From the NCBI GenBank assembly GCA_017447875.1, contig JAFSMP010000040.1, positions 1 through 64,000 of the forward strand: 64,000 nucleotides of DNA, in the 5' to 3' direction. Every line of letters starts with the position of its first letter. Positions within the stretch are counted from its first letter, which is position 1. Origin of the DNA: Paludibacteraceae bacterium. Its GTDB lineage: Bacteria; Bacteroidota; Bacteroidia; Bacteroidales; Paludibacteraceae. The notes under the pieces are model-generated. The model was not told the DNA's origin, did no database searches, and saw only the letters and a program-made list of their open reading frames with translations. Positions 1 through 64,000 of this stretch are shown in pieces. The position numbers and the translations under genes are program-made.

Positions 1-669
1 GTCATCGGTGGTGTCATCGGTGCCGTTGGTGGCGGTGGCGGTGATGGTAGCGGTGCCGGCGGCTACGGCGGTCACTACGCCGTTAGCTACAGTTGCTACG
101 GTTGGGTCGCTCGACGTCCATGTCACGGTCTTGTCCGTTGCGTCGTCGGGGGCGACGGTAGCGGTCAGCGTCAGCGTCTCGCCGCCAACGGTCATTGCGG
201 CTTCGGTCTGCGAGAGGGTGATGCCCGTGACGTTGACGGTGGTGGGATTCTCATAGCCATACACCTCAATCTTTTTTATACCCTTACTTCGATAAATGCC
301 ACCATCAATGGGTGTGCCATTTATTCTCGGTGTCTTATCCTCTTCTGTGGTTTCTACAACAAATGGAGCTTCGATATCAGTAGCAGTACGATTGGCATCG
401 TCATAGAATATACATTTTGTGATGGTATATCCTTCGGCAGCATTGACGGTGGCCGACCAACCGTATCCCCACCAGCCCCAGTTAGCTAAGTATGCTGAGG
501 ATCCATATGCAGTATAACTGAACGAAACGGTTGCAACGCCCTCTGTGCTGTAGTTTGCCTGTTCTTTGCCAGTTGCCGTAATTGTGGTCAGCAGCGTTTC
601 CGTCTGTGCCACTGCGCCCGTCGCTGCCATCAGCAGGGCGAGAATGGAAAATAGTTTAATTTTCTTCAT
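1..669 (-). CDS. Secreted protein with bacterial Ig-like (BIG2) domain, partial (3' end beyond window)
   Basis: The frame is open from an ATG at 669 down to base 1 (223 codons, no stop), so the C-terminus lies outside the window. The start MKKIKLFSILALLMAATGAVAQ is a clear signal peptide cleaved after AVAQ. Residues ~25-140 are a Ser/Thr/Gly-rich domain that I do not recognise. From ~145 on there is a BIG2-type Ig-like fold with the usual signatures GITLSQTEAAMTVGGE, TVTWTSSDPTVATV and GVVTAVAAGTATITATA. Such domains are common in Bacteroidales surface or extracellular proteins. The gene lies directly after the structured element at ~755-1085, which forms its 5' flank on the minus strand. Whether it ends in a T9SS tail cannot be seen. 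Confidence 0.85.
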   Translation of the reverse strand, partial: MKKIKLFSILALLMAATGAVAQTETLLTTITATGKEQANYSTEGVATVSFSYTAYGSSAYLANWGWWGYGWSATVNAAEGYTITKCIFYDDANRTATDIEAPFVVETTEEDKTPRINGTPIDGGIYRSKGIKKIEVYGYENPTTVNVTGITLSQTEAAMTVGGETLTLTATVAPDDATDKTVTWTSSDPTVATVANGVVTAVAAGTATITATATNGTDDTTDD

Positions 670-754
670 TGTTTTGTTGTTTTAAATTGTGAATTATTAG
701 GTTATTATATATAAACCCTAGAAATTTTTAGACATATGGACATAGACATAAAAA

Positions 755-1085
755 AGCGTGCGCTTTCGTTCGCTTCATTTGATTTTCTGAGGTCCTAGAC
801 TTACCTTTATTCTTCAAATAAATGCACAGAAAACTCACGCTGATACGTGAGCGTGCATAAACCGTACTTGAAGAATAAATGATTTCTGTTAACTTGTCTA
901 GGGTTTCAGAAAATCAAGTTGGGCTTATTACGCTATTATTTATGTATGTTGTTTGTCTGTTGTTTTATGCCATAGGCGGTGGTTGGTTGATTTGATATTT
1001 TTAATCGGTCATATATGGCCGATAGATTATTGCTCCGGGTTTAACGTCGCGGAGAGGGGACAGTTATTTATTCGTTTCCTATCTC
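755..1085 (-). ncRNA. Structured repeat element, copy 1 (candidate ncRNA or mobile element)
   Basis: This stretch has no convincing gene apart from the last codons of the DUF2442 gene at its right end. It holds a rod-like hairpin of five stems: 779-790 with 906-917 (12 bp), 794-800 with 896-902, 807-817 with 868-878 (11 bp), 822-827 with 853-858, and an apical 834-839 with 846-851. Next to it is a linear block (933-980) that matches 7623-7670 at 45 of 48 positions, then a small hairpin CTCCG/CGGAG around a GACGTTAAA loop (minus strand). Copy 2 has the same architecture with different stem sequences. The minus strand is favoured because the apical stem of copy 2 then has a G.U wobble instead of an A/C clash. 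Confidence 0.7.
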
Positions 1086-1298
1086 ATAGAGATATTCCGG
1101 AGCAAAATCTGCGCCATTCGCCCATTCTATTGTAACAGGCGTAAGCGCATATTGAATAAACTGCTCTTTGTCACGCAAAGCACCAAAAACCTCACCTGTT
1201 AAATGTGGCTCCAGATCTACTACCTTATGCGCACCGTCACTAAACGTAAGCGCCAAGCGATAATCGCCTTGATAATCTACATCTTTTACTCGTAACAT
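1068..1298 (-). CDS. DUF2442 domain protein (partner of DUF4160)
   Basis: A 76-residue protein starting MLRVKDVDYQGDYRLALTF, with the DUF2442 pattern of a short beta-rich protein (LTFSDGAHKVVDLEPHL, then FGALRDKEQF, then IEWANGADFAPEYLYE near the end). DUF2442 genes usually lie beside DUF4160 genes, as here: the DUF4160 stop is 7 bp upstream. The pair is often annotated as a toxin-antitoxin-like module, but I know of no proof of toxicity for this pair. The stop codon lies at the edge of the structured repeat element, whose similarity to copy 2 runs into the last codons. Confidence 0.85.
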   Translation of the reverse strand: MLRVKDVDYQGDYRLALTFSDGAHKVVDLEPHLTGEVFGALRDKEQFIQYALTPVTIEWANGADFAPEYLYEIGNE

Positions 1299-1305
1299 AA
1301 CATAT

Positions 1306-1563
1306 TTATTTAAGAGGTTCTATTCTTCCTATCTGTTTCCCTTCTTGGGCATTTTCCCAAAGGGTTAAAATCTCCTGCTCATGCAAATCTATCCATTGGT
1401 TTACTTTGGCAATAACTTTAGCCGGAGCCTGTCCGTCTACCACTCTATCCAACACACTGATACTGCACTTATAATCTCCATAGGTAAAATGAACATGGGG
1501 CGGATTATGATCTTTCCAATACAAACAAATGATTATTCCATAAAAGCGACTAATCTCCGGCAT
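1306..1563 (-). CDS. DUF4160 domain protein, toxin-antitoxin-like
   Basis: An 85-residue protein when started at the ATG at 1563, which gives the family's normal N-terminus MPEISRFYGIIICLYW; a longer frame begins at 1617 but would add residues atypical of the family. The DUF4160 core is visible: HNPPHVHFTYGDYKCSISV, then GQAPAKVIAKVNQWIDLH and EILTLWENAQ. It is followed after 7 bp by the DUF2442 gene, so the two form an operon read from the promoter at 1615-1645. Two dyads of the form TGTGT-N-ACACA lie just upstream of that promoter and could be operators. Function as a toxin is an inference from gene pairing only. Confidence 0.85.
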   Translation of the reverse strand: MPEISRFYGIIICLYWKDHNPPHVHFTYGDYKCSISVLDRVVDGQAPAKVIAKVNQWIDLHEQEILTLWENAQEGKQIGRIEPLK

Positions 1564-1614
1564 AATTATAAGGTGTTTAATTGTTATTTTTGTTACCTTT
1601 GCAACTTTCGGCTG

Positions 1615-1645
1615 CAAAGTTACGGATTTTTTCTGACATGTGCAA
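1615..1645 (-). promoter_or_regulatory. Bacteroidota-type promoter of DUF4160-DUF2442
   Basis: On the minus strand TTG (1645-1643), 20 nt, then TAACTTTG (1622-1615), the -33/-7 pattern of the Bacteroidota primary sigma factor. Confidence 0.85.
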
Positions 1646-1658
1646 ATAAAAGTGTGAG

Positions 1659-1722
1659 AAATGTGTGTTTTTACACATTTTTGGCACCATAAATTGTGTA
1701 TATTTACACATTTTCGGCACTT
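1659..1722. repeat. Tandem pair of ~32-bp units, each a TGTGT/ACACA dyad (possible operators)
   Basis: Two degenerate copies in tandem, ~1659-1690 and ~1691-1722. Each contains an inverted repeat (AATGTGT..ACACATT in the first) and ends in GGCAC. They lie 15-80 bp upstream of the -33 box of the DUF4160 promoter, a plausible place for an autoregulatory operator. No regulator can be assigned from the sequence. Confidence 0.5.
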
Positions 1723-1780
1723 TAATGGTATCCCATCTTAAAATATGGTATGTTTGGCAATGGGAGAAAGACATTACTCT

Positions 1781-3637
1781 TTACTCCTGAAGTTGAAAAA
1801 GTTGTGCTTTAATCTGATACTCTTTCGCCATTTGTACATTCTTCTCAACCCCTTTCCCTTCGATTAACCACTGTGCCACAATATTTGCACAATAACTATC
1901 TTCGGCTGCATCTGTACAACGCTTGTAATAGTAAAAAGCGATAGTGTCGTTATATGGTATTATAATTTGAAGTGTATTATACCAATCTATGTTTCGCTCG
2001 TCCAATATATCAGGTGCGGGATTACCGGAATACATTTCTGCTAAAAGAAATAAAACACCGTTAACACCATTATCTGCGGCCATGTTGGCGTATAGTAAAG
2101 CTTTTTGTATATCTGCTTCACCTGTGGCCTTTTCGCACAGTGATACACTTTGTTCAGAATAATCAACAATTTCTTTCTTTTGTGCATACACGCAAGCAAG
2201 CACACCAACTAATAATGCAATGATAATTAATACAACAATCATAATTTTTCTTTTGTTGCAACTGTACTTGTTTTCTTTGGGGCGTAAAGAGTGTAAATTA
2301 GTAAGCGAGGTAATCCAAAGCACACCAAGTAGTATAATCGTTGTTGCGATATTCTTTAATGCGACACCTCCCATATTCCAACCATTTGCGACAGCGGTAA
2401 TAGCGGCAACCGGAACTAAAATAATTAAAATAGTTGCTACAATGAAATAAATAATCGCACTAACCTTCGGGTTGTCTTTATGCGATAAGAGACGGCGGAT
2501 TTTCAGTCGCTGGAAAAATTGAGTCCCACTGCTGGCACGTCTCAGTAAATCCTCCATAGAAGTATTTTGTTCTTCATGGAGAGCCTTAACAGCAGCACTT
2601 CTTTCTTGCATATATTTTTCTCGCAATTCTACAAACTCAGGATTGTCTTTAACAATCAAGTCCATTAGTTTTAAAGGGATAGGTTTATTTTCTCTCCTTA
2701 GTTCTACTGGATATAAATTGTCGAAATAGAAAGGACGTGGACGAATAATAGCGTTATTTATTATAGCACGCCAACTCTTATCTTCAGGTATCCAATCCAT
2801 ACGCATAGGAACTAACTGCGTACATTCCCATATATATAATTCATTTGCGCCCTTAAGACGATAGTTGACCACACAAAGAGCTTCATTATCGGCAGTGTAG
2901 CCGTAAAAATTGAAACTATTATTATCAATAATACGTATACTATCTTCGACGGCATAGTATCCCAAATCTTCCACTAATAGTCTGAGCTTGGTCTTTGAGT
3001 AAACACTTATTCGCCAAACTTTTCTATCATATGTTTTTATAGTATGTTTTTGCAGCCATAAGCAATACTCACATTCAGAAATATTGATAATTTTCTGTTC
3101 TGGAGCATTAGACATATAGTCCATAGAAGATAATTCTCCTACCGTACTATAATAATCCTTTGTACCCGTTGAGAACTCTTTCTCGCGAATAAGCCACTGA
3201 CAACCTTCGTCATCCCACAATGCTTTTTGTCCATCTTTTATAGTTTCGGAATAAAACTGATGATGAACCAGATCAAACAAGAATACATGCCTATGATGGT
3301 TTGTACTAAAGAACAATATATCAGAATGCCGAGACCAATCCAACACATCGTCTTTGTCTATTTCTCCATCTGTTTCTAACGGATTGTAGAATGCTTGGTT
3401 ATACTTGTTTTTTATGCAAAAGGTATATTTTGCACAATCTTCATGTTCTCTATACAATTCAATAAAGAAATTCCCAGTTGGGGAAATCTTTGTGCCAATC
3501 AATATATTCTGTTCTTTTGTCAATATTGTAAGTTTCAAAAATATGTTACTAGCCTTGGTTCCGGATGAAATTACCTTATACGCCCCGTACCATTGCACTT
3601 CCAACACTTGCCAGTGTGTCCAGGACAAACGGTACAT
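1781..3637 (-). CDS. Membrane protein with C-terminal Sel1-like region, unknown function
   Basis: As drawn, 618 residues. The ATG at 3637 lies inside the upstream gene in another frame (67-bp overlap) and the first ~25 residues look unnatural, so a TTG at 3538 or 3523 may be the true start. Residues ~30-330 resemble a beta-propeller-like sensor region but I cannot name a family. Two strong membrane segments follow at ~405-450 (VSAIIYFIVATILIILVPVA, then IATTIILLGVLWI) and a third at ~475-495 (IMIVVLIIIALLVGVLA). The C-terminus (~510-618) has Sel1/TPR-like helices (ALLYANMAADNGVNGVLFLL; IEGKGVEKNVQMAKEYQIKA). It is last in the run that starts at 7376. A decayed copy of its N-terminal coding sequence sits at ~4280-4315. 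Confidence 0.7.
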   Translation of the reverse strand: MYRLSWTHWQVLEVQWYGAYKVISSGTKASNIFLKLTILTKEQNILIGTKISPTGNFFIELYREHEDCAKYTFCIKNKYNQAFYNPLETDGEIDKDDVLDWSRHSDILFFSTNHHRHVFLFDLVHHQFYSETIKDGQKALWDDEGCQWLIREKEFSTGTKDYYSTVGELSSMDYMSNAPEQKIINISECEYCLWLQKHTIKTYDRKVWRISVYSKTKLRLLVEDLGYYAVEDSIRIIDNNSFNFYGYTADNEALCVVNYRLKGANELYIWECTQLVPMRMDWIPEDKSWRAIINNAIIRPRPFYFDNLYPVELRRENKPIPLKLMDLIVKDNPEFVELREKYMQERSAAVKALHEEQNTSMEDLLRRASSGTQFFQRLKIRRLLSHKDNPKVSAIIYFIVATILIILVPVAAITAVANGWNMGGVALKNIATTIILLGVLWITSLTNLHSLRPKENKYSCNKRKIMIVVLIIIALLVGVLACVYAQKKEIVDYSEQSVSLCEKATGEADIQKALLYANMAADNGVNGVLFLLAEMYSGNPAPDILDERNIDWYNTLQIIIPYNDTIAFYYYKRCTDAAEDSYCANIVAQWLIEGKGVEKNVQMAKEYQIKAQLFQLQE

Positions 3638-4260
3638 TTTACTATGCCATCGCCACCTGTAGCATATGGATTATTATACCAACCTTTGCCATTGCATTTA
3701 GAACAATTTCCTGTGCCATGACATTCTGTACACTGTCGATCACTTGTTTGTGACGGAGAAGGATAGACAGGAACATTGCTTGGTACATATGGTTGCATAG
3801 TTTGCATCATATATGACGACTCTATCTTCTCTATACACCCATTTTTGTCATGTTTCTGCTGACAACGGCCAGTTCCTTTACACCAACTGCACGGCATTGA
3901 AAAATATCCCATAGATAAACCTCCTGCACCTAAACAATACGGGCACTTGCCTCCTAATGAAAGGCATGCACAAGGCTCTTGGTGAAAGTGCATCCAATTT
4001 CCGTCTTCGTTATATAACCATGTTTCGCTTTTCCCATCTTTCCTATTGCATCCATAAAGGAAAAGGAAATTTTTGCTGTTGTATTTATATATCTCTGTCT
4101 TATCTATACCATGCACAATGATAGCATAGCTGCCATCATCATAATGATTTATAGTGTCGCCATTGACAACTTCTACTTTTAAGAGTTTGTCACCTGCTGC
4201 ACTGCAATATAAAACTTGCAATAGCGATAAAATAAGTAAAAAGATAAATGTTCTATGCAT
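3571..4260 (-). CDS. Secreted protein with DnaJ-type CxxCxGxG zinc-ribbon repeats
   Basis: 229 residues with signal peptide MHRTFIFLLILSLLQVLYCSAA. Residues ~25-90 are a small beta domain of no known family. From ~95 on there are repeated zinc-binding motifs like the cysteine-rich domain of DnaJ: CPYCLGAGG, CSWCKGTGRC, CTECHGTGNCSKCNGKGW, CTVC...CWKCNGTGR. There is no J domain, so this is not a DnaJ chaperone; the motif here is a zinc-ribbon in an exported protein. A Gln/Pro/Ser linker separates the two cysteine blocks (~155-175). It sits between the WG-repeat gene and the membrane/Sel1-like gene on the same strand. Its 80-bp upstream gap contains a decayed fragment of the downstream gene. 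Confidence 0.75.
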   Translation of the reverse strand: MHRTFIFLLILSLLQVLYCSAAGDKLLKVEVVNGDTINHYDDGSYAIIVHGIDKTEIYKYNSKNFLFLYGCNRKDGKSETWLYNEDGNWMHFHQEPCACLSLGGKCPYCLGAGGLSMGYFSMPCSWCKGTGRCQQKHDKNGCIEKIESSYMMQTMQPYVPSNVPVYPSPSQTSDRQCTECHGTGNCSKCNGKGWYNNPYATGGDGIVKCTVCPGHTGKCWKCNGTGRIR

Positions 4261-4339
4261 AACAATAATATTTTAATATTCGGGAAACCTTTGTGCAAAT
4301 TAATATATTCTGTTTTCCAGCTAATACAACGCTTTATTA
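4261..4339 (-). pseudogene. Remnant of a duplicated N-terminal coding fragment
   Basis: The gap holds ~33 bases (4282-4314) that match 3481-3513 at 30 positions. In the corresponding frame it reads QNILICTKVS, against QNILIGTKIS in the gene ending at 1781. This is best explained as what is left of a tandem duplication or recombination in the gene cluster. Confidence 0.6.
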
Positions 4340-5308
4340 TTAAAGACGGAAGAACCAAAATATATCTGTCCCTTGAGAAGTCATTGTAGTATAATTATAG
4401 TCGCCCACTGGATAATTATAGTAAGACCTATGCGAATTCACATTGAGGTATTGTTTATTTTTCCATCTTGGTTCAATGATATAATAGCCTCTACTATCGC
4501 GATAAACACTAAACGTCTGCCTGTGAGTTGATGTAGAACCATAAGAACTACTCAAACCAAAAGCTTGAAAATTTCCGACCAAACTTCCACCCTCATTATT
4601 AGCTGACATATTGTTAACCATATTATCACCTTTCGTTGAAGAAGCTGTAGGGGTATTTAAACCATTAGCAAAGCCTTGTAATACGGCATATGCAATCTCA
4701 GCATCGCTTACTGTTTGAGTTTGATACTCTTCATGACTAATATATACCTGTTTACCTGAAGCTCTGACTTCAGCGCACGTCAATAGACCTGCTCCTAAAT
4801 ATGTACCATCTCTAGAATATGTATCGCAATTTTCTCTTTTACAACACCAAACTACTCCATCTTTACATACTGAAATATGCGTAAATCTCCGACTTGTAGA
4901 GAATATCTCTTTCCCTCTCTTATCATAAAGAGCATACGGTACACCATCTTTAAATGATCCTACTATAAGATAACCATTATCAAAACTAATAAAATATTTA
5001 TCGGAACTGCTATACTTGGGAGTAATAATTTCTTTTCCCATAATATCACATAGACCGATCTTTCCATCCTTCTCGACAGTAAAATAACCATCTGGATCAT
5101 ATGAAACATAAGTATATTCACGAGAAAGTGGAATAATAGTATTATGATTAACATCTTTTGCTCCAATAATACTATATCCCTTTGAAGGTTCATATTGGTC
5201 TATCTCGTACCATTTATAACCATCTTTTTCTTTTCTTTCATACTCTCGTTCATTGGCAGATATTGTCAATGCAGCAAAGAAAGTTAATAAACAAAGTAAT
5301 TTTCTCAT
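4340..5308 (-). CDS. Secreted WG-repeat protein
   Basis: 322 residues; signal peptide MRKLLCLLTFFAALTISANE. Residues ~65-165 contain WG-type repeats as in KWG proteins: YFTVEKDGKIGLCDIMGKEI followed by ITPKY, then YLIVGSFKDGVPYALYDKRG with KEIFS. The rest (~190-322) is Ser/Gly/Tyr-rich and probably disordered, ending in YNYTTMTSQGTDIFWFFRL. WG repeats are short beta elements found in many exported Bacteroidota proteins; their role is not known. The ATG overlaps the stop of the upstream gene by 4 bp (ATGA), so the two are likely translationally coupled. Confidence 0.75.
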   Translation of the reverse strand: MRKLLCLLTFFAALTISANEREYERKEKDGYKWYEIDQYEPSKGYSIIGAKDVNHNTIIPLSREYTYVSYDPDGYFTVEKDGKIGLCDIMGKEIITPKYSSSDKYFISFDNGYLIVGSFKDGVPYALYDKRGKEIFSTSRRFTHISVCKDGVVWCCKRENCDTYSRDGTYLGAGLLTCAEVRASGKQVYISHEEYQTQTVSDAEIAYAVLQGFANGLNTPTASSTKGDNMVNNMSANNEGGSLVGNFQAFGLSSSYGSTSTHRQTFSVYRDSRGYYIIEPRWKNKQYLNVNSHRSYYNYPVGDYNYTTMTSQGTDIFWFFRL

Positions 5309-5808
5309 AAATGTAAAATGTTATTAAATGTTGATAATTTTTTATTAGTTCTGAACGGTGAAACATCGACAATATAACATACCTTACTTGTATTGTCGAA
5401 AGTTAAAACTTCATCAATATGCATAAATTTCATGAATTCAGCAGCAATGGATAGCAACTCCTGTGTGTCTATACCAGAAAGAGAAATGCATAAGCTATTT
5501 TCATTATATACATATTCTCCCGTAGGAGCAACAACCTCTTTGAATAAATATCCTAAATCCCAATGAATATTAGGGAAAGAATCCTGTTGTTTTCTGAGCC
5601 AATCCTCAATAGAGAGCAGATAAATATGTTTGCTTCGTGCTTTATTAAGAATTAACACTCCACCTTCATGTTCAGGCGGAGAAATAGATAAGTTTAAGTG
5701 ATCTATTCTATCGTACCTTTTGCGCCTATCCGGATTGAAACGACGCATCGCTTTAAGTGCATCTCTTATAAAAAAGAAGATAAATAATATTCCTTTGGGA
5801 GATCTCAT
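5305..5808 (-). CDS. Hypothetical protein, N-terminal hydrophobic segment
   Basis: 167 residues if started at MRSPKGILFIFFFIRDALKA (5808), 13 bp after the preceding stop; an upstream ATG at 5862 would overlap that gene by 41 bp and adds an unlikely N-terminus. The first 20 residues may anchor it in the membrane. The soluble part has no motif I recognise; it ends FRTNKKLSTFNNILHL. Context (operon with secreted and lipoproteins, ATGA overlap with the WG-repeat gene) suggests an envelope role, but no function can be given. Confidence 0.6.
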   Translation of the reverse strand: MRSPKGILFIFFFIRDALKAMRRFNPDRRKRYDRIDHLNLSISPPEHEGGVLILNKARSKHIYLLSIEDWLRKQQDSFPNIHWDLGYLFKEVVAPTGEYVYNENSLCISLSGIDTQELLSIAAEFMKFMHIDEVLTFDNTSKVCYIVDVSPFRTNKKLSTFNNILHL

Positions 5809-5821
5809 ACTTGTTCCAAAT

Positions 5822-6385
5822 TTAATTACCAGACATTGATTCTGTTTGATACAGTTCCTCATTTATTGTATCCCAATAAATTGATTGAACCTCATGATGT
5901 GGTTCTGCATACAGAAGTTGCACTATAATGCCACCACCAACTGTGATATATTTCGACATAAAAGTTGCTTTCCCTTCTCTTAAAGCCTCAAAAGGCTTAT
6001 TATCTTCAGAATAAGGAGATTCGAATCTCTCTACAACTTCCGAAGGGCTTCCATAAGTTTTTTCTATCTTTGTTCTAATTGTTCCATAATCCATATAAAG
6101 AGAATGCCATAAAGCAGCGGAAGTAGGATATGTTATGACTACTTTGTAAACCGTTTCAGAAACAGGAGTAGCCATAACTTCTGCTACAACGGTTAAACCA
6201 TGATGCCGTCCAAACATCAATACCGAATGTTCATCGGTACTAAATACTTTGAAGTCTTTTAACTCCATCTGTTTAACGAACTCTGCTAACGTACCATTGA
6301 TTTTTATCCCTCTGAAATTCATATGGCTTTGGGCGCAAACTAATGTTGAGATGGTAAGCGCTATAGCAACAAAAATCTTCTTCAT
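5822..6385 (-). CDS. Secreted hypothetical protein
   Basis: 187 residues from the ATG at 6385, which gives a clean signal peptide MKKIFVAIALTISTLVCAQ; the open frame runs further up to 6439 but into the upstream coding sequence. The mature protein has MNFRGIKINGTLAEFVKQME at its start and a repeated alpha/beta pattern (FKVFSTDEHSVLMFG, WHSLYMDYGTIRTKIEKTYG). Small exported proteins with this RGIxINGTL start occur in many Bacteroides relatives, without known function. It starts 4 bp after the lipoprotein stop. Confidence 0.7.
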   Translation of the reverse strand: MKKIFVAIALTISTLVCAQSHMNFRGIKINGTLAEFVKQMELKDFKVFSTDEHSVLMFGRHHGLTVVAEVMATPVSETVYKVVITYPTSAALWHSLYMDYGTIRTKIEKTYGSPSEVVERFESPYSEDNKPFEALREGKATFMSKYITVGGGIIVQLLYAEPHHEVQSIYWDTINEELYQTESMSGN

Positions 6386-6389
6386 AATT

Positions 6390-7376
6390 TTATTCATATA
6401 TAGTAAATTCATAATAGAAGTAGTCCGTACATACGCCATACATTCCAGTCCTGGAGTTATATGTTGTGTGTGACATTTGGTCTAATTTAATTTTGTTGTA
6501 GCCTTTATGAGCGGCATATTCATCGTACGCCCATCTGACTTTATATGCCCCCGTAGAAGTGTTCTTGTAAGCGTCAATATGAGACGATGTCTGCTTAGTT
6601 GAAGGTGTTGTAGTACCGCCTGAAGGGCAATACCAGTAAGGAATATAACCAGAAGCACTAACTTGCACCCATTCTTCTGTTGGTTGCTCAGGTTCTCCAC
6701 CACCGGACTCACCACCACCATCCGTTTTTAGCTCTACTGAAATAAGGTAAATTTCTACCTCATCTTTAAATAGTGAAACAACACCCGTTACGTTGTATTT
6801 CTTTGATGCAGAGCAATTAGCGGAGATAAGAAAATAGTTATGAACTAATATCCCATTCGTCAATGTGCCGGATGTCTTTTGTAAGGAGTTAAAATTCACA
6901 TCTGCCGTAAATTGTGCATTCTCGAATTTGACATATTTGCTTAAATCATTCATTGAGAGAGAACTTACAACTTCAGGAGAAACAGGAGCGTTTCCTTTGT
7001 ATATTCCTCCAAAGGTGGATTCTTCCACTTTCATTTCAGGAAGTCCGTAATAAGAATAGTATCTACCGCAAATACCTTTTATTTGGTCTCCATTCTTATA
7101 TTCTTTGTTTATTGAACCATACACCAACAGAGCGCCTGAATTATCTTTAACATAAAGGTATAAACCATTTTGGTAAGTAACGGTAACAACATTGTCTATC
7201 TGAACGATTTCTTCATTATTTTGCAATGATAGAAACTCTCTTATGCTATTTACTTTAGCATAAGAGTATGGATTTTCATCAGACGCATCATTATTAGACG
7301 GCGCATTTTTTTCATTGCAGGAAGAAAACCAACATACGACCACTGCGGTCATAATAAATAAGAGTGTCTTTTTCAT
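6390..7376 (-). CDS. Lipoprotein with OB-fold-like domain
   Basis: 328 residues with a lipoprotein signal (MKKTLLFIMTAVVVCWFSSC, lipobox FSSC). Residues ~40-215 look like the OB-fold domains common in Bacteroidota lipoproteins (VNSIREFLSLQNNEEIVQID, LYLYVKDNSGALLVYGS, KNGDQIKGICGRYYSYYGLP), as in the DUF5689/DUF6359-type families. A Gly/Glu/Pro linker (~218-235) leads to a ~95-residue aromatic-rich C-terminal domain of unknown type. It is the first gene of the run 7376 to 1781 and follows structured element copy 2. Confidence 0.7.
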   Translation of the reverse strand: MKKTLLFIMTAVVVCWFSSCNEKNAPSNNDASDENPYSYAKVNSIREFLSLQNNEEIVQIDNVVTVTYQNGLYLYVKDNSGALLVYGSINKEYKNGDQIKGICGRYYSYYGLPEMKVEESTFGGIYKGNAPVSPEVVSSLSMNDLSKYVKFENAQFTADVNFNSLQKTSGTLTNGILVHNYFLISANCSASKKYNVTGVVSLFKDEVEIYLISVELKTDGGGESGGGEPEQPTEEWVQVSASGYIPYWYCPSGGTTTPSTKQTSSHIDAYKNTSTGAYKVRWAYDEYAAHKGYNKIKLDQMSHTTYNSRTGMYGVCTDYFYYEFTIYE

Positions 7377-7439
7377 TTGTTGTAAATTTTTATTCCCCTC
7401 TTACACCTTCGGGGCTTGGTTTGAAGTAGTATGTATATA

Positions 7440-7790
7440 TACGAAAAACGTGAGGCTTGTTAGCTTCAATCTGGAGTTTCGAGGAATTCTGGACTACCTT
7501 ATCCTACCAAATATCTACCGAACAAGGCTCACGCTGACACATGAGCACTCAAAAGCCTTGTTCTTGGTAGGAAATTTCAAAAGTGTCCAGTTTTCGAAAC
7601 TCCAAGCTCTTAGCTGAATGCTTTATTATTTATGTATGTAGTTTGTCTGTTGTTTTATACCATAGGCGGTAATTTGTTTTTGTTTAGTTTTGTTTTGATC
7701 GGTCAAGATTGCGGGACAGAGCCTACATTGCTCCGGTTTTAACGTCTCGGAGAGGGACGTGAATTTATTTATCCTTTCAATATACGCTTG
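7440..7790 (-). ncRNA. Structured repeat element, copy 2 (candidate ncRNA or mobile element)
   Basis: Same architecture and orientation as copy 1. Stems: 7472-7482 with 7594-7604 (11 bp), 7489-7494 with 7585-7590, 7502-7510 with 7564-7572 (9 bp), 7520-7529 with 7554-7563 (10 bp), apical 7528-7533 with 7540-7545. The stem sequences do not resemble those of copy 1, yet each pairs; the tip CTCACGCTGA is the same. The linear block 7623-7670 matches copy 1 at 45 of 48 positions, and the TTGCTCCGG..TTTAACGTC hairpin (7728-7752) is also kept. A further shared stretch (~7445-7470, CGTG..GCTTnnTTnGCTTCA) lies on the other side of the rod. No gene fits between 7377 and 7776. Confidence 0.7.
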
Positions 7791-8031
7791 CTTTCAACGT
7801 TCTAAGACCTGCATTATTTCTAATTGTGGCGAATTCGCCATAATTAAAATCGGGGTTGTTGACTTTCTCCCAGATGCCAATATACTCCAATGTGTTTCGG
7901 TTACGCAGCCAATCGGTAACAAAGAAATCTCCGTCCTTTGCCTTTAACATGTCCGTCAAGCAGATATAATCTTCTGCATGAACTTTGATGATTGTTATCT
8001 CTGTTCCTTGTACGTTCAGCGTATTGGCCAT
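7777..8031 (-). pseudogene. KilA-N domain gene, C-terminally truncated
   Basis: 84 residues from the ATG at 8031 (MANTLNVQGTEITIIKVHAE). The KilA-N DNA-binding domain is recognisable: DYICLTDMLKAKDGDFFVTD, WLRNRNTLEYIGIWEKVNNP, then GEFATIRNNAG. Family members continue for another ~150-200 residues after this point; here the protein ends with LRTLKASVY. The stop lies inside the region shared with structured element copy 1, so the element may have replaced the 3' part of the gene. The promoter at 8074-8104 is intact. KilA-N proteins occur in phages and in chromosomal accessory islands; DNA binding may persist. Confidence 0.7.
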
Positions 8032-8073
8032 AGTTTTGTTATCCTGTTTAGTTGTCTTTGCACCTTTCGGCTG

Positions 8074-8104
8074 CAAAGTTACACAAAAAAAATGACATAC
8101 GCAA
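8074..8104 (-). promoter_or_regulatory. Bacteroidota-type promoter of the KilA-N gene, overlapping a terminator-like hairpin
   Basis: TTG (8104-8102), 20 nt, TAACTTTG (8081-8074) on the minus strand. The -33 region lies within a dyad (CATAC/GTATG, ~8095-8116) followed by a T tract on the minus strand, which could also terminate transcription arriving from further upstream on the same strand. Confidence 0.8.
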
Positions 8105-8178
8105 ATATGTATGCCATTTTATTTGGAATTTTTGTTATTTGGTTCCGTTTGCAGTTCTGTTTTAGTTCAGTTTGCAGT

Positions 8179-10284
8179 TTAGTTCTTGACTACTTTGCAG
8201 GCGACGCCTTTGTAGCCGGCGGCATAGACCATATAGACGCCGGAAGGGAGCGAGTGCATGTTGTAATGGCTATTGGTGCGAGCGATCATCTTGCCGGACG
8301 CATCGTAGATGGCGAGGTTCCTGTGGTCTTCGTTAACAATTACGCGACCATTGTAATGAACGGGACTGTTCTCGGGTGCTTCCACGATGTCTATCGCTTG
8401 GTTTTCTCCGCTGGTTGGCAGGTAGAACGATTCGAGTTCTGGATAACCTTTGGCTGCCATGATCGAATCCCATTTGGCGGGTACTTCCACTTGGTAGGTG
8501 GAGAAATTTCCACCCGGCATGACTTGCACTTTGTTGCGCGCCGTGTCGCCTGTGATGATGAAGATCGTGGAGTCCTTGCGCATACACGGAACAGTCTTTT
8601 GCGTCGCCTCCGTGCGGTCGTACCAAGGCGCCGTAGGCGTGGTCTGACCACCTTCGGACTGCTCAATCCAATGCGTATATTGGTTCATCGTGTAGTCTTT
8701 CTGACCGCCGGTATTGGCATAGAGGTTGGCGAATGCACGTTCCTTCACCGGACGGCGTGAGTAGATGATGAGGCTGTCTTCCAGTTCGTCCAGCGTCTCG
8801 AATTCTTGCGCTAAGATACGCGCCGTAGGTTCGGTTAGGAGGATAGTTCGTGGTGTGAACTGCTGGCTGCTACCGAGTGCACACTGGCCGCGTTCGGAGA
8901 TGTCCCAAGCGATGAGTTGCATGATCTTCTGCGGGTCTTGAGTCGATACCGCCATGTTATTGCCCCAGAGAAGCGCCGAGGTGACGGTAACGGCGGATTC
9001 GTTGATACCGATGCCGCGTTGCACATGGAGCGGTTCCCATCCGATACGCTGACACGCTGCATCGTCTTCGAGCAGACACCATGCCATCGGGTAGCCGAAC
9101 GTGCCCATGCGATTGGCCTTGACGTAATAACCCATCATATTCATGATGGCGAGGTTGAGGAAACGACCGATGACCATGTTCGCTTTCTCGTTGATCTGTC
9201 CTTGTCCATTGTCCAGACCGAGCTGGCGCGCCATCGGTCCGTTGATGATGCAGTACGGTGCCCAAGCGTGCGTGGAGAGGAGTGTGCGGCGGAATTCCGG
9301 TCCGGCCATAGCTTTGGTCATGGCGATGAGCAACGGCATGTATTCGGGTTGGCACCCCGCCATGATGGCGTTGACCGCCACGTGCCATGCAGTCACGTTA
9401 CGATACGCACCCGGCATGACGGCTACCGTCTCGTGCCATGCGTAGTCGCAGTATTCGAGGTATTTTTCCGCCTCTTCATAGGTAGGTGGGATAAACGGCA
9501 GACCATCCGTCCATTGCATATCATTGAAAAACGAGTCCACTTGCTGTATCGTTCCCCAAAATACATCGTCACGTATATCTCCATGATTCGCATTCTTGGC
9601 AGCATCTATCTCGGCTTGCGTGATCGGCGTGGTCAGACCGGCAAGGATCTGCGGCCAGGTCACGTTACGTGTGTTGTCAATCAACTGCTGCTCTGTATGC
9701 GTAGCGAACGCACCCGGATACTCGGCAGTACGAAGCACCGCCACGCCGTTGTTATAAGCTGTGTATTTGGCTTGATCGGTGAAACCCGGACCGGCTACCA
9801 CCACCGCAGGAATACCAAGGTACTCGGCTGCGATTGCCGAACCCGTCTCTTTGGGCGTGCATATGCCGCATCCACCATTACCGCAGATGACGGCATCGAC
9901 ATTATAATCAATCAGTTTCTGCTTGAAGGCTATCGCCTGTTCGCGGTCGATACCCATGCCTGCGTACGGACCTGCATAACCCATTACATCGGTCAATAAA
10001 ACAGTTACGTTGGAGTAGTTCTCCTCGATGATACGTTTGAGTTCGGGGTGCGTGATATGCGCCATAAAACTGACGCCTACGATGGCAATGGTCTTGTTGT
10101 CCAAGGTCGTCAGACGCGGGGCTTGATCGATGAAGGTAACCGTACTGCGTCCGACAGGTGATACCACAGCGAATGTAGCAGCTCCGGTTGCAGGGTCTTG
10201 GCATAATCCGTCTCCACAGATGACGCGACTGAAAGAAGTGATACTGATGGCGATAAGCGCCATAGAGAGAAAAAGACGTTTCAT
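8179..10284 (-). CDS. Secreted UGSC-family protein with T9SS C-terminal sorting domain
   Basis: 701 residues. Signal peptide MKRLFLSMALIAISITSFS. Residues ~25-235 are the UGSC-type domain; the family's UGSC (or CGSC) redox motif is CGIC here (GNGGCGICT), with no in-frame TGA, so cysteine rather than selenocysteine. Residues ~255-480 are the second domain normally found with it: TDGLPFIPPTYEEAEKYLEY, NAIMAGCQPEYMP, INGPMARQLG, WEPLHVQRGIG. The last ~60 residues form a type A T9SS sorting domain (LAIYDASGKMIA, then LPSGVYMVYAAG). The family members I know are cytoplasmic; a surface-exported version is unusual. The reaction is not known. Monocistronic; a strong hairpin terminator lies ~70 bp upstream. 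Confidence 0.8.
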   Translation of the reverse strand: MKRLFLSMALIAISITSFSRVICGDGLCQDPATGAATFAVVSPVGRSTVTFIDQAPRLTTLDNKTIAIVGVSFMAHITHPELKRIIEENYSNVTVLLTDVMGYAGPYAGMGIDREQAIAFKQKLIDYNVDAVICGNGGCGICTPKETGSAIAAEYLGIPAVVVAGPGFTDQAKYTAYNNGVAVLRTAEYPGAFATHTEQQLIDNTRNVTWPQILAGLTTPITQAEIDAAKNANHGDIRDDVFWGTIQQVDSFFNDMQWTDGLPFIPPTYEEAEKYLEYCDYAWHETVAVMPGAYRNVTAWHVAVNAIMAGCQPEYMPLLIAMTKAMAGPEFRRTLLSTHAWAPYCIINGPMARQLGLDNGQGQINEKANMVIGRFLNLAIMNMMGYYVKANRMGTFGYPMAWCLLEDDAACQRIGWEPLHVQRGIGINESAVTVTSALLWGNNMAVSTQDPQKIMQLIAWDISERGQCALGSSQQFTPRTILLTEPTARILAQEFETLDELEDSLIIYSRRPVKERAFANLYANTGGQKDYTMNQYTHWIEQSEGGQTTPTAPWYDRTEATQKTVPCMRKDSTIFIITGDTARNKVQVMPGGNFSTYQVEVPAKWDSIMAAKGYPELESFYLPTSGENQAIDIVEAPENSPVHYNGRVIVNEDHRNLAIYDASGKMIARTNSHYNMHSLPSGVYMVYAAGYKGVACKVVKN

Positions 10285-10353
10285 AACTGTTGTTTTTATT
10301 TCGTGTTCTGTCTATAAGATGCAGGAAACGCGCAAAAGTTAAATCGCAGGCAC

Positions 10354-10393
10354 AAAAAAATCCCACATGTGCAAGTTCTTGTGGGATTTTTTT
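10354..10393. terminator. Bidirectional intrinsic terminator
   Basis: AAAAAAATCCCACA (10354-10367) pairs with TGTGGGATTTTTTT (10380-10393), giving a T tract on both strands. It ends the minus-strand transcript of the small regulator genes. Confidence 0.85.
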
Positions 10394-10415
10394 GCTATTT
10401 AACGGATGATTTTTG

Positions 10416-10505
10416 TTACTTAATCAGCTTGATCAGTTTCGCCGGAATGCCACCCACTATCGGCTCACCGGTTGCCATCCGTTCACGAAATTGGTCTATT
10501 GTCAT
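10416..10505 (-). CDS. Tiny coupled ORF, 29 residues
   Basis: MTIDQFRERMATGEPIVGG continuing to IPAKLIKLIK. The ATG overlaps the stop of the upstream 56-residue gene as ATGA, so translational coupling is likely. The amphipathic, well-formed sequence and the terminator just behind it suggest a real peptide, but no family is recognised. Confidence 0.5.
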   Translation of the reverse strand: MTIDQFRERMATGEPIVGGIPAKLIKLIK

Positions 10506-10672
10506 GCAACCGTCCATTTGCAGCGAACGGGCGACACGATGGCGCCTTCTTTCTTGAGGTCTGCAAAGGCTTTGTCCACCTCTTTGCGGTCTGCGTTCAA
10601 GGACTTGGCTACTTCACCTGCCGATACCGGCTTGCCTGCTTCGCGCATGACATTCAATACTTGCTCTTTCAT
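10502..10672 (-). CDS. Small winged-helix-like transcriptional regulator
   Basis: 56 residues: MKEQVLNVMREAGKPVSAGE, then VAKSLNADRKEVDKAFADLK, ending VSPVRCKWTVA. This is the helix-turn-helix plus wing layout of small MarR/LexA-like winged helix proteins. Such stand-alone domains occur widely in Bacteroidales, often with a rubredoxin-like or other extension that is missing here. Its target is unknown. It forms an operon with the 29-residue ORF and ends at the terminator at 10354-10393. Confidence 0.65.
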   Translation of the reverse strand: MKEQVLNVMREAGKPVSAGEVAKSLNADRKEVDKAFADLKKEGAIVSPVRCKWTVA

Positions 10673-10711
10673 AAGAATGTAAAATTAGTTGGTTGATTAT
10701 TGTATGGTCTA

Positions 10712-10939
10712 TCATAATAACTCTGCCAATTTATCTTCCCGAATGATCTTCGGGGCGCTTTTGCCGGCAAGGACAAGGATTTTCTTTCCGTCTCGATAGA
10801 TATGAAGCTGCCGCGAACGGACAGCAGCCGTCAGCGTCGGGTCGTTCTCAATCTGCTCATAGATTGCGCGGTATTCGCCATCCGGGGCAAATAACTTTCG
10901 TTGCAGGTGACTGCACATATCAGTAATGTCGATGGTCAT
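10712..10939 (-). CDS. Conserved hypothetical small protein
   Basis: 75 residues, no signal or membrane segment: MTIDITDMCSHLQRKLFAPD, then AIYEQIENDPTLTAAVRSRQ and LHIYRDGKKILVLAGKSAP. No known motif. It has its own strong promoter at 10962-10992, in a back-to-back arrangement with the DUF3667 promoter. Confidence 0.65.
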   Translation of the reverse strand: MTIDITDMCSHLQRKLFAPDGEYRAIYEQIENDPTLTAAVRSRQLHIYRDGKKILVLAGKSAPKIIREDKLAELL

Positions 10940-10961
10940 TTGTTCTTGCTCTATTTGGCCG

Positions 10962-10992
10962 CAAAGTTACAAAAAAAAATCCGAATGTGCAA
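10962..10992 (-). promoter_or_regulatory. Bacteroidota-type promoter of the 75-residue gene
   Basis: TTG (10992-10990), 20 nt, TAACTTTG (10969-10962). Confidence 0.85.
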
Positions 10993-11018
10993 ATCTTTTT
11001 GTGTTTTTGCCCAAATAC

Positions 11019-11049
11019 TTGCATATGTCAAAAAAAAGTTGTACCTTTG
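11019..11049 (+). promoter_or_regulatory. Bacteroidota-type promoter of the DUF3667 gene
   Basis: TTG (11019-11021), 20 nt, TACCTTTG (11042-11049). A hairpin TGCGCCA-GAAT-TGGCGCA (11048-11065) lies at the predicted start of the transcript. Confidence 0.85.
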
Positions 11050-11071
11050 CGCCAGAATTGGCGCAGAAGCA

Positions 11072-11968
11072 ATGAAAATCGATTGGGAGACATATTGGGA
11101 ACGGGTAAAGGTTATCGGTGAAAGATTAAGGGTTATTGGTGAGCGGTTATGGCAACCGGTCAAGGCGTGGTGTGTGGCTACGTGGGGGCGTGTCTCGACC
11201 TGGTACATGGCGCAGCAGGAGGTGATCCAGAAGCAGAGCGAGGTCTCGCATGAGCGTTTGACGGTGAAACGGGCGGTGTTGCTGTTCATGGAGACCTGGG
11301 GACTCGGGTCACGGAACATCTTCTACACGATGTGGCATCTGATATGGCGTCCGGGCTATATGATCAGCGATTACCTCAACGGTCGTCGCAAGCGCTATCT
11401 GCAACCTTTTTTTATGTTCTTCGTGCTGACGCTTATTCTGGTGCAGATAGCGTGGGCACTGGATGTCCCGCTGCCTAAGAACCGCGACATGACGCTGACG
11501 GCATACCAGTTCGTAAGGGATCATAACACCTGGTTCTCTGCCAATCAGAAGACGACCATCCTGCAAACGGCGCAATGGCTCGATAAGATACATGACTGGC
11601 GGGACGATAACCGCGCGTGGGACCTGATCATCCAATCGATAGGTATCTGCCTTATCACCTGGCTGTTATGGCGTAAGAGCCCTCGTATCGGGCAAGGAGA
11701 GTGGGTGGTCGGCAGCGGCACGATGGTTACCGGGTATAACTTCGCCGAGATCGTGACGGCCATCGCTTATATCTTATGCCAGATGCAGATGGTGAGTATG
11801 GTGACGATGATCTGTTTCCGCAAGTTACCGTTTGACCATATCCAAGGCTTTGCGATCTTGCCGGAACTGATCCTGTTCGTCATCCTGCTGATTGACTTCA
11901 AGCAACTCTTTCAGCGCAAATGGTGGGCGACAATATGGCGCACGGCGTTAATAGTAGTATTTGTTTAG
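11072..11968 (+). CDS. DUF3667-like membrane protein
   Basis: 298 residues from the ATG at 11072, 22 bp after the promoter. The family core is visible: a soluble start, then FMETWGLGSRNIFYTMWHLI followed by WRPGYMISDYLNGRRKRYLQ, then three to four membrane segments (PFFMFFVLTLILVQIAWAL at ~115-135, IGICLITWLLW at ~195, IVTAIAYILCQMQMVSMVTM at ~230, LPELILFVILLIDF at ~265). DUF3667 proteins are Bacteroidota inner-membrane proteins of unknown role. The N-terminus contains a near-duplicate VIGERLRVIGERLW, encoded by a 21-bp tandem repeat (11108-11150) of the kind seen in spacers of this genome. Confidence 0.75.
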   Translation: MKIDWETYWERVKVIGERLRVIGERLWQPVKAWCVATWGRVSTWYMAQQEVIQKQSEVSHERLTVKRAVLLFMETWGLGSRNIFYTMWHLIWRPGYMISDYLNGRRKRYLQPFFMFFVLTLILVQIAWALDVPLPKNRDMTLTAYQFVRDHNTWFSANQKTTILQTAQWLDKIHDWRDDNRAWDLIIQSIGICLITWLLWRKSPRIGQGEWVVGSGTMVTGYNFAEIVTAIAYILCQMQMVSMVTMICFRKLPFDHIQGFAILPELILFVILLIDFKQLFQRKWWATIWRTALIVVFV

Positions 11969-11987
11969 TAAAAAATACCCATGATAT

Positions 11988-13136
11988 ATGAAAGAACTGA
12001 AATGTCCTAAGTGCGGAAGCACGTTCTCTGTGGATGAAGCGGATTATGCGTTGTTGCTCAGTCAAGTGAAGAACGGTGAGTTCGAAGCGGAGCTGAGTCG
12101 TCGTGTACATGAGATGGAGCAGAATCAGCAGGCAAAGATGTCGGCACAGCTTCAGATGGAGAAAGTGCAGAACCAACTGCAACAGCAGCAGCTTCAGGCG
12201 CAAGTGCAGCAGTTGCAATCGCAGATCCAGCAAGCGGAGCAACAGAAAGAGTTGGCTGTGGCGCAGGTGAGACAGAAAGCGACGGAGTCGTACATGAAGA
12301 AAGAGCAGGAGTTGGCGGAGGCGAAGACCAAATGGGCAGAGCAACTGAAAGCGGCGCAAGAGCAGGTGCAGTACTACAAGGATCTGAAGATGAAGATGAG
12401 CACGAAGATGGTGGGTGAGACCCTGGAGATCCACTGCTCGACGCTCTTCAACCAATACCTGCGTCCGCTGATGCCCTATGCGTACTTCGAGAAAGACAAC
12501 GAGGTGGTAGGCGGCACGAAGGGTGATTTTGTGTTCCGCGACAAGAGTGAGGACGGTGTGGAGTACGTGTCGATCATGTTCGAGATGAAGAACGAGAACG
12601 ACGAGACGGCGACGAAGCATAAGAACGAGGACTTCTTTGCGAAGTTAGACTCGGACCGCAAGAAGAAAAACTGCGAGTACGCGGTTCTGGTGTCGCTGCT
12701 GGAGCCGGAGAGCGAGTTATACAACGGCGGTATCGTGGACGTGAGTCACCGGTATGAGAAGATGTACGTGATCCGCCCGCAGTTCTTCATCCCCTTGATC
12801 ACGCTGTTATGCCAGACGAGCAAGAAGAGCCTGGATGCCAAGCGCGAACTGATGCTGGTGAAGCAACAGCAGGTGGATGTGACTAATTTCGAAGAGAAAC
12901 TGATGGCGTTCAAGGACGGGTTCACGCGCAACGTGCGCTTGGCCAATGAGCGCTTCCAGGACGCTATCGATGAGATAGACAAGACCATCGCACATCTGAC
13001 GAAGGTCCGGGAGAACCTGGTGAAGTCGGGCGATAACCTCAATGCGGCGGATAAGAAGTTACAGGACGTGACGGTCAAACGTCTGACGTACGGTAACCCG
13101 ACGATGAAGGCGATGTTCGACAAGGTTAAGAAATGA
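11988..13136 (+). CDS. DUF2130 family protein
   Basis: 382 residues. An N-terminal zinc-knuckle-like CPKCGSTFSV (residues 5-14) is followed by a long Gln-rich coiled coil (~30-135) and the DUF2130 core: YKDLKMKMSTKMVGETLEIH, FVFRDKSEDGVEYVSIMFEM and FFAKLDSDRKKKNCEYAVLV, then YDVSHRYEKMYVIRP-like strands. The core resembles a nuclease-like fold related to RmuC and restriction endonucleases (inference). A second coiled coil closes the protein. It follows DUF3667 by 19 bp and overlaps the convergent lysA by 11 bp. Confidence 0.85.
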   Translation: MKELKCPKCGSTFSVDEADYALLLSQVKNGEFEAELSRRVHEMEQNQQAKMSAQLQMEKVQNQLQQQQLQAQVQQLQSQIQQAEQQKELAVAQVRQKATESYMKKEQELAEAKTKWAEQLKAAQEQVQYYKDLKMKMSTKMVGETLEIHCSTLFNQYLRPLMPYAYFEKDNEVVGGTKGDFVFRDKSEDGVEYVSIMFEMKNENDETATKHKNEDFFAKLDSDRKKKNCEYAVLVSLLEPESELYNGGIVDVSHRYEKMYVIRPQFFIPLITLLCQTSKKSLDAKRELMLVKQQQVDVTNFEEKLMAFKDGFTRNVRLANERFQDAIDEIDKTIAHLTKVRENLVKSGDNLNAADKKLQDVTVKRLTYGNPTMKAMFDKVKK

Positions 13137-14301
13137 CGTGTCCGGGCAGTCGACGGAGGTTATAGCGGGACGCCATGGTCTCTCCGTACGCTCCGGCACT
13201 GCGCATGACGAGCAGGTCTCCCCGTTGAACCGCCGCGATCCGGTAGTTCTCCACGAAGACGTCACTGGATTCACACACGGGTCCGACGATGTCATAGAGC
13301 TGCTCCTCGTTATCGGGATGGGAGATATTCTCCACGCGGTGAAAAGCGCCGTAGAGGGCCGGTCGGATCAGGTCATTCATGCCGGCATCGACGATAGCGA
13401 ACTGTTTGTTCTCTCCTTTTTTGACATAGAGCACACGTGTGATGAGGTTACCGCACTGCGCGACGATGGAACGACCGAGTTCGCAATGGAGCTGCTGGTC
13501 GGGACGCAGATGCAGATGCTCGCGCCAAACCGCAAAATAGGCTTTGAAATCAGGAATAGGGAAGTGGTTGGGGTGTTCGTAAAGAATACCTAAACCACCT
13601 CCTACGTTTATATGCTGCACGCAGGCTTGGACGGTGTGACCGTGCTCGTCGGTGCAGGTGAGGGATTCAACCGTAGCCACCAGTTCGTTGATTCGCTGAG
13701 CCAGATGCACGAAAGGCGTCATGTCGGTGATCTGCGACCCGATATGGAAATGCAGACCAAGGAAAGAGACGGCCGGCAGACGGTAACAGCGAGTGACGGC
13801 ATCGGTAAGGAAAGCCATCGGGATACCGAACTTATTCTCGCTCAGACCGGTGGTTATCTTATCATGGGTATGGGCATCGACATTGGGATTGACGCGCAGG
13901 CATACCCGTGCCGTCGTACCCATCGCAGATGCTATCTGACTGATGACCTCCAGTTCTTCCATCGACTCGACATTGAAGCAGAAGATCCCTTGCTCGAGGG
14001 CATAACGTATCTCCTTATCGGCCTTAGCCACGCCGGCAAAGACGATCTTATCCGCCGGAAAACCCGCTTCGACAGCCGCTTTGACCTCCCCACCGCTGAC
14101 GCAGTCGGCGCCTATACCGGCTTGGGCGATGGTGGTCAGGATAGCGTCGGTGGCACAGGCCTTAACGGCATAATGGACATGGATGTTCGCCGACTCGGCA
14201 CGTAGCACCCGAAGGGTCTCGTGCAGCACGGACATGTCGTAGTAATAGAAAGGCGTGTCCAGGCGGTTAAACCGCTCTATAGGGAAAGATCCGGTGATCA
14301 T
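13126..14301 (-). CDS. lysA: Diaminopimelate decarboxylase
   Basis: 391 residues. Converts meso-2,6-diaminopimelate to L-lysine and CO2 with PLP. An alanine-racemase-like barrel is present with the PLP lysine in HYAVKACA (~residue 47), the glycine-rich phosphate loop VGGGLGI, the substrate histidine segment LHFHIGSQI, and the C-terminal C-E-S-S-D motif (VGPVCESSD) whose cysteine and aspartate contact substrate. The length is slightly below the usual ~400-420. It lies 27 bp downstream of lysC on the same strand, an arrangement that joins the first and last steps of the lysine pathway. Confidence 0.95.
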   Translation of the reverse strand: MITGSFPIERFNRLDTPFYYYDMSVLHETLRVLRAESANIHVHYAVKACATDAILTTIAQAGIGADCVSGGEVKAAVEAGFPADKIVFAGVAKADKEIRYALEQGIFCFNVESMEELEVISQIASAMGTTARVCLRVNPNVDAHTHDKITTGLSENKFGIPMAFLTDAVTRCYRLPAVSFLGLHFHIGSQITDMTPFVHLAQRINELVATVESLTCTDEHGHTVQACVQHINVGGGLGILYEHPNHFPIPDFKAYFAVWREHLHLRPDQQLHCELGRSIVAQCGNLITRVLYVKKGENKQFAIVDAGMNDLIRPALYGAFHRVENISHPDNEEQLYDIVGPVCESSDVFVENYRIAAVQRGDLLVMRSAGAYGETMASRYNLRRLPGHVIS

Positions 14302-14328
14302 ATCATTTACGATTTATTTACAATTTAG

Positions 14329-15621
14329 TCATTTAAACAAGGCGGCAGAGAGGGCTTGGAGGGCCGGGACTTTGTTCTCGGACGCAACGAGCAGGGAGAT
14401 GTTATGCTCCGAACCGCCGTAACTGATCATTCGGATAGGGATGTCCTTGAGGGCTTGCACGACGAGCGACTCGATACCGCGGTTATCGGCACGGAGGTCA
14501 CCCACGACGGAGATGATCGACATGTTCTTTTCGATGGAGACCGTACCGAACGTACGCAGTTCGTCGGCGATCGCTTGCAGTTGGTTGCCGTTATCCACGG
14601 ACATGGAGACCGCTACCTCGGAGGTTGTGATCAGGTCGATGGACGTGCGGTATTTCTCGAAGATCGCGAAGACGCGGCTGAGGAAACCGTAGGCCATGAG
14701 CATTCGGCCGGACTGCACGCGCACGGCGTAGATACCGTCTTTAGCGGCTACCGCTTTGACGGGCACGGGTGCAGTGTGGTTATCGATGAGCGTACCGGGT
14801 GCGTCCGGTGCCATGGTGTTGAGTAAGCGCACCGGCACGTTATGCATCTTAGCGGGTAAGATACAGGTCGGGTGCAAGATCTTCGCACCGAAATACGCCA
14901 ACTCCGCCGCTTCATCGAAACTGATATGCCGCACGGGTTGCGTACCTTGGACGTACCGCGGGTCGTTATTATGCATCCCGTCGATGTCGGTCCATATCTG
15001 TATCTCCTGGGCGTCCAGCAGGGCACCGACAACCGAAGCGGTGTAGTCGGAACCGCCTCGTTTGAGGTTATCCACCTGTCCCGCCGCGTTGCGGCAGATG
15101 AAACCCTGGGTGATGATATACCGATGGCTGTCGTAAGTAGCCAGTTGCTCGCGCAGCAGACGCTCGGTGGTCAGCAGGTCGGGTTCACCGTCCGCATTGA
15201 TCCGCATATAATCGAGGGCGGGCATGAGCACCGCGTCCTGACCCGTCTGCGTCATGTAGGTAGCCATCATAGTGGTGGAGATCAGTTCTCCGAAACTGAC
15301 GACCTCTTTGTCGGTCTGCGGCGTGTAGGGCGCGAGACAGAGCTTGCGTAAGGACGCAAAGAGGGGTTGCAGCACGGCAAAGTCGATCTCCAGACCTGCG
15401 CACTCCGTGCGGTACTTGGAGTTTAACTGCTCCAGCATGTCGGTTGCTCCGCTGGCGTTACCCAGACGGATATACTCCGCCATCTGAATCAGATGATTAG
15501 TTGTGCCGGACATGGCAGAGAGCACGACGATCTTGTGTTCGCCGTCGGCGATGAGGGATGCCACCGCTTTCATACGAGCTGCCGAACCGACACTGGTACC
15601 TCCAAATTTAAGTATCTTCAT
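14329..15621 (-). CDS. lysC: Aspartate kinase (monofunctional)
   Basis: 430 residues. Phosphorylates L-aspartate, the first step toward lysine, threonine, methionine and DAP. Motifs: KFGGTSVGSAARM at the N-terminus, GGSDYTASVVGALLDAQEI in the middle, and a C-terminal pair of ACT domains (IDLITTSEVAVSMSV; ISVVGDLRADNRGIESLV) that would bind the regulating amino acid. No homoserine dehydrogenase domain follows, unlike the ThrA type. It is upstream of lysA and downstream of the DUF5686 gene. Confidence 0.95.
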   Translation of the reverse strand: MKILKFGGTSVGSAARMKAVASLIADGEHKIVVLSAMSGTTNHLIQMAEYIRLGNASGATDMLEQLNSKYRTECAGLEIDFAVLQPLFASLRKLCLAPYTPQTDKEVVSFGELISTTMMATYMTQTGQDAVLMPALDYMRINADGEPDLLTTERLLREQLATYDSHRYIITQGFICRNAAGQVDNLKRGGSDYTASVVGALLDAQEIQIWTDIDGMHNNDPRYVQGTQPVRHISFDEAAELAYFGAKILHPTCILPAKMHNVPVRLLNTMAPDAPGTLIDNHTAPVPVKAVAAKDGIYAVRVQSGRMLMAYGFLSRVFAIFEKYRTSIDLITTSEVAVSMSVDNGNQLQAIADELRTFGTVSIEKNMSIISVVGDLRADNRGIESLVVQALKDIPIRMISYGGSEHNISLLVASENKVPALQALSAALFK

Positions 15622-15645
15622 AGGTGTAATTGTTTTTATTCGTTG

Positions 15646-18000
15646 TTATAAACCGAGGTGGATTCTGAACCGCATTGCCCACTGGACATCGGGCGAGAGC
15701 GACCAGACGGAATAGAGGTCGGCAACACGCAGGATGTTGCCGATTCCTATGCCTATTTCGGAATAGAATTGGTGATTGGTTATTGGTGATTGGTTATTGT
15801 AGCCGTAAGCTAATTTCGCTTCGACGAGTTCGCGAAGGTGGAGCCAGCGGATACCGGGGATGAGGTTAAAGAGGATACCGTGTCCGTTCCACTCGGTATG
15901 CAGGGCGGCGTACTTGTCTGCAAGCAGTTCGTTCCCGTGCAGCAGGGTGAAACGGTAGGGGTCATAGGCGTAACCTTGGTTACCGTTCGCTTGCCATAAC
16001 AGCGTAGTAGGTACGCGTCCGAAGATCGCACCGCCTTGCAGGGCATAGGTGAGGTTTCCACCCATACCGAGGTTCGCATGTTGCGTGAGCATCAGGCGCA
16101 AGTGTGAGTATAGCCCCTCATCCCAGTGGCCGACTTCGACGCCGGCATAGAGAACGGGATACTTACCGGAATAGGCGTAACGACGGAAGAAATAACCGTC
16201 GTATTTGCGTTCGCCCCAGGATAGGCGGGCGATCGCAGAGAGCGATTGGAAAGCGATGGTGGATTGTGGATTGTCGATGGTGGAGGGTTGCCAGCCTGCG
16301 CGGAGGTAAGCATGGGTCTCGACGTTGGGTGACCAATCCGCGAACCAGTGCATCTGTGCCATCCGTTGCCGCAAGGCCGTGTTGACGCAGTATTTGTCCC
16401 GCCAGATGGCTTCGAAAGCGTAGGAGGTGAAGTCGAAATTACCCCAACCCATGGAGTTTTCCCGCATCAGGCGGTTGAAGTCATCCACTTCGGACCAGAC
16501 GTAGCGATCGTGGTACTCGAAGCGCAGGATGTTCGTGCGTAGAGTAGGCAGATTGACCGATATCCGTCCCATACCCTTGGCTCTGCGGTCCTTGATACCG
16601 TACCCGACCGAGGCTTCGAGGGAGACGACTTTGGACAGTTTCTCGTTCGTGCGAAGCGGGATACCGAGGTGTACGCCTTCGTGGTGGTTGACTTGCAGAA
16701 TCTCTTCAACATGACCGATATCCAAGAATGAACCGGTAGGGATATAACCGGTCATGGCGATGGTGGCGAAGAACTTGGCGGTTTTGATAATCGGCAGACT
16801 GTCTAGCGCCATGAAGGCGCTATCTGCCGATTGACCGTCCTGCGGACTGTAAGACCGCTTCGCTGTAGGACCGGCTACGCCTGTAAGACCGCTTACTTCG
16901 TTCGCTATAGGATTTCTCAGCGAGGTGGTCAGTAGGACGGTGGGGAAGACAGTGCCGGCTTGTTCGGACTTGATGACAAAATCCAGTAGGGCCGATATGG
17001 ACTCGGAGGCGATGGAACCGTCGGGTGCCAGGGTCTGCGAGACATGGAGCGTATTGACGTAGTTAACCGCCACTTCGGCCGGTACGTACGCCTTTATAGC
17101 ACGGAGCGCGTAGGTCGCAGTGTCGATCACCATCTCACCGTTGAAGGTCGCGTAAAAAGGATTGCGCGTCCTAAAATGTATCGTATCTTCGCCTACCAGA
17201 TAGTACCGGTAGTATAAGTTACCGCCTGAGGCGAGCGGGGAGAGGAAGGCGTGACCCATGAGGGGCACGGAGTTCTCGTAGAAATTGAGGTTCCCTTCGC
17301 CGCCGAGCAGGGAGGAGTAGTCGGTGGAGGTGAGCACAAGTGCCTGCGTCCGTTGGTCATTGGCCGGTGTCATGTCCTTACCGCTGAGGCTGAACGACTG
17401 CGTCTCGCGGTAGAGGGGCAAGAGATACGTGGAGTCCTCCTGCGCGATCATGCCGGCTTGCAGACTGCGCCACAGAGCCCGACGGAGGTGACGTTTGTTG
17501 ATATGGGAGATATACAGGGTCTGTTCGCGTTGCAAGGTGGAGGTCTCGGAATGCAGGGTGCGGTCATTGTCCGCACGGTGTTCCCGCACCTTACGAAGCA
17601 GTTCCAGTGCCGGGTTCTCATTAGGCGCTACCACCACTTCGGTCAGGGTAGCACTCTTCTCGCGCATAGTCACTTGCAGCCCTGCCATCGCCCCGGGTTC
17701 GATATCGAAACGCTGGGTGAAATAACCGACTGCGGAGAAGACCAGTTGCGCTTTGCCGGTCATGTCCACGCGCAAGGCGTATGCACCGCTCTCATCGGAG
17801 GTCGTTCCGACCTTCGTGCCCCGAAAATGGATGTTGACATTCGGGATGGGTTCACCCGTCGTCTCGTTGACGATCTCGCCGACGATGATGGTCTCGGAAG
17901 CCGAGACCATGACCGCCGTTAGCATGGCTGTCAGACCGGCGATAAATCGCCTGTAAGACCGTTTCACTGTAAGACCACTATCGTTGTTAGACTTTCTCAT
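15646..18000 (-). CDS. Outer-membrane DUF5686/CarboxypepD_reg-like protein
   Basis: 784 residues. N-terminal signal region, then a carboxypeptidase-regulatory-like beta domain at ~35-120 (IIVGEIVNETTGEPIPNVNI), a middle region, and a C-terminal ~450-residue beta-barrel typical of DUF5686 (alternating strands, aromatic girdles; FRIHLGL at the end). Such proteins resemble TonB-dependent receptor barrels without a plug; substrate unknown. The N-terminus carries two units of the 16-bp repeat (GLTVKRSY; 17951-17976), and a further cluster sits at 16847-16890. Spacer-like DNA is also translated (SPITNHQF; STIDNPQSTI). The ATG overlaps the xerD stop (ATGA). Confidence 0.75.
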   Translation of the reverse strand: MRKSNNDSGLTVKRSYRRFIAGLTAMLTAVMVSASETIIVGEIVNETTGEPIPNVNIHFRGTKVGTTSDESGAYALRVDMTGKAQLVFSAVGYFTQRFDIEPGAMAGLQVTMREKSATLTEVVVAPNENPALELLRKVREHRADNDRTLHSETSTLQREQTLYISHINKRHLRRALWRSLQAGMIAQEDSTYLLPLYRETQSFSLSGKDMTPANDQRTQALVLTSTDYSSLLGGEGNLNFYENSVPLMGHAFLSPLASGGNLYYRYYLVGEDTIHFRTRNPFYATFNGEMVIDTATYALRAIKAYVPAEVAVNYVNTLHVSQTLAPDGSIASESISALLDFVIKSEQAGTVFPTVLLTTSLRNPIANEVSGLTGVAGPTAKRSYSPQDGQSADSAFMALDSLPIIKTAKFFATIAMTGYIPTGSFLDIGHVEEILQVNHHEGVHLGIPLRTNEKLSKVVSLEASVGYGIKDRRAKGMGRISVNLPTLRTNILRFEYHDRYVWSEVDDFNRLMRENSMGWGNFDFTSYAFEAIWRDKYCVNTALRQRMAQMHWFADWSPNVETHAYLRAGWQPSTIDNPQSTIAFQSLSAIARLSWGERKYDGYFFRRYAYSGKYPVLYAGVEVGHWDEGLYSHLRLMLTQHANLGMGGNLTYALQGGAIFGRVPTTLLWQANGNQGYAYDPYRFTLLHGNELLADKYAALHTEWNGHGILFNLIPGIRWLHLRELVEAKLAYGYNNQSPITNHQFYSEIGIGIGNILRVADLYSVWSLSPDVQWAMRFRIHLGL
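16847..16890. repeat. 16-bp repeat cluster a (in DUF5686 gene)
   Basis: Three copies of the core CTGTAAGACC or CTGTAGGACC at 16847, 16863 and 16881, the first two exactly 16 bp apart. Confidence 0.8.
17951..17976. repeat. 16-bp repeat cluster b (start of DUF5686 gene)
   Basis: CTGTAAGACC at 17951 and 17967, 16 bp apart, in the signal-peptide coding region. Confidence 0.8.
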
Positions 18001-18905
18001 TTATTGGCGGGATGGTAGGTGAGGATCGCTTTGCGGAGGTCTTGAACGTCCACGTGGGTATATATCTCGGTGGTAGCAAGGTCTTCGTGTCCGAGCAGTT
18101 GTTGGATGACTCGCAGGTCCGCTCCGTTCTGCAGCAAATGGGTAGCAAAGGAGTGGCGGAGCGTGTGGGGCGAGACGGTCTTGGTGATACCGGCTTCGGT
18201 GCACAGACGACGAATGATCGTGAAGACCATCGCGCGGGTGAGCGGACGACCGTAACGGTTGACGAAAGCGATATCGCGGGACTCGGGTTTGAGCGGCCAG
18301 GTGCTACGTTCCTGTAACCAATAACCGAACCACTCTTCCGCCACAGGCGAGAGGGGCACCAGACGTTGCTTGGAACCCTTGCCTTCGATGAGCATGTAAT
18401 GCTCGTTAAGGTAGATCTTACTCAGTTGCAGGTTCACCAGTTCGCTCACCCGCAGTCCGCTGCCATAGAGCATCTCGAGCATGGCTCGGTTGCGGTGTCC
18501 TTCGTTGGACGACAGGTCGATCGCCGCCATGAGTCGGTTGACCTCATCCAAGGAGAGGACAGTCGGCAGATGTTTGGACTTACGCGGTCCTTCCAGCAGT
18601 TCGGAAGGGTCCTGGTCGATATAGTTTTTGTACAGCAGAAAGCGGAACCAGGAATGGATTCCGGCGAGTACGCGTGCCTGGGTAGCTTCGGAGCGGAGAT
18701 TCTTGAACTGCTCGAAGATGAACGCTTCCAGTTGCTCGAAGTCCATATGCACGAAGTCGATACCGTTAGCCTCCGCATAGGTGCGGAGTTTGTCAAGGTC
18801 CATCTCATAGGCTTCGACGGTGTTAGGTGAGAAACCACGTTCCAGACGTAACCAACTATGGTACTCACGAAGCAATGCCGTATCGTGGGTCACTTGTTTA
18901 GCCAT
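17997..18905 (-). CDS. xerD: Tyrosine recombinase XerC/XerD family
   Basis: 302 residues from MAKQVTHDTA (18905); an ATG at 18929 would only lengthen the overlap with the preceding gene. The N-terminal SAM-like core-binding domain (EYHSWLRLERGFSPNTVEAY) is followed by the catalytic domain with the full set R-K-H-R-H-Y: GSGLRVSELVNL (Arg), EGKGSKQRLVPL (Lys), HTLRHSFATHLL (His, Arg), LGHEDLATTEIYTHV (His, Tyr). It is of the size and type that resolve chromosome dimers at dif; XerC versus XerD cannot be told with certainty. Its setting among envelope genes rather than beside a mobile element fits a housekeeping role. Confidence 0.9.
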   Translation of the reverse strand: MAKQVTHDTALLREYHSWLRLERGFSPNTVEAYEMDLDKLRTYAEANGIDFVHMDFEQLEAFIFEQFKNLRSEATQARVLAGIHSWFRFLLYKNYIDQDPSELLEGPRKSKHLPTVLSLDEVNRLMAAIDLSSNEGHRNRAMLEMLYGSGLRVSELVNLQLSKIYLNEHYMLIEGKGSKQRLVPLSPVAEEWFGYWLQERSTWPLKPESRDIAFVNRYGRPLTRAMVFTIIRRLCTEAGITKTVSPHTLRHSFATHLLQNGADLRVIQQLLGHEDLATTEIYTHVDVQDLRKAILTYHPANK

Positions 18906-19495
18906 GGCAGGGGTCCCTGAAAATGACACTCGTAGGTGTTGGTTCCGTTATCCGTATAATAGAGCGTAAAACGCAGGTCTGTCAGTCCGTTAGTGGTATC
19001 CCGCATGACGAACGAACCCGAGTCCAGCACTTGTATGGACTGCAGTTGCCCGTTCTCGACGTACAGCAGGTACATCCCGGTGGGCGTGCCTTCGTAGTCA
19101 CGACCGGGAAGGAAGGTGTACGGGGTAATGTTTAATGTTGAATGCTTAATGTTTAAAGACGTGTATTCACCGGGCGCGAGGGTGTCGGAAGGAACGAAGA
19201 TGTCGGAGAGGTAGAGGTTATAACCCGTACCGTTCATGCGTCGTGCCGCGGTGTCGAGCGTCAGTCCGTCGGTATAGAGGTCGAGTGCGACGACTGCATA
19301 AGGGATGGAGTCATAACACACGCCATACCGCTCTTCCCATGCTGAGGCATACTCCGTAGGCAACGAGTGCTGCTCGATCGTCTTGACGGGATTACAAGCG
19401 CATAGCACTAAAAGACCGGCTATAAGTAGCCTGTAGGACCGCTTCGCTGTAAGACCGCTTCGCTGTAAGACCGTTTCACTGTAAGATTTTTTCAT
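18890..19495 (-). CDS. Lipoprotein of unknown function with 16-bp repeats at its start
   Basis: 201 residues from the ATG at 19495, which overlaps the permease stop (ATGA). The N-terminus MKKSYSETVLQRSGLTAKRS is encoded by four units of a 16-bp repeat; only after it comes the hydrophobic stretch and lipobox (LLIAGLLVLCAC). The signal peptide is therefore unusually long. The mature part (~160 residues) is beta-rich: YGVCYDSIPYAVVALDLYTD, TGMYLLYVENGQL, DLRFTLYYTDNG. Residues SLNIKHSTLNITPY are encoded by a spacer-like tandem repeat (19125-19160). No family recognised. Confidence 0.7.
   Translation of the reverse strand: MKKSYSETVLQRSGLTAKRSYRLLIAGLLVLCACNPVKTIEQHSLPTEYASAWEERYGVCYDSIPYAVVALDLYTDGLTLDTAARRMNGTGYNLYLSDIFVPSDTLAPGEYTSLNIKHSTLNITPYTFLPGRDYEGTPTGMYLLYVENGQLQSIQVLDSGSFVMRDTTNGLTDLRFTLYYTDNGTNTYECHFQGPLPWLNK
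19431..19486. repeat. 16-bp repeat cluster c (start of lipoprotein gene)
   Basis: Four cores at 19431, 19447, 19463 and 19479, each exactly 16 bp apart, beginning 7 nt after the start codon of the lipoprotein gene. Confidence 0.85.
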
Positions 19496-20706
19496 AACTT
19501 TATTTTTCTGGAGGGATAATACGCGGCAAGGAAACCGAGGGCAAGGACGATGAAGGCGACTAAGAGGATGTCGGGTGCTTGTACTTGCACGGGGTACGCG
19601 GAGATGATATAGTCGTAACCGGTGCCCAGTTTGAGCCAGCCGTAATGCTGTTGACCCCAGCAGACAGCGATACCGATGATCAGTCCTATCAGGGTGCCTA
19701 AGGCCGATATGAGCCATCCTTCGAAGAGGAAGATACGGCGGATCGTGGGTTCGTCGGCGCCCATATGGGAGAGGATACGGATATCTTCGCTTTTGTCAAT
19801 GATGAGCATGGAGAGCGAACCGATGATATTAAAACTGGCGATGAGTAAGATGAAGACCAAGAGGAGGATGGTCAGCAGTTTCTCTATACGCAGGATCCGG
19901 AAGAAATCCGCCTGCTGTTCGTAACGATCCAAAACTTTGTAACCCGGACCTAGAATTTTAGAAATCTTCAATTTTAAATCTTCAATCTTCAATATGCTCT
20001 TCGGTTGAACACGAAGAGCACTTGCAGTATGTTCGTCGTAACCGAAGAGACGTTGGGCAAGGGGTAGGGAGACGAGCAGCAGTTGGTCGTCGTACTCGAG
20101 TTGGTTGATGGAGAACGTTCCGGCGATGAAAGCGTGTTCATGTCGGAGCGACTTATCGGGTCGCATGAGGTTGATATGTCCCGTGCGTTCGGGTGCGTAC
20201 AGATGCAGAGCACCGGTAAAATGGGCGTTCATGCCTATCTGTGCGGCGAGTCCGCGTCCGAGGACCGTTCGTTCGAAAGCCCCGTCCCAGACGGAGTAGT
20301 ACCCGTCGGTGATCACCGAGTCGATATGGGCGGTGGAGGTAAAGAGAGAGTCCACACCTAAGACCCGTGCCGGCAGTTGATGGTCTTTATACCGGATAAG
20401 GGCGGTCTGCTCCAGTTGCATCGAGACGGCTTCGAGGTCCTCGCGCGCGTATATAGAAGCGATAGGAAGGGTGTCGGTGCGTAGCGTCTGCCCTTCGGCA
20501 GGCACAACGAGCAAGACCGGATCGAGTTCCGAGAACATCTGTTCGACGAGCGTACCGAAACCGTTCATGACGGACAGCACGCAGATCATGGCGGCGGTAA
20601 CCACAGCCACAGCGCCGGCACTGATGCCGGAGATGATGTTAATAGCGTTATGTCCTTTCTTGGAGAAGAGGTACCGCCAGGCTATTTTATTTTCCAAGTA
20701 GTTCAT
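19492..20706 (-). CDS. FtsX/LolC-type ABC transporter permease
   Basis: 404 residues with four membrane segments: one at ~20-50 (INIISGISAGAVAVVTAAMI), then a long periplasmic MacB-like domain, then three at ~275-400 (LLTILLLVFILLIASFNIIG; LISALGTLIGLIIGIAVCWG; PDILLVAFIVLALGFLAAYY). The start MNYLENKIAWRYLFSKKGHNA is typical of Bacteroidota LolC/LolE-like permeases in lipoprotein release. No ATPase gene is adjacent. It overlaps rbfA by 20 bp. Confidence 0.85.
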   Translation of the reverse strand: MNYLENKIAWRYLFSKKGHNAINIISGISAGAVAVVTAAMICVLSVMNGFGTLVEQMFSELDPVLLVVPAEGQTLRTDTLPIASIYAREDLEAVSMQLEQTALIRYKDHQLPARVLGVDSLFTSTAHIDSVITDGYYSVWDGAFERTVLGRGLAAQIGMNAHFTGALHLYAPERTGHINLMRPDKSLRHEHAFIAGTFSINQLEYDDQLLLVSLPLAQRLFGYDEHTASALRVQPKSILKIEDLKLKISKILGPGYKVLDRYEQQADFFRILRIEKLLTILLLVFILLIASFNIIGSLSMLIIDKSEDIRILSHMGADEPTIRRIFLFEGWLISALGTLIGLIIGIAVCWGQQHYGWLKLGTGYDYIISAYPVQVQAPDILLVAFIVLALGFLAAYYPSRKIKL

Positions 20707-21022
20707 CTATCCGTTCCATTCTATCGATGGTTTCGTCGAGGTGGAAGATGATCTCCGGAATAATACGTAGCTGGTGACGCTCGAGCGCACCGAGTTCACC
20801 GCGGAAACGGTGGGTGTTCTCTTCGATCAGCGCCATGGTAGATGCTACTTTGTCTTGCGGAAAGATAGAGAGGTAGATATGGGCAATCGCCAAATCAGGC
20901 GACACGCGCACCTCGCTCACAGAGATCAGTGTCCCGTGGAGCGTGCGCGCATATCGCAAAAGAATGTCGCTCATGTCCTTTTGGATCAATCGAGCGATCT
21001 TGTGTTGTCTAGTTGACTCCAT
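20687..21022 (-). CDS. rbfA: Ribosome-binding factor A
   Basis: 111 residues, normal length. A KH-like 30S maturation factor: ESTRQHKIARLIQKDMSDIL at the start, ISVSEVRVSPDLAIAHIYLS in the middle, and LRIIPEIIFHLDETIDRMER at the end. Its ATG shares a base with the rpmH stop (TAATG), so the pair is tightly coupled. Confidence 0.95.
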   Translation of the reverse strand: MESTRQHKIARLIQKDMSDILLRYARTLHGTLISVSEVRVSPDLAIAHIYLSIFPQDKVASTMALIEENTHRFRGELGALERHQLRIIPEIIFHLDETIDRMERIDELLGK

Positions 21023-21180
21023 TAAAATTTGTGGCGACCCTCGTCAGCTACGGTCAGTTTCTTACGACCTTTAGCGCGGCGTGCAGCCAATACACGGCGA
21101 CCGTTAGCGGTAGCCATTCTCTCCAAGAAGCCGTGTTTGTTACGACGCTTACGTTGGGAAGGTTGGAATGTACGTTTCAT
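21022..21180 (-). CDS. rpmH: 50S ribosomal protein L34
   Basis: 52 residues: [20 protein letters not shown] then [20 protein letters not shown], ending [12 protein letters not shown]. The N-terminal 44 residues are the standard L34; the acidic-to-basic tail is typical of Bacteroidota. It is driven by the promoter at 21237-21267 and heads the run that goes through rbfA, the permease and xerD. Confidence 0.97.
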
Positions 21181-21236
21181 TGTCTTTAATTATTTAGGTT
21201 CTCTCACGAGAACGGGTTTATAGTCAAAAAAGCGTG

Positions 21237-21267
21237 CAAAGGTACTACAAAAATCTGACATGACCAA
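21237..21267 (-). promoter_or_regulatory. Bacteroidota-type promoter of rpmH
   Basis: TTG (21267-21265), 20 nt, TACCTTTG (21244-21237) on the minus strand, ~55 bp before the rpmH start. Confidence 0.88.
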
Positions 21268-21303
21268 ATTTTTGAGCATTTTTTTTGCTTTTAAGTGCAT
21301 TTT

Positions 21304-21909
21304 TTAGTCAAAAACCTCCATCAGCACGTCCAAGGAACGCGGATTTTGCCATGTTTCGACATGTTCCGCGAAGTACGCACAGAGATGTTGAAGGCTCTCT
21401 TGTCGTTCGGTTCGGGTACGAGGTTCGGTGATCTCTTTCTCCATCGCAAATCCCAGTTTGGCGGCGAAGGATACAAGGAACTGCAGATGGAAGTTCTGCG
21501 GTTCGTCGGTCCGGTCCAGGGCTTGGATAGCCTGCTCGATAAAGTCGTACATGGGTTCGTCCGGCATGGGATGACGTAACACATGGTACAGCACTTCGGA
21601 TATAAACAAACTGACGGTTTGTTTATATAGACCGCTTTGCTGTAAGACCGTTTCACTGTAAGACCGCTTCGCTGCAAGACCACTGCGTTGTAGGACTGCC
21701 TCGCGGATAGTAGGAAGTCCGTTGGCGGGATAGTCAGCGGTGATCTGGATGAGGGAAAGAGGCATATACATGCCGATAGGGTGTTTACGTCCGAGGCCGT
21801 ATACCTTATAATTGACGCGTCCGCCCGCGCGCGTGTAAGCGTGGAGGATATGTGCTTTGTCAGAGTGGGGTTGCAACGACAGTACTATGGCGTCAGTCGT
21901 GCTTAACAT
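21304..21909 (-). CDS. recO: DNA repair protein RecO with an internal repeat insertion
   Basis: 201 residues. Recombination mediator that works with RecR to load RecA. The N-terminal OB fold is clear (TTDAIVLSLQPHSDKAHILH, then GGRVNYKVYGLGRKHPIGMY); the helical C-terminal part has SLFISEVLYHVLRHPMPDEP and DFIEQAIQALD. Between them, where family members have a short ~13-residue linker, ~25 residues (VLQRSGLAAKRSYSETVLQQ) are encoded by four units of the 16-bp repeat. A perfect 11-bp inverted repeat (21601-21611 with 21617-21627) lies next to it. The C-terminus is shorter than the usual ~240 residues. It starts inside the end of the metallophosphatase gene (17-bp overlap). Confidence 0.85.
   Translation of the reverse strand: MLSTTDAIVLSLQPHSDKAHILHAYTRAGGRVNYKVYGLGRKHPIGMYMPLSLIQITADYPANGLPTIREAVLQRSGLAAKRSYSETVLQQSGLYKQTVSLFISEVLYHVLRHPMPDEPMYDFIEQAIQALDRTDEPQNFHLQFLVSFAAKLGFAMEKEITEPRTRTERQESLQHLCAYFAEHVETWQNPRSLDVLMEVFD
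21601..21627. repeat. Perfect inverted repeat inside recO
   Basis: TATAAACAAAC (21601-21611) and GTTTGTTTATA (21617-21627) with a 5-nt loop, within coding sequence next to 16-bp repeat cluster d. Confidence 0.8.
21640..21697. repeat. 16-bp repeat cluster d (in recO)
   Basis: Cores at 21640, 21656, 21672 and 21688 (the last two degenerate), each 16 bp apart, read as coding sequence of RecO. Confidence 0.85.
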
Positions 21910-22885
21910 AGAGGATGTCCACCAGTTGTCCGTCGCTCAGGCGGTACACATTGAGGGTAAGGGGAGCGGGATGGTTCCGGACGGTGGTTCGTTGGATAGA
22001 GAGCACGGCATAGGTGGGAGCGGTATCCGTGACATCTGTCTTATAATGGATCCGTTGCTCTTTGGCTTTACCGCTGGTGTTGAGCACCACGAACGGCAAG
22101 CGCCGCATGTAACTATGATCATGACCAGCTATCACGAGGTCGGCTTCACCCAGGGCACGCCGGAAAGTGGCATAGATAAGACTGTTGAACCGTCCTTTCG
22201 CGGCAGAGAAGACCGGATGGTGCATGATCACGACCACATAGCGGTCACCGGCTGTGTACATCAGTTGACGTAACCATGTGAGTGTACGGGTCAGATAGAC
22301 CAGACGCACCAGCGGATTGGTGTCGATAGCGATGATGCGCAGGTTGGGAAAATCGATGTAATACTGTTTTCCCGGCACGTCTACGGGTCCGTTATCGGGT
22401 TGCGGGAAGGTAGCCTCCCACACCGGCGAGAGGGTCTTATGAATACCTTTGGAGTACTCATGGTTACCCGGGCAGTTAATGATCGGCAGTCCGCATAGAC
22501 GGCTGGGTGTCCACTCGCGCAGCAGTAGTTGTTGGTAATAGGTTTGTCCGCGATGCAACCAATCGCCTATCTGCAGCACGGCATCGGCTTTGGGTACACG
22601 TGCGGCGAGCGTGTCGTAATCGGCTCGCTGTAGATTGGTGTGGATATCGCCTAATACAAGGATGTCGAGTGAGGCGGGAGAGAGGGTGTCTTGCCAGCCC
22701 TCTGCGGTGTTCTTAAATCCCGGTACGTTGTCCTGCGCGAAGGTGGGGAAAGTGTAGTCATACCGTTCTCCCGTCCATGCGGGTTCGGCGGGCATACCAA
22801 ACCAAGCCTGCCAGCGGAGGATGCAGAGGACTGCACCCGCCGCCAGCAAGAGGCATGGTATCGTTATTTTCACCCACTTACGCAT
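21893..22885 (-). CDS. Membrane-anchored metallophosphoesterase
   Basis: 330 residues. One N-terminal membrane segment (WVKITIPCLLLAAGAVLCIL), then a calcineurin-like phosphoesterase domain with all metal motifs in order: GDIH (~77), GDWLHRG (~107), GNHE (~140), HHP (~222) and GHDHSYMRR (~258). The family hydrolyses phosphomonoesters or diesters; the substrate is unknown. It overlaps the DUF3127 gene stop by 1 base upstream and recO by 17 bp downstream. Confidence 0.88.
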   Translation of the reverse strand: MRKWVKITIPCLLLAAGAVLCILRWQAWFGMPAEPAWTGERYDYTFPTFAQDNVPGFKNTAEGWQDTLSPASLDILVLGDIHTNLQRADYDTLAARVPKADAVLQIGDWLHRGQTYYQQLLLREWTPSRLCGLPIINCPGNHEYSKGIHKTLSPVWEATFPQPDNGPVDVPGKQYYIDFPNLRIIAIDTNPLVRLVYLTRTLTWLRQLMYTAGDRYVVVIMHHPVFSAAKGRFNSLIYATFRRALGEADLVIAGHDHSYMRRLPFVVLNTSGKAKEQRIHYKTDVTDTAPTYAVLSIQRTTVRNHPAPLTLNVYRLSDGQLVDILYVKHD

Positions 22886-23313
22886 CAGAAGGGCAGGTCG
22901 CTCGTACCGTCACCGGCCGAAGCGTCAAAAGGATCGACATTCACCGGAGCCGCCTCCGCAGGAGCTACCGCAGGTGCCGCTTGTGCGGGCGCCGCCATAG
23001 GTGCAGCAGCAGGTGCTACACCGGCTACAGGTTGTTGCGTCATATCGCCCTGCTGGATCTTCCATGCACGAACGGAGGTGTACCAGCGGCCGTTGAACTC
23101 ACGGCTCTCGATATCGTAACTGACGGTTACGATCTGGTCCATGTCGCAAGGGTTATTCTTGATACGGTCTTCACCGAACACCTCGAAATGGACCTTACGC
23201 GGGTAGTTCTCGATGGTCTCCAGTACATAACCCTGCAGTTTCCAGGGGTTACCGTTACGGCCTACCCCTTCCTGAAGGGGCAGCACTTGTATGATCTTAC
23301 CTACTATCTCCAT
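22885..23313 (-). CDS. DUF3127 protein (SSB-like OB fold with SSB-type tail)
   Basis: 142 residues. N-terminal ~85 residues form the DUF3127 OB fold: MEIVGKIIQVLPLQEGVGRN, YPRKVHFEVFGEDRI, VSYDIESREFNGRWYTSVRA. Then an Ala/Pro-rich disordered linker and the end DASAGDGTSDLPF, which resembles the acidic-hydrophobic tip (DDIPF/DLPF) that SSB uses to recruit partners. Single-stranded DNA binding is an inference from this. It lies between pgk and the metallophosphoesterase. Confidence 0.85.
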   Translation of the reverse strand: MEIVGKIIQVLPLQEGVGRNGNPWKLQGYVLETIENYPRKVHFEVFGEDRIKNNPCDMDQIVTVSYDIESREFNGRWYTSVRAWKIQQGDMTQQPVAGVAPAAAPMAAPAQAAPAVAPAEAAPVNVDPFDASAGDGTSDLPF

Positions 23314-23316
23314 GAC

Positions 23317-24567
23317 TTATTCTCCTTTGATTGCTGCTACACCCGGGAGAACCTTGCCTTCGATAGCCTCGAGCAGAGCACCACCACCGGTAGAGATATA
23401 CGATACTTTGTCTGCGAGGCCAAACTTGTTGACGCAAGCTACGGAGTCGCCACCGCCGATGAGCGAGAACGCACCTTCAGCCGTTGCTGCAGCGATCGCT
23501 TCACCGATAGCACGGCTACCGCCGCAGAAGTTATCGAACTCGAACACACCTGCAGGACCGTTCCAGAGGATGGTCTTGCAACCCTTGATGGCATTCGCAA
23601 ATTTCTTCTGTGCCTCAGGACCTGCATCCAGACCTTGCCATCCTGCGGGGATAGCGTTAGACGGAGCCACCTTGGTGTTAGCGTCATTGGCGAAGTTATC
23701 CGCGATGATCGCATCGGGAGCCATGACAAGTTCTACACCGTTCTTCTTAGCGAGTTCTTCTACGCCGAGTGCTACATCGAGTTTGTCCAGTTCCACGATC
23801 GACTCACCGATCTCACCGCCGTGTGCTTTGGCGAAAGTATAGGTCATACCGCCGCAGAGGATGAGTTTGTCCACCTTACCGAGCAGGTTCTCGATGATAC
23901 CGATCTTGGAGCTTACTTTCGAACCACCCATGATCGCGATGAACGGACGTTTGATGTCGCCGAGCACAGCGTCTACAGCGGCTACCTCTTTCTCCATAAG
24001 GAAACCGAGCATCTTGTTGTCTGCATCGAAATAATCGGCGATGACAGCCGTCGAAGCATGTTTGCGGTGCGCTGTACCGAAAGCGTCCATGACGTAGCAG
24101 TCTGCATACGAAGCGAGCACTTTAGCGAACTCTTTCTGACGCGCCTTCATCTCTTTCTTAGCGGGTTCGTAAGCGGGATCTTCTTTCTCGATACCTACGG
24201 GTTTGCCTTCCTCTTCCGGATAGAAACGCAGGTTCTCCAGCATCAGAACCTCACCCGGTTTGAGCGCCGCTGCCTTGTCAGCTGCTTTCGCGCAGTCTTC
24301 CGCGAACTGAACGGGACGACCGAGTGCTGCAGCGACAGCGTCCACGATCTGGCTGAGGCTGTATTTAGCGGCCACTTTACCTTTGGGTTTACCCATATGG
24401 CTCATGATAATAAGAGCACCGCCCTCGTCAAGGATGTGCTTGAGGGTAGGCAGGGCACCGCGGATACGGGTGTCGTCAGTGATCTTACCGTTCTCATCCA
24501 GGGGTACGTTGAAATCTACACGTACGATCGCCTTCTTGCCGGCGAATTTGTAATCTTTGATAGTCAT
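23317..24567 (-). CDS. pgk: Phosphoglycerate kinase
   Basis: 416 residues, the length usual for Bacteroidales. Glycolytic ATP-forming conversion of 1,3-bisphosphoglycerate. Signatures: [20 protein letters not shown] near the N-terminus, [50 protein letters not shown] and the C-terminal nucleotide loop [26 protein letters not shown]. It starts 41 bp after the DUF6242-like gene. Confidence 0.97.
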
Positions 24568-24608
24568 AATGTTAGTATTTTAGTTAGTTATCAGTTGTCA
24601 GTGTTCAG

Positions 24609-25946
24609 TTACCAATCGATGGAGTTGAGACGTCCGCGATAGACATCGCTATAGGTGGTCTTGGCGTCTTGTCCTCCGAAGAGGTAGATATAGTTATCAC
24701 GCACGATGGCGTTTTGTTTCTGCCGAGCCTGGTAAGCTTCAGGCAGTTGGTTCTTAGCGGTATCTGCCTTCGTCCAGGTCATGCCTTCGTTGGTGGAAAG
24801 GAGGATATCCCGTCCGAGGTAAGTCATCTTATCGTCCACGCCGCCAAAGAGTTGCAGTTGGTGGTTATAAGAGATGACCGATATACCGGTGAGGCTGCGG
24901 AAGGGAGCATGATCGATGGAGAACTCTTCCAGGCGATAGCCGTTATGCTCATGGATATAGGTGGAGTATTCGAGGTTCCATCGCGTGTTGAGCGACAGAC
25001 CGTTCTCGGCAAAACCACCGATGATCATCGCCCGTTCGCGCAAACTGGAACTGAGGAAAGTGACCGTTCCGAAATCGCTGACGGGGAAGAGAGAACCGGG
25101 TTGCAGTCCGCTCATCAGCAGGCTGTCACCGGACCAGGTAGCGAGTTCGTATTGGGCGCTGTCGTTGAGGGTTAAGGCCCACACCTGCTTGTTCCAATGC
25201 AGAAGCATGGTGACGATAGGATGTTTCACTTTCGTAGCGGTCCATGTCAGAGCGTCGGTACTGCTATACATCGTGCTGTCCTGACCGTAGAAAAGGGAGG
25301 TGCCGTTGCTCACGATCTGCCGTACTTTGGTTCCTGCAGGCAGTCCGGAAGGGCTTGCAGGAGTCGTCCACATCTCTCCGTCGGCGGAGCGATAGACGCT
25401 CATGGAATAACCGTTGGAGGTGATCATCACAAAATCGTCACCGAGTTCCACTACCCGTTGTTCACTGTCGTCTTCTCCGTAGATACCGGCGTTGAGTTGC
25501 GTCCAGGTATACAAGTCCGGATCTGCCTGATGCACAGTCGGATGGATACGATAGACCTTGGTGTTGGACTTGTCGGCAGAGCGGATAGTGAGGTATATCG
25601 GATCACGGGTAAAATCCAGCGTGTCCGCTCCGGTAAGCAGATAGGTCTCATCGGGGAAAGTGAGGTACGCGGCATCGGGTGTGGAACCGAACGAGAAACG
25701 CGGTATGACCCGCTTGAGGCTGGTTCCGTATAACATCGAGTCCTGGTTCTCCACGAGACCCGTATCCAGCAGTTCTTTGATGGAGAAGGAGGCTTTAGCC
25801 AGACCCGGCATGGAGTCCACGGCGGCAAAGGAGAAACCGGTTAACTGCGCCAGTGAACGGTCTTGAGTATTGACGGAGCTCTTTTTGCTACATCCGCATA
25901 CCAGAACCAGTGTCAAACACAGCGATATGTATAAAAAACGTCTCAT
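24609..25946 (-). CDS. DUF6242-like lipoprotein with beta-propeller
   Basis: 445 residues if started at MRRFLYISLCLTLVLVCGC (25946), which gives a lipoprotein signal (cysteine in VCGC); ATGs at 25964 and 26033 are alternatives. After the anchor come an Ig-like domain (~50-150) and about six Kelch/sialidase-like blades (SMSVYRSADGEMWTTP; STDALTWTATKVKHP; LLSTNEGMTWTKAD; NYIYLFGGQDAKTTYSDVYR). Such proteins are common Bacteroidales envelope lipoproteins of unknown role. Confidence 0.75.
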   Translation of the reverse strand: MRRFLYISLCLTLVLVCGCSKKSSVNTQDRSLAQLTGFSFAAVDSMPGLAKASFSIKELLDTGLVENQDSMLYGTSLKRVIPRFSFGSTPDAAYLTFPDETYLLTGADTLDFTRDPIYLTIRSADKSNTKVYRIHPTVHQADPDLYTWTQLNAGIYGEDDSEQRVVELGDDFVMITSNGYSMSVYRSADGEMWTTPASPSGLPAGTKVRQIVSNGTSLFYGQDSTMYSSTDALTWTATKVKHPIVTMLLHWNKQVWALTLNDSAQYELATWSGDSLLMSGLQPGSLFPVSDFGTVTFLSSSLRERAMIIGGFAENGLSLNTRWNLEYSTYIHEHNGYRLEEFSIDHAPFRSLTGISVISYNHQLQLFGGVDDKMTYLGRDILLSTNEGMTWTKADTAKNQLPEAYQARQKQNAIVRDNYIYLFGGQDAKTTYSDVYRGRLNSIDW

Positions 25947-25971
25947 TCTTACTAAAAAATCCATTATTTTC

Positions 25972-26002
25972 TTGCATATTTCGGAAAAAAGCAGTACCTT
26001 TG
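25972..26002 (+). promoter_or_regulatory. Bacteroidota-type promoter of the cyclo-ligase gene
   Basis: TTG (25972-25974), 20 nt, TACCTTTG (25995-26002). Confidence 0.87.
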
Positions 26003-26035
26003 CGCTCCGAAATGAAAAATTACCAATAATCAATT

Positions 26036-26638
26036 ATGTTATTCGATGCTCAAATACATGATTTTTTGATGTGGCTTCCATGGGTGCGTATCCGTCGTGA
26101 GCAAGCGGCTATGCGTGCTATTGTGGAGCAGCGTCGCCGTATTCTGACCAAGGAAGAGGTGGAGGCCGATTCGGCACGTATCATCTCCCAGATCGAGCAG
26201 ATGTCGGTTTTTCGCAACGCCCGCGTGGTGCTTATGTATTATCCCGTGCATAACGAGGTGAACTTACTGCCGTTGCTCGAGAAATACAAAGATCAAAAAA
26301 CATTTCTTTTTCCTGTTACCCATCGTCACTCGATGGAGGTTCGTCCGTATGACGGCGAGGATATGATGCGTAAGGGTCGTTTGGGTGTTCCTGAACCTCA
26401 GACGCAGACCTATTCGGGTTCTATCGATCTGATGTTAGTTCCCGGTGTGGTTTTCGATCATCACTGCCATCGTATCGGTCGCGGAGGAGGTTATTACGAT
26501 AAGTTCCTTCTGAAGCATCCTGAGTCCAAGAAGATCGGTATCTGTTATGCGTTCCAACTGAAGAAACACACCGTACCGCATACCCTTCGTGACCGGAAGA
26601 TGGATCGTGTGGTTACTCCTCAACAGACCATTGGATAG
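26036..26638 (+). CDS. 5-formyltetrahydrofolate cyclo-ligase
   Basis: 200 residues. ATP-dependent conversion of 5-formyl-THF to 5,10-methenyl-THF in folate metabolism. The N-terminal basic helix (RIRREQAAMRAIVEQRRRIL), the strand VVLMYYPVHNEVNLLPLL, FPVTHRHSMEVRPY, and the C-terminal nucleotide/folate signature IDLMLVPGVVFDHHCHRIGR with GGGYYDKFL are all present. It has its own promoter and overlaps the convergent gene by 26 bp. Confidence 0.92.
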   Translation: MLFDAQIHDFLMWLPWVRIRREQAAMRAIVEQRRRILTKEEVEADSARIISQIEQMSVFRNARVVLMYYPVHNEVNLLPLLEKYKDQKTFLFPVTHRHSMEVRPYDGEDMMRKGRLGVPEPQTQTYSGSIDLMLVPGVVFDHHCHRIGRGGGYYDKFLLKHPESKKIGICYAFQLKKHTVPHTLRDRKMDRVVTPQQTIG

Positions 26639-27380
26639 TCGGTTGACTTTCCTGTATTCGCTTAAGCTCTCTGTCGGTCTCGGCAGAGAGTTTTCTTTCT
26701 CCCTTGCGGTAATAATAGATCACGCCGTAGTACTGACATTTCATCATTCGCGCGTACGGCAGTTCCTCTTTATAATAATCCTCCACCAGGTTCCATATGT
26801 TCAAAATGATTTCGTCCGCTTGGGCACGCAGGGGTTCCAGATCCCCGTGCACGCGTTCGGTGTTCTGCACGTGGAAGGTATGCTGCCGCTGGTGCTCGCA
26901 GAAAATATCATAATGCACTTTCACTTTGTTGATCGCCGGGTTATAGATGGGGAAACCGCCGTTAGCCATTCGTTTCTGTTCCCCCTCGATGATCTTCTTA
27001 CCCCATTCCAGGATTCCTTCTTCGGAGGACAAATCCGGTACGACATGCTGATGGGGATCCAGATCGTACAGCAGTTTCTGCTCCCTCTTGATCTCCCCGC
27101 GAATGACGGCGAGGTTGAGCACCTGGATGAAATGGGATATGTACATACGTGCGTTCTGCACGATATGGCGATATTGCTTGTTGGCATTGACGGTGGACGC
27201 GTAGTTGTCTTTTGACTGCATCACCGTGTTCTCGAAGGACACCAGAAAACGCTGGGCTTCGCTCAGCAGTTTGTACGGTATCACCTGCTCGGTATAGTCG
27301 GCGCCCTGAGCCCGCTGGATCGCGTTCTGCAATGCGTGCAACCGAGCCATGTCTGTGTTGGGTAATCGACGATAAGGCAT
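26613..27380 (-). CDS. Conserved hypothetical protein
   Basis: 255 residues, soluble, mainly helical: MPYRRLPNTDMARLHALQNA, then LSEAQRFLVSFENTVMQSKD, RMYISHFIQVLNLAVIRGEI and EIILNIWNLVEDYYKEELPY. The middle (~120-185) has a beta-rich insert. No motif or family with a known role. The short gap to the prenyl synthase gene (37 bp) on the same strand suggests read-through from it. Confidence 0.7.
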   Translation of the reverse strand: MPYRRLPNTDMARLHALQNAIQRAQGADYTEQVIPYKLLSEAQRFLVSFENTVMQSKDNYASTVNANKQYRHIVQNARMYISHFIQVLNLAVIRGEIKREQKLLYDLDPHQHVVPDLSSEEGILEWGKKIIEGEQKRMANGGFPIYNPAINKVKVHYDIFCEHQRQHTFHVQNTERVHGDLEPLRAQADEIILNIWNLVEDYYKEELPYARMMKCQYYGVIYYYRKGERKLSAETDRELKRIQESQPTIQWSVEE

Positions 27381-27417
27381 AAAACTATTTACGATTTAAT
27401 CATTTACCATTTGCCAT

Positions 27418-28386
27418 TTATTTCTTGCGGGTGGCCAGTTGTTCGGCGAGTCGGCGTAAGGTCTCCGTTGCCTCGTTCTGCGGCAGTTTGTCGAGTTGCG
27501 CCAGCGCCAGCGAGGTATGCTCTTCCATAACCGACTCACCGGCTTCACGTACCTCCAGACGGTTGTACAGCTCCGTCACACCGGCTATCTTCTCTTCGTT
27601 ACGGTCGGTAGCGATGAGCCACTGAAGCAGTTCGGCTTTCGTATCCGCGTCTGCGGTCTCCAGGGCGGTGAGTAACAAGAAGGTCTTCTTATTCGCGCAT
27701 ATGTCTCCACCGATGGCTTTGCCGAAGGTCTTGGGATCACCGTATACATCGAGGATGTCATCCTGAATCTGGAAGGCCAGACCGATATGCAGACCGAACT
27801 GGTAGAGCGCCTCTTGCTGCTCCGGTGTACCGCCGGCGATGTAACCGCCGATTTTCATCGCGTACGCCAGAAGCACCGAGGTCTTCTTCTCGATCATCGT
27901 CATATAATCGGCGATGCTCACCCGGCTCATATGCTCGAAGTCCATGTCCATTTGTTGTCCCTCGCAGATCCCTGTGGCCATCTCGTTGAACCATTTGAGC
28001 ACTTGAGGTAACTTGTCCGCCGGTACGTTGCTCAGCAGTTTGTACGCCTCGATCAGCATCTGGTCACCAGACAGGATCGCGGTGTTCTCGTTCCATTTGA
28101 CATGCACCGTCTCGCGTCCGCGACGCATGGCCGCTTTGTCCATCACATCGTCGTGCAGCAGGGTGAAGTTATGAAACACCTCCAGCGCCAACGCCGCCGG
28201 CATCGTCTGCTCGATGGCATCGCCGTTGATCAGACCGCCGTTCATCACACTCTGTGCAGCGATCAGCGCCAAGGTCGGGCGAATTCGTTTGCCTCCCGAC
28301 GCCAAGGTATAGGCGATGGGTTCATACAGCCCTTTGGGCTCTTTGTTCCAATCCAGTGCCTCTATGGCTTTGTTTATATCGATCAT
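27418..28386 (-). CDS. Polyprenyl (farnesyl/geranylgeranyl-type) diphosphate synthase
   Basis: 322 residues from MIDINKAIEALDWN (28386); a longer frame to 28425 would overlap ddl. Condenses isopentenyl diphosphate onto allylic diphosphates. First aspartate-rich motif DDVMD (LLHDDVMDKAAMRRGRETVH), second motif DDILD (FQIQDDILDVYGDPKTFGKA), and the GGKRIRP start motif are present. The residues before the first motif (FHNFTLLHDD) fit medium-chain products. Product length cannot be fixed. Confidence 0.92.
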   Translation of the reverse strand: MIDINKAIEALDWNKEPKGLYEPIAYTLASGGKRIRPTLALIAAQSVMNGGLINGDAIEQTMPAALALEVFHNFTLLHDDVMDKAAMRRGRETVHVKWNENTAILSGDQMLIEAYKLLSNVPADKLPQVLKWFNEMATGICEGQQMDMDFEHMSRVSIADYMTMIEKKTSVLLAYAMKIGGYIAGGTPEQQEALYQFGLHIGLAFQIQDDILDVYGDPKTFGKAIGGDICANKKTFLLLTALETADADTKAELLQWLIATDRNEEKIAGVTELYNRLEVREAGESVMEEHTSLALAQLDKLPQNEATETLRRLAEQLATRKK

Positions 28387-28408
28387 AGCTTTTTCTTTCG
28401 ACTTTCGA

Positions 28409-29371
28409 CTAAAATTTATTTTCAATGATATCCGTCAGGACATTTCTGATATCGAGCCCTGCAGCACGCACCTGTTGCGGGATGAACGAGGTGGGCGTCA
28501 TACCCGGCGTGGTGTTGACCTCGAGCAGGTTAATCTTATCTTCGGTGATGATCCAATCCACGCGAATGATACCGTTGGCGCCGATGATGTCGTACAGACG
28601 CAGGGTCTCCGCCTGTATCTTATCGCGGATAGCATCGGGGATACGGGCCGGAGTGATCTCATCCACCTGACCTTTGTATTTGGCATCATAGTCGAAGAAC
28701 TCATTATGCGTCACCACTTCGGTGATCGGGAAAGCGACGCCTTTGTCCTTGGTCTTATACACACCGCAGGTCACTTCCGTACCTTGCATATACGACTCGC
28801 AGATGACCTCATCGCCCTCCTGGAACGCCCGCTCGATAGCGGGATAGATAGCCTCGACGGTCTTCACCTTGGTACAACCGAAGGAAGAACCGCCTACGTT
28901 CGACTTGATGAAACACGGCAAGCCAAGGGTCTCGGCTATCTTCGGCGCGTTCGGCCATTTCTGCCCCGCACGTAGCATCATACTATTAGCGATATGGAAA
29001 CCGAAATAGGACAGGTAATGGTTGCAGGCATATTTGTTGAACGTCAAGGCGGCAGCCAGTACACCGCAACAACTGTACGGCATACCGATCATATCCAGGT
29101 AACCCTGCAAGATTCCGTTCTCGCCCGGCGTACCATGAATCGTGATGTACGCAAAATCAAAGGAATGCTTCACGCCCTCGCGCGTAAAAGAAAAATCATT
29201 TTTGTCGATCGGTTCACCGGACTCCGTGTGCCAATCCTGACCCTTGAGGATCACGATCGTAACGTCATAACCCGCTTCGCCAATCCACGTTTTCAACCCC
29301 GCCGCCGAGCGCAGCGACACCTCGTGCTCGCTGCTGTCTCCGCCTGCTATAATGGCTATCTTTCGTTTCAT
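28409..29371 (-). CDS. ddl: D-alanine--D-alanine ligase
   Basis: 320 residues from MKRKIAIIAGGDSSEHEVSL (29371), preceded by a strong promoter. Makes the D-Ala-D-Ala dipeptide of peptidoglycan. ATP-grasp motifs: IHGTPGENGILQGYLDMIGM (substrate loop), FIKSNVGGSSFGCTKV (ATP lysine), GIRVDWI-type strand IIRVDWIITEDKINLLEVNT and PGMTPTSFIPQQ. It starts an operon-like run with the prenyl synthase (gap 22 bp). Confidence 0.95.
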   Translation of the reverse strand: MKRKIAIIAGGDSSEHEVSLRSAAGLKTWIGEAGYDVTIVILKGQDWHTESGEPIDKNDFSFTREGVKHSFDFAYITIHGTPGENGILQGYLDMIGMPYSCCGVLAAALTFNKYACNHYLSYFGFHIANSMMLRAGQKWPNAPKIAETLGLPCFIKSNVGGSSFGCTKVKTVEAIYPAIERAFQEGDEVICESYMQGTEVTCGVYKTKDKGVAFPITEVVTHNEFFDYDAKYKGQVDEITPARIPDAIRDKIQAETLRLYDIIGANGIIRVDWIITEDKINLLEVNTTPGMTPTSFIPQQVRAAGLDIRNVLTDIIENKF

Positions 29372-29397
29372 ATCAGTATAATTTCCCAAATCGGCTG

Positions 29398-29428
29398 CAA
29401 AGTTACAAAAAAAAACTGACATATGCAA
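29398..29428 (-). promoter_or_regulatory. Bacteroidota-type promoter of ddl
   Basis: TTG (29428-29426), 20 nt, TAACTTTG (29405-29398). Confidence 0.87.
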
Positions 29429-29464
29429 GAATTTTTTTGTAAAAAAATTACACGAGCCGATTTC

Positions 29465-30226
29465 TTACTCAAAACGCAGGTAAGGAGCAAGACGGTCAAG
29501 GTCTTTTTCGGTTAGTTCCGGCAACTCGCGCAGCTCGTCCAGGGAGTGCAGACGTGCATTTTTGCGGCGAAGGGTGTAGATAGCTTTGGCTTGTTTGTAA
29601 CGCAAGTACGGATGATGCTGCAAACGGTCTAAAGGACAGTTGTTTACGTTGATGGTACGCACGTATGAAGTGTCTGCTGTAAAATATGCGAAGAGGGTGT
29701 CAAGATGCAAACCGGAAAAGACTTCGTCCGCCAATTGGGTGGGACTGTAGTATCCTCCGAGTCGTTCGCGGTACTGCACGATACGGATGGCAGTATATCG
29801 ACCGATCCCGCGAATCAGTTGCAGTTCGGCGGTGTCGCAGCGGTTCAAATCGAGGATTGTATCTTTCTTGACATGCTTCGGAGCGAAGCGCCATCCGACT
29901 GAGTCGCGCCATAAGGAGTCCGCCAGGCGGGTGGAATCATAGAGTCGTTGCCGTTCGATCTTCCATTCCGCGCGACGCGCGGAGTCCGCTATGCGGAAGG
30001 AGTCATACCGCTGTTCCCGTTCGGCCGCCCAGGATGCATAACGCGCAGAGTCCGCACGACGCATTGAGTCCTTGCGTTGCTCCCAGGAGGGCTTGGTGTT
30101 GGTAGGAGATATAGGAGTATTCGGACTATTCTGATTGCTCTGAACGATCGCCGTGATGACCCATCCTACCAAGGCGAGGCTCAGCAGAATAATGGCTCCG
30201 AGTCGTTGTTGTTTAGTCAGAATCAC
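29465..30226 (-). CDS. ComEA-like helix-hairpin-helix protein
   Basis: 253 residues. An N-terminal membrane segment (LGAIILLSLALVGWVITAIV) is followed by a highly charged Arg/Asp/Ser coiled region with repeated RRADSARYASW and RIADSARRAEW units (~50-110), then two helix-hairpin-helix DNA-binding units: LNRCDTAELQLIRGIGRYTA and VNNCPLDRLQHHPYLRYKQA. This is the common Bacteroidota architecture annotated as helix-hairpin-helix protein; a role in DNA binding at the membrane is inferred. It lies 25 bp after xseA. Confidence 0.85.
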   Translation of the reverse strand: MILTKQQRLGAIILLSLALVGWVITAIVQSNQNSPNTPISPTNTKPSWEQRKDSMRRADSARYASWAAEREQRYDSFRIADSARRAEWKIERQRLYDSTRLADSLWRDSVGWRFAPKHVKKDTILDLNRCDTAELQLIRGIGRYTAIRIVQYRERLGGYYSPTQLADEVFSGLHLDTLFAYFTADTSYVRTINVNNCPLDRLQHHPYLRYKQAKAIYTLRRKNARLHSLDELRELPELTEKDLDRLAPYLRFE

Positions 30227-30251
30227 GTTAAAACGTTAAACTGTTAAAGGG

Positions 30252-31307
30252 TTAAACCGTGAGGTCGCGAGTGCCATCGATGAGATGGGTCGTGACGATA
30301 TCGCCCGGATGCAGATCGGTTACAGACCGGATGACTTTGCCGTTCTTGGTGATTAGACTATATCCCATGTGGTATATCCGTTCGGGATTGCAGGCGGCAA
30401 GTCGTTGTTCGAGCATCTCTATGCGGTGTCTGCGAATGAGTATCTGCCGTTCAGCCGTGCGGTGCAGTCGCACCAGAAGGTCCGTGATCCGGGTCATCTG
30501 GTCTTCCATTCGATGGATCAGCCATTCGGCCACGGCCGTAGGGGTTTTGAGCGCTTCGTGTGCCACCAGATCCAGGACACTCACATCGCGTGTGTGCCCG
30601 ATACCGGTGATAACAGGGATCTCAAACTGCGCGCATACTGCACATAACGCATAGTCGTCAAAGCAGCTGAGATCGGTGGTAGCTCCTCCGCCGCGTATAA
30701 TCACGACAGCATCGTAACCCTCTATCTCTTCGAGAGCGGCAATGATGGATTTGGCAGCGGTAGGACCCTGCATCGTGGCACCGAAAAGCTGTGTCTCGAA
30801 GTAAAAGCCGCTATGCTCCAGTTGGTGTTTGAAGTCTTCGTAACCGGCAGCATTGGAAGACGAGATAACGGCAATACGGCGAATGAGGGTAGGTAGCGGA
30901 AGCAGTTGTTGGGCATCCAGCAGTCCGTCGGCTTGCAGTGCAGCGATGGTCTGTTGGCGTTGGCGTGCGATGTCTCCTAAGGTGTAAGCGGGATCTATAC
31001 CGACGATTGAGAGACTGAGCCCATAGACGGCATGCCATTGAATCTCTGCTTCGACCAGCACCGCCATGCCTGCTTGCAGGGCTTGTCCGGTCTCGGACTC
31101 AAAATAAGCCGTGAGCAGTTCTTGTGTACCCGCCCAGCAGGTTGCCCTCATCTTGGCGCTCTTACCGTCCACCAGTTCAAGGTACATATGTCCGCCTTTG
31201 ATGCTGAGGCTGCTGATTTCGGCTTTCACCCAATAGGAAGGCGCCAGACTATCGTCCAGCGCTTCGCCAATAAGGGCACATAGTTCCGTGAGAGTTAGTG
31301 TCTCCAT
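30252..31307 (-). CDS. xseA: Exodeoxyribonuclease VII large subunit
   Basis: 351 residues from METLTLTELCALIGEAL (31307). N-terminal OB fold (YWVKAEISSLSIKGGHMYLE), catalytic core (IAVISSSNAAGYEDFKHQLE, DAVVIIRGGGATTDLSCFDD, VITGIGHTRDVSVLDLVAHE) and a short coiled C-terminus. It is shorter than the ~400-450 of many homologues because the helical tail is reduced. No xseB follows directly; the next gene is the helix-hairpin-helix protein. It overlaps the upstream OMP gene by 13 bp. Confidence 0.92.
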   Translation of the reverse strand: METLTLTELCALIGEALDDSLAPSYWVKAEISSLSIKGGHMYLELVDGKSAKMRATCWAGTQELLTAYFESETGQALQAGMAVLVEAEIQWHAVYGLSLSIVGIDPAYTLGDIARQRQQTIAALQADGLLDAQQLLPLPTLIRRIAVISSSNAAGYEDFKHQLEHSGFYFETQLFGATMQGPTAAKSIIAALEEIEGYDAVVIIRGGGATTDLSCFDDYALCAVCAQFEIPVITGIGHTRDVSVLDLVAHEALKTPTAVAEWLIHRMEDQMTRITDLLVRLHRTAERQILIRRHRIEMLEQRLAACNPERIYHMGYSLITKNGKVIRSVTDLHPGDIVTTHLIDGTRDLTV

Positions 31308-32365
31308 GGGTCGCATAAGATACAACGCTCTTTGCCTTCGAAACCGACAAAGACGGTGAAGCGGATACCTATAAAGAGGTTTCTGAGCCAGAACTTAGAA
31401 GCATCTTTGGTGGAGAACACATGGTCCGTCTGATAAGTAGGAAAGTCATACAAAGTCTGGTCGGGAATGCCGTAATAGGCTTTCTCGGTTTTAGGACTGA
31501 TATTGAGTATTCCGAAGTCCGCGAATCCTGCGAAGCGCATTCGGATATCCAGTGCCTCCCCTCTTCGGTGTTTATATTTATATTTATACGAACTTTGTGC
31601 GGAGGTATATTCGTAGCCCATCTCCACGTGTGCAAGCAGGTCGAATTGGAGTTTGAGTTGTTCCCCTTCCCGCTCAATAGGCACGTCTTGCCGGAAACCG
31701 TGGTTAGGCATCTGTTGCCAAACACCCACATAGCGTTCGTACAAGGCATCGGTGTTACCGATCATTTTCTGCTTGGTGTTACCCCATATCGCATAGTTCA
31801 TCTGTATACCCGCGAGGAAATAGCCGATACCGAGCGGACTGAGGATATAATGACCTGCCAAGAGCGGTACCTGTACATAGAGTTGTTGCGACATGTCTTG
31901 CCGCTCGGAGAAACGGTGACGCAGGGTGAATTTTTGCGGTGTCGTACCTAACCATGCGCTATAGAGGTTCTCGTGGTAGATGGCGGTGTCGGTGATATTA
32001 TTGAACACGCGCTGGTAACAGAGTCCGAGTCCTGTCTGGAAAAGCAGACCGCTGTATTGCAGCTCATAGAGCATATGGAAGCCTGCGGCTCCTCCGCCCG
32101 GAGTGATCTTAGCGGTAGGCATCGGACTGACGAGAGCCGACCAGCTGCCTTCGACGGACACACCGATCATATGGTGAGTTCCGGTATATTGCGAAGCGTG
32201 CAGACCCAGCAGCACATCGGTGGATGAACTGGGATCCTGATTAGAGAACCCGTTGAGCCCTGCCAAACGGTATTCCCACCGCTCGGCTGCAGCAAAACGT
32301 CTCTGTCCCCACATCATGGCGGGTACCAGACACAGGATCAGAAGGATGTAGCGCAACTCTCGCAT
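31295..32365 (-). CDS. Outer-membrane beta-barrel protein
   Basis: 356 residues with signal peptide MRELRYILLILCLVPAMMWG. The rest alternates in the manner of an 8-14 strand barrel (LLGLHASQYTGTHHMIGVSV, LYELQYSGLLFQTGLGLCYQ, LLAGHYILSPLGIGYFLAGI, NLFIGIRFTVFVGFEG). Its start overlaps the end of the giant adhesin gene by 28 bp, so the two are co-expressed. In flavobacteria, PorP/SprF-type barrels follow T9SS adhesin genes in the same way; I see the context but no clear PorP/SprF motif. Confidence 0.75.
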   Translation of the reverse strand: MRELRYILLILCLVPAMMWGQRRFAAAERWEYRLAGLNGFSNQDPSSSTDVLLGLHASQYTGTHHMIGVSVEGSWSALVSPMPTAKITPGGGAAGFHMLYELQYSGLLFQTGLGLCYQRVFNNITDTAIYHENLYSAWLGTTPQKFTLRHRFSERQDMSQQLYVQVPLLAGHYILSPLGIGYFLAGIQMNYAIWGNTKQKMIGNTDALYERYVGVWQQMPNHGFRQDVPIEREGEQLKLQFDLLAHVEMGYEYTSAQSSYKYKYKHRRGEALDIRMRFAGFADFGILNISPKTEKAYYGIPDQTLYDFPTYQTDHVFSTKDASKFWLRNLFIGIRFTVFVGFEGKERCILCDPWRH

Positions 32366-35300
32366 ATGTCTCTTACCACAAATTTGATGGCTCTATAGGG
32401 TTCTTCTTTCGTCTTCTCCGACCATAACTGCACGATATACATACCCGATACGGAAGGCACTTCTACGACGGTCTCTTCTGCTTGGAAAGCACCGCTGGAG
32501 ATGGTCGATCCGTCACTGGTCGTGATCTTATAGTTTCCTTCGTGCCGCGACATGATCGTGATATACGGGTGTCCGGCGGTGACGCATGTCGGTACGATAT
32601 CGAGGTAACCCATGGTCGGTGCGTACTCCTTGAACATCGGATCCAGACTGATGGTGATCGGACAGGTGGGGAAGGACTTGGACTCGCCTTGCCGCGTCAG
32701 TCGTACATGATACTGATCGCCCATCACCAGACCCGTCGGTTCGTACAGGTACGGGTTAGTCTGACCCACCAGTTTCTTCTCGCCTTGGTACCACTGGTAC
32801 GAGGACCATTTGTAACCACCGTTATAGTTCTCGTTAAGTAGCGCAATGACATCGCCGTACCGCTGTTCGGTAAGCCAAGCCGGATAACTCATGATAAAGA
32901 CAGAGTCATGGAAGCAGTCGGTCTGCGGATGTTGGCATATACCGTTGTATAGCACAAGGCGTACGGAGTAGTTATCCGGTCTCGGGTAGTTTGTCTTCTC
33001 GCCGTCGCGATAGGGGATAGCCACGGTGATGACCATCGGGTCGGTATACTCGTAGATAGGAACGGAATCCATATCTTCGAAGCCCATCGACTTACCGATA
33101 CTGTCGAAATAGAGCGAGTACGCGATCGGATAATGACTCGTATAGGTGTAGAACAGGTCGAAGGCATCTTCGCTCTGGCACATCGGGTTGTCTGCCCATA
33201 TCTTCGGAACGGTAGGCGGAATCTCAGCCAGATGGGTATAGATGAAATGGTGACATCCCCATTCATTGAACGTCGTGTCCTTATAGTCTCCCGGAGCGGT
33301 GTATATATGTCCGGTCTCGGTGATGGTGAGTGTGTCGCCGATACAGATCGTGTCGTACCGCACTTCAAAAGTCGTATCGTTCACATGCAGGTAGAGATGA
33401 TAAACCGAGTCGCAGTGGTAGATGGTCTTGAGACTATCGTAGATGAGGTTGTCTCCTACCGGGGCATGTTCTATAAAATGCTCACGCCATTGATAGGTCT
33501 CGTCCGCGCAGATCGTGTCGTATTCCTCGAAGAGGTATTTCGGATAGACGAAGAGCCGTAACTCATAGATCGAGTCACATCCGTACAAGGCTGTATAGTT
33601 CGAGTCATGCACGATATAAGCACCGTAGTCCAGATCATGCAGCAGTGTGTCACGCCATAGCAGACTCTCGTTACCGCAGATCGTGTCATACTCGACATGG
33701 CGGTAAGACGGCAGCACGTGTGCATAAAGGAAATAGAGACTGTCGCAACCCTTGACGGTCTGCAGCGAATCGACGAAGATTGTATCGAACGGCTTTTTCT
33801 CTTGATCCGTTATATCGTATTCAAATACCGATTTTTCCCAAGTATGGTCCAGTTCCTCCGAATGGTAAGCCACTCCGGAACAAACGGTAGCCGCGGTGCG
33901 GAAGACAAAGGTGTCGCAGACGGTGACGTTATACCGGTAGATGATACTGTCGCAGACACCGTCGTACGCGTAGATATGCACATCGATATTCGGTTTGGGT
34001 CGCGGATTACCCGGTTCCCATATCATTTTTTCGAATACTGAGTATTCGCCATGTGCGCCCCATAAGGTGTCGCGATGATAATACGACTCGCTCTCGCATA
34101 TCGTGTCCGTGATCGGGATGATCGCTACCGGTTTGATCAGGAACTCCAGCACGAAGACGGAGTCACAACCCCATGTATCCGTTTTGAGGCTGTCGTAATA
34201 AATACCGCTCTTCGAGTAATAATTTCCTCTCCATTCGACGATGTCACCGAAGCAACCTTTACCGCGTGCTACGAAGCGATAGGTAGGATGGATCGCCAGC
34301 GTGAGTGTCACGAGTGAGTCACAACCGTCGATGGACTTGAGCATATGTTCCCGCGTCTCGTATTGTACCTCATAATAGGTGGTGGAGGTATCTTTCTCGT
34401 CTACCGTGGCATGCGGAGCAAAACTGATCGGGTCCTCGTACGACGTTCCCCAGGTGTCGCTAAAGAAGAAAGTATGCTCTCTCTCGCTGTCGCACACATG
34501 GACGGTATCCTGAAGATGATAGACGGGGTGTACGTGGATCTCAAGGTAGTATATCGAGTCGCACGAATGAGCTGCCGGCCACTTGACCGTATCAAGGTAG
34601 ACACCCGGTGTCAGAACCCGTTCCGTAGTGATACCCGGTGCCTGATCTCCTGCGTAGGTTCGGCCTTGCCATGTCACACGTTCATTCTCGCATATATGGC
34701 GGATACTATCGAAATGATAGGTGGAGTCGATGGTCAGGTAGAGGAAGAACAGACTATCGCAACCGCCTCGTCCTTCATTACATAACGAGCAGAACTTGGT
34801 GCGTAACGAGTCGATATACAGATAGGTCGTGTCGCCTTTGACGAACCGTGGTATCGAGTCCGCCGGGATGAAACGTTGATTATGAACATCCCATACAGTA
34901 TCGTGATTCGTCCATACGTAGAACGAGTCACGTCCTTCGGACGGTTGACAGAGCCGGAGATAGGTGGTGTCTGAATAGGTCTTGAATACCGTCAGACTGT
35001 ATTCTACAGCACTATCGCAATCTAAGGAGGATAAGATGAAACCCTTCAGAGGCACGGTCACGGAGTCTTTGCCTTCCGGGATAGTCACCACGTTCTCCGG
35101 TGCCACGTCTGCGGGTTTGTTCGGTGAGTTGGATCCGTAGATGACTCGTCCCACAAAGACGATAGAGTCTTTGTCGCACATCGCGGTGTCGGTTACCGTC
35201 ACGGCTGTCATATAGACGGTGTCGATATGCAGTTTCAACTCGAAGGTCGAGTCGCAACCGTGAATCGTCTGGTATTTCGCATAATAGGTGTAATCACCGA

Positions 35301-38300
35301 TATGAGCGGTAGGAATGGGTTTGACCGGGTTACCGTTCTTGTCAAAGACATGGTCGGGATCCTGATAGGGGAAAGCATAGTCTTCGGTGAACTGGCAGGT
35401 CTTGTAAGCCGAATCGCTATGATAAACCGAGTCCACATACAGATGCAGATGCCAGATTGAGTCACAACCGTAACCTACGGTCTCCAGCGAATCGGTGTAC
35501 CAATAATCCCCGTGCCGCTCTGCCGGAATAGCCGTCACTTTCTTGCCATCCGCATCATAGATCGTGTGTCCTGCACCGTGTCCGGGCCAAGCGAACGTGG
35601 AGCCCGGAGCCTGACATACGTGTAGCACATCGGTCGAGTCATGCGCCGGGGCCCGGTACAAGTCGAGGTAGAAGATGGAGTCAAATCCTAATACCGTCTC
35701 ATACGGGTCTTCATACAATTGGTGCTCACCGCGTGCCGGGAAACTCGTGATCGTATCACGGTCGAACGGCTTGCCGTCCACGTAGTACTCCGACCGGTCT
35801 TCCGTCCAGATATACTCGATATCCTCTTCGCACACATACTTATGCACCGTATCACGATAGACCTCACCCATGTGAAGAATCAGTTTGTACGTGTTGATAC
35901 ACGTCACGCCGTTCACCTCCGGGGTTTCTTCGTAGTGGTAGAACTCCGACAAGGGTTGGTTGACCCGTATCACTTTCGGCCCGGTGACATCAGCTTTTGG
36001 GCCGGCATAGGTGGTGTCGTTTACCGACCATGTATATTTACCTTCCAGTGAGATAAGTTCCTCGTATTCACGATAGAAGGTCTTGATAATAGTGATATGC
36101 AGCGCATAAATGGTATCGCATCGGGTGGTGTCGTCCACATAATAGAACTCTCCCGCTATATTGGCAGGAATCGTATCTATCTTAAAGACTCCGTCATGGG
36201 AAACCCATTTGAACTTGGTATCAACGGTGTCCATACAGATGGTCGTATCCACCAGGTCATAGTGCGGTATTTCCGCTTTACTGTAAATCAGTTCGAGGCG
36301 GTAGATAGAGTCCGCCTTGTAGCGTGACTGACAACTGTCGTAATAGATACCGTCTTTGGGATAAACGATATCGTGGTGGTGACCCTTCCATTTGAAATCC
36401 TGACGGACGGTATCATGTTTGGACCAATCGTAACTCAAACGACACCAGGTGATTGTCGTATCGAAATAGTAGGTAGGCGGAATGATCAGATGCAGTGAGT
36501 TGATCGAGTCGCAACCCTGCGGATTACCACCGTTACACTCCGCGCAGGTCTTAGTGCGCAGTGTGTCACCGAACTCTCCATACCATGCCTGCTTGTCGTC
36601 ATCCCATGCCATGCCCTTGGAATACTTCGAGATCAATGAGTCCCGTGTGACGCCATCCCGCTCGATCTTCCATTCGTAGATTGAATCGGTCCATTGCGGT
36701 TGATGATAGTCCATCGTATCAACGGTGAGCGTGTCATAACTGCGGTGGATATACAGCATTAACTCATAGATTGAGTCGCAACCCGTGAAAGGTAATTCGT
36801 CTTCATCCAGGTATTTACTCTTATCCTTTCCTTTCTGGCATCCGCATCCTTTGGTTTTGTAAGACGCTAATTTCGTACCGGATGTACGAACAGGAGTACC
36901 GCTATGCGGACCTTTATAGTCCACTCCGATAAAACGCCGACCATGATAGAGCGTATCCTGATTGGAACACATATGGATCGTGTCGTAGAAATGGAAGGTG
37001 TCGCATACGAACAACTCCATCGTAAAGAGGGAGTCACAACCGAACTGCGATTCGTACTTACGGGTGAACGTGTAGTTACCCGGTTTGACATTCCATATCC
37101 AATCGCCTTCTACGGCATCTCCATCGTCCTTGATAGCAGCGAACTTTGTCTCCTTCTTCACGCCGGTCTTGTATTTATCCAGATGACCTTGGTCATACAG
37201 ACTGTCGTAGAAACAAGCGATGGAGTCACCCAAACAGATAGCACGCCATATCGTATCATTGAAGATACGCGTCACGCGTGTCACGGTACGGAAGGTATCT
37301 CGATCCTCTCCACCGCATAGTACCCGGTTACGCACCGTGATCATCTCCAGTTCGTAATCATAGAACTGTTTACGATCTGGGGTATCTTCCTGTACTGGTA
37401 AGATGAACTTACGGTTCAACTTATGCTTGTTTCCCGTAGGAGTCAATATATTGCCGTCAACCTTTTCTCGTTGATCTTCTTCCGTCACGTCATACAGATT
37501 CCACTCGATAGCATCTACCTTATGTTGAGGGTGGGTCTCCAGGGTCCAATAGACGGTTGAACTATCGCACACCACAGCTGTATCCAAGCGCTCTTTTCCT
37601 TCTTTCCACTCGTCCCACTGCCGTTGATACCATCCGTGACCGTCCAAGGAGTCCATGTCATAACTCTTGGAAGACATCAGTTTCTCAGAGTTATTGATAT
37701 ACAGCGAGTCCCCAAACGGATTCGGCGTAAAACCGAGAGTATAGAAATAGCCCTGTACATACGAGAGGCCATACACCATTCCGACAAAACCCTCACCGGT
37801 GGTCTCTACTTTATGATAGGCCTTGGTGTTTCCTACTTCTACATGCGCGTAGGACATGGAAGGATCGGCAGTAAAGGTATGGAAGGTCACGGTGTTACCG
37901 TCCACCGTCAGTTTGTTGGCATCTGCCGTCTTGGTGACCAGATAAACATAAAACTCTTGCGGCGGAGTCTTGCTTAATACTTTCTCCGGCTCTAGTTCGT
38001 GCGTGAAGAAATTCATTTTCGTGGCACGATGGGTCCATGCCGGCATCATAGCGTTGGCGGAGTTACCCCACAGCATTTTGATGGTTCGCCCGTCTACGGT
38101 AATGTTCTCGTCGTTGTCATGCGCACTGGAGGTGTACGAATAGAGGATAACAGGATTATTGGTGGTGATAACGAACTCATCGGCATCTACACCTACGATA
38201 TAATCTTCATCAATAGAAGTGGATTGACCTTTATTCAAGTTTAACGTAGCACCGCTTGTGTTATTCTCCGTCTTGACGGTGATAACCGTGTTGTCATAGG

Positions 38301-39240
38301 CCGCCGTGATACGGAAATAATTGATTTTTGTGCGCTCGAGTTTGGTGATATAGAACTCGGTTCCCCATTGGGCAATAGGCAGACTCTGCTCCGTAGCAAA
38401 GTTACGCGCTTTAGCCACACTGATAGGGATACTGGTCTGTTGGTTGCCATTGAAGACCGCAATCGGTTTGTCGGCACAAACGAAACTGCCGGTAAGATCC
38501 AACACGTAATCACCGATACCTTCTTTCTTCGTTCTGGACGCTACCAGATAAGCGTCACCTTTGTTCAAGGTAACGGAATAGGGCGTCGCGGGCTTCGGAA
38601 GTTGACCGGTAAAGGTGGTGTCGGAAGGAGAGAATTGAACCGTCGTTCCGTCTTCAGTAGCTACAAAAGCGAACTGAGACGAGTAGTTGTCCTGCGGACT
38701 GTTTTGGATAAAATATTCTTTACCTAACGACTGCGTAGGCAGAATCAACGAAGCTTCACGATAGGAGTCCGCTATATCACCGGTTCGGTTATAAGAAAAA
38801 CAAGAGAACGTTTTATCCTTGTTACTATCCGCGGCATAGACATGGACACCCTTGTAATGGTCTTCCGTATTCTCGCTCTTGAATAGATAGATCGTTTTCG
38901 CATAGGTGTTTCTGTCTATCGTATAGACCCTCGTTTCACCTGCACTGAGATTCAGCGTAGTGACATTGTCGGTCCCTACATCTATCTTAATGCTCATCGC
39001 TTCGCGGGCGGATACAATCACCTTCATCTCAAACGGCTTGTTCTTGTTCTCCGGATTTGTTGCATCGAACATACCGTTATTCATGAACGTCAACCAGAAG
39101 TCATTCCCTTCCGTCGTGTTAAACGTAGCTAAACCGCCTAACCAGTTCTCATCATTACTGATCAATTCCGTAGCGGCACTCACCCATTGGGCAAGCATCA
39201 GCAACAGTAAAAAGACTATATGACGTATGTTATTTTTCAC
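32338..39240 (-). CDS. Giant secreted repeat adhesin with IgGFc-binding-like N-terminus and T9SS-type tail
   Basis: 2300 residues. Signal peptide IVFLLLLMLAQWVSAATE; residues ~30-540 resemble the IgGFc-binding N-terminal domain (EGNDFWLTFMNNGMF; YFIQNSPQDNYSSQFAFVAT). Residues ~560-2010 hold about 18 degenerate units of ~65-90 residues, each with an entry cysteine (as in DTICGNESLLWRD) and ending in CDS-hydrophobic-Y/F-xLxLxV (for example YGCDSIYELRLFVYPKY). The C-terminal ~85 residues resemble a type A T9SS domain (ITTSDGSTISSGAF; SGMYIVQLWS). The regular paired cysteines suggest disulfide-stabilised modules. One strong promoter (39260-39290) drives this gene and the OMP behind it. Confidence 0.8.
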   Translation of the reverse strand: MKNNIRHIVFLLLLMLAQWVSAATELISNDENWLGGLATFNTTEGNDFWLTFMNNGMFDATNPENKNKPFEMKVIVSAREAMSIKIDVGTDNVTTLNLSAGETRVYTIDRNTYAKTIYLFKSENTEDHYKGVHVYAADSNKDKTFSCFSYNRTGDIADSYREASLILPTQSLGKEYFIQNSPQDNYSSQFAFVATEDGTTVQFSPSDTTFTGQLPKPATPYSVTLNKGDAYLVASRTKKEGIGDYVLDLTGSFVCADKPIAVFNGNQQTSIPISVAKARNFATEQSLPIAQWGTEFYITKLERTKINYFRITAAYDNTVITVKTENNTSGATLNLNKGQSTSIDEDYIVGVDADEFVITTNNPVILYSYTSSAHDNDENITVDGRTIKMLWGNSANAMMPAWTHRATKMNFFTHELEPEKVLSKTPPQEFYVYLVTKTADANKLTVDGNTVTFHTFTADPSMSYAHVEVGNTKAYHKVETTGEGFVGMVYGLSYVQGYFYTLGFTPNPFGDSLYINNSEKLMSSKSYDMDSLDGHGWYQRQWDEWKEGKERLDTAVVCDSSTVYWTLETHPQHKVDAIEWNLYDVTEEDQREKVDGNILTPTGNKHKLNRKFILPVQEDTPDRKQFYDYELEMITVRNRVLCGGEDRDTFRTVTRVTRIFNDTIWRAICLGDSIACFYDSLYDQGHLDKYKTGVKKETKFAAIKDDGDAVEGDWIWNVKPGNYTFTRKYESQFGCDSLFTMELFVCDTFHFYDTIHMCSNQDTLYHGRRFIGVDYKGPHSGTPVRTSGTKLASYKTKGCGCQKGKDKSKYLDEDELPFTGCDSIYELMLYIHRSYDTLTVDTMDYHQPQWTDSIYEWKIERDGVTRDSLISKYSKGMAWDDDKQAWYGEFGDTLRTKTCAECNGGNPQGCDSINSLHLIIPPTYYFDTTITWCRLSYDWSKHDTVRQDFKWKGHHHDIVYPKDGIYYDSCQSRYKADSIYRLELIYSKAEIPHYDLVDTTICMDTVDTKFKWVSHDGVFKIDTIPANIAGEFYYVDDTTRCDTIYALHITIIKTFYREYEELISLEGKYTWSVNDTTYAGPKADVTGPKVIRVNQPLSEFYHYEETPEVNGVTCINTYKLILHMGEVYRDTVHKYVCEEDIEYIWTEDRSEYYVDGKPFDRDTITSFPARGEHQLYEDPYETVLGFDSIFYLDLYRAPAHDSTDVLHVCQAPGSTFAWPGHGAGHTIYDADGKKVTAIPAERHGDYWYTDSLETVGYGCDSIWHLHLYVDSVYHSDSAYKTCQFTEDYAFPYQDPDHVFDKNGNPVKPIPTAHIGDYTYYAKYQTIHGCDSTFELKLHIDTVYMTAVTVTDTAMCDKDSIVFVGRVIYGSNSPNKPADVAPENVVTIPEGKDSVTVPLKGFILSSLDCDSAVEYSLTVFKTYSDTTYLRLCQPSEGRDSFYVWTNHDTVWDVHNQRFIPADSIPRFVKGDTTYLYIDSLRTKFCSLCNEGRGGCDSLFFLYLTIDSTYHFDSIRHICENERVTWQGRTYAGDQAPGITTERVLTPGVYLDTVKWPAAHSCDSIYYLEIHVHPVYHLQDTVHVCDSEREHTFFFSDTWGTSYEDPISFAPHATVDEKDTSTTYYEVQYETREHMLKSIDGCDSLVTLTLAIHPTYRFVARGKGCFGDIVEWRGNYYSKSGIYYDSLKTDTWGCDSVFVLEFLIKPVAIIPITDTICESESYYHRDTLWGAHGEYSVFEKMIWEPGNPRPKPNIDVHIYAYDGVCDSIIYRYNVTVCDTFVFRTAATVCSGVAYHSEELDHTWEKSVFEYDITDQEKKPFDTIFVDSLQTVKGCDSLYFLYAHVLPSYRHVEYDTICGNESLLWRDTLLHDLDYGAYIVHDSNYTALYGCDSIYELRLFVYPKYLFEEYDTICADETYQWREHFIEHAPVGDNLIYDSLKTIYHCDSVYHLYLHVNDTTFEVRYDTICIGDTLTITETGHIYTAPGDYKDTTFNEWGCHHFIYTHLAEIPPTVPKIWADNPMCQSEDAFDLFYTYTSHYPIAYSLYFDSIGKSMGFEDMDSVPIYEYTDPMVITVAIPYRDGEKTNYPRPDNYSVRLVLYNGICQHPQTDCFHDSVFIMSYPAWLTEQRYGDVIALLNENYNGGYKWSSYQWYQGEKKLVGQTNPYLYEPTGLVMGDQYHVRLTRQGESKSFPTCPITISLDPMFKEYAPTMGYLDIVPTCVTAGHPYITIMSRHEGNYKITTSDGSTISSGAFQAEETVVEVPSVSGMYIVQLWSEKTKEEPYRAIKFVVRDICESCATSF

Positions 39241-39259
39241 GTATAAGCAAAATCGGCCG

Positions 39260-39290
39260 CAAAGTTACAACTTTTTTTCGACATATGCAA
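39260..39290 (-). promoter_or_regulatory. Bacteroidota-type promoter of the giant adhesin
   Basis: TTG (39290-39288), 20 nt, TAACTTTG (39267-39260). Confidence 0.87.
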
Positions 39291-39315
39291 GCGCGCGCGT
39301 AAAAAAATGCGAATT

Positions 39316-39963
39316 TCACGCATCTTTCATGCTTTCAATCGCTTCTTCCGGGTCTTTAGCACCGAAAACAGCACTGCCTGCCACCAACACATCGGCCCCT
39401 GCTTCAAACAGTGCCGCTGCATTCTCCGTATTTACGCCGCCGTCGATCTCAATGAGCGTCTTCAAGCCGCGTTGGTCGATCTCATGACGGATAAAACGGA
39501 TCTTATCCATGGTCTCGGGAATAAATTTCTGACCTCCGAAACCCGCAAAGACGGACATCAGAAGCACCATGTCCACTTGGTCCAAGTACGGCACCAGCCG
39601 TTTCACGTCAATATCCGGATTGATCGTCAGACACGTACGCACGCCTTTGGCTTTGATCAGATCCAGAACCGGTATCGGGTCATCCACCGCTTCCAGGTGA
39701 AAACCCACCGACCAGGCTCCGGCATCGCAGAAACGCTCCACGTATTTCTCGGGATGTACGATCATCAGATGCACGTCCAGTGGTTTGGTGCAATACTGTT
39801 GGAAGGGCACCATCAGCGGAAAACCGAATGAGATATTCGGTACGAACGTACCGTCCATCACATCGATATGCAACCAATCCGCTTCACTGCGGTTGATCAT
39901 CTCCAAATCATCTGCCAGATGTCCGAAATCTGCGGACAACACACTCGGTGCAATCAGTTTCAT
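39316..39963 (-). CDS. rpe: Ribulose-phosphate 3-epimerase
   Basis: 215 residues. Interconverts ribulose-5-P and xylulose-5-P in the pentose phosphate pathway. TIM-barrel motifs: IAPSVLSADFGHLADDLEMI, WLHIDVMDGTFVPNISFG (metal His and Asp), LDVHLMIVHPEKYVERF, LLMSVFAGFGGQKFIPETMD and EIDGGVNTENAAALFEAGAD. Its ATG overlaps the stop of the response regulator gene (4 bp), so the two are coupled. Confidence 0.96.
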   Translation of the reverse strand: MKLIAPSVLSADFGHLADDLEMINRSEADWLHIDVMDGTFVPNISFGFPLMVPFQQYCTKPLDVHLMIVHPEKYVERFCDAGAWSVGFHLEAVDDPIPVLDLIKAKGVRTCLTINPDIDVKRLVPYLDQVDMVLLMSVFAGFGGQKFIPETMDKIRFIRHEIDQRGLKTLIEIDGGVNTENAAALFEAGADVLVAGSAVFGAKDPEEAIESMKDA

Positions 39964-40631
39964 ATATTCTTCACTAATTTATAACCTTTGTAACGCACGG
40001 CAATAATCTGATAGTCGGCGGGAGTTAAGAATGCGCGTAAATGGTTGATATACACGCCTAAAGAGCGAGCCGTGAAGGCATTGTCTTCTTTCCATATCGC
40101 ACTTAAGATATGGTGTTTGTCCACCACTTCTCCCTCGTTGCGGCAAAGCATCAGCATCACTTCGCTCTCCCTCGAAGACATATGTCGTCCGTCGAAGGTC
40201 TGGTGGGTCGCATCGAAAATATGCCCGTTCAGGTCAAAGATCCGCTGTTTGCTCTCTTGTTTGGCCCTTGCCCGACGGAGCACCGCTTCGATCCGGCATA
40301 TCAGGATATCCATCGAGAACGGTTTGGTCTGGTAGTCATCGCAACCCAACTGAAACGCCCGCATCTGGTCCTCGCGCTCACTGCGCGTAGTAAGCACCAG
40401 TAGCGGGATGTCCGGTTCACGATGGCGGATATCCTTGATCAACTCATATCCGTTGATTCCCAGGCCCTGCAGTTCCGTCAACACCACGTCCCAGTGCTCG
40501 GCCGTCAGCAGGTCCAAGCCAACCTTGCCGTCACTCACCCGGCGTGCCGAATAACCGCGACTCGCCAAGTAGTCACTCAATACCGTCGAAAGGCTGATAT
40601 CGCCGTCTATAATCAGGATTTTAGATGCCAT
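39960..40631 (-). CDS. OmpR-family response regulator with atypical receiver (phospho-Asp replaced by Glu)
   Basis: 223 residues from MASKILIIDGDISL (40631). Receiver domain 1-120 and OmpR-type winged-helix DNA-binding domain ~130-223 (MSSRESEVMLMLCRNEGEVV, SLGVYINHLRAFL, VRYKGYKLVKNI). The overall pattern is like the Bacteroidetes RprY group (DDYQTKPFSMDILICRIEAV). At the phosphorylation site the family has VLD; here it is LTE, with Glu53 (codon 40473-40475) in place of Asp. The acidic pair at the N-terminus is DGD, with Gly10 where a second acidic residue is expected. Thr81/82 and Lys103 are kept. No histidine kinase gene is adjacent. Phosphorylation-independent activity is inferred. Confidence 0.88.
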   Translation of the reverse strand: MASKILIIDGDISLSTVLSDYLASRGYSARRVSDGKVGLDLLTAEHWDVVLTELQGLGINGYELIKDIRHREPDIPLLVLTTRSEREDQMRAFQLGCDDYQTKPFSMDILICRIEAVLRRARAKQESKQRIFDLNGHIFDATHQTFDGRHMSSRESEVMLMLCRNEGEVVDKHHILSAIWKEDNAFTARSLGVYINHLRAFLTPADYQIIAVRYKGYKLVKNI

Positions 40632-40648
40632 AATTCTAAAAAACGCCA

Positions 40649-40679
40649 CAAAATTAGTAAAAATTTTGCATATATGCAA
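40649..40679 (-). promoter_or_regulatory. Promoter of response regulator-rpe
   Basis: TTG (40679-40677), 20 nt, TAATTTTG (40656-40649). The -33 box lies in the palindrome TTGCATATATGCAA (40666-40679) shared with the divergent promoter. Confidence 0.83.
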
Positions 40680-40696
40680 GTTTTTTTGTAATTTTG
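40666..40696 (+). promoter_or_regulatory. Promoter of L-asparaginase gene
   Basis: TTG (40666-40668), 20 nt, TAATTTTG (40689-40696). Shares its -33 palindrome with the divergent response regulator promoter. Confidence 0.83.
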
Positions 40697-40718
40697 CAGC
40701 GAAAATGAAGCAAACACC

Positions 40719-41741
40719 ATGAGCAAAGTTCTTTTGATCTCCACCGGAGGTACCATTACCATGGTTCGGGACCATGCGTCAGGAGCACTGGTTCCGGCAG
40801 ACATAGAGACCTTCAAAGCCTATATGCCGGAACTGTTTGCTGGGGATATTCAGGTGGATATTCAGGCCTTCACGCCGCTTATTGACTCTTCGGATATCGG
40901 TCCGAACAGTTGGATACAGATGGCGCAGATGGTCTATGACCATTATGACGAGTATGACGGATTTGTCGTGCTGCATGGTACGGATACGATGTCGTACTCC
41001 GCTTCGGCGCTCTCGTTCATGCTGGAGAACCTCGGTAAACCTGTCGTCTTCACCGGTAGTCAACTGCCCGTCGGAGTCCTTCGTTCGGACGCCAAGGAGA
41101 ACCTGCTGACCTCTATCGAGATAGCCGCGGCGGTCGATGAGAACGGCGATGCCATCGTGCCGGAAGTAACCATCTATTTCGAAGACCGCCTCTTCCGTGC
41201 AAACCGTACCACCAAGCGCAATGCCGAACATTTCTCGGCCTTCAACAGTTATAACTACCCTGCACTGGCGAAGGCGGGAGTGCATATCACCTACCAGCCT
41301 CACCTCGTGCATTATTCCGATCCGAACGCACCGCTCATCCTGCATACGACTTTCGATACGAATGTAGCGGTACTCAAACTCTTCCCGGGTATCCCGCAGT
41401 CCGTCGTACATTCACTCTTGCGCACGCGCGGTTTAAAAGGTGTGGTGCTCGAGACTTTCGGCGCCGGAAATGCCCCAACCGACAAATGGCTCTATCGCGA
41501 ACTCAAAGCTGCCGTCGATCGCGGAATCATCATTGTCAACAAGACCCAATGCAACACCGGTTCGGTGGAGATGGGTCTGTACGCCGTCTCGCTTAATCTC
41601 ATGAAAGCAGGCGTGCTCTCCGGCTATGACATCACGACCGAAGCACTGCTCACCAAGATGATGCTTATCTTCGGCGAACAACCCGAGCATGCCCGCGAAC
41701 TGCTCGCCAAAAGTTTCTGCGGCGAGATGACCGTTGACTAA
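40719..41741 (+). CDS. ansA: L-asparaginase, type I (cytoplasmic)
   Basis: 340 residues, no signal peptide. Hydrolyses asparagine to aspartate and ammonia. First catalytic threonine motif LLISTGGTITMV, second motif FVVLHGTDTMSYSASALSFM, and downstream GSQLPVGVLRSDAKENLLTS, VVLETFGAGNAPTDKW, NKTQCNTGSVEMGLYA. Length fits the ~340-residue type I enzymes. It is followed by pepD after 28 bp of a tandem TAAATGA-type spacer. Confidence 0.93.
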   Translation: MSKVLLISTGGTITMVRDHASGALVPADIETFKAYMPELFAGDIQVDIQAFTPLIDSSDIGPNSWIQMAQMVYDHYDEYDGFVVLHGTDTMSYSASALSFMLENLGKPVVFTGSQLPVGVLRSDAKENLLTSIEIAAAVDENGDAIVPEVTIYFEDRLFRANRTTKRNAEHFSAFNSYNYPALAKAGVHITYQPHLVHYSDPNAPLILHTTFDTNVAVLKLFPGIPQSVVHSLLRTRGLKGVVLETFGAGNAPTDKWLYRELKAAVDRGIIIVNKTQCNTGSVEMGLYAVSLNLMKAGVLSGYDITTEALLTKMMLIFGEQPEHARELLAKSFCGEMTVD

Positions 41742-41769
41742 ATGAATAAATGACTAAATAAATGATAAA

Positions 41770-43233
41770 ATGGTAAATGACAAAATGGTAAATGGCCTTG
41801 AGCCTAAAGGTTTGTGGTCCAGTTTCTACAGCCTTACCCAGATTCCGCGTCCGAGCGGTAAACGCAAAGAGATAGCGGACTTCCTCGTGAATTACGGCAA
41901 GAGTCTCGGTCTCGAGACCCTGCAAGACGAGATCGGTAACGTCCTCATTCGCAAACCCGCTTCTCCGGGTTATGAGAACCATCCGGGTGTGATCCTGCAA
42001 GGACACATGGACATGGTTCCCCAAAAGAACAGCGACAAGGTCTTCGATTTTGAGAAAGACCCGATCCAAGCCTACATCGAAGAGAACGGCGAGTGGGTGA
42101 CGGCTGATGGCACCACCCTCGGAGCCGACAACGGTATCGGTGTAGCTACCGCCATGGCGATCCTCGCGGACAAGAATGTGGTACACCCGCCGCTCGAGGC
42201 GTTCTTCACCATCGACGAAGAGACCGGTATGTACGGTGCCAATGACCTCAAGTCCGGCTGGCTCCAAGGCAAGTACCTGTTGAACCTCGACTCGGAGACC
42301 GAAGGTGAGTTATACGTCGGTTGTGCGGGTGGAGTCGATGCTGAGGCTACGTTCCGTTATGAACCCGTTGAGACCGAAGAAGGCGACATCGCCCTCAAGG
42401 TAACCCTCAAAGGCTGCAAAGGCGGTCACTCGGGTTGCGATATCCACCTCCAGCGTGCGAATGCCATCAAGCTCCTCTTCCGTTTCCTCAAGGATGCCGT
42501 AGCCAATTTCGAGGCACGTCTGGCGTGTGTCGAAGGAGGTAACATGCGTAATGCCATCCCGCGTGAGGCATCGGCAGTTATCACGATTCCCGAAGAGAGT
42601 TATCAGGACCTGCAAGACCTCGTGGACCGTTACGAAGACCTCTGGCTCAAAGAGTACGATGGGGTAGAGACCGACCTGCATTTTACCGCAGAAGAGGTCG
42701 AGTGTCCCAAGACCGAGATGCCGGAAGATGTACAGGACTTCCTCATTCACGCGATCACCCTCTGTCCGCATGGTGTATACCGCGTCATCCCGGAGATGCC
42801 GGATATCATCGAGACCTCCAATAACCTCGCGATCATCGAGACCAAAGACAATACCGTTCGGATCATCTGTCTCGCCCGTTCGTCCGTGGAGAGCCGCAAG
42901 GAAGAATTGGCATCGATCATCCAGTCTGCGTTCTCACTCGCCGGTGCAGAAGTGAAGTTCGACGGTGCGTACCCCGGATGGAAACCCAACTTCAAGAGCG
43001 GGTTACTCAAGGTCATGAAAGAAACGTACGAGAAAGAGTTTGGTTCCTCTCCTCGTATCGTTACTATTCACGCCGGTCTCGAATGTGGTATCATTGGTGC
43101 CAAATACGATGGCATGGAGATGATCTCCTTCGGTCCGACTATCGAACACCCGCACAGCCCCGATGAGCGTGTGAACATCGCTACTGTGCAGAAGTTTTAT
43201 CAATTTGTTCTCGCCGCCCTCAAGGCACTCTAA
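41770..43233 (+). CDS. pepD: Cytosolic non-specific dipeptidase (aminoacyl-histidine dipeptidase)
   Basis: 487 residues; the start may be the ATG at 41770 or 41785, both inside a short tandem repeat that also forms the spacer. M20 metallopeptidase of the PepD group: ILQGHMDMVPQ (metal His and Asp), LGADNGIGVATAMAILAD (bridging Asp), FTIDEETGMYGA (catalytic Glu), GCKGGHSGCDIHLQRANAIK, and the final HSPDERVNIATVQKFYQ with a metal His. Cleaves a wide range of dipeptides in the cytoplasm. It ends at a hairpin terminator. Confidence 0.95.
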   Translation: MVNDKMVNGLEPKGLWSSFYSLTQIPRPSGKRKEIADFLVNYGKSLGLETLQDEIGNVLIRKPASPGYENHPGVILQGHMDMVPQKNSDKVFDFEKDPIQAYIEENGEWVTADGTTLGADNGIGVATAMAILADKNVVHPPLEAFFTIDEETGMYGANDLKSGWLQGKYLLNLDSETEGELYVGCAGGVDAEATFRYEPVETEEGDIALKVTLKGCKGGHSGCDIHLQRANAIKLLFRFLKDAVANFEARLACVEGGNMRNAIPREASAVITIPEESYQDLQDLVDRYEDLWLKEYDGVETDLHFTAEEVECPKTEMPEDVQDFLIHAITLCPHGVYRVIPEMPDIIETSNNLAIIETKDNTVRIICLARSSVESRKEELASIIQSAFSLAGAEVKFDGAYPGWKPNFKSGLLKVMKETYEKEFGSSPRIVTIHAGLECGIIGAKYDGMEMISFGPTIEHPHSPDERVNIATVQKFYQFVLAALKAL

Positions 43234-43236
43234 ACA

Positions 43237-43272
43237 AAATCAGGTAGCCAATCGGTTGCCTGATTTATTTTT
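43237..43272. terminator. Bidirectional intrinsic terminator between pepD and ctpA
   Basis: AAATCAGG (43237-43244) pairs with CCTGATTT (43259-43266), extended by an inner pairing, with A and T tracts on both sides. Confidence 0.8.
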
Positions 43273-43292
43273 AATTTTTAAATTTTAAATTT

Positions 43293-44891
43293 TCAATTAG
43301 AAAGCAGTTCGACTGCTTTCTTCGTGATCTCGTCATCCCGTTCAAACAGCGGGAAGAAACCCTCATCGCCCAGTACATCCCGGACGATATAAGCATTCAG
43401 AAGTCGCGTCATTAACGGGCGCGATTTTTGTATCTGCTCCTCATTCGGTGCGATATCTTTCTCTTGGGCAAACGCCACGAACTCACGCAAGATATTCTGT
43501 TTGTTCAGGTACTTCTCCAATTCCTTCCATTCCTTGAATTTACCCAATTCCTTGCGGTGCTGGTCCGTATATTGGTAGGCGAACTGGTAGGTGATCGCCA
43601 GGTTGACGCATTTGTTGTACCACGGCGTATTCAAGGTAGTGTCACGACCTACGAAAACGTCCGGCATAATACCACCTCCGCCACGAACGATACGGCCTTT
43701 CTTCGTGCGATAAGTCGTCGTGTCCGTGAAATGAATCGAGTCCGCAGAGAACTGCTCGCCGTGCTCAAAACGCTCGTATAACTCCTTGTTATAGTCACTC
43801 TGATCACCCATCGTGTACGGTTTCTGGATACACCGACCGCTCGGCGTGTAATAACGGGCTACCGTCAGACGCACCGCACTACCGTCGTCAAACGGCATCT
43901 GCTGCTGCACCAGACCCTTACCGAACGACCGTCTGCCGATGATCGTCGCGCGGTCATTATCTTGCATCGCACCCGCGAAGATCTCACTCGCCGAAGCGGA
44001 GAAGTCATCGATCAGAACCACCAGCGGTACGTCCTTGAACCGACCGCTACCGTCGGCCTTCGCCTCATAACGAGGATAAGCGCGACCCTGCGAATAGACG
44101 ATCAACTCACCGCGGTGCAGGAACTCATTCGCCATGCGGATCGCCTGATCCATGTATCCGCCGCTGTTCTCCCTTAGGTCCACGATATAGCGGTCCGCAC
44201 CCTTGGCCTTCAGTTCCGCCAAAGCGGTGATAAACTCCTTATAGGTCGTCTCGCCGAACTTGTTCACGCGCACAAAACCGATCTTACCGATCATGAATTT
44301 CGCGTCCACACTCGTCACCGGTATATCGCCTCTTGTGATCGTGAAATACAGCGGTTCACTCACTCCGGCACGCAGGATACCTAACTTCACCTGCGTACCC
44401 TTCGGACCGCGGAGGGTCTTCATCACCTTCTCGTTGTTCATCTTCTTACCCGTGAACACCGAGTCGTCTACCGTCACGATCTTGTCGCCCGCCAATACAC
44501 CGATACCTTCACTCGGACCGCCGGCAATAACCGCTACGATACGCACCGTGTCTTGCTGGATCGTGAACTGCACGCCGATACCCGAGAACGAACCCGCTAA
44601 CTCCGAGTTCACCATCTCCAGGTCTTCCTTGGGGATGTACGCACTGTGCGGATCCAACTTCTGCACCAGATCCGTCATCACCTCGTCCGTGATGCTGTCC
44701 ACATTGATCTCATCCACATACGCCGTCTCCATCAGTTGTATCAGGCGGTCTAACTTGTTCTGCTCGAACTGCAACTGACCGTTATGAATCACGATACGCT
44801 GGGCGTTCGCCTGCTGACTGATGGACATCCCGATCAACAGACCAATCGCTACTCCCAACACCGTCAATGTAGGTAAGATGTACTTTTTCAT
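43293..44891 (-). CDS. ctpA: Carboxy-terminal processing protease, S41 family
   Basis: 532 residues from MKKYILPTLTVLGVAIGLLI (44891), with an N-terminal membrane anchor or signal. PDZ domain at ~75-165 (GSFSGIGVQFTIQQDTVRIV, AGDKIVTVDD). S41 catalytic domain with the nucleophile serine in LVVLIDDFSASASEIFAGAM and the catalytic lysine in IGRRSFGKGLVQQQ. The C-terminal ~170 residues are the Bacteroidota-type helical extension. Periplasmic protease acting on C-termini; targets unknown. Confidence 0.93.
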   Translation of the reverse strand: MKKYILPTLTVLGVAIGLLIGMSISQQANAQRIVIHNGQLQFEQNKLDRLIQLMETAYVDEINVDSITDEVMTDLVQKLDPHSAYIPKEDLEMVNSELAGSFSGIGVQFTIQQDTVRIVAVIAGGPSEGIGVLAGDKIVTVDDSVFTGKKMNNEKVMKTLRGPKGTQVKLGILRAGVSEPLYFTITRGDIPVTSVDAKFMIGKIGFVRVNKFGETTYKEFITALAELKAKGADRYIVDLRENSGGYMDQAIRMANEFLHRGELIVYSQGRAYPRYEAKADGSGRFKDVPLVVLIDDFSASASEIFAGAMQDNDRATIIGRRSFGKGLVQQQMPFDDGSAVRLTVARYYTPSGRCIQKPYTMGDQSDYNKELYERFEHGEQFSADSIHFTDTTTYRTKKGRIVRGGGGIMPDVFVGRDTTLNTPWYNKCVNLAITYQFAYQYTDQHRKELGKFKEWKELEKYLNKQNILREFVAFAQEKDIAPNEEQIQKSRPLMTRLLNAYIVRDVLGDEGFFPLFERDDEITKKAVELLSN

Positions 44892-44912
44892 GTTTCTTTC
44901 AACTTTCAACTT

Positions 44913-45344
44913 TCAACTTTCAACTTGGTCGTGTAAATACACGACCTCTATCCCTGCTCTTTTCAGCAGCTCCACACCATCCATGATCCGGTACTCCTCG
45001 CCGTAAACAACCCGTTTGATGCCAGACTGAATGATCAACTTCGAGCACTCCAGACACGGACTGGCGGTCACATACAGCGTTGCACCGTCGGAACTGTTAT
45101 TCGACCGCGCTACTTTCGTCAGCGCATTCGCTTCAGCGTGCAGCACGTAGGGCTTACTTACGTTATTCTCATCCTCGCAGATGTTCTCAAAACCCGAAGG
45201 AGTACCGTTGTATCCGTCGGAGATGATCATCTGGTCCTTCACCAGCAGCGCACCAACCTTCCGACGCACGCAGTAACTGTTCTCTGCCCACGTCCGCGCC
45301 ATGCGCATATATAAATAATCGCGTTTCTTCTGTTTTTCCGTCAT
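44913..45344 (-). CDS. dCMP deaminase family protein
   Basis: 143 residues. Zinc deaminase: VLHAEANALTKV (zinc His, catalytic Glu) and TASPCLECSKLIIQSGIKRV (two zinc cysteines). Produces dUMP from dCMP for thymidylate synthesis; related to ComEB. It shares a 4-bp overlap with the mpl stop. The spacer to ctpA consists of four CAACTTT repeats. Confidence 0.93.
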   Translation of the reverse strand: MTEKQKKRDYLYMRMARTWAENSYCVRRKVGALLVKDQMIISDGYNGTPSGFENICEDENNVSKPYVLHAEANALTKVARSNNSSDGATLYVTASPCLECSKLIIQSGIKRVVYGEEYRIMDGVELLKRAGIEVVYLHDQVES

Positions 45345-46672
45345 AACAATTCTTCTGCAAATTCCTTTACGTTCACGCCGTCAAACGTTCCTGAGCTCAT
45401 CATTAATAATGCCGTATTCTCGTAGCTGAGGCTCTTCAACTGCGCCTGCAGCGCCTCGCTCTCCGTAAACACCTCCACATTTTTCGTGCCAAACGCGTCC
45501 CGAACTTCCTCTTTGGTGATCGGCGTCAAGCGTTTATGCTCGATCACTTTCGGATTGAAATACACATACGCCACATCCGCTTCGGCCATACAACCCTTGT
45601 ACTGCGGCAGAAAATCCGCCATCAGACTTGAGAACGTATGCAGTTCCATACAAGCCACCAGTTTCTTCTCCGGATAACGTTCGCGCACCGCATTGATGGT
45701 CGCCTTCAGTTTACTCGGACTATGTGCAAAATCCTTGTACGCCACACTCGTCTCGGTTTCGCAGATCTTCTCCAGACGGTTGCTGGCACCGGTGAAGGTG
45801 CTTATCTCGCGGTAGAAATCATCCGGTGCCACGCCGATACAGTGACATGCTAACATCGCTGCCTGCAGGTTCTGCATATTATGCTTTCCGAACACCTGCA
45901 TCTCGACCTTTCCGTCATATGCCTCATACGGAATTATCGAGATGTCGAGATCTCGAGATGTCGAGGCCTCGTCGGCCAACATCCTCAGATTCTCATCCCC
46001 CTTGAAATAAATAAACGATCCCTTCGGTTCTATACTCTTTACGAACTTGCGGAAGGTATCCACGTACTCCGGGAACGTCGGGAATACATTGATATGATCC
46101 CACGCGATACCCGTCAGGATCGCTACATGCGGGTGGTACCAAAGGAACTTGCTTCTCAGATCCAGCGGACTCGTCAGGTACTCATCGCCCTCAAACACCG
46201 CATACTTCGCCGTGTCGCTCAAGCGTACCATCCGTTCGAAGCCCTCGATCTGCGCACCTACCATATAGTCCGCTTCGATACCTAACCGGTTCAGCACATA
46301 GAGGATCATCGAGGTCGTGGTCGTCTTGCCGTGCGAACCTCCTACCACAATACGAATCTTATCCTTCGTCTGCTCGTACAGGTACTCCGGGAACGAATAG
46401 ATCTTGATACCCAACTCACGCGCCTTCACCAATTCCGGGTTATCCTCGCGCGCGTGCATTCCTAATATAATAGCGTCTATATCCTTGGTGATACGCTCCG
46501 GGTGCCAACCCATCTCATCGGGCAACAAACCCGCCTCGCGCAAGTGAGACAAAGCAGGGTCGAAGATTTCATCATCCGACCCCGTTACCTTGTACCCTGC
46601 CTTGGAGGCAACGGCTAACGCCAAGTTATGCATCGCCGCCCCACCAATAGCTATAAAATGTATTTTAGTCAT
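45341..46672 (-). CDS. mpl: UDP-N-acetylmuramate:L-alanyl-gamma-D-glutamyl-meso-DAP ligase
   Basis: 443 residues from MTKIHFIAIGGAAMHNLALA (46672). Murein-recycling ligase of the Mur family: P-loop VVGGSHGKTTTTSMILYVLN, central FEGDEYLTSPLDLRSKF (aspartate), ILTGIAWDHINVFPTFPEYV and the C-terminal KDFAHSPSKLKATINAVRER. An 8-bp tandem repeat (TCGAGATG-type, 45937-45968) is translated as STSRDLDISII within the protein. It sits between the tig terminator and the dCMP deaminase gene. Confidence 0.93.
   Translation of the reverse strand: MTKIHFIAIGGAAMHNLALAVASKAGYKVTGSDDEIFDPALSHLREAGLLPDEMGWHPERITKDIDAIILGMHAREDNPELVKARELGIKIYSFPEYLYEQTKDKIRIVVGGSHGKTTTTSMILYVLNRLGIEADYMVGAQIEGFERMVRLSDTAKYAVFEGDEYLTSPLDLRSKFLWYHPHVAILTGIAWDHINVFPTFPEYVDTFRKFVKSIEPKGSFIYFKGDENLRMLADEASTSRDLDISIIPYEAYDGKVEMQVFGKHNMQNLQAAMLACHCIGVAPDDFYREISTFTGASNRLEKICETETSVAYKDFAHSPSKLKATINAVRERYPEKKLVACMELHTFSSLMADFLPQYKGCMAEADVAYVYFNPKVIEHKRLTPITKEEVRDAFGTKNVEVFTESEALQAQLKSLSYENTALLMMSSGTFDGVNVKEFAEELL
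45937..45968. repeat. 8-bp tandem repeat inside mpl
   Basis: TCGAGATG, TCGAGATC, TCGAGATG and TCGAGGCC in direct succession; read through in frame by the mpl gene. Confidence 0.8.
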
Positions 46673-46691
46673 AATAGTCGAAAGTCGAAAG

Positions 46692-46758
46692 AAAAAAGAC
46701 CGTAGCATTTGGCTACTCAAAGCCGCTTTTATCTTTGAGCGTTAGCGGTCTTTCTTCT
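46692..46758 (-). terminator. Intrinsic terminator after tig
   Basis: Outer stem AAAGACCG (46695-46702) with CGGTCTTT (46746-46753) and an inner stem CTCAAAG/CTTTGAG, followed on the minus strand by a T tract. Confidence 0.75.
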
Positions 46759-46772
46759 TTGAGCGGAGCGGT

Positions 46773-47855
46773 CTATTTGAACAATTTATCAAACTCCTCT
46801 TGGCTAACTTTCTTCGGCTCCACCTTCACGATAGCCTTGACAGCCTCGAAGATCTTGTCTTCTACCACGCGCTCTACGATACCGCGTAACTGGTTCTCGT
46901 TCTTCAGCATCTCCTGAGCGTAGTTAGCGAGCATCTCCTCCTCTACGTTCATCAGGCCGTACTGCATGAACTGCATCTTGGCGATCCGTTTGGCAAAGTC
47001 CTCGACCTCTTCTTTTTGCACGTCGATCTTGTACTCTTTCATGAGTTGGTCCTTGGCGAGGTGCCATTTCAGCTCGTCCAGCATCTTGTCAAAGTCCTTG
47101 TCGAGGTCCTCTTGCGTCATCTTCTCGTTCGTCTCCAGCACCCAACGTTTGAGGAAGTCAACAGGGAACTCTACTTTCTCCATCTTCTTCATCACAGCGT
47201 CCTTCACGTCGATGCCGAAGCGGTACTTCGTCTCTTCTGCCAGACTGCGCTCGATATCTTCTTTGATCTTCGCACGGAAACCCTTCTCGTCTTTCGGAGC
47301 GTCCGGACCGTACACCTTAGCGAACAACTCGGCATCTACTGCACACGGCTTCACCTCTGCCTTCGTGCCTTTCTCTTCGTCAGCAGCGATGTACTCGCCG
47401 AAACGGTTGGTATACGCCTCAACCTGCTTGTCCACCATCTCCTTCGTCGGCTCGATCGTGTACTCAGCGATCTTGTTCTTGCCGTTCAACTTGGCATCGA
47501 ACTCCGGTGCTACAGCGATGTCGAACGCAAAGGTAAACGTGTCCTCGTGGTCGAGATCGACGTTACCTTGCTCTTTGTTCGGCAGCGGGTCACCGAGAAT
47601 ATTCAATTTCTTCTCCTCGATGTGCTTCTGCAGGTTCTCACCTACCAGCTTGTTCAGCACGTCAGCCAGGATACCCTTACCGTACATCTTCTTCACCAAG
47701 CCTGCCGGAACCATTCCCGGACGGAAACCCGGCATCTGTGCTTTCTGACGCACTTGTTTCAGTTGCTTCGCAACCTCCTCCTGATAGTCAGCCGGCTCGA
47801 TGGTCATCGTCACCACTGCCTTCAGGTCTTTCAATTCACTTTGTTCAATTTTCAT
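46773..47855 (-). CDS. tig: Trigger factor lacking most of the PPIase domain
   Basis: 360 residues against ~430-450 for typical trigger factors. The N-terminal ribosome-binding domain is complete, with the signature AQMPGFRPGMVPAGLVKKMY at ~38-57 (family GFRxGxxP). After the linker, AYTNRFGEYIAADEEKGTKA leads directly into VDAELFAKVYGPDAPKDEKG, which matches the start of the C-terminal chaperone domain. In between, family members have an ~85-90-residue FKBP-like PPIase domain; here only ~15 residues remain. The C-terminal helices (FAKRIAKMQFMQYGLMNVEE) are complete. It should still act as a nascent-chain chaperone on the ribosome, without proline isomerase activity (inference). Confidence 0.88.
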   Translation of the reverse strand: MKIEQSELKDLKAVVTMTIEPADYQEEVAKQLKQVRQKAQMPGFRPGMVPAGLVKKMYGKGILADVLNKLVGENLQKHIEEKKLNILGDPLPNKEQGNVDLDHEDTFTFAFDIAVAPEFDAKLNGKNKIAEYTIEPTKEMVDKQVEAYTNRFGEYIAADEEKGTKAEVKPCAVDAELFAKVYGPDAPKDEKGFRAKIKEDIERSLAEETKYRFGIDVKDAVMKKMEKVEFPVDFLKRWVLETNEKMTQEDLDKDFDKMLDELKWHLAKDQLMKEYKIDVQKEEVEDFAKRIAKMQFMQYGLMNVEEEMLANYAQEMLKNENQLRGIVERVVEDKIFEAVKAIVKVEPKKVSQEEFDKLFK

Positions 47856-47892
47856 TTTTTGTATTATTTTGTTTTATTATTTTTCTCTTTGT

Positions 47893-48032
47893 GTAAGCCC
47901 TTCGCTCAGCGAGCGATACAGTATATATCCGGTTGGAACATTCTTTTGCGGTTGGGGTCCGCAAAAGCATGAGCGGGGGGCACCGTGGTTCCAGAGGATA
48001 TATACGCTATCCGAATGGCTTTAAGGGCTTAC
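47893..48032 (-). ncRNA. 140-nt rod-like structured element between typA and tig
   Basis: A long imperfect palindrome: GTAAGCCC (47893-47900) with GGGCTTAC (48025-48032); 47915-47930 with 47996-48011 (14 of 16 pairs, GGATATATAC core); TGGAAC (47934-47939) with GTTCCA (47988-47993); CTTTTGCGG (47943-47951) with CCGCAAAAG (47959-47967) around a 7-nt loop; a local hairpin CGCTCAGCGAGCG (47903-47915). The outer arm covers the typA stop codon. It could be an attenuator or processing site for the typA-tig transcript, or a MITE-like insertion. It has no sequence match to the elements at 0.9 and 7.6 kb. Confidence 0.6.
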
Positions 48033-49843
48033 GCTCTTCCGGCTCTTTTTCTCTCGAGCTCGTCAAGAATGATCTTGCGGATTCGCATAGCGTGCGGCGT
48101 CACCTCCACGTACTCGTCCTCTTTGATGTACTCCAGCGCCTCTTCCAGACTCATCCGTACCGGCGGCGGCAATACAGCCTTGTCGTCTGCACTCTTCGAA
48201 CGCATGTTGGTCAGTTTCTTGCTCTTGGTCACATTGATGACGATGTCGCCTTCCTTCGCATTCTCGCCTACTACCTGTCCGGCATACACTTCCTCCTGCG
48301 GATCGATGAAGAACTTACCTCTGTCCTGCAACTTGTCCAACGCATAAGCATAAGCCGTACCGGCCTCCATGGCGATGAGCGATCCGTTATTGCGCTTCAC
48401 GATCTCGCCTTTCCACGGCTGGTACTCCAGGAAACGGTGCGCCATGATCGCCTCACCGGCGCTCACGTTCATCACATACGTACGCATTCCCATGATGCCG
48501 CGACTCGGGATGGTGAACTCCAGATGGACGCGGTCGTTGACCATCTCCATCTTCGTCATCTCGCCCTTATGCGTGCTCACAAACTCAATGATCTTACCCG
48601 AGCACTCCTCCGGCGTGTTCACCGTCAGACTCTCCACCGGTTCACATTTCACGCCGTTGATCTCTTTGATGATCACCTGCGGCTGACCCACTTGTAACTC
48701 ATACCCCTCACGACGCATGGTCTCGATCAGCACACTCAGGTGCAGCACGCCGCGACCGAACACACGCCAACTGCTTTCCTCCGCACCTTTCTCCACGCGC
48801 AACGCGAGGTTCTTCTCCAACTCTTTGTTCAAGCGGTCTTGGATATGACGACTCGTCACATACTTACCGTCTTGACCGAAGAACGGACTATCATTGATGC
48901 AGAAGGTCATACTCATCGTCGGCTCGTCGATAGCGATCGGTTTGAGTGCTTCGGGATTCTCAGCATCGCAGATCGTGTCACCGATCTCAAAACCGTCAAT
49001 ACCGATCATCGCACAGATGTCGCCGTTCTTCACCACGTCGGTCTTCACGTGACCCATGCCCGAGAACGTATGCAGCTCTTTGATCTTGGTCTTCACCATC
49101 GTGCCGTCTTTCTTAGCCAGCGTCACAGCCTGTCCGTCTTTGAACTCACCTCTATGCACACGACCGATAGCGATACGGCCTACGTACGAGTTATAATCCA
49201 GACTCGTCACCAGCATCTGCGGTGTACCCGGATTCTCTTCCGGCGCCGGAATATACTCGATGATCGCGTCCATCAGGTCCGTCAGATCCGTCGTCGGTTT
49301 CTTCCAATCGGTACTCATCCAACCTTGCTTGGCAGATCCGTACAGCGTCTGGAAATCCAACTGGTCATCCGTCGCGTTCAGGTTGCACATCAGGTCAAAC
49401 ACCTCTTCTTGCACCTCGTCCGGACGGCAGTTCAGCTTGTCTACTTTATTGATCACCACGATCGGCTTCAAACCCAACTCCAGCGCCTTCTGCAGCACAA
49501 ATCGCGTCTGCGGCATCGCGCCCTCAAAAGCGTCCACCAACAGCAGTACACCGTCGGCCATATTCAGTACGCGCTCCACTTCACCACCGAAATCCGCGTG
49601 CCCCGGAGTGTCAATAATATTGATCTTCGTGCCTTTGTATTCAATCGCTACGTTCTTCGCCAAGATCGTGATACCACGCTCCCGCTCCAAGTCATTATTA
49701 TCCAGGATAAGTTCCTTCGGCTGATCGCTGAACTCCGAACGCTGTTGACTTACCACATGCGCCGTGTACAACATCTTATCGACCAGCGTCGTTTTTCCGT
49801 GGTCCACGTGCGCAATAATTGCTATATTTCTAATATTTTGCAT
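48029..49843 (-). CDS. typA: Ribosome-associated GTPase BipA/TypA
   Basis: 604 residues from MQNIRNIAIIAHVDHGKTTL (49843). Translational GTPase related to EF-G: P-loop AHVDHGKTTL, switch I region NDLERERGITILAKN, DTPGHADFGGEVERVL (switch II), NKVDK (G4), then the beta-barrel, EF-G-like domains (RGIMGMRTYVMNVSAGEAIM) and the BipA-specific C-terminus (ALEYIKEDEYVEVTPHAMRI, RKIILDELERKR). Works in 50S assembly and stress adaptation. It has its own promoter at 49887-49917. Confidence 0.96.
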   Translation of the reverse strand: MQNIRNIAIIAHVDHGKTTLVDKMLYTAHVVSQQRSEFSDQPKELILDNNDLERERGITILAKNVAIEYKGTKINIIDTPGHADFGGEVERVLNMADGVLLLVDAFEGAMPQTRFVLQKALELGLKPIVVINKVDKLNCRPDEVQEEVFDLMCNLNATDDQLDFQTLYGSAKQGWMSTDWKKPTTDLTDLMDAIIEYIPAPEENPGTPQMLVTSLDYNSYVGRIAIGRVHRGEFKDGQAVTLAKKDGTMVKTKIKELHTFSGMGHVKTDVVKNGDICAMIGIDGFEIGDTICDAENPEALKPIAIDEPTMSMTFCINDSPFFGQDGKYVTSRHIQDRLNKELEKNLALRVEKGAEESSWRVFGRGVLHLSVLIETMRREGYELQVGQPQVIIKEINGVKCEPVESLTVNTPEECSGKIIEFVSTHKGEMTKMEMVNDRVHLEFTIPSRGIMGMRTYVMNVSAGEAIMAHRFLEYQPWKGEIVKRNNGSLIAMEAGTAYAYALDKLQDRGKFFIDPQEEVYAGQVVGENAKEGDIVINVTKSKKLTNMRSKSADDKAVLPPPVRMSLEEALEYIKEDEYVEVTPHAMRIRKIILDELERKRAGRA

Positions 49844-49886
49844 ATCTTTTTGATAAGGCCACAATGTGCCAAAATAAAATCGGCTG

Positions 49887-49917
49887 CAAAGTTACAAAAA
49901 AAAATCCGAATGCGCAA
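49887..49917 (-). promoter_or_regulatory. Bacteroidota-type promoter of typA
   Basis: TTG (49917-49915), 20 nt, TAACTTTG (49894-49887). Confidence 0.87.
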
Positions 49918-49999
49918 ATAAAATTCATTTTATTTTGCCATTTGCTGGATTTTTTTACTGTAACCTCAGTGGGAACCCTCTGGGAGGACCGAAATTACA

Positions 50000-50030
50000 A
50001 AAAAAATGACATACACAAGAGTGTATGCCA
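50000..50030 (-). terminator. Intrinsic terminator after the 50111-52054 gene
   Basis: CATACAC (50010-50016) pairs with GTGTATG (50021-50027); on the minus strand a tract of eight T follows. The sequence resembles the hairpin at ~8088-8116. Confidence 0.75.
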
Positions 50031-50110
50031 CTTTTCTTTATTTTTTGGACCATTTTGGGTCTTTTTGAACTAAAAATCTCCGTCCATTCTCGTCGAATTA
50101 TATTCGACAT

Positions 50111-52054
50111 CTATTGCATCGGGATTCCGAGAACGTTATATTCTATTCCATTCTTCCGAATAACCACCTGCCCGTCCCGAAGAATTTTCTCACTTCTCAC
50201 AGCGGGCCCTGCCTGGGTCTCACTTCTCACTCCCTCAGCAACCACTCCCCAACTCACGTCATCCACGTAGTACGTCACCACGCCTTCATTGCCGTTCGGG
50301 CTCACATAGCGGAAAGCCATGTGGAACACATCCGGGATATTGGCTTGGTTCTCCAGATGAATCTGGAACGGAACCCAAACGCCATCCTCATCCGATGTCC
50401 TCGGAATACTCAGCCCGTCAAACGCTTGGAAGAACACATGCGCAGGGTCGTTGGCATCGATGAAATACACCTCAAACAGCGCCTTGTTTCCTTCTTCCGG
50501 CAGATACTCGCCCTTCACGCTGAACGCGAACACCTGCGAAGGTGTATTCTTGTAGTCCAGCGCCGGCGTCACCAGCCACATCTCCCATGTGTCCGTGCTG
50601 TCCTTCGCGTACTGATAGGCCGTTGCCTTGGCGTACTTGCCTTCTCCGCGAACCGGAGTGGTCTTTGCTTCGTCAAAGCCCCACCACGGACGAGCCGTCG
50701 CTTTGGCTACGTTCTGCCAGCCGTCCAGCAGCAGCGTCTTGTTATGCTCCGCGTTGTCAAAATGTTCGTCTAACACAGCTAACGGATGACTCATATCCCA
50801 TTGGAAATCCACCTGCCAATCCACCGTCTCCGGCGAGGGGTTGCGACCGGTACCGTTGAGGGTTACCACCACGCTCTGCGCGTTCTCGGAATAGATGGTC
50901 AGCGTCGACTGGTAAGTACCTGCCTCAAGCGGCGTGAAGCGGATAGTCACATCGCTCGTCGCGTTTTTCGGCAGCATCGTGCCGTCGATAGTGAACGCTG
51001 CACCCGTGATATGATCCACGCGCATATAGACATAATCCGTGCAGTTGATGCTGGTCACGCTTATGGTCTGCGTCGTCTGCTGACCTACGTTCACTTCGAA
51101 CGCAGGCACAATGCTCGGCGTGACGCTGATCTCCGGCTTGGCACTCGGATCGGTGCAGGTACCGTTCAGCGTGATCATGTCCGGCAGAATGGCCGTATGG
51201 TTCACGTTGTCGAAGATCAGACTGGCGCGGTGCGTACCGGCAGTCTGCGGGGCATAGGTCACCACGATATTCATCTCACTCTGATCAGCCGGCATCGACG
51301 TAGCCGACAACTGAAAATGAGAGGCGTCGGTACCGCCGATACGGAAAGTGGTCTCGCTCGTCAAATGACCTTGCTTCACGCGTATCGTGTCGAAATTCAC
51401 CGTGTTGCCGATGGTCGTTGCGACCGAAGTCAGACTCTTGGGTGTCACCGTGATATACGGTTCGTCTTCCGGCGTCTCCGGCAAGGCAACCATACTCAGC
51501 GAGTCCAACAGCACATAACATTTCGCTTTCGTCTTGAAACTCAGGTAGAACGACTTGGCTTTGTCGGGACGTGTGGTCTCAATCACCAAGCTCTGCCATT
51601 CGCTCTGTACGCTGTCGGATAACACCCGCTGAAGTTTGTCTGCGTCATGATCTTTCAGCCCGTCCGTTACCGTCGCGTGCTCCCAGTAACTCTCCAGACT
51701 CACGTCTCCGGTAGCAGTGACACCCACTACTTTGTAGTGCAGCGTAAGACGGAAAGGAGCGTTGGCTGCATAATAAGCATCCGTCAGGTTGTTAATCCGC
51801 TGATACAGCGATCCGGCTGTCGTGGCACCTAACTTCACGGCCACGGTACCCTCATACACATCGGTTTTCTCAGAGATAGTGCTGAAACCCGTCCGCTCCC
51901 AACCGTTGAAATCGGTGTAGCTGCCGAACATCGCGTTGTTCTTGTCCTCGTAGGTCTCAAACCCCGCGTTCTGAATCAACTCCGTCTCTTCTGCTACAGC
52001 AGGCACGCCCCATATCAGCGCTCCCGCTATCATGATCCATAGATTCTTTTTCAT
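50111..52054 (-). CDS. Secreted choice-of-anchor-type protein with shared C-terminal tag
   Basis: 647 residues. Signal peptide MKKNLWIMIAGALIWGVPAV. Residues ~25-190 form a carbohydrate-binding-like sandwich (IQNAGFETYEDKNNAMFGSY), ~200-310 and ~310-410 are Ig-like (ASH/choice-of-anchor D type: DTIRVKQGHLTSETTFRIGG; ATSDVTIRFTPLEAGTYQST), ~430-610 is a choice-of-anchor J type sandwich (WWGFDEAKTTPVRGEGKYAK). The end RSEKILRDGQVVIRKNG and EYNVLGIPMQ is a tag common to four proteins of this locus. Extracellular, probably exported by T9SS. It follows the next gene upstream by 35 bp of a tandem TTCTTTCACTC spacer. Confidence 0.8.
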   Translation of the reverse strand: MKKNLWIMIAGALIWGVPAVAEETELIQNAGFETYEDKNNAMFGSYTDFNGWERTGFSTISEKTDVYEGTVAVKLGATTAGSLYQRINNLTDAYYAANAPFRLTLHYKVVGVTATGDVSLESYWEHATVTDGLKDHDADKLQRVLSDSVQSEWQSLVIETTRPDKAKSFYLSFKTKAKCYVLLDSLSMVALPETPEDEPYITVTPKSLTSVATTIGNTVNFDTIRVKQGHLTSETTFRIGGTDASHFQLSATSMPADQSEMNIVVTYAPQTAGTHRASLIFDNVNHTAILPDMITLNGTCTDPSAKPEISVTPSIVPAFEVNVGQQTTQTISVTSINCTDYVYMRVDHITGAAFTIDGTMLPKNATSDVTIRFTPLEAGTYQSTLTIYSENAQSVVVTLNGTGRNPSPETVDWQVDFQWDMSHPLAVLDEHFDNAEHNKTLLLDGWQNVAKATARPWWGFDEAKTTPVRGEGKYAKATAYQYAKDSTDTWEMWLVTPALDYKNTPSQVFAFSVKGEYLPEEGNKALFEVYFIDANDPAHVFFQAFDGLSIPRTSDEDGVWVPFQIHLENQANIPDVFHMAFRYVSPNGNEGVVTYYVDDVSWGVVAEGVRSETQAGPAVRSEKILRDGQVVIRKNGIEYNVLGIPMQ

Positions 52055-52089
52055 TCTTTCACTCTTTCACTCCTTCATTCTTTCACTCT

Positions 52090-53949
52090 TTAATTCTTTA
52101 ACTCTTTACCGAGCACATCGAATACCTTACCGTCTTTGACGATAATCATCTGTCCGTCACGAACCATTTTGGTTGCTTTCTTAGAGGTAAAGATCTCTTC
52201 CGTTCCCGAAGGACTGTCTTTGGAGATAATATCTTTTTTGTCGCGCGGAACGATGGTAGTGCCGGAGATGTTGGTGCTAAAACCAACCACATCCGCTTTG
52301 GCCGGGATGCGTTCGCCTATATAATCGGCACTGCTGCTAATCGGTTGTATATTAGCATTATATGTACCTTGTGTGATGTTTACATTCGAACCGGCTTTGA
52401 ATACTTCGCCTTTTTGATCCAAGGAAACCTCCTCCACTTTGATCACTTCAAGCAGATAGGTGGCGGGGCTGGTCTGTAGTGCCTCTAAGGTAACGGTGAT
52501 AGGCGTTACGGCGTTGTTGTGACTCACAATCGTCACATCGCTTCCCATGATTAGCGGACGTGTTCCGGTATAGGAACTATATTCACCTGCATTACCATAG
52601 AAATCAGTGATCTTATCGCCTGCTTCAAAATATTCGCTTGCCTGAGTCCACTCATCGCTCAGCAAAATAGCAGCACTCTCATCTTGCAGATAGTAGGTAT
52701 AATAGGTATTATTATCTATGACGCGCGTCACAATACCTTCTCCTGTATAGGCATATAATCCATACTCGTTATCCGATGCGTATGCTGCTTTCAGCGCTGC
52801 TAAGGTGCTATATGCGTTCACAATTGTGTTGTACCAAGTGACGATCGTTTTAGACGTAGCTTTGCCGCTGGTGAAAGTGATCGTATCGAATGCATATCCC
52901 TCGTTCTGCGGTTGGGTGAGCGTAAGCGTTAATTTTCCTCCTTCTTTGGGTAAGGTGAGCGTGCTCAACTCAAGAATAGAGCTGGTGTGCGTAATGCTAA
53001 CGGCTTGGGTCAAATGTTCCGTTAATACCTCCAATTCTTTGGTGTACGTCTTGTAACTGAAAGTACCTAATGTCTCGTCACCGATGGTAACAGCATCATC
53101 CGTCACGATAACCTCTTCCTCCGGAGTCGGCGTATCTCCGCTTTCCCACAAATCTGCCCAGTCGGTAACCACTTTGAGCTCGTCAATCAGACACGCTGCT
53201 TGCGATGCATTGGACGATTGAAGAACAACACTTCCGAATGATGATGCATCGTTCTTGTTGCTCGCCTGTGTGGGCTTGGGAGCACAAGTGGCTTCAGCCG
53301 GTTTGTCTCCTTTGGTTGGGTTGACATACAGTTTGATAACATCGTTCTTGTCGCCATCTACAAACTGGTACTCTACCACCAGCAGATATGTGCCATAGGC
53401 ATATTCCGTCTCCGTGTAATCAATGTAAGTAGCAGTACTGGTCTCATCTAACTTAGCGATGCCGAATTTGAAACCGCTACCGGATTGATATACATACGGA
53501 CGAGCGTAAACTTTTGAACTTGCTTGGTTCAGAGCAGATGTACCTACGCCTAATCCCCAAAGGTAGTCCTTTCCGCTGGACTTGATGGAAGATATTTTAA
53601 CGATACCTGCCATATAAACCGAACCGGAATTAACTGCCTTAGAAAAACGGGATGCTACACGTTTGGCAAATGTGGTCTTATACTCTGCCGAACCACCTGT
53701 CGCGTCGGCAACCGTTTTGTAGCCTGCATACGACAAGTTCGTCGAACTCATGTAAATGTCTCCGCTACCCCATAATCTTGTCCAACCACCGTATTCGGCT
53801 ATTTCGCCGGCATACGGCAGTGCGTCTTCGTTCGTAGCCAACGTCTCCGTTGCTTGTCCGAAACTCTCTTTCAACAGCACTTCTGCCTTCACTGTGCTCA
53901 GCGTCACCAACGCCGCACAAATAACTAAGTAAATCTTCTTCATATTCAT
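52090..53949 (-). CDS. Secreted lectin-like/OB-fold protein with shared C-terminal tag
   Basis: 619 residues; ATG at 53949 or 53943, signal peptide MKKIYLVICAALVTLSTVKA. Residues ~20-270 are a jelly-roll-like domain (LLKESFGQATETLATNEDAL; FGSVVLQSSNASQAACLIDE). Residues ~290-370 form a beta domain; ~395-500 an OB-fold-like domain (YGLYAYTGEGIVTRVIDNNT, YYLQDESAAILLSDEW), related in pattern to the lipoprotein at 6390-7376; then ~500-580 a second beta domain. It ends in KMVRDGQMIIVKDGKVFDVL. First gene of a two-gene operon from the promoter at 53981-54011. Confidence 0.78.
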   Translation of the reverse strand: MNMKKIYLVICAALVTLSTVKAEVLLKESFGQATETLATNEDALPYAGEIAEYGGWTRLWGSGDIYMSSTNLSYAGYKTVADATGGSAEYKTTFAKRVASRFSKAVNSGSVYMAGIVKISSIKSSGKDYLWGLGVGTSALNQASSKVYARPYVYQSGSGFKFGIAKLDETSTATYIDYTETEYAYGTYLLVVEYQFVDGDKNDVIKLYVNPTKGDKPAEATCAPKPTQASNKNDASSFGSVVLQSSNASQAACLIDELKVVTDWADLWESGDTPTPEEEVIVTDDAVTIGDETLGTFSYKTYTKELEVLTEHLTQAVSITHTSSILELSTLTLPKEGGKLTLTLTQPQNEGYAFDTITFTSGKATSKTIVTWYNTIVNAYSTLAALKAAYASDNEYGLYAYTGEGIVTRVIDNNTYYTYYLQDESAAILLSDEWTQASEYFEAGDKITDFYGNAGEYSSYTGTRPLIMGSDVTIVSHNNAVTPITVTLEALQTSPATYLLEVIKVEEVSLDQKGEVFKAGSNVNITQGTYNANIQPISSSADYIGERIPAKADVVGFSTNISGTTIVPRDKKDIISKDSPSGTEEIFTSKKATKMVRDGQMIIVKDGKVFDVLGKELKN

Positions 53950-53980
53950 AAAAAATATCTGTATTCTAAAAAATCGGCTG

Positions 53981-54011
53981 CAAATTTACTGCTTTTTTTT
54001 GACATACACAA
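53981..54011 (-). promoter_or_regulatory. Bacteroidota-type promoter of the 53949-50111 operon
   Basis: TTG (54011-54009), 20 nt, TAAATTTG (53988-53981). Confidence 0.83.
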
Positions 54012-54102
54012 ATTATTCTTAATATTTCATTGCTTATTTGTGCGATTTTGTTAGTAAAATGTAATAAATTATTAAAAAATTCAAGAAAAATGTCATTAAA
54101 AT

Positions 54103-54133
54103 TTGCATAATTCAAAAATTTTGCGTACCTTTG
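54103..54133 (+). promoter_or_regulatory. Bacteroidota-type promoter of the 54406 gene
   Basis: TTG (54103-54105), 20 nt, TACCTTTG (54126-54133). It leaves a leader of ~265 nt before the gene. Confidence 0.85.
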
Positions 54134-54139
54134 CAGCCG

Positions 54140-54400
54140 ATTTTTGTGCATTTTGTCAATTGTATAAAATTAGGCGATCCAAAAAGTATACGATTATTAA
54201 GATTTTTTGAGGTTGAAGGGGTTAAGTAATGGGCAAGGAGTAGGCAAGGAGTGGTCAAGAAGTGGTTAATAGCTTTCCACAAAACCCCTAAAATCACCCA
54301 AAATGTTGCAAAACGACAGTACGATTTTTAAGATTATGTCTTAAATCGCCACTCGATATTTTTAATTTGTAATTTTTAATTTTTAATTCATAAAAGGTAT
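54140..54400 (+). promoter_or_regulatory. Long 5' leader with repeats (no gene seen)
   Basis: The leader contains a GGGGTT...AACCCC pairing (~54217 with ~54285), a tandem GGCAAGGAGT (54221-54250), and a direct repeat GTACGATT(T/A)TTAAGATT (~54187 and ~54320). It ends in an AATTTTTAATTTTTAA spacer. No open frame with coding character is present. Confidence 0.45.
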
Positions 54401-54405
54401 TAGTT

Positions 54406-56379
54406 ATGAAGAAGAATTTACTCATCTCCCTTTGTGCCATCGCTCTCGGCATCAATTTGTTTGCAACTGATTATACTATCGGAGCAGGTGGAACGACGTA
54501 TTCTAATCAAGTGAATGCAATTCCATTTGCTATAGGTTCTGGTATGGGAAGTGCGTTCTCGCAGCAATTATATTTGGCTTCGGAATTAACTGCGGCTGGT
54601 GCATCGGCAGGTAACATTACGGCTATTTCGTTTATATATAAAGGGAATGGTAGTAATTCATCTATCTCTACACCAACGCGTTCCATTGAGGTTTGGATTC
54701 GCCCCGTTACTATATCCTCTTTCTCCTCTAATTTTGGCTATGGAAAATCGAATACGGACAAATCAGCGGGTTCTCGGTATTATAATGGGTCAATTACTTT
54801 AACGACAACTATTGATGCCTCTAATACAATAACATTAGATTCTCCTTTCTCATGGGACGGAACTTCAAACATCATAATAACAATTGTTGACAACACAGAA
54901 ACACAAGCTAGTGGATTTGCCCGCTATCATCAAACATTTTCTGCGTCAAATCGCGCCATGTACGCAACAAAGGCGTCAGGTACATATGATGCATCAAATG
55001 CATATGATATTGCAACAACTCGTGTATCGTACGTTCCTGTAATAACCTTTACTTTTGCGGCTGCTTCTGTTCCCGATACTCCTTCTGATTTGCATGTAGC
55101 TTCTACAGTCTGGAATGCTGCGGAATTAGAGTGGTCTGACGTTGCGGGTGCTACTTCTTATGATTTGCAGCAAAGTACCGATGGCTCCAGTTGGACGACC
55201 TTGGCATCAGGAGAAGAGGGACCAGACTACACGTGGTCGGGCCTGGCTGAGGCTTCAACGCAATACGTACGAATCCGCGCGAACAATGCGAATGGTAGCA
55301 GCGACTGGTCAGATGCTGTTACGGTTACCACCGATGCCAAACATATTCACGACGGTATTACCTTTAATAAGTGGAATAATTCGAGTTCTATACCGCTATC
55401 CGGTGATTACTATCTGAATGTTGATGTGACAATTTCAGGACTCGGCTTGAAATCTCTTTCCAATAATCTGAATCTCTGTCTGAATGGTCATACAGCAACC
55501 TTTACAGTTGCATCAGGTGGTATTAACATTCCAAGTGGATACACATTGACTGTATTTGATAATGCCGGCGGCGGATTGATTACCAGCCCGAACGGAACCG
55601 CAACTATTCAAGTGGCTTCAGGGGGTACATTGGACGTTCACGCAGGAAACGTGACGAACACGGGAGACGGGAAAGCCCTTGTTAAATATGGCGATGCCTC
55701 CTTTGATTTGTCAGATAATGTATCCAATACATCCATGATAGTTCTGGCTTCAGTTGTGACCGATATTACGGTAAATATGACCCGCTCTCTCACCTCGTCT
55801 CAGTACAACACCTTCTGTCTGCCGTTTGCTTTGACCGACGCACAATTGCAGGAGTATTTCGGCGCAGGTTACGACCTCGAAGAGTTTGTCAGCTCCTCGC
55901 TGGAAGACGATGTCTTGAACCTCTCTTTCGAACGCAAATACGCGCTCGAAGCAGGCAAGCCTTACTTGCTCCAGCCCTCTGTCAATGTGGCTAACCCCTC
56001 GTTCGAAGGCGTGACGATCGCAGCCACCTCGCCTGACGACCAGACGAGCGATTCTTACATCTCCTTCCACGGCACTTTTGCCCCGACAGAACTGGCTGGC
56101 GGCAACAAGAACCTCCTCTTCCTCGGTGCAGGCAACGAACTCTTCTGGCCGGCATCAACAGGCAACATCAAAGCTTTCCGTGCCTATTTCGAGGTTAAGG
56201 GTGCTGCTCAGAAGGCTGCCAAACGTGCCCGCATCGTTCAAAAGGAGAATACCACCACCGGTGTCGATCAGGTATCCGCCAAGTTTGGCGAATCTGACAA
56301 GCTCCTCCGCAACGGCCAGCTCCTCATCATCCGTGACAACAAGACCTACAATGTCTTAGGTCAGCCGGTACAATTATAA
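54406..56379 (+). CDS. Secreted FN3-containing protein with shared C-terminal tag
   Basis: 657 residues, signal peptide MKKNLLISLCAIALGINLFA. Residues ~20-215 are a beta-sandwich with Ser/Thr richness; ~225-310 is a fibronectin type III domain (DTPSDLHVASTVWNAAELEW, STQYVRIRANNANGSSDWSD); ~315-450 a carbohydrate-binding-like domain; ~455-620 is the C-terminal module also seen in the 57822-62654 protein (SSQYNTFCLPFALTDAQLQE; LFLGAGNELFWPAS; IKAFRAYFEV). The last residues KLLRNGQLLIIRDNKTYNVL are the shared tag. The 5' two thirds are AT-richer than the core genes. Confidence 0.8.
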   Translation: MKKNLLISLCAIALGINLFATDYTIGAGGTTYSNQVNAIPFAIGSGMGSAFSQQLYLASELTAAGASAGNITAISFIYKGNGSNSSISTPTRSIEVWIRPVTISSFSSNFGYGKSNTDKSAGSRYYNGSITLTTTIDASNTITLDSPFSWDGTSNIIITIVDNTETQASGFARYHQTFSASNRAMYATKASGTYDASNAYDIATTRVSYVPVITFTFAAASVPDTPSDLHVASTVWNAAELEWSDVAGATSYDLQQSTDGSSWTTLASGEEGPDYTWSGLAEASTQYVRIRANNANGSSDWSDAVTVTTDAKHIHDGITFNKWNNSSSIPLSGDYYLNVDVTISGLGLKSLSNNLNLCLNGHTATFTVASGGINIPSGYTLTVFDNAGGGLITSPNGTATIQVASGGTLDVHAGNVTNTGDGKALVKYGDASFDLSDNVSNTSMIVLASVVTDITVNMTRSLTSSQYNTFCLPFALTDAQLQEYFGAGYDLEEFVSSSLEDDVLNLSFERKYALEAGKPYLLQPSVNVANPSFEGVTIAATSPDDQTSDSYISFHGTFAPTELAGGNKNLLFLGAGNELFWPASTGNIKAFRAYFEVKGAAQKAAKRARIVQKENTTTGVDQVSAKFGESDKLLRNGQLLIIRDNKTYNVLGQPVQL

Positions 56380-56399
56380 ATCCGAAAATATGTAATGTT

Positions 56400-56543
56400 A
56401 TGAAAAGAATATATTTGACCCCTGCCTCCTCGGCACAACACATACAGTATAACGGCGTTTTGATGGCAAGCGGTGACCGTGTGTCCGGTAATATCGATAT
56501 TCACGGCGGAGACAATTCCGGCGACGTCCAAACCGCATTCTAA
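56400..56543 (+). CDS. Small peptide gene after the FN3 protein (MK..Y..P type)
   Basis: 47 residues: MKRIYLTPASSAQHIQYNGV then LMASGDRVSGNIDIHGGDNS and GDVQTAF. It has the layout of a recurrent Bacteroidota small-protein class: MKxxYxxP start, hydrophobic middle ending LM(A)SG, then a Gly/Asp-rich tail. It starts 20 bp after the tag-bearing protein and is followed by a terminator. A second such peptide lies at 62693-62815 in the same relative position. Function unknown; no signal peptide. Confidence 0.6.
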   Translation: MKRIYLTPASSAQHIQYNGVLMASGDRVSGNIDIHGGDNSGDVQTAF

Positions 56544-56557
56544 TAGAATGATGCGAT

Positions 56558-56624
56558 AAAGACACCTCTGTCTTTCTCGAAAAATGTGCTCTTGCAAGTC
56601 CACTTGCGGAGCGCATTTTTTTTT
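56558..56624 (+). terminator. Intrinsic terminator after the small peptide gene
   Basis: A hairpin AAAGACA/TGTCTTT (56558-56575) precedes a strong stem AAATGTGCTC (56582-56591) with GAGCGCATTT (56609-56618), inner GCAAGT/ACTTGC, and nine or more T. Confidence 0.85.
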
Positions 56625-56699
56625 ATATTTCTCTCTATTGTATTTTGCCAACTTAATATTGCAAATTCTTTAAAAATCACAATTTCTATACCTCATTTT

Positions 56700-56730
56700 T
56701 TGCTCATTTCAAAAAAAAACCGTACCTTTG
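56700..56730 (+). promoter_or_regulatory. Bacteroidota-type promoter of the BRO/DinD gene
   Basis: TTG (56700-56702), 20 nt, TACCTTTG (56723-56730), with ~88 nt leader. Confidence 0.85.
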
Positions 56731-56818
56731 CGCCCTAATTTGCTATATTATACTCTTTTCGCCCCTCCCACGAGTGCGTAATTAGTATATAAAAAGGAAT
56801 AGTTAGTCGAGCAAAAAA

Positions 56819-57682
56819 ATGAGCCAAGAACTGAAAATTCAGTTGTTTGAAAACGCCAAGATCCGCGTTGTTTGGGATGATGATAAAGAGGAGTATTTCT
56901 TCTCTGTCGTTGATGTCGTAGGCGCTCTTACGGAGAGTGCTGATAGTGCCGCTTATTGGCGCAAATTAAAACAGCGTCTAAAAGAGGAGGGAAATGAAAC
57001 CGTGACAAATTGTCACACTTTGAAGTTGCCCGCTGCTGATGGTAAAATGCGTCTTACGGATGTTGCTGATTTAGAGGGTATTTTCCGTATTGTGCAGTCC
57101 ATCCCTTCCAAGAAAGCTGAGCCGCTGAAGTTATGGCTCGCTGAGCAGGGACGAATCCGCGTAGAGCAGTTGCAAGACCCTGAATTGAGTATAGATCAGG
57201 CTGTCGCCGATTACCGCCGTTTGGGATATAGCGAGAATTGGATTAATCAGCGTATTCGTTCTATTGAGATCCGTAAGGAGTTGACAGATGAGTGGAAGCG
57301 TGGCGGAATGCACGAAGGACAGGAGTTCGCAGCCCTGACCGACATCTTAACGCAAGCATGGAGCGGATTGAAGACAAAGCAATACAAGCAGTTGAAAGGC
57401 TTGCGCAAAGAGAGTTTGCGGGATAATATGACTAATGTAGAATTAGCGCTCAACTCTTTGGCTGAAGCTTCAGCTACTGAGCTAAGCCAGCAGCGAAACC
57501 CGCAGGGCTTCAAAGAGAATGCAATAATTGCCAAAGAAGGTGGGAATGTAGCAAATGTAGCCCGCAAACAATTGGAAGCTTCCCTTGGTCGCAGTGTAGT
57601 AACGAGCCAGAAAGCAAGTGACTACCTCCGCCCGATAGAAGAAGCTAAGGCTCAAGAGCTGCCATTTGATGAGAATAAATAG
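56819..57682 (+). CDS. BRO-N/DinD-like phage antirepressor-type protein
   Basis: 287 residues. The BRO-N DNA-binding domain occupies ~5-115 (KIQLFENAKIRVVWDDDKEE, FSVVDVVGALTESADSAAYW, RLTDVADLEGIFRIVQSIPS); the C-terminal half fits the DinD-like/antirepressor C-terminal region (LGYSENWINQRIRSIEIRKE, LTDEWKRGGMHEGQEFAALT). These proteins occur in phages and as free-standing chromosomal genes. It stands alone with its own promoter and is followed by two dyads on AATTTGTG. No phage genes surround it. Its role here is unknown. Confidence 0.85.
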   Translation: MSQELKIQLFENAKIRVVWDDDKEEYFFSVVDVVGALTESADSAAYWRKLKQRLKEEGNETVTNCHTLKLPAADGKMRLTDVADLEGIFRIVQSIPSKKAEPLKLWLAEQGRIRVEQLQDPELSIDQAVADYRRLGYSENWINQRIRSIEIRKELTDEWKRGGMHEGQEFAALTDILTQAWSGLKTKQYKQLKGLRKESLRDNMTNVELALNSLAEASATELSQQRNPQGFKENAIIAKEGGNVANVARKQLEASLGRSVVTSQKASDYLRPIEEAKAQELPFDENK

Positions 57683-57699
57683 TATCAACGCTGTCGATA

Positions 57700-57767
57700 C
57701 AATTTGTGCCAACAGAATCGGCACAAATTGGAAACAATATAATTGTGTCACCAGTGGTGGCACAAAT
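57700..57767. promoter_or_regulatory. Two consecutive dyads behind the BRO/DinD gene (operators or terminator)
   Basis: CAATTTGTGCC (57700-57710) pairs with GGCACAAATTG (57720-57730). A second, imperfect dyad follows: AATTGTGTCACCA (57741-57753) with TGGTGGCACAAATT (57755-57768). All four arms share (A)ATTTGTG. They lie between the BRO/DinD gene and the start of the large adhesin-like gene. Confidence 0.6.
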
Positions 57768-57821
57768 TGAATAACGAAAAATCGAAAACAAAATAGTATT
57801 AATCTAAAAATTTAAGGTTTT

Positions 57822-60800
57822 ATGAAACTTAAAAAACTTTATTCATTTTTAACCCTCCTCACCGCCTTCCTTTGGCTGGGATCAGGTACGATGTGGGGAA
57901 CAACTCCATTTACAGAAGGCTTTGAGTCTGCGGTTCCTCCTAGTGGATGGAGCACAATCCATGTAAAAGGTTCTTCGTGGTCAAAAGTTGGTTCCGATTA
58001 CTACATGACTGTACATGGTGGAAGTTATCACGCAAAAATCGGTTATAGCTCTAGCGGCGGAGATAACTATCTAATTACCCCTCAGTTAAGTCCTGTAGCA
58101 GGTGAAACTCTAAAATTTTATATAGGATCGACTACATGGGGAGGAAGTACATTGACGGTTGAAGTTTCTGAAACCACCAATACTTCAGCATCCGATTTTA
58201 CGACTGTATTAGCCACCTACCTTTCTAACGTTGATATGAATAAGACTTGGGGTGACGCTAAGGAGATTTCTTTAAGTGCATATGCCGGAAAAAATATCTA
58301 TATTGCATTCCATATGGTTGATAATAACGGTGATAATGTGTATATTGACGATGTATCTATTGAGGCGCCTGTAACATGTCCCAAAACAGGAACACCGGAA
58401 GCATCCAGCGTAGGTCAAAATACAGCAACTATTTCATGGGCAGAAGGTGGTTCTGAAACAAAATGGAACTTGCGTTATAAATCGGCATCGGCTTCGGATT
58501 GGACTACCGTAAATGGTTTGGAAGCTAAATCGCATAACTTGACAGGCTTAACAGCCGGTAAAACAACGTATAACTACGAAGTTCAGGCAGACTGCGGAGG
58601 TGGAGATGCAAGTGATTGGAATGCAGGAACTCCGTTCCAAACAGAATGCGGTGCTATTTCTGTTGCAACGGAAGATTGGAAAGATGGCTTTGAGGGGTAT
58701 ACAGCAGGTTTCTCAACAACTGCCCCCGGTTGTTATGCTATTATAGGAGCGAATGCAAGCTCGTCTTCTTATCCTCGCATTCATGTTACGAGTAAAAGTA
58801 GTAACAGCGGTTATGTTCAAACAGGCAATAATTCCTTATTTATCGTTTCAAGTGGTTCTGATGATAGTTATATTATCTTCCCGGAATTTACTGAGCCTCT
58901 CAATACACTGCAAATAGCATTCTCGCATAAGGGAGAAGCAGGTGGGTATCCTAGTACTGTTAAAAGTTCAAAGTTGACATTAGGATACGTTACCGATGTA
59001 AATGATGCAACGACTTTCCATGCTCTCCGTGACGAGTTCACGCGTTCGACGAGTTGGACTGCTGAAGAAGAAAGTCTTGCAGGTATTCCTGCTGATGTAG
59101 AGAATGCTCGTCTGGCGTTTAAAGTGGGAGCAAGCGAAACTAATAACTACTTTACTGGTATTGATGACATCACAATCAGCGCTCTTCCTTCTTGCACCAA
59201 GCCGACCGTGAATAATGCTACCGACGAGACTTTCGAAGGCGCAACGTTCACCTGGGCTGCAGGAGGAAGCGAGACACAATGGCAATATATTGTTGTAGGT
59301 TTCGGCGCTGCTGAAGATTGGAGTAGCCCGACGCTGACAAGTACTAATTCAGTGACTCTGACCGGTTATAACGCTGCTACAACCTATGATTTCTATGTTC
59401 GCTCGTACTGCAGTAGCTCTGAGCAGAGCGAAAGCGTAAAGAAATCCTTTACAACGCTTGCTGTTACTGCTCCGACTGCTCCGCAAGTAACGAATGCCGG
59501 TACAACGACTGCTGATTTCTCATGGAATGCAGCAGCAGGTGTTTCCGGATATCAGTATGTAGCAGCGCTGAGTGGTCAAGAGCCGGATTGGAACAATGCC
59601 CAGAATACGACCGCTGCTTCGGTTCAATTAACGAACTTGCTTGCAGGCAACACATACGTAGCGTATGTTCGCTCGTTCTATAGCAACAATAACTGCTATA
59701 GTGCTGTTGTTGCTTCTGATGCATTCGATACGCAATGCGAGACTAAGACGATCGATGCTGATCATTCGTTCACAGAGACCTTCGATGCTTTCCATTGTTG
59801 GACGATGGTAGATCAAGCCGCTAGTACAGGTTGGTATGAGAATAATAAATTCCGTTTCTTCTATAGTAAGAATCCTCCGCAGTACCTGATTTCTCCGGAG
59901 TTCGTTACGGAAGATCGACAAATAACGGTAGAATTTGATTACTGGAAGTATATTTCCGGCACGGAGTCGTTCAAGTTAGGTTATTCAACTACAACCAAAG
60001 AGGTTTCTGCCTTCACTTTCTTAGAAGAAGTAACCGTTACGAACACAAGTGCTTTAACATACTCGAAGAACTTGCCGGCTGGCGTGAAATACGTTGCTAT
60101 CAAGTACACGGCTAACGATCAATATTACCTCTACATCGACAACTTCACCGTTACCGAGTATGTCGCTCCGTCTTGCTTTGCTCCGACTGGTTTGAGCGCT
60201 GCAACCTCTATTACTCCGGAAGGCGCAACCTTCACTTGGTCTGCTTCGGGACACGGAGAAGATACGTATCAGTGGGCAGTTGCTGTTGGAAGTGCAGATC
60301 CTGAATGGGTTGATGATGCGGCTCATAAAGTAAGTACCACAACCAAGACTCTGACAGGTCTTACGGCAGGTACTAACTATAAGTTCTATGTTCGTTCGTA
60401 TTGCGGTGCTTCTGACCAAAGTTCTGCTATCGCAAGTGCTTCGTTTAGTCCGGTTCTCAACGCTCCGACAGATTTAGCCGCTTCTGCTATAACCGCCAGT
60501 GGTGCAACTATCAGTTGGACAGCGGCAACTGGAGTGTCGAATTATGAATATTCACTCCGCGAGGGAGATCAATCATTACCTGCTTGGACAAGTGCTGTAG
60601 CAGTAAATGGCGCAACTTCTGTTAATCTGACGGAATTGAATCCGAGCACAACTTATAGCTTGTGGGTGCGTTCAGTATATAATACTTCTAAGAGCGGTAA
60701 TAGTCTCAAATTGTCATTTACGACTAAGTGCGAAGCTATTGCTGTCAACGCAACTTATACAGAGAACTTCAATTCTCTCGACAACGGTGCTATCCCTGGT

Positions 60801-62654
60801 TGTTGGGATAATAGCGAAGGTACAACGACTACTGCAAGCTATAAGTGGAAAGCTACTACCGGTGGTCAGAGTGGCAAATGCCTTGTGTTCAACGGTGTTG
60901 ATAATGGATATAACAAAACGAACATTTTGGCAACTCCGACCTTTACGTTGAGTTCTGACGCAGACCTTGTATTCTACTGGAAGAATGCAAAGACAGGCGA
61001 ATACAAAGTGCAAGTTTCTGTTGATGGCGCAGCACGTGAAGATTTCATTACCGGTTTGGTAAGCAAGAGTGCATGGACCAAAGCAGAAGAGGCGCTGACA
61101 GACTATGATGGACACTCTGTTCAGTTCTTCTTCTGCGGAACAAGTATCTCTGACGGAGACGCGAACCTCTACCTCGATGAGTTCCAGATTGTTCCTGTTT
61201 CTTGCCGCAAGCCGGCTTCTGATCCTGTAGTAAGCAGCAAGGATGCTACCACGGCAACCCTTACTTGGACTGCTGGTGGTACGAATGCCGATTATCAATT
61301 CGCACTCGCTTTTGCCGGTGAAGAGCCTGTTTGGGACGCAGAGAACGTAGTAAGCGAACTGACTAAGTCGTTCAATGACCTTACTCCGATCACCAACTAC
61401 GACTTCTATGTACGTACGTATTGTGGTAGCGAGAATCAGAGCGAGGCACGCAAAGTATCCTTCAAGACGGATTGTGCTGACTATGTAACTCTGCCGTTCA
61501 TTGAGAACTTCAACAGTCTTGCTTACCAGGCTATTCCTGAGTGCTGGAACAATGACGAAGGCACATCTGGTGACTACTACAAGTGGAAAGCCGTAATGCC
61601 TGTCAGCTCGACCAATTACGTACAGTTCAACTCGTCAACGAATGATGCCGATGCTACCAATGTATTGGCTACTCCGGTTATCCTCTTGGGTGAGAGCAAC
61701 TTGCTGACCTTCCGTTGTATGAACCCGACGGGTGGTGACTTCAAGGTGCAGATCCAAGCCGAAGGCGAAGAGCGCGCAGACTTGTTAACCGGCCTTACCG
61801 GCATCGCTGATTGGACGCTCAAATATGCAGCTATCCCTGCTTCGTACAACAATAAGAAAGTTCAACTCTTCTTCTGCGCAACCAGCAACGAAGGTGACCA
61901 AGATGCATATATCTCCTTAGATGACGTGCGCGTGAAGAAGGGTATCGTACTTGATGAGACGGCAGATAACACCTTTGCTCCGGCTAATGAGGAAATCGAT
62001 GTTGTGATGGCACGTAACTTGCTGTTCAACGGTGATTACAACACCCTCTGCTTGCCGTTCAGCCTGAGCGCAGAACAGTTGGCTGCAGAAGACTGCCCGC
62101 TGAATAACTTCAAACTCAAAGTATTTGACTACTCGACTGTTGTGGGCGACGAGTTGCAAATCGCAATCGCCGGCGCATCGAGCATTGAGGCGGGTCAGCC
62201 GTACTTCGCAGCTTACCAAGGTGCAGCTGTTGATAACAAGGCACTCCACCTCTTCAAAGATGTAGTGATCTCTACTAACGAGGCAGGTAAGAAGGAGAAT
62301 GGTCAGGTAACCTACCAAGGTGTTCTGAATCATGACGTATTGCCTAACCAATCTGCAAATTCTGCAAATCCGGAGATCCTCTACCTTGGTGCAGGTAATA
62401 AGATCTACTGGCCGAGTACAAATGTGCCTATCAAGGGCTTCCGCGCTTACTTCAAGGTAGATTATTCCTCAGCGCCTAACGGTGCACCGGTTCGTCCGCA
62501 TATGTCCGCTCGCATCGTCGAGCACGCAGAGATGCCGACCGGTCTGGAGGGTCTGCAAGGCAACGAGCAGGTTGTTAAGATGCTTGAGAACAACCAAGTC
62601 ATCATCATCCGTAACGGAGTGAAGTACTCGATCCAAGGACAGAAGATACTATAA
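57822..62654 (+). CDS. Giant secreted cleaved-adhesin/FN3 protein with shared C-terminal tag
   Basis: 1610 residues, signal peptide MKLKKLYSFLTLLTAFLWLG. Cleaved-adhesin (choice-of-anchor J) sandwiches alternate with FN3 domains: anchor ~30-185, FN3 ~188-275, anchor ~280-455, two FN3 ~456-635, anchor ~640-785, two FN3 ~790-965, anchor ~970-1125, FN3 ~1128-1215, anchor ~1218-1370. FN3 ends repeat TNYKFYVRSYCGASDQSS-like. Then the C-terminal module (NGDYNTLCLPFSLSAEQLAA; LYLGAGNKIYWPST) and the tag KMLENNQVIIIRNGVKYSIQ. The layout resembles hemagglutinin domains of Porphyromonas RgpA/Kgp but without a protease. Surface exposure and binding are inferred. Confidence 0.85.
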   Translation: MKLKKLYSFLTLLTAFLWLGSGTMWGTTPFTEGFESAVPPSGWSTIHVKGSSWSKVGSDYYMTVHGGSYHAKIGYSSSGGDNYLITPQLSPVAGETLKFYIGSTTWGGSTLTVEVSETTNTSASDFTTVLATYLSNVDMNKTWGDAKEISLSAYAGKNIYIAFHMVDNNGDNVYIDDVSIEAPVTCPKTGTPEASSVGQNTATISWAEGGSETKWNLRYKSASASDWTTVNGLEAKSHNLTGLTAGKTTYNYEVQADCGGGDASDWNAGTPFQTECGAISVATEDWKDGFEGYTAGFSTTAPGCYAIIGANASSSSYPRIHVTSKSSNSGYVQTGNNSLFIVSSGSDDSYIIFPEFTEPLNTLQIAFSHKGEAGGYPSTVKSSKLTLGYVTDVNDATTFHALRDEFTRSTSWTAEEESLAGIPADVENARLAFKVGASETNNYFTGIDDITISALPSCTKPTVNNATDETFEGATFTWAAGGSETQWQYIVVGFGAAEDWSSPTLTSTNSVTLTGYNAATTYDFYVRSYCSSSEQSESVKKSFTTLAVTAPTAPQVTNAGTTTADFSWNAAAGVSGYQYVAALSGQEPDWNNAQNTTAASVQLTNLLAGNTYVAYVRSFYSNNNCYSAVVASDAFDTQCETKTIDADHSFTETFDAFHCWTMVDQAASTGWYENNKFRFFYSKNPPQYLISPEFVTEDRQITVEFDYWKYISGTESFKLGYSTTTKEVSAFTFLEEVTVTNTSALTYSKNLPAGVKYVAIKYTANDQYYLYIDNFTVTEYVAPSCFAPTGLSAATSITPEGATFTWSASGHGEDTYQWAVAVGSADPEWVDDAAHKVSTTTKTLTGLTAGTNYKFYVRSYCGASDQSSAIASASFSPVLNAPTDLAASAITASGATISWTAATGVSNYEYSLREGDQSLPAWTSAVAVNGATSVNLTELNPSTTYSLWVRSVYNTSKSGNSLKLSFTTKCEAIAVNATYTENFNSLDNGAIPGCWDNSEGTTTTASYKWKATTGGQSGKCLVFNGVDNGYNKTNILATPTFTLSSDADLVFYWKNAKTGEYKVQVSVDGAAREDFITGLVSKSAWTKAEEALTDYDGHSVQFFFCGTSISDGDANLYLDEFQIVPVSCRKPASDPVVSSKDATTATLTWTAGGTNADYQFALAFAGEEPVWDAENVVSELTKSFNDLTPITNYDFYVRTYCGSENQSEARKVSFKTDCADYVTLPFIENFNSLAYQAIPECWNNDEGTSGDYYKWKAVMPVSSTNYVQFNSSTNDADATNVLATPVILLGESNLLTFRCMNPTGGDFKVQIQAEGEERADLLTGLTGIADWTLKYAAIPASYNNKKVQLFFCATSNEGDQDAYISLDDVRVKKGIVLDETADNTFAPANEEIDVVMARNLLFNGDYNTLCLPFSLSAEQLAAEDCPLNNFKLKVFDYSTVVGDELQIAIAGASSIEAGQPYFAAYQGAAVDNKALHLFKDVVISTNEAGKKENGQVTYQGVLNHDVLPNQSANSANPEILYLGAGNKIYWPSTNVPIKGFRAYFKVDYSSAPNGAPVRPHMSARIVEHAEMPTGLEGLQGNEQVVKMLENNQVIIIRNGVKYSIQGQKIL

Positions 62655-62692
62655 TGTTGAATGTTTAATGTTTAACGTTGAAAGGAAAAATT

Positions 62693-62815
62693 ATGAAAAC
62701 AAACAAGTATATTCAACCTATTGTTGAGGTTTCCTCCGTTCAAGCGATCTATACCGTGCTCAGCGAGTCTAATCCGTTTGACTGGGGAGGATCATCGATT
62801 GAGGATCCGGTATAA
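62693..62815 (+). CDS. Small peptide gene after the cleaved-adhesin protein (MK..KY..P type)
   Basis: 40 residues: MKTNKYIQPIVEVSSVQAIY then TVLSESNPFDWGGSSIEDPV. A purine-rich GAAAGGAAAAA lies 5-15 nt upstream. It matches the layout of the peptide at 56400-56543: MK, aromatic, P, a beta-like middle, then a Gly/Ser/acidic end. Too short for common gene callers. Function unknown; no signal peptide. Confidence 0.6.
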   Translation: MKTNKYIQPIVEVSSVQAIYTVLSESNPFDWGGSSIEDPV

Positions 62816-62846
62816 CCTCTCCCCCAACGCGCAAGCGTTCGATCCT

Positions 62847-62876
62847 CAGCGACACGGCCATTTGGTCGTGTCGCTG
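62847..62876 (+). terminator. Strong hairpin after the second small peptide gene
   Basis: CAGCGACACGGCC (62847-62859) pairs with GGTCGTGTCGCTG (62864-62876), with one G.U pair on the plus-strand RNA, loop ATTT. There is no T tract, so it may act in mRNA stability rather than termination. Confidence 0.55.
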
Positions 62877-62898
62877 TAGCAAAGAGGGAAAAAATCAC

Positions 62899-62931
62899 TT
62901 CGTCGCCTTGTCGGAGATTATTCTCCGACGT
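62899..62931 (+). repeat. REP-like hairpin upstream of the transposase gene
   Basis: TTCGTCGCCTT followed by a GTCGGAGA-TTAT-TCTCCGAC hairpin. It matches 63371-63403 at 30 of 33 positions. Confidence 0.75.
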
Positions 62932-62948
62932 AAAAACACAGATCCGCT

Positions 62949-64000
62949 ATGCCAAATTATCTGCAACGCAAACAAGGACACGACTATTCAGACCGAGGAA
63001 TATACCTGATAACAGCTACGACCACCGATCGACTACCGCTATTGGGTACGCTCGTAGGTGGCATTGAAGACGCTCAGGTTGAACCGACACCTATAGGCAA
63101 AGCGGTCATTGCGGCTTTTCAGGATATCGAGCGGCAGATGCTCGCCCGTACGGGTTGTAAAGTGCAGGTTCTTCAATATCAGCTGATGCCCGATCATTTT
63201 CACGGGATACTCTTCATTCATGATCAACTCCCCCAGAAATGGAATCTCGGGCGGATTATTCGAGGATGGAAAGTGGCGTGTACGCATACGTATTGGCAAG
63301 AACGAGCGGATGATAGCAGCAATGCTGTGGGCGAGAAGAATCTCGCCCAAGACAACGAACCGCAGAACCCTTCGTCGTCTTATCGGAGATTATTCTCCGA
63401 TGTTGACAATACCACCAGTCCATCCCTTTTTACTCCATGCTATAATGATCGGCCGTTGGTGGAGAAAGGACAGTTACAGGTATGGATCAATTATCTGCAT
63501 GATAACCCGCGCCGCTTGGCGCTCAAGCGTGCCAACCCTGATTTATTTCGTATCTATACCTCGCTTCAGCACGGTAATCTCTCATTCCGGGCGCTTGGTA
63601 ACCGATTCTTATTGGAGTATCCCGAACGCAAGGTCGTGCAATGCTCGCGTCGCATGACGCAGGAGGAGATTGACCGCAAACGCGATGAATGCTTGAGAGA
63701 GTCAGCACTTGGCACTGTTTTTGTCAGCGCTGCAATTTCAGAAGGCGAGAGACAAATATGCAGGGCCATACGAGAAACGGGAGGCCGGTTGATTATCCTT
63801 CTGGAAAAAGGATTTCCTCAACCGGATGATCCGCGATATGCGTATTTCAAACCGCAGGGGGTGTACTTTGAAACTTGTGCGGCAGGTAAGATGCTGCTAC
63901 TGGATTTTGATGATGAGCAATTAGACCATTCTTCTATTGAGGCTAAGGTGATAAGCAAAGCCGGGAATATTCCCCATAACTCTTTGCGTTATCGTTTTCT
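62949..64000 (+). CDS. REP-associated tyrosine (HUH, Y1) transposase with C-terminal extension, partial
   Basis: At least 350 residues, open to the window end. Residues ~1-215 are an IS200-like Y1 transposase: LQYQLMPDHFHGILFIHD holds the HUH motif (HFH), and LQVWINYLHDNPRRLALKR holds the catalytic tyrosine. The spacing and the REP-like hairpin nearby place it with REP-associated transposases (RAYT). A second domain follows (~235-350): LGTVFVSAAISEGERQICRA, GGRLIILLEKGFPQPDDPRY, then GVYFETCAAGKMLLLDF, which resembles SLOG/DprA-like Rossmann domains (inference). An internal copy of the REP-like hairpin (63371-63403) is translated as PSSSYRRLFSDV. Confidence 0.8.
   Translation, partial: MPNYLQRKQGHDYSDRGIYLITATTTDRLPLLGTLVGGIEDAQVEPTPIGKAVIAAFQDIERQMLARTGCKVQVLQYQLMPDHFHGILFIHDQLPQKWNLGRIIRGWKVACTHTYWQERADDSSNAVGEKNLAQDNEPQNPSSSYRRLFSDVDNTTSPSLFTPCYNDRPLVEKGQLQVWINYLHDNPRRLALKRANPDLFRIYTSLQHGNLSFRALGNRFLLEYPERKVVQCSRRMTQEEIDRKRDECLRESALGTVFVSAAISEGERQICRAIRETGGRLIILLEKGFPQPDDPRYAYFKPQGVYFETCAAGKMLLLDFDDEQLDHSSIEAKVISKAGNIPHNSLRYRF
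63371..63403 (+). repeat. REP-like hairpin inside the transposase gene
   Basis: Same sequence as 62899-62931 with three changes; two of them form a compensating pair in the stem (G-C to A-T). Confidence 0.75.

Follow-up and report, generated by a model that had tools for sequence, protein, structure and literature searches.

The 64,000 nt analysed here (the window; contig JAFSMP010000040.1, assembly GCA_017447875.1, a Paludibacteraceae bacterium) hold two elements that resemble each other and raise the question of what molecule they specify and how it serves the adjoining genes. The preliminary description took them for two elements of about 330 bp. The resemblance is real; however, each copy is a composite of separable modules and not one unit. 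Inside both lies a rod-like RNA of about 180 nt on the minus strand (934–752 and 7622–7444), called the rod below. The modules are as follows:

752–934, minus strand: rod RNA copy 1, with helices X/X′2, S2, S3 and the tip, and a T-run at its end (model R3, 118 bits, E = 7e-25)
7444–7622, minus strand: rod RNA copy 2 (model R3, 117 bits, E = 1e-24)
933–980, minus strand: linear conserved block (A3), copy 1, 45 of 48 positions identical to copy 2
7623–7670, minus strand: linear conserved block (A3), copy 2, 45 of 48 positions identical to copy 1
1000–1024, minus strand: GACCGAT hairpin module (A2), copy 1
1030–1058, minus strand: module A1 (CTCCG/CGGAG hairpin), following the DUF2442 gene and able to occur apart from the rod
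7727–7756, minus strand: module A1 (CTCCG/CGGAG hairpin), following the KilA-N gene

Both the 48-nt linear block and the CTCCG/CGGAG hairpin with its GACGTTAAA loop (minus strand, about 1054–1033 and 7752–7731) had been noticed earlier and were located again. A rod without the CTCCG block was found, for example, at C9:50166-50345, and a CTCCG block without a rod at C62:52648-52756. The A1 module also contains GTTAAA.

The folding of the window rods gave z-scores of −6.85 (copy 1) and −4.15 (copy 2) against shuffles, and none of 100 shuffles equalled either. Based on comparison, the rod is composed of helix X/X′2, helix S2, helix S3 and a conserved tip. Small hairpins (GAAA..TTTC and AGGY..RCCT) carry the two S2 strands within their loops, and these loop motifs are conserved along with the tip. 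It had been pointed out that the stems of the two copies are unlike in sequence and pair in both. The covariance model R3 was built from other genera only, without any sequence of the window's own genus (the home genus), and it recovers both window copies; thus, the pairing reflects covariation and not chance.

This covariation extends beyond the two copies from which it had been proposed. In the rod comparison, 95.4% of cells were paired, double-changed cells numbered 995 against 284.5 ± 15.7 in shuffled data, and double changes occurred in 37 of 40 pairs; the result on A6 was the same. The closing helix P1 (AGCGT/ACGCT), near-invariant in sequence, displayed covariation no higher than shuffles. 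The X/X′1 copy was strong within the home genus and weak elsewhere, in a comparison with X/X′2 limited to the 52 of 72 rows that could be parsed, mainly at the genus level (the 20 unparsable rows were dropped). In the main helices (stems 1–3 and the tip), 108 G-U stood against 8 A-C; therefore, the functional molecule is the minus-strand RNA, as the preliminary description favoured and as the leader position described below agrees. In model R1, the stem at the 3′ end had no such asymmetry (14 G-U, 14 A-C). Cruciform DNA was considered and rejected, since the asymmetry argues against it. Also rejected was the idea that stem variability keeps the copies of one genome orthogonal: their arms pair slightly better, not worse (S3 5′/3′ cross-pairing of 0.597 between copies of the same genome vs. 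0.557 with other genomes).

Rod relatives were found in 125 of 151 genomes sampled from the genus, 60 of 150 from the family, 88 of 247 from the order Bacteroidales and 25 of 296 from the phylum. Sequence records from Bacteroides ovatus and from Parabacteroides distasonis also contain relatives. Several copies per genome are present, up to 14 in one. The window's rod gave no match to plasmids and phages, while relatives of two other rods turned up in plasmid records (4 for one rod, 1 for the other), of which three were examined and carry rods by R3. The sole pattern match on a viral contig was discarded, as long ORFs cover the GC-rich sequence in which it sits. No Rfam 15 family reached its threshold on the rod; L20_leader overlaps the rod of one locus (L168) at 23.7 bits, below the 58.7 needed (E = 0.9). 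None of the Rfam riboswitch families matched, and the downstream genes look diverse. A literature search found the RNA in no title or abstract opening. PMC9723704 and PMC8040213 report 64 5′ regions with structure and 3161 RNA candidates, and the rod may stand unnamed among them. With class-wide relatives, covariation, G-U/A-C asymmetry and a leader position, the earlier suggestion of an undescribed structured regulatory RNA is supported.

The gene neighbourhood in the window is organized as follows:

1–669, minus strand: signal-peptide-like protein gene with a Big_2 domain, downstream of rod 1 (gap of 82 nt), running off the contig end
1068–1298, minus strand: DUF2442 gene, upstream of rod 1
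1306–1572, minus strand: DUF4160 gene, upstream of rod 1
1615–1622, minus strand: TAACTTTG box upstream of the DUF4160 gene, read from the sequence
6390–7376, minus strand: lipoprotein-like protein gene without a Pfam match, downstream of rod 2 (gap of 67 nt), opening a run of minus-strand ORFs
7777–8031, minus strand: KilA-N domain gene, upstream of rod 2
8074–8081, minus strand: TAACTTTG box upstream of the KilA-N gene, read from the sequence

We take both TAACTTTG boxes to be promoters of the −7-like type. Across relatives, the Bacteroidetes −7 box TANNTTTG lay within 150 nt upstream of the rod in the sense direction in 57 of 86 cases (13 antisense, 12 in the control), at a median distance of 85 nt. 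Of 92 leaders, 86 had an ORF start no more than 450 nt downstream, 77 of these at 20–170 nt; in a second set, mostly from the home genus, 37 of 40 loci had an ORF start within 700 nt, 33 of them at 20–170 nt. Signal-peptide-like ORFs made up 49 of 61 downstream of rods vs. 45 of 134 other ORFs of the same loci (p = 9e-10), an enrichment valid only against this matched control, the test being crude and also positive for 152 of the 330 ORFs that the window and 20 long home-genus loci contain. The upstream box and the downstream ORF, often with a signal peptide, therefore indicate an mRNA leader; by its sequence signals, the rod lies between a promoter-like box and a start codon on the transcribed strand. 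It probably stands at the start of mRNAs, mostly of exported-protein genes, and acts as a switch of their expression.

The preliminary description had placed each copy between an accessory gene on its 5′ side and a secreted-protein gene on its 3′ side. The window does have this arrangement; beyond the home genus, however, the accessory gene is not needed, and the promoter box is often directly upstream of the rod. In the home genus, many leaders are found behind short accessory genes (DUF4160–DUF2442, KilA-N and others).

Based on the above results, we suggest that mRNAs of the class Bacteroidia have in the rod a cis-acting leader RNA (a minus-strand transcript in the window), which may act as a transcription attenuator; we put the probability of this reading at about 0.5. 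Outside the home genus, a T-run of at least four ends 94 of 98 rods, against 16% of control windows. The preceding 3′ segment, End (...CCACGC), is complementary to T3, as the tip's 3′ strand is called. In the 90 of 98 rods that were parsed, T3/End scored 10.6 vs. 6.0 in shuffles and equalled or exceeded T5/T3 in 70. Double-changed cells in T3/End numbered 19 vs. 7.0 ± 2.2 shuffled, though a slide of −1 column also gives 19 with only 17% of cells pairing, and the number of pairs with double changes was not above shuffles (200/500). For the small hairpins, the count was 10 vs. 1.4 ± 1.1, and a +1 slide also gives 10. Covariation thus lends T3/End and the small hairpins modest support. In 46 of 80 copies, an A-run located 5′ of the rod offers the T-run an alternative pairing partner.

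In the proposed mechanism, a formed rod would lock T3 in the tip, and the polymerase would read through. If, instead, local structure, a ribosome at an upstream minimal ORF or a factor kept hold of the 5′ half, T3 would pair with End as an intrinsic terminator. The T3/End stem spans a long loop. Forcing T3/End gives a fold less stable than the rod by about 15 kcal/mol on average (scored for 84 of 90 rows, on pseudoknot-free folds); therefore, the switch would need a kinetic or protein trigger, and none was found in this analysis. The minimal ORFs of the window are the following:

965–973, minus strand: minimal ORF ATG-GCA-TAA in the conserved GCCTATGG block, copy 1
7655–7663, minus strand: minimal ORF ATG-GTA-TAA, copy 2

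An upstream minimal ORF was present in 44 of 92 leaders and absent from 48. For 41 of the 44, the reading frame meets its first stop at codon three or four. These ORFs vary by whole-codon insertions and by exchange of TAA, TAG and TGA. Among 20 home-genus copies of the start motif, one begins a 325-aa DUF1016_N protein, and the motif was missing from all 21 phylum-search loci tested. A more far-reaching and tentative proposal is that this class-wide RNA combines the two- to three-codon ORF (in its Bacteroidales form) with nested three-strand competitions (leader hairpin, X/X′1/X′2 and T5/T3/End), which would sense the ribosome state or a dedicated factor and gate polymerase entry into exported-protein and accessory genes. 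If so, the hypervariable, fully compensated stems would make a general-purpose switch on horizontally moving genes.

It is also possible, if rather doubtful, that the leader works without termination, the rod stabilising the mRNA, controlling translation or recruiting a protein or RNA polymerase, as in put/EAR/LoaP-like processive antitermination. The conserved loop motifs and tip, the promoter-proximal position and the very stable rod are consistent with this, but it accounts for neither the frequent T-run nor the repeat of the tip strand at the 3′ end. An independent small RNA, running from its own promoter to its own terminator while readthrough or another promoter serves the downstream gene, is unlikely. 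The promoter box about 85 nt upstream, the strong fold and the terminator-like end would suit such an RNA, whereas the close same-strand ORF in 86 of 92 leaders and the enrichment for exported-protein genes argue for a cis role.

The preliminary description had also offered three readings that the data disfavour. A cassette recombination site, i.e., attC-like folded DNA, draws on the mosaicism of the home genus, where gene-plus-leader units vary from genome to genome and modules are mosaic between copies. Two loci (L010 and L041) have near-identical downstream genes and differing upstream sequence, and near ychF the whole unit is present in some and absent in others; among the loci listed, only L059 and L073 have modules near ychF, the remaining loci displaying at most 1.6 kb. 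Tyrosine-recombinase-like ORFs occur in the genome below the integron cut-off, one of them in the window (about 18048–18842). Ordinary homologous recombination in conserved parts can yield the same mosaics, however, no cassette gene is needed outside the home genus, the G-U/A-C asymmetry marks a one-strand RNA, and no integron integrase exceeded the family cut-off in the genome (77% complete; 18 weaker matches), which makes this reading very improbable. Still less credible is a MITE or other small transposable element: the several copies per genome would fit, but the longest exact repeats in 60-nt stretches around the estimated edges of both copies were 5 and 6 nt (inverted) and 6 and 7 nt (direct) against shuffled means of 5.6–5.9, and the placement between promoter box and ORF and the compensatory stem evolution across the class speak against it. 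A HEARO-like guide RNA of an IscB/TnpB-type nuclease, suggested by size and rod shape only, has next to no likelihood, as Rfam, which includes the HEARO family, gave no match in the window, and no IscB domain was matched in the genome, a weak point since 14 control genomes were also silent.

Bacteroidota dominate gut and rumen communities, and, to our knowledge, few of their regulatory RNAs are understood. A leader RNA in 88 of 247 Bacteroidales genomes, without an Rfam match and with relatives in many gut and environmental Bacteroidota, would add a bench-testable layer of gene control. In addition, the rods offer studies of RNA structure a naturally occurring collection of compensated helices.

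Among known systems, the integron attC site is a folded palindrome whose structure is kept more than its sequence. The rod is likewise folded, with structure conserved over sequence, and lies beside accessory genes in the home genus; unlike attC, it has an RNA strand bias and a leader position, with no integrase above the cut-off. The put, EAR and LoaP-type leaders are promoter-proximal, structured and act by antitermination, and the rod is a similarly placed structured leader. The DUF805 and DUF805b RNAs (Rfam RF03081 and RF02914) are also cis-regulatory motifs but measure 35–68 nt and differ in sequence. DUF805b closely follows the rod on its 3′ side in loci L005 and L054 and, with a score below gathering, in L167; in L199, the sole case among 20 loci, it lies in the rod-to-gene gap, exactly at the gathering score. 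All DUF805b matches were 3′ of the rod, and the model did not match the rod itself.

The Bacteroides tetQ leader reportedly forms mutually exclusive hairpins and encodes a three-residue leader peptide. As far as the citation of Wang et al. (2005) in PMC5418344 goes, it acts by attenuation; it is, like the rod, a Bacteroidales 5′ leader, and attenuation is what we propose for the rod. In contrast to tetQ, the rod differs in fold and size, is far more widespread and is attached to exported-protein and accessory genes, and its T-run suggests transcriptional rather than translational control.

Both copies reported in the preliminary description are present in the window, which forms one end of contig 6 in an incomplete source genome (76.7% complete, 70 contigs). 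Each copy adopts a rod-shaped fold as described (z = -6.85 and -4.15; none of 100 shuffled sequences was equally stable), the linear block is identical at 45 of 48 positions between copies 1 and 2, and the CTCCG/CGGAG hairpin carries the same loop in both. The alignment of copy 1 with copy 2 also bears out the account of unlike stems and a conserved apical loop, the stems being different and the tip largely kept. Comparison of the window with Rfam 15 gave no matches at the gathering level. We consider the rod, a folded RNA of ~180 nt, to represent a family of leader RNAs that matches nothing in Rfam 15 (probability about 0.95). The window contains the following features (a minimal ORF is a reading frame of 2-3 codons upstream of the rod):

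934-752, minus strand: rod of copy 1; DUF2442/DUF4160 genes upstream, Big_2 protein gene downstream; minimal ORF ATG-GCA-TAA
7622-7444, minus strand: rod of copy 2; KilA-N gene upstream, gene for a lipoprotein-like protein downstream; minimal ORF ATG-GTA-TAA
1030-1058 and 7727-7756: short hairpin modules (CTCCG modules)
1659-1724: tandem pair of 33-nt repeats, 82% alike, each with ACACATTTT..GGCAC, adjoining the DUF4160 promoter box on its upstream side
18048-18842, minus strand: tyrosine-recombinase-like ORF, ~316 aa, scoring below the integron integrase cut-off

The short hairpin modules stand just behind accessory-gene stop codons and consist of CGTC..GACG overlapping CTCCG..CGGAG, with two alternative forms besides. 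They were also seen at loci L008 (from 3155), L072 and L073, and occur without a rod too.

A BLAST search with copy 1 gave matches in 125 of the 151 sampled genomes of the genus (source genome counted). Because the rod part (query ~145-331) and the block part (~14-150) were found either jointly or singly, the 330-bp element is composite. When genome contigs were scanned for the CTCCG-hairpin pattern, 20 stretches emerged, and the titles of 18 name Bacteroidales, Bacteroidia or Paludibacteraceae. Successive covariance models of the rod were then searched. R1, built from 33 distinct rods, found rods in 60/150 genomes (23/33 genera) of the family and 18/198 genomes (17/151 genera) of the order; R2, based on 90 matches of which 87 were distinct (six loci being from the home genus), found them in 88/247 genomes (69/173 genera) of the order and 25/296 genomes (13/140 genera) of the phylum, the stricter filters of these large runs losing weak matches. 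R3 was made from 103 matches at 100 loci with the home genus excluded, two rows being weak opposite-strand palindrome matches, and it recovered the window copies with 118.1 and 116.9 bits (E-values of 7.4e-25 and 1.3e-24). Among 18 loci picked for divergent rods, R3 matched 16, mostly beside a CTCCG module, and gave no match in L047 and L081. R3 also found rods in records of plasmids from Bacteroides ovatus and Parabacteroides distasonis (E = 1.6e-12 and 7e-12) and on a Rhizosphaericola mali plasmid (E = 5.5e-21).

The helices of the rod are, outermost first, X/X'2 (11 pairs), S2 (7), S3 (10), the upper stem (6, its pairing reaching just 78-82%) and the tip (6). In alignment A7 (99 distinct rows), 95.4% of the cells in the 40 pairs were paired, and double-changed cells numbered 995 where shuffles gave 284.5±15.7. 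The covariation score was 0.639 versus 0.182, and it fell to 0.106 or less when the partner was shifted by 1-3 columns. Alignment A6 gave the same picture. Fitting the alignments to the structure biases them in its favour, but the slid control and the R3 matches outside its alignment speak against this being the whole cause of the covariation. Two small hairpins, GAAA..TTTC and AGGY..RCCT, enclose the 5′ and 3′ strands of S2, respectively, so that S2 is possibly a kissing-loop helix. These hairpins were 96.8% paired with 10 double-changed cells (1.4±1.1 expected from shuffling); a slide of +1 also gave 10, yet with 65% paired.

The pair composition bears on the strand of the functional molecule. 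A DNA cruciform would lack any bias between G-U and A-C, and G-U outnumbered A-C in both the order-wide alignment A4 (108 versus 8 cells in stems 1-3 and the tip; 122 versus 22 over all 41 pairs, the 3′ end stem alone giving 14 versus 14) and the home-genus alignment A2 (35 versus 10). Single-stranded DNA of the minus strand would explain this less simply. These counts identify the functional molecule as minus-strand RNA of the window, as previously proposed.

The position of this minus-strand RNA was assessed on 92 distinct rods from alignments A4 and A5, at least five of them from the home genus. A same-strand ORF started within 450 nt downstream of 86 rods, at 20-170 nt in 77 of these, and a TANNTTTG box occurred within 150 nt upstream at 57 of the 86 testable loci (13 on the other strand, 12 in control stretches), at a median of 85 nt from the rod. 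By a crude signal-peptide test of ORFs of at least 100 aa, 49/61 downstream products passed versus 45/134 others in the same loci; since 152/330 ORFs taken from the window together with 20 long loci of the home genus also passed, the enrichment holds against the matched control only. Part of the downstream genes encode products that are not exported. Neighbours in the phylum-search loci include genes that we take, from sequence, to be TonB-receptor-like and ECF-sigma-like. In the B. ovatus and P. distasonis plasmid records a dihydrofolate-reductase-family gene lies downstream of the rod, and the gene table, which contains no RNA genes, lists no gene over the rod. The arrangement on these records (L276, L277) is like that of L258, where the rod (1501-1660) precedes a dihydrofolate-reductase-like ORF and an rteR small RNA match (35-117) lies ~1.4 kb away. 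DUF805b/DUF805 Rfam motifs lie near the rod 3′ side in L005 (1823-1857), L054 (5825-5859), L167 (1696-1732 and 1789-1854) and L199 (1448-1483): two unexplained RNA motifs within a single leader. In two different genomes, the leader module (L008; tRNA at 2948-3022) or the rod (L031; tRNA at 1301-1375) is preceded at ~125-135 nt by a gene for tRNA-Ala (GGC).

Of 92 leaders, 44 have GCYTATG in the 110 nt preceding the rod; among these, the first in-frame stop is codon three in 28 leaders, codon four in 13, codon six in 2 and a later codon in 1. Frame +2, by comparison, had a stop inside the first six codons in just 20/44; the frame +1 control is biased by ATGA. All three stop codons are represented, and variants differ by a whole-codon insertion (ATG-AAA-TAA versus ATG-AAA-AAA-TAA). 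In the home genus, 19/20 CCGCCTATGG copies are minimal ORFs. At the remaining one the ATG opens a DUF1016_N gene of L008 (contig C62, 3242-4219, 325 aa), so the motif seems to be a genuine start of translation. It was absent from all 21 tested phylum-search loci and thus looks like a trait of part of the Bacteroidales copies.

Loci L010 and L041 have near-identical downstream genes in the printed alignment and nearly alike conserved rod parts, yet all three variable helices differ; in L013 and L014, with near-identical downstream genes, two variable helices are unlike. The simplest account of the L010/L041 differences would be recombination between rods, which would swap upstream sequence as well. 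Near ychF, genome G137 (L073) carries a unit made up of ORFs resembling DUF4160 and DUF2442, a leader and a secreted gene (ORF names near ychF assigned by eye); genome G018 (L099) is without it, although the listed identity of its ychF protein is 100%.

The rod 3′ segment (End) offers a second pairing partner to the tip 3′ strand (T3). Their complementarity scored 10.6 versus 6.0 with shuffled ends and was no worse than pairing within the tip in 70 of the 90 parsed rods (98 in total). Double-changed cells numbered 19 versus 7.0±2.2, a -1 slide giving 19 too with 17% of cells paired, and the number of double-changed T3/End pairs was not above shuffles. For helix X there is likewise a second strand to pair with, the shorter X'1, which scored 5.9 with its own allele versus 5.05 with others (0/5000 permutations; 52/72 rows parsed, mainly home genus). 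A run of at least four T follows 80/80 rods of the order and 14/18 further rods (L258, itself of the order, and 17 from different families of the class), versus 16% of 487 control windows. The rod is predicted to be on average 15 kcal/mol more stable than a fold in which T3/End is forced, so forming the alternative would require a factor or suitable timing during transcription.

The rod RNA may be listed unnamed in large candidate sets (PMC9723704, PMC8040213). We give the rod leader roughly an even chance of being an attenuator, for which the attenuator in the tetQ leader, as covered in a review (PMC5418344), is a known parallel.
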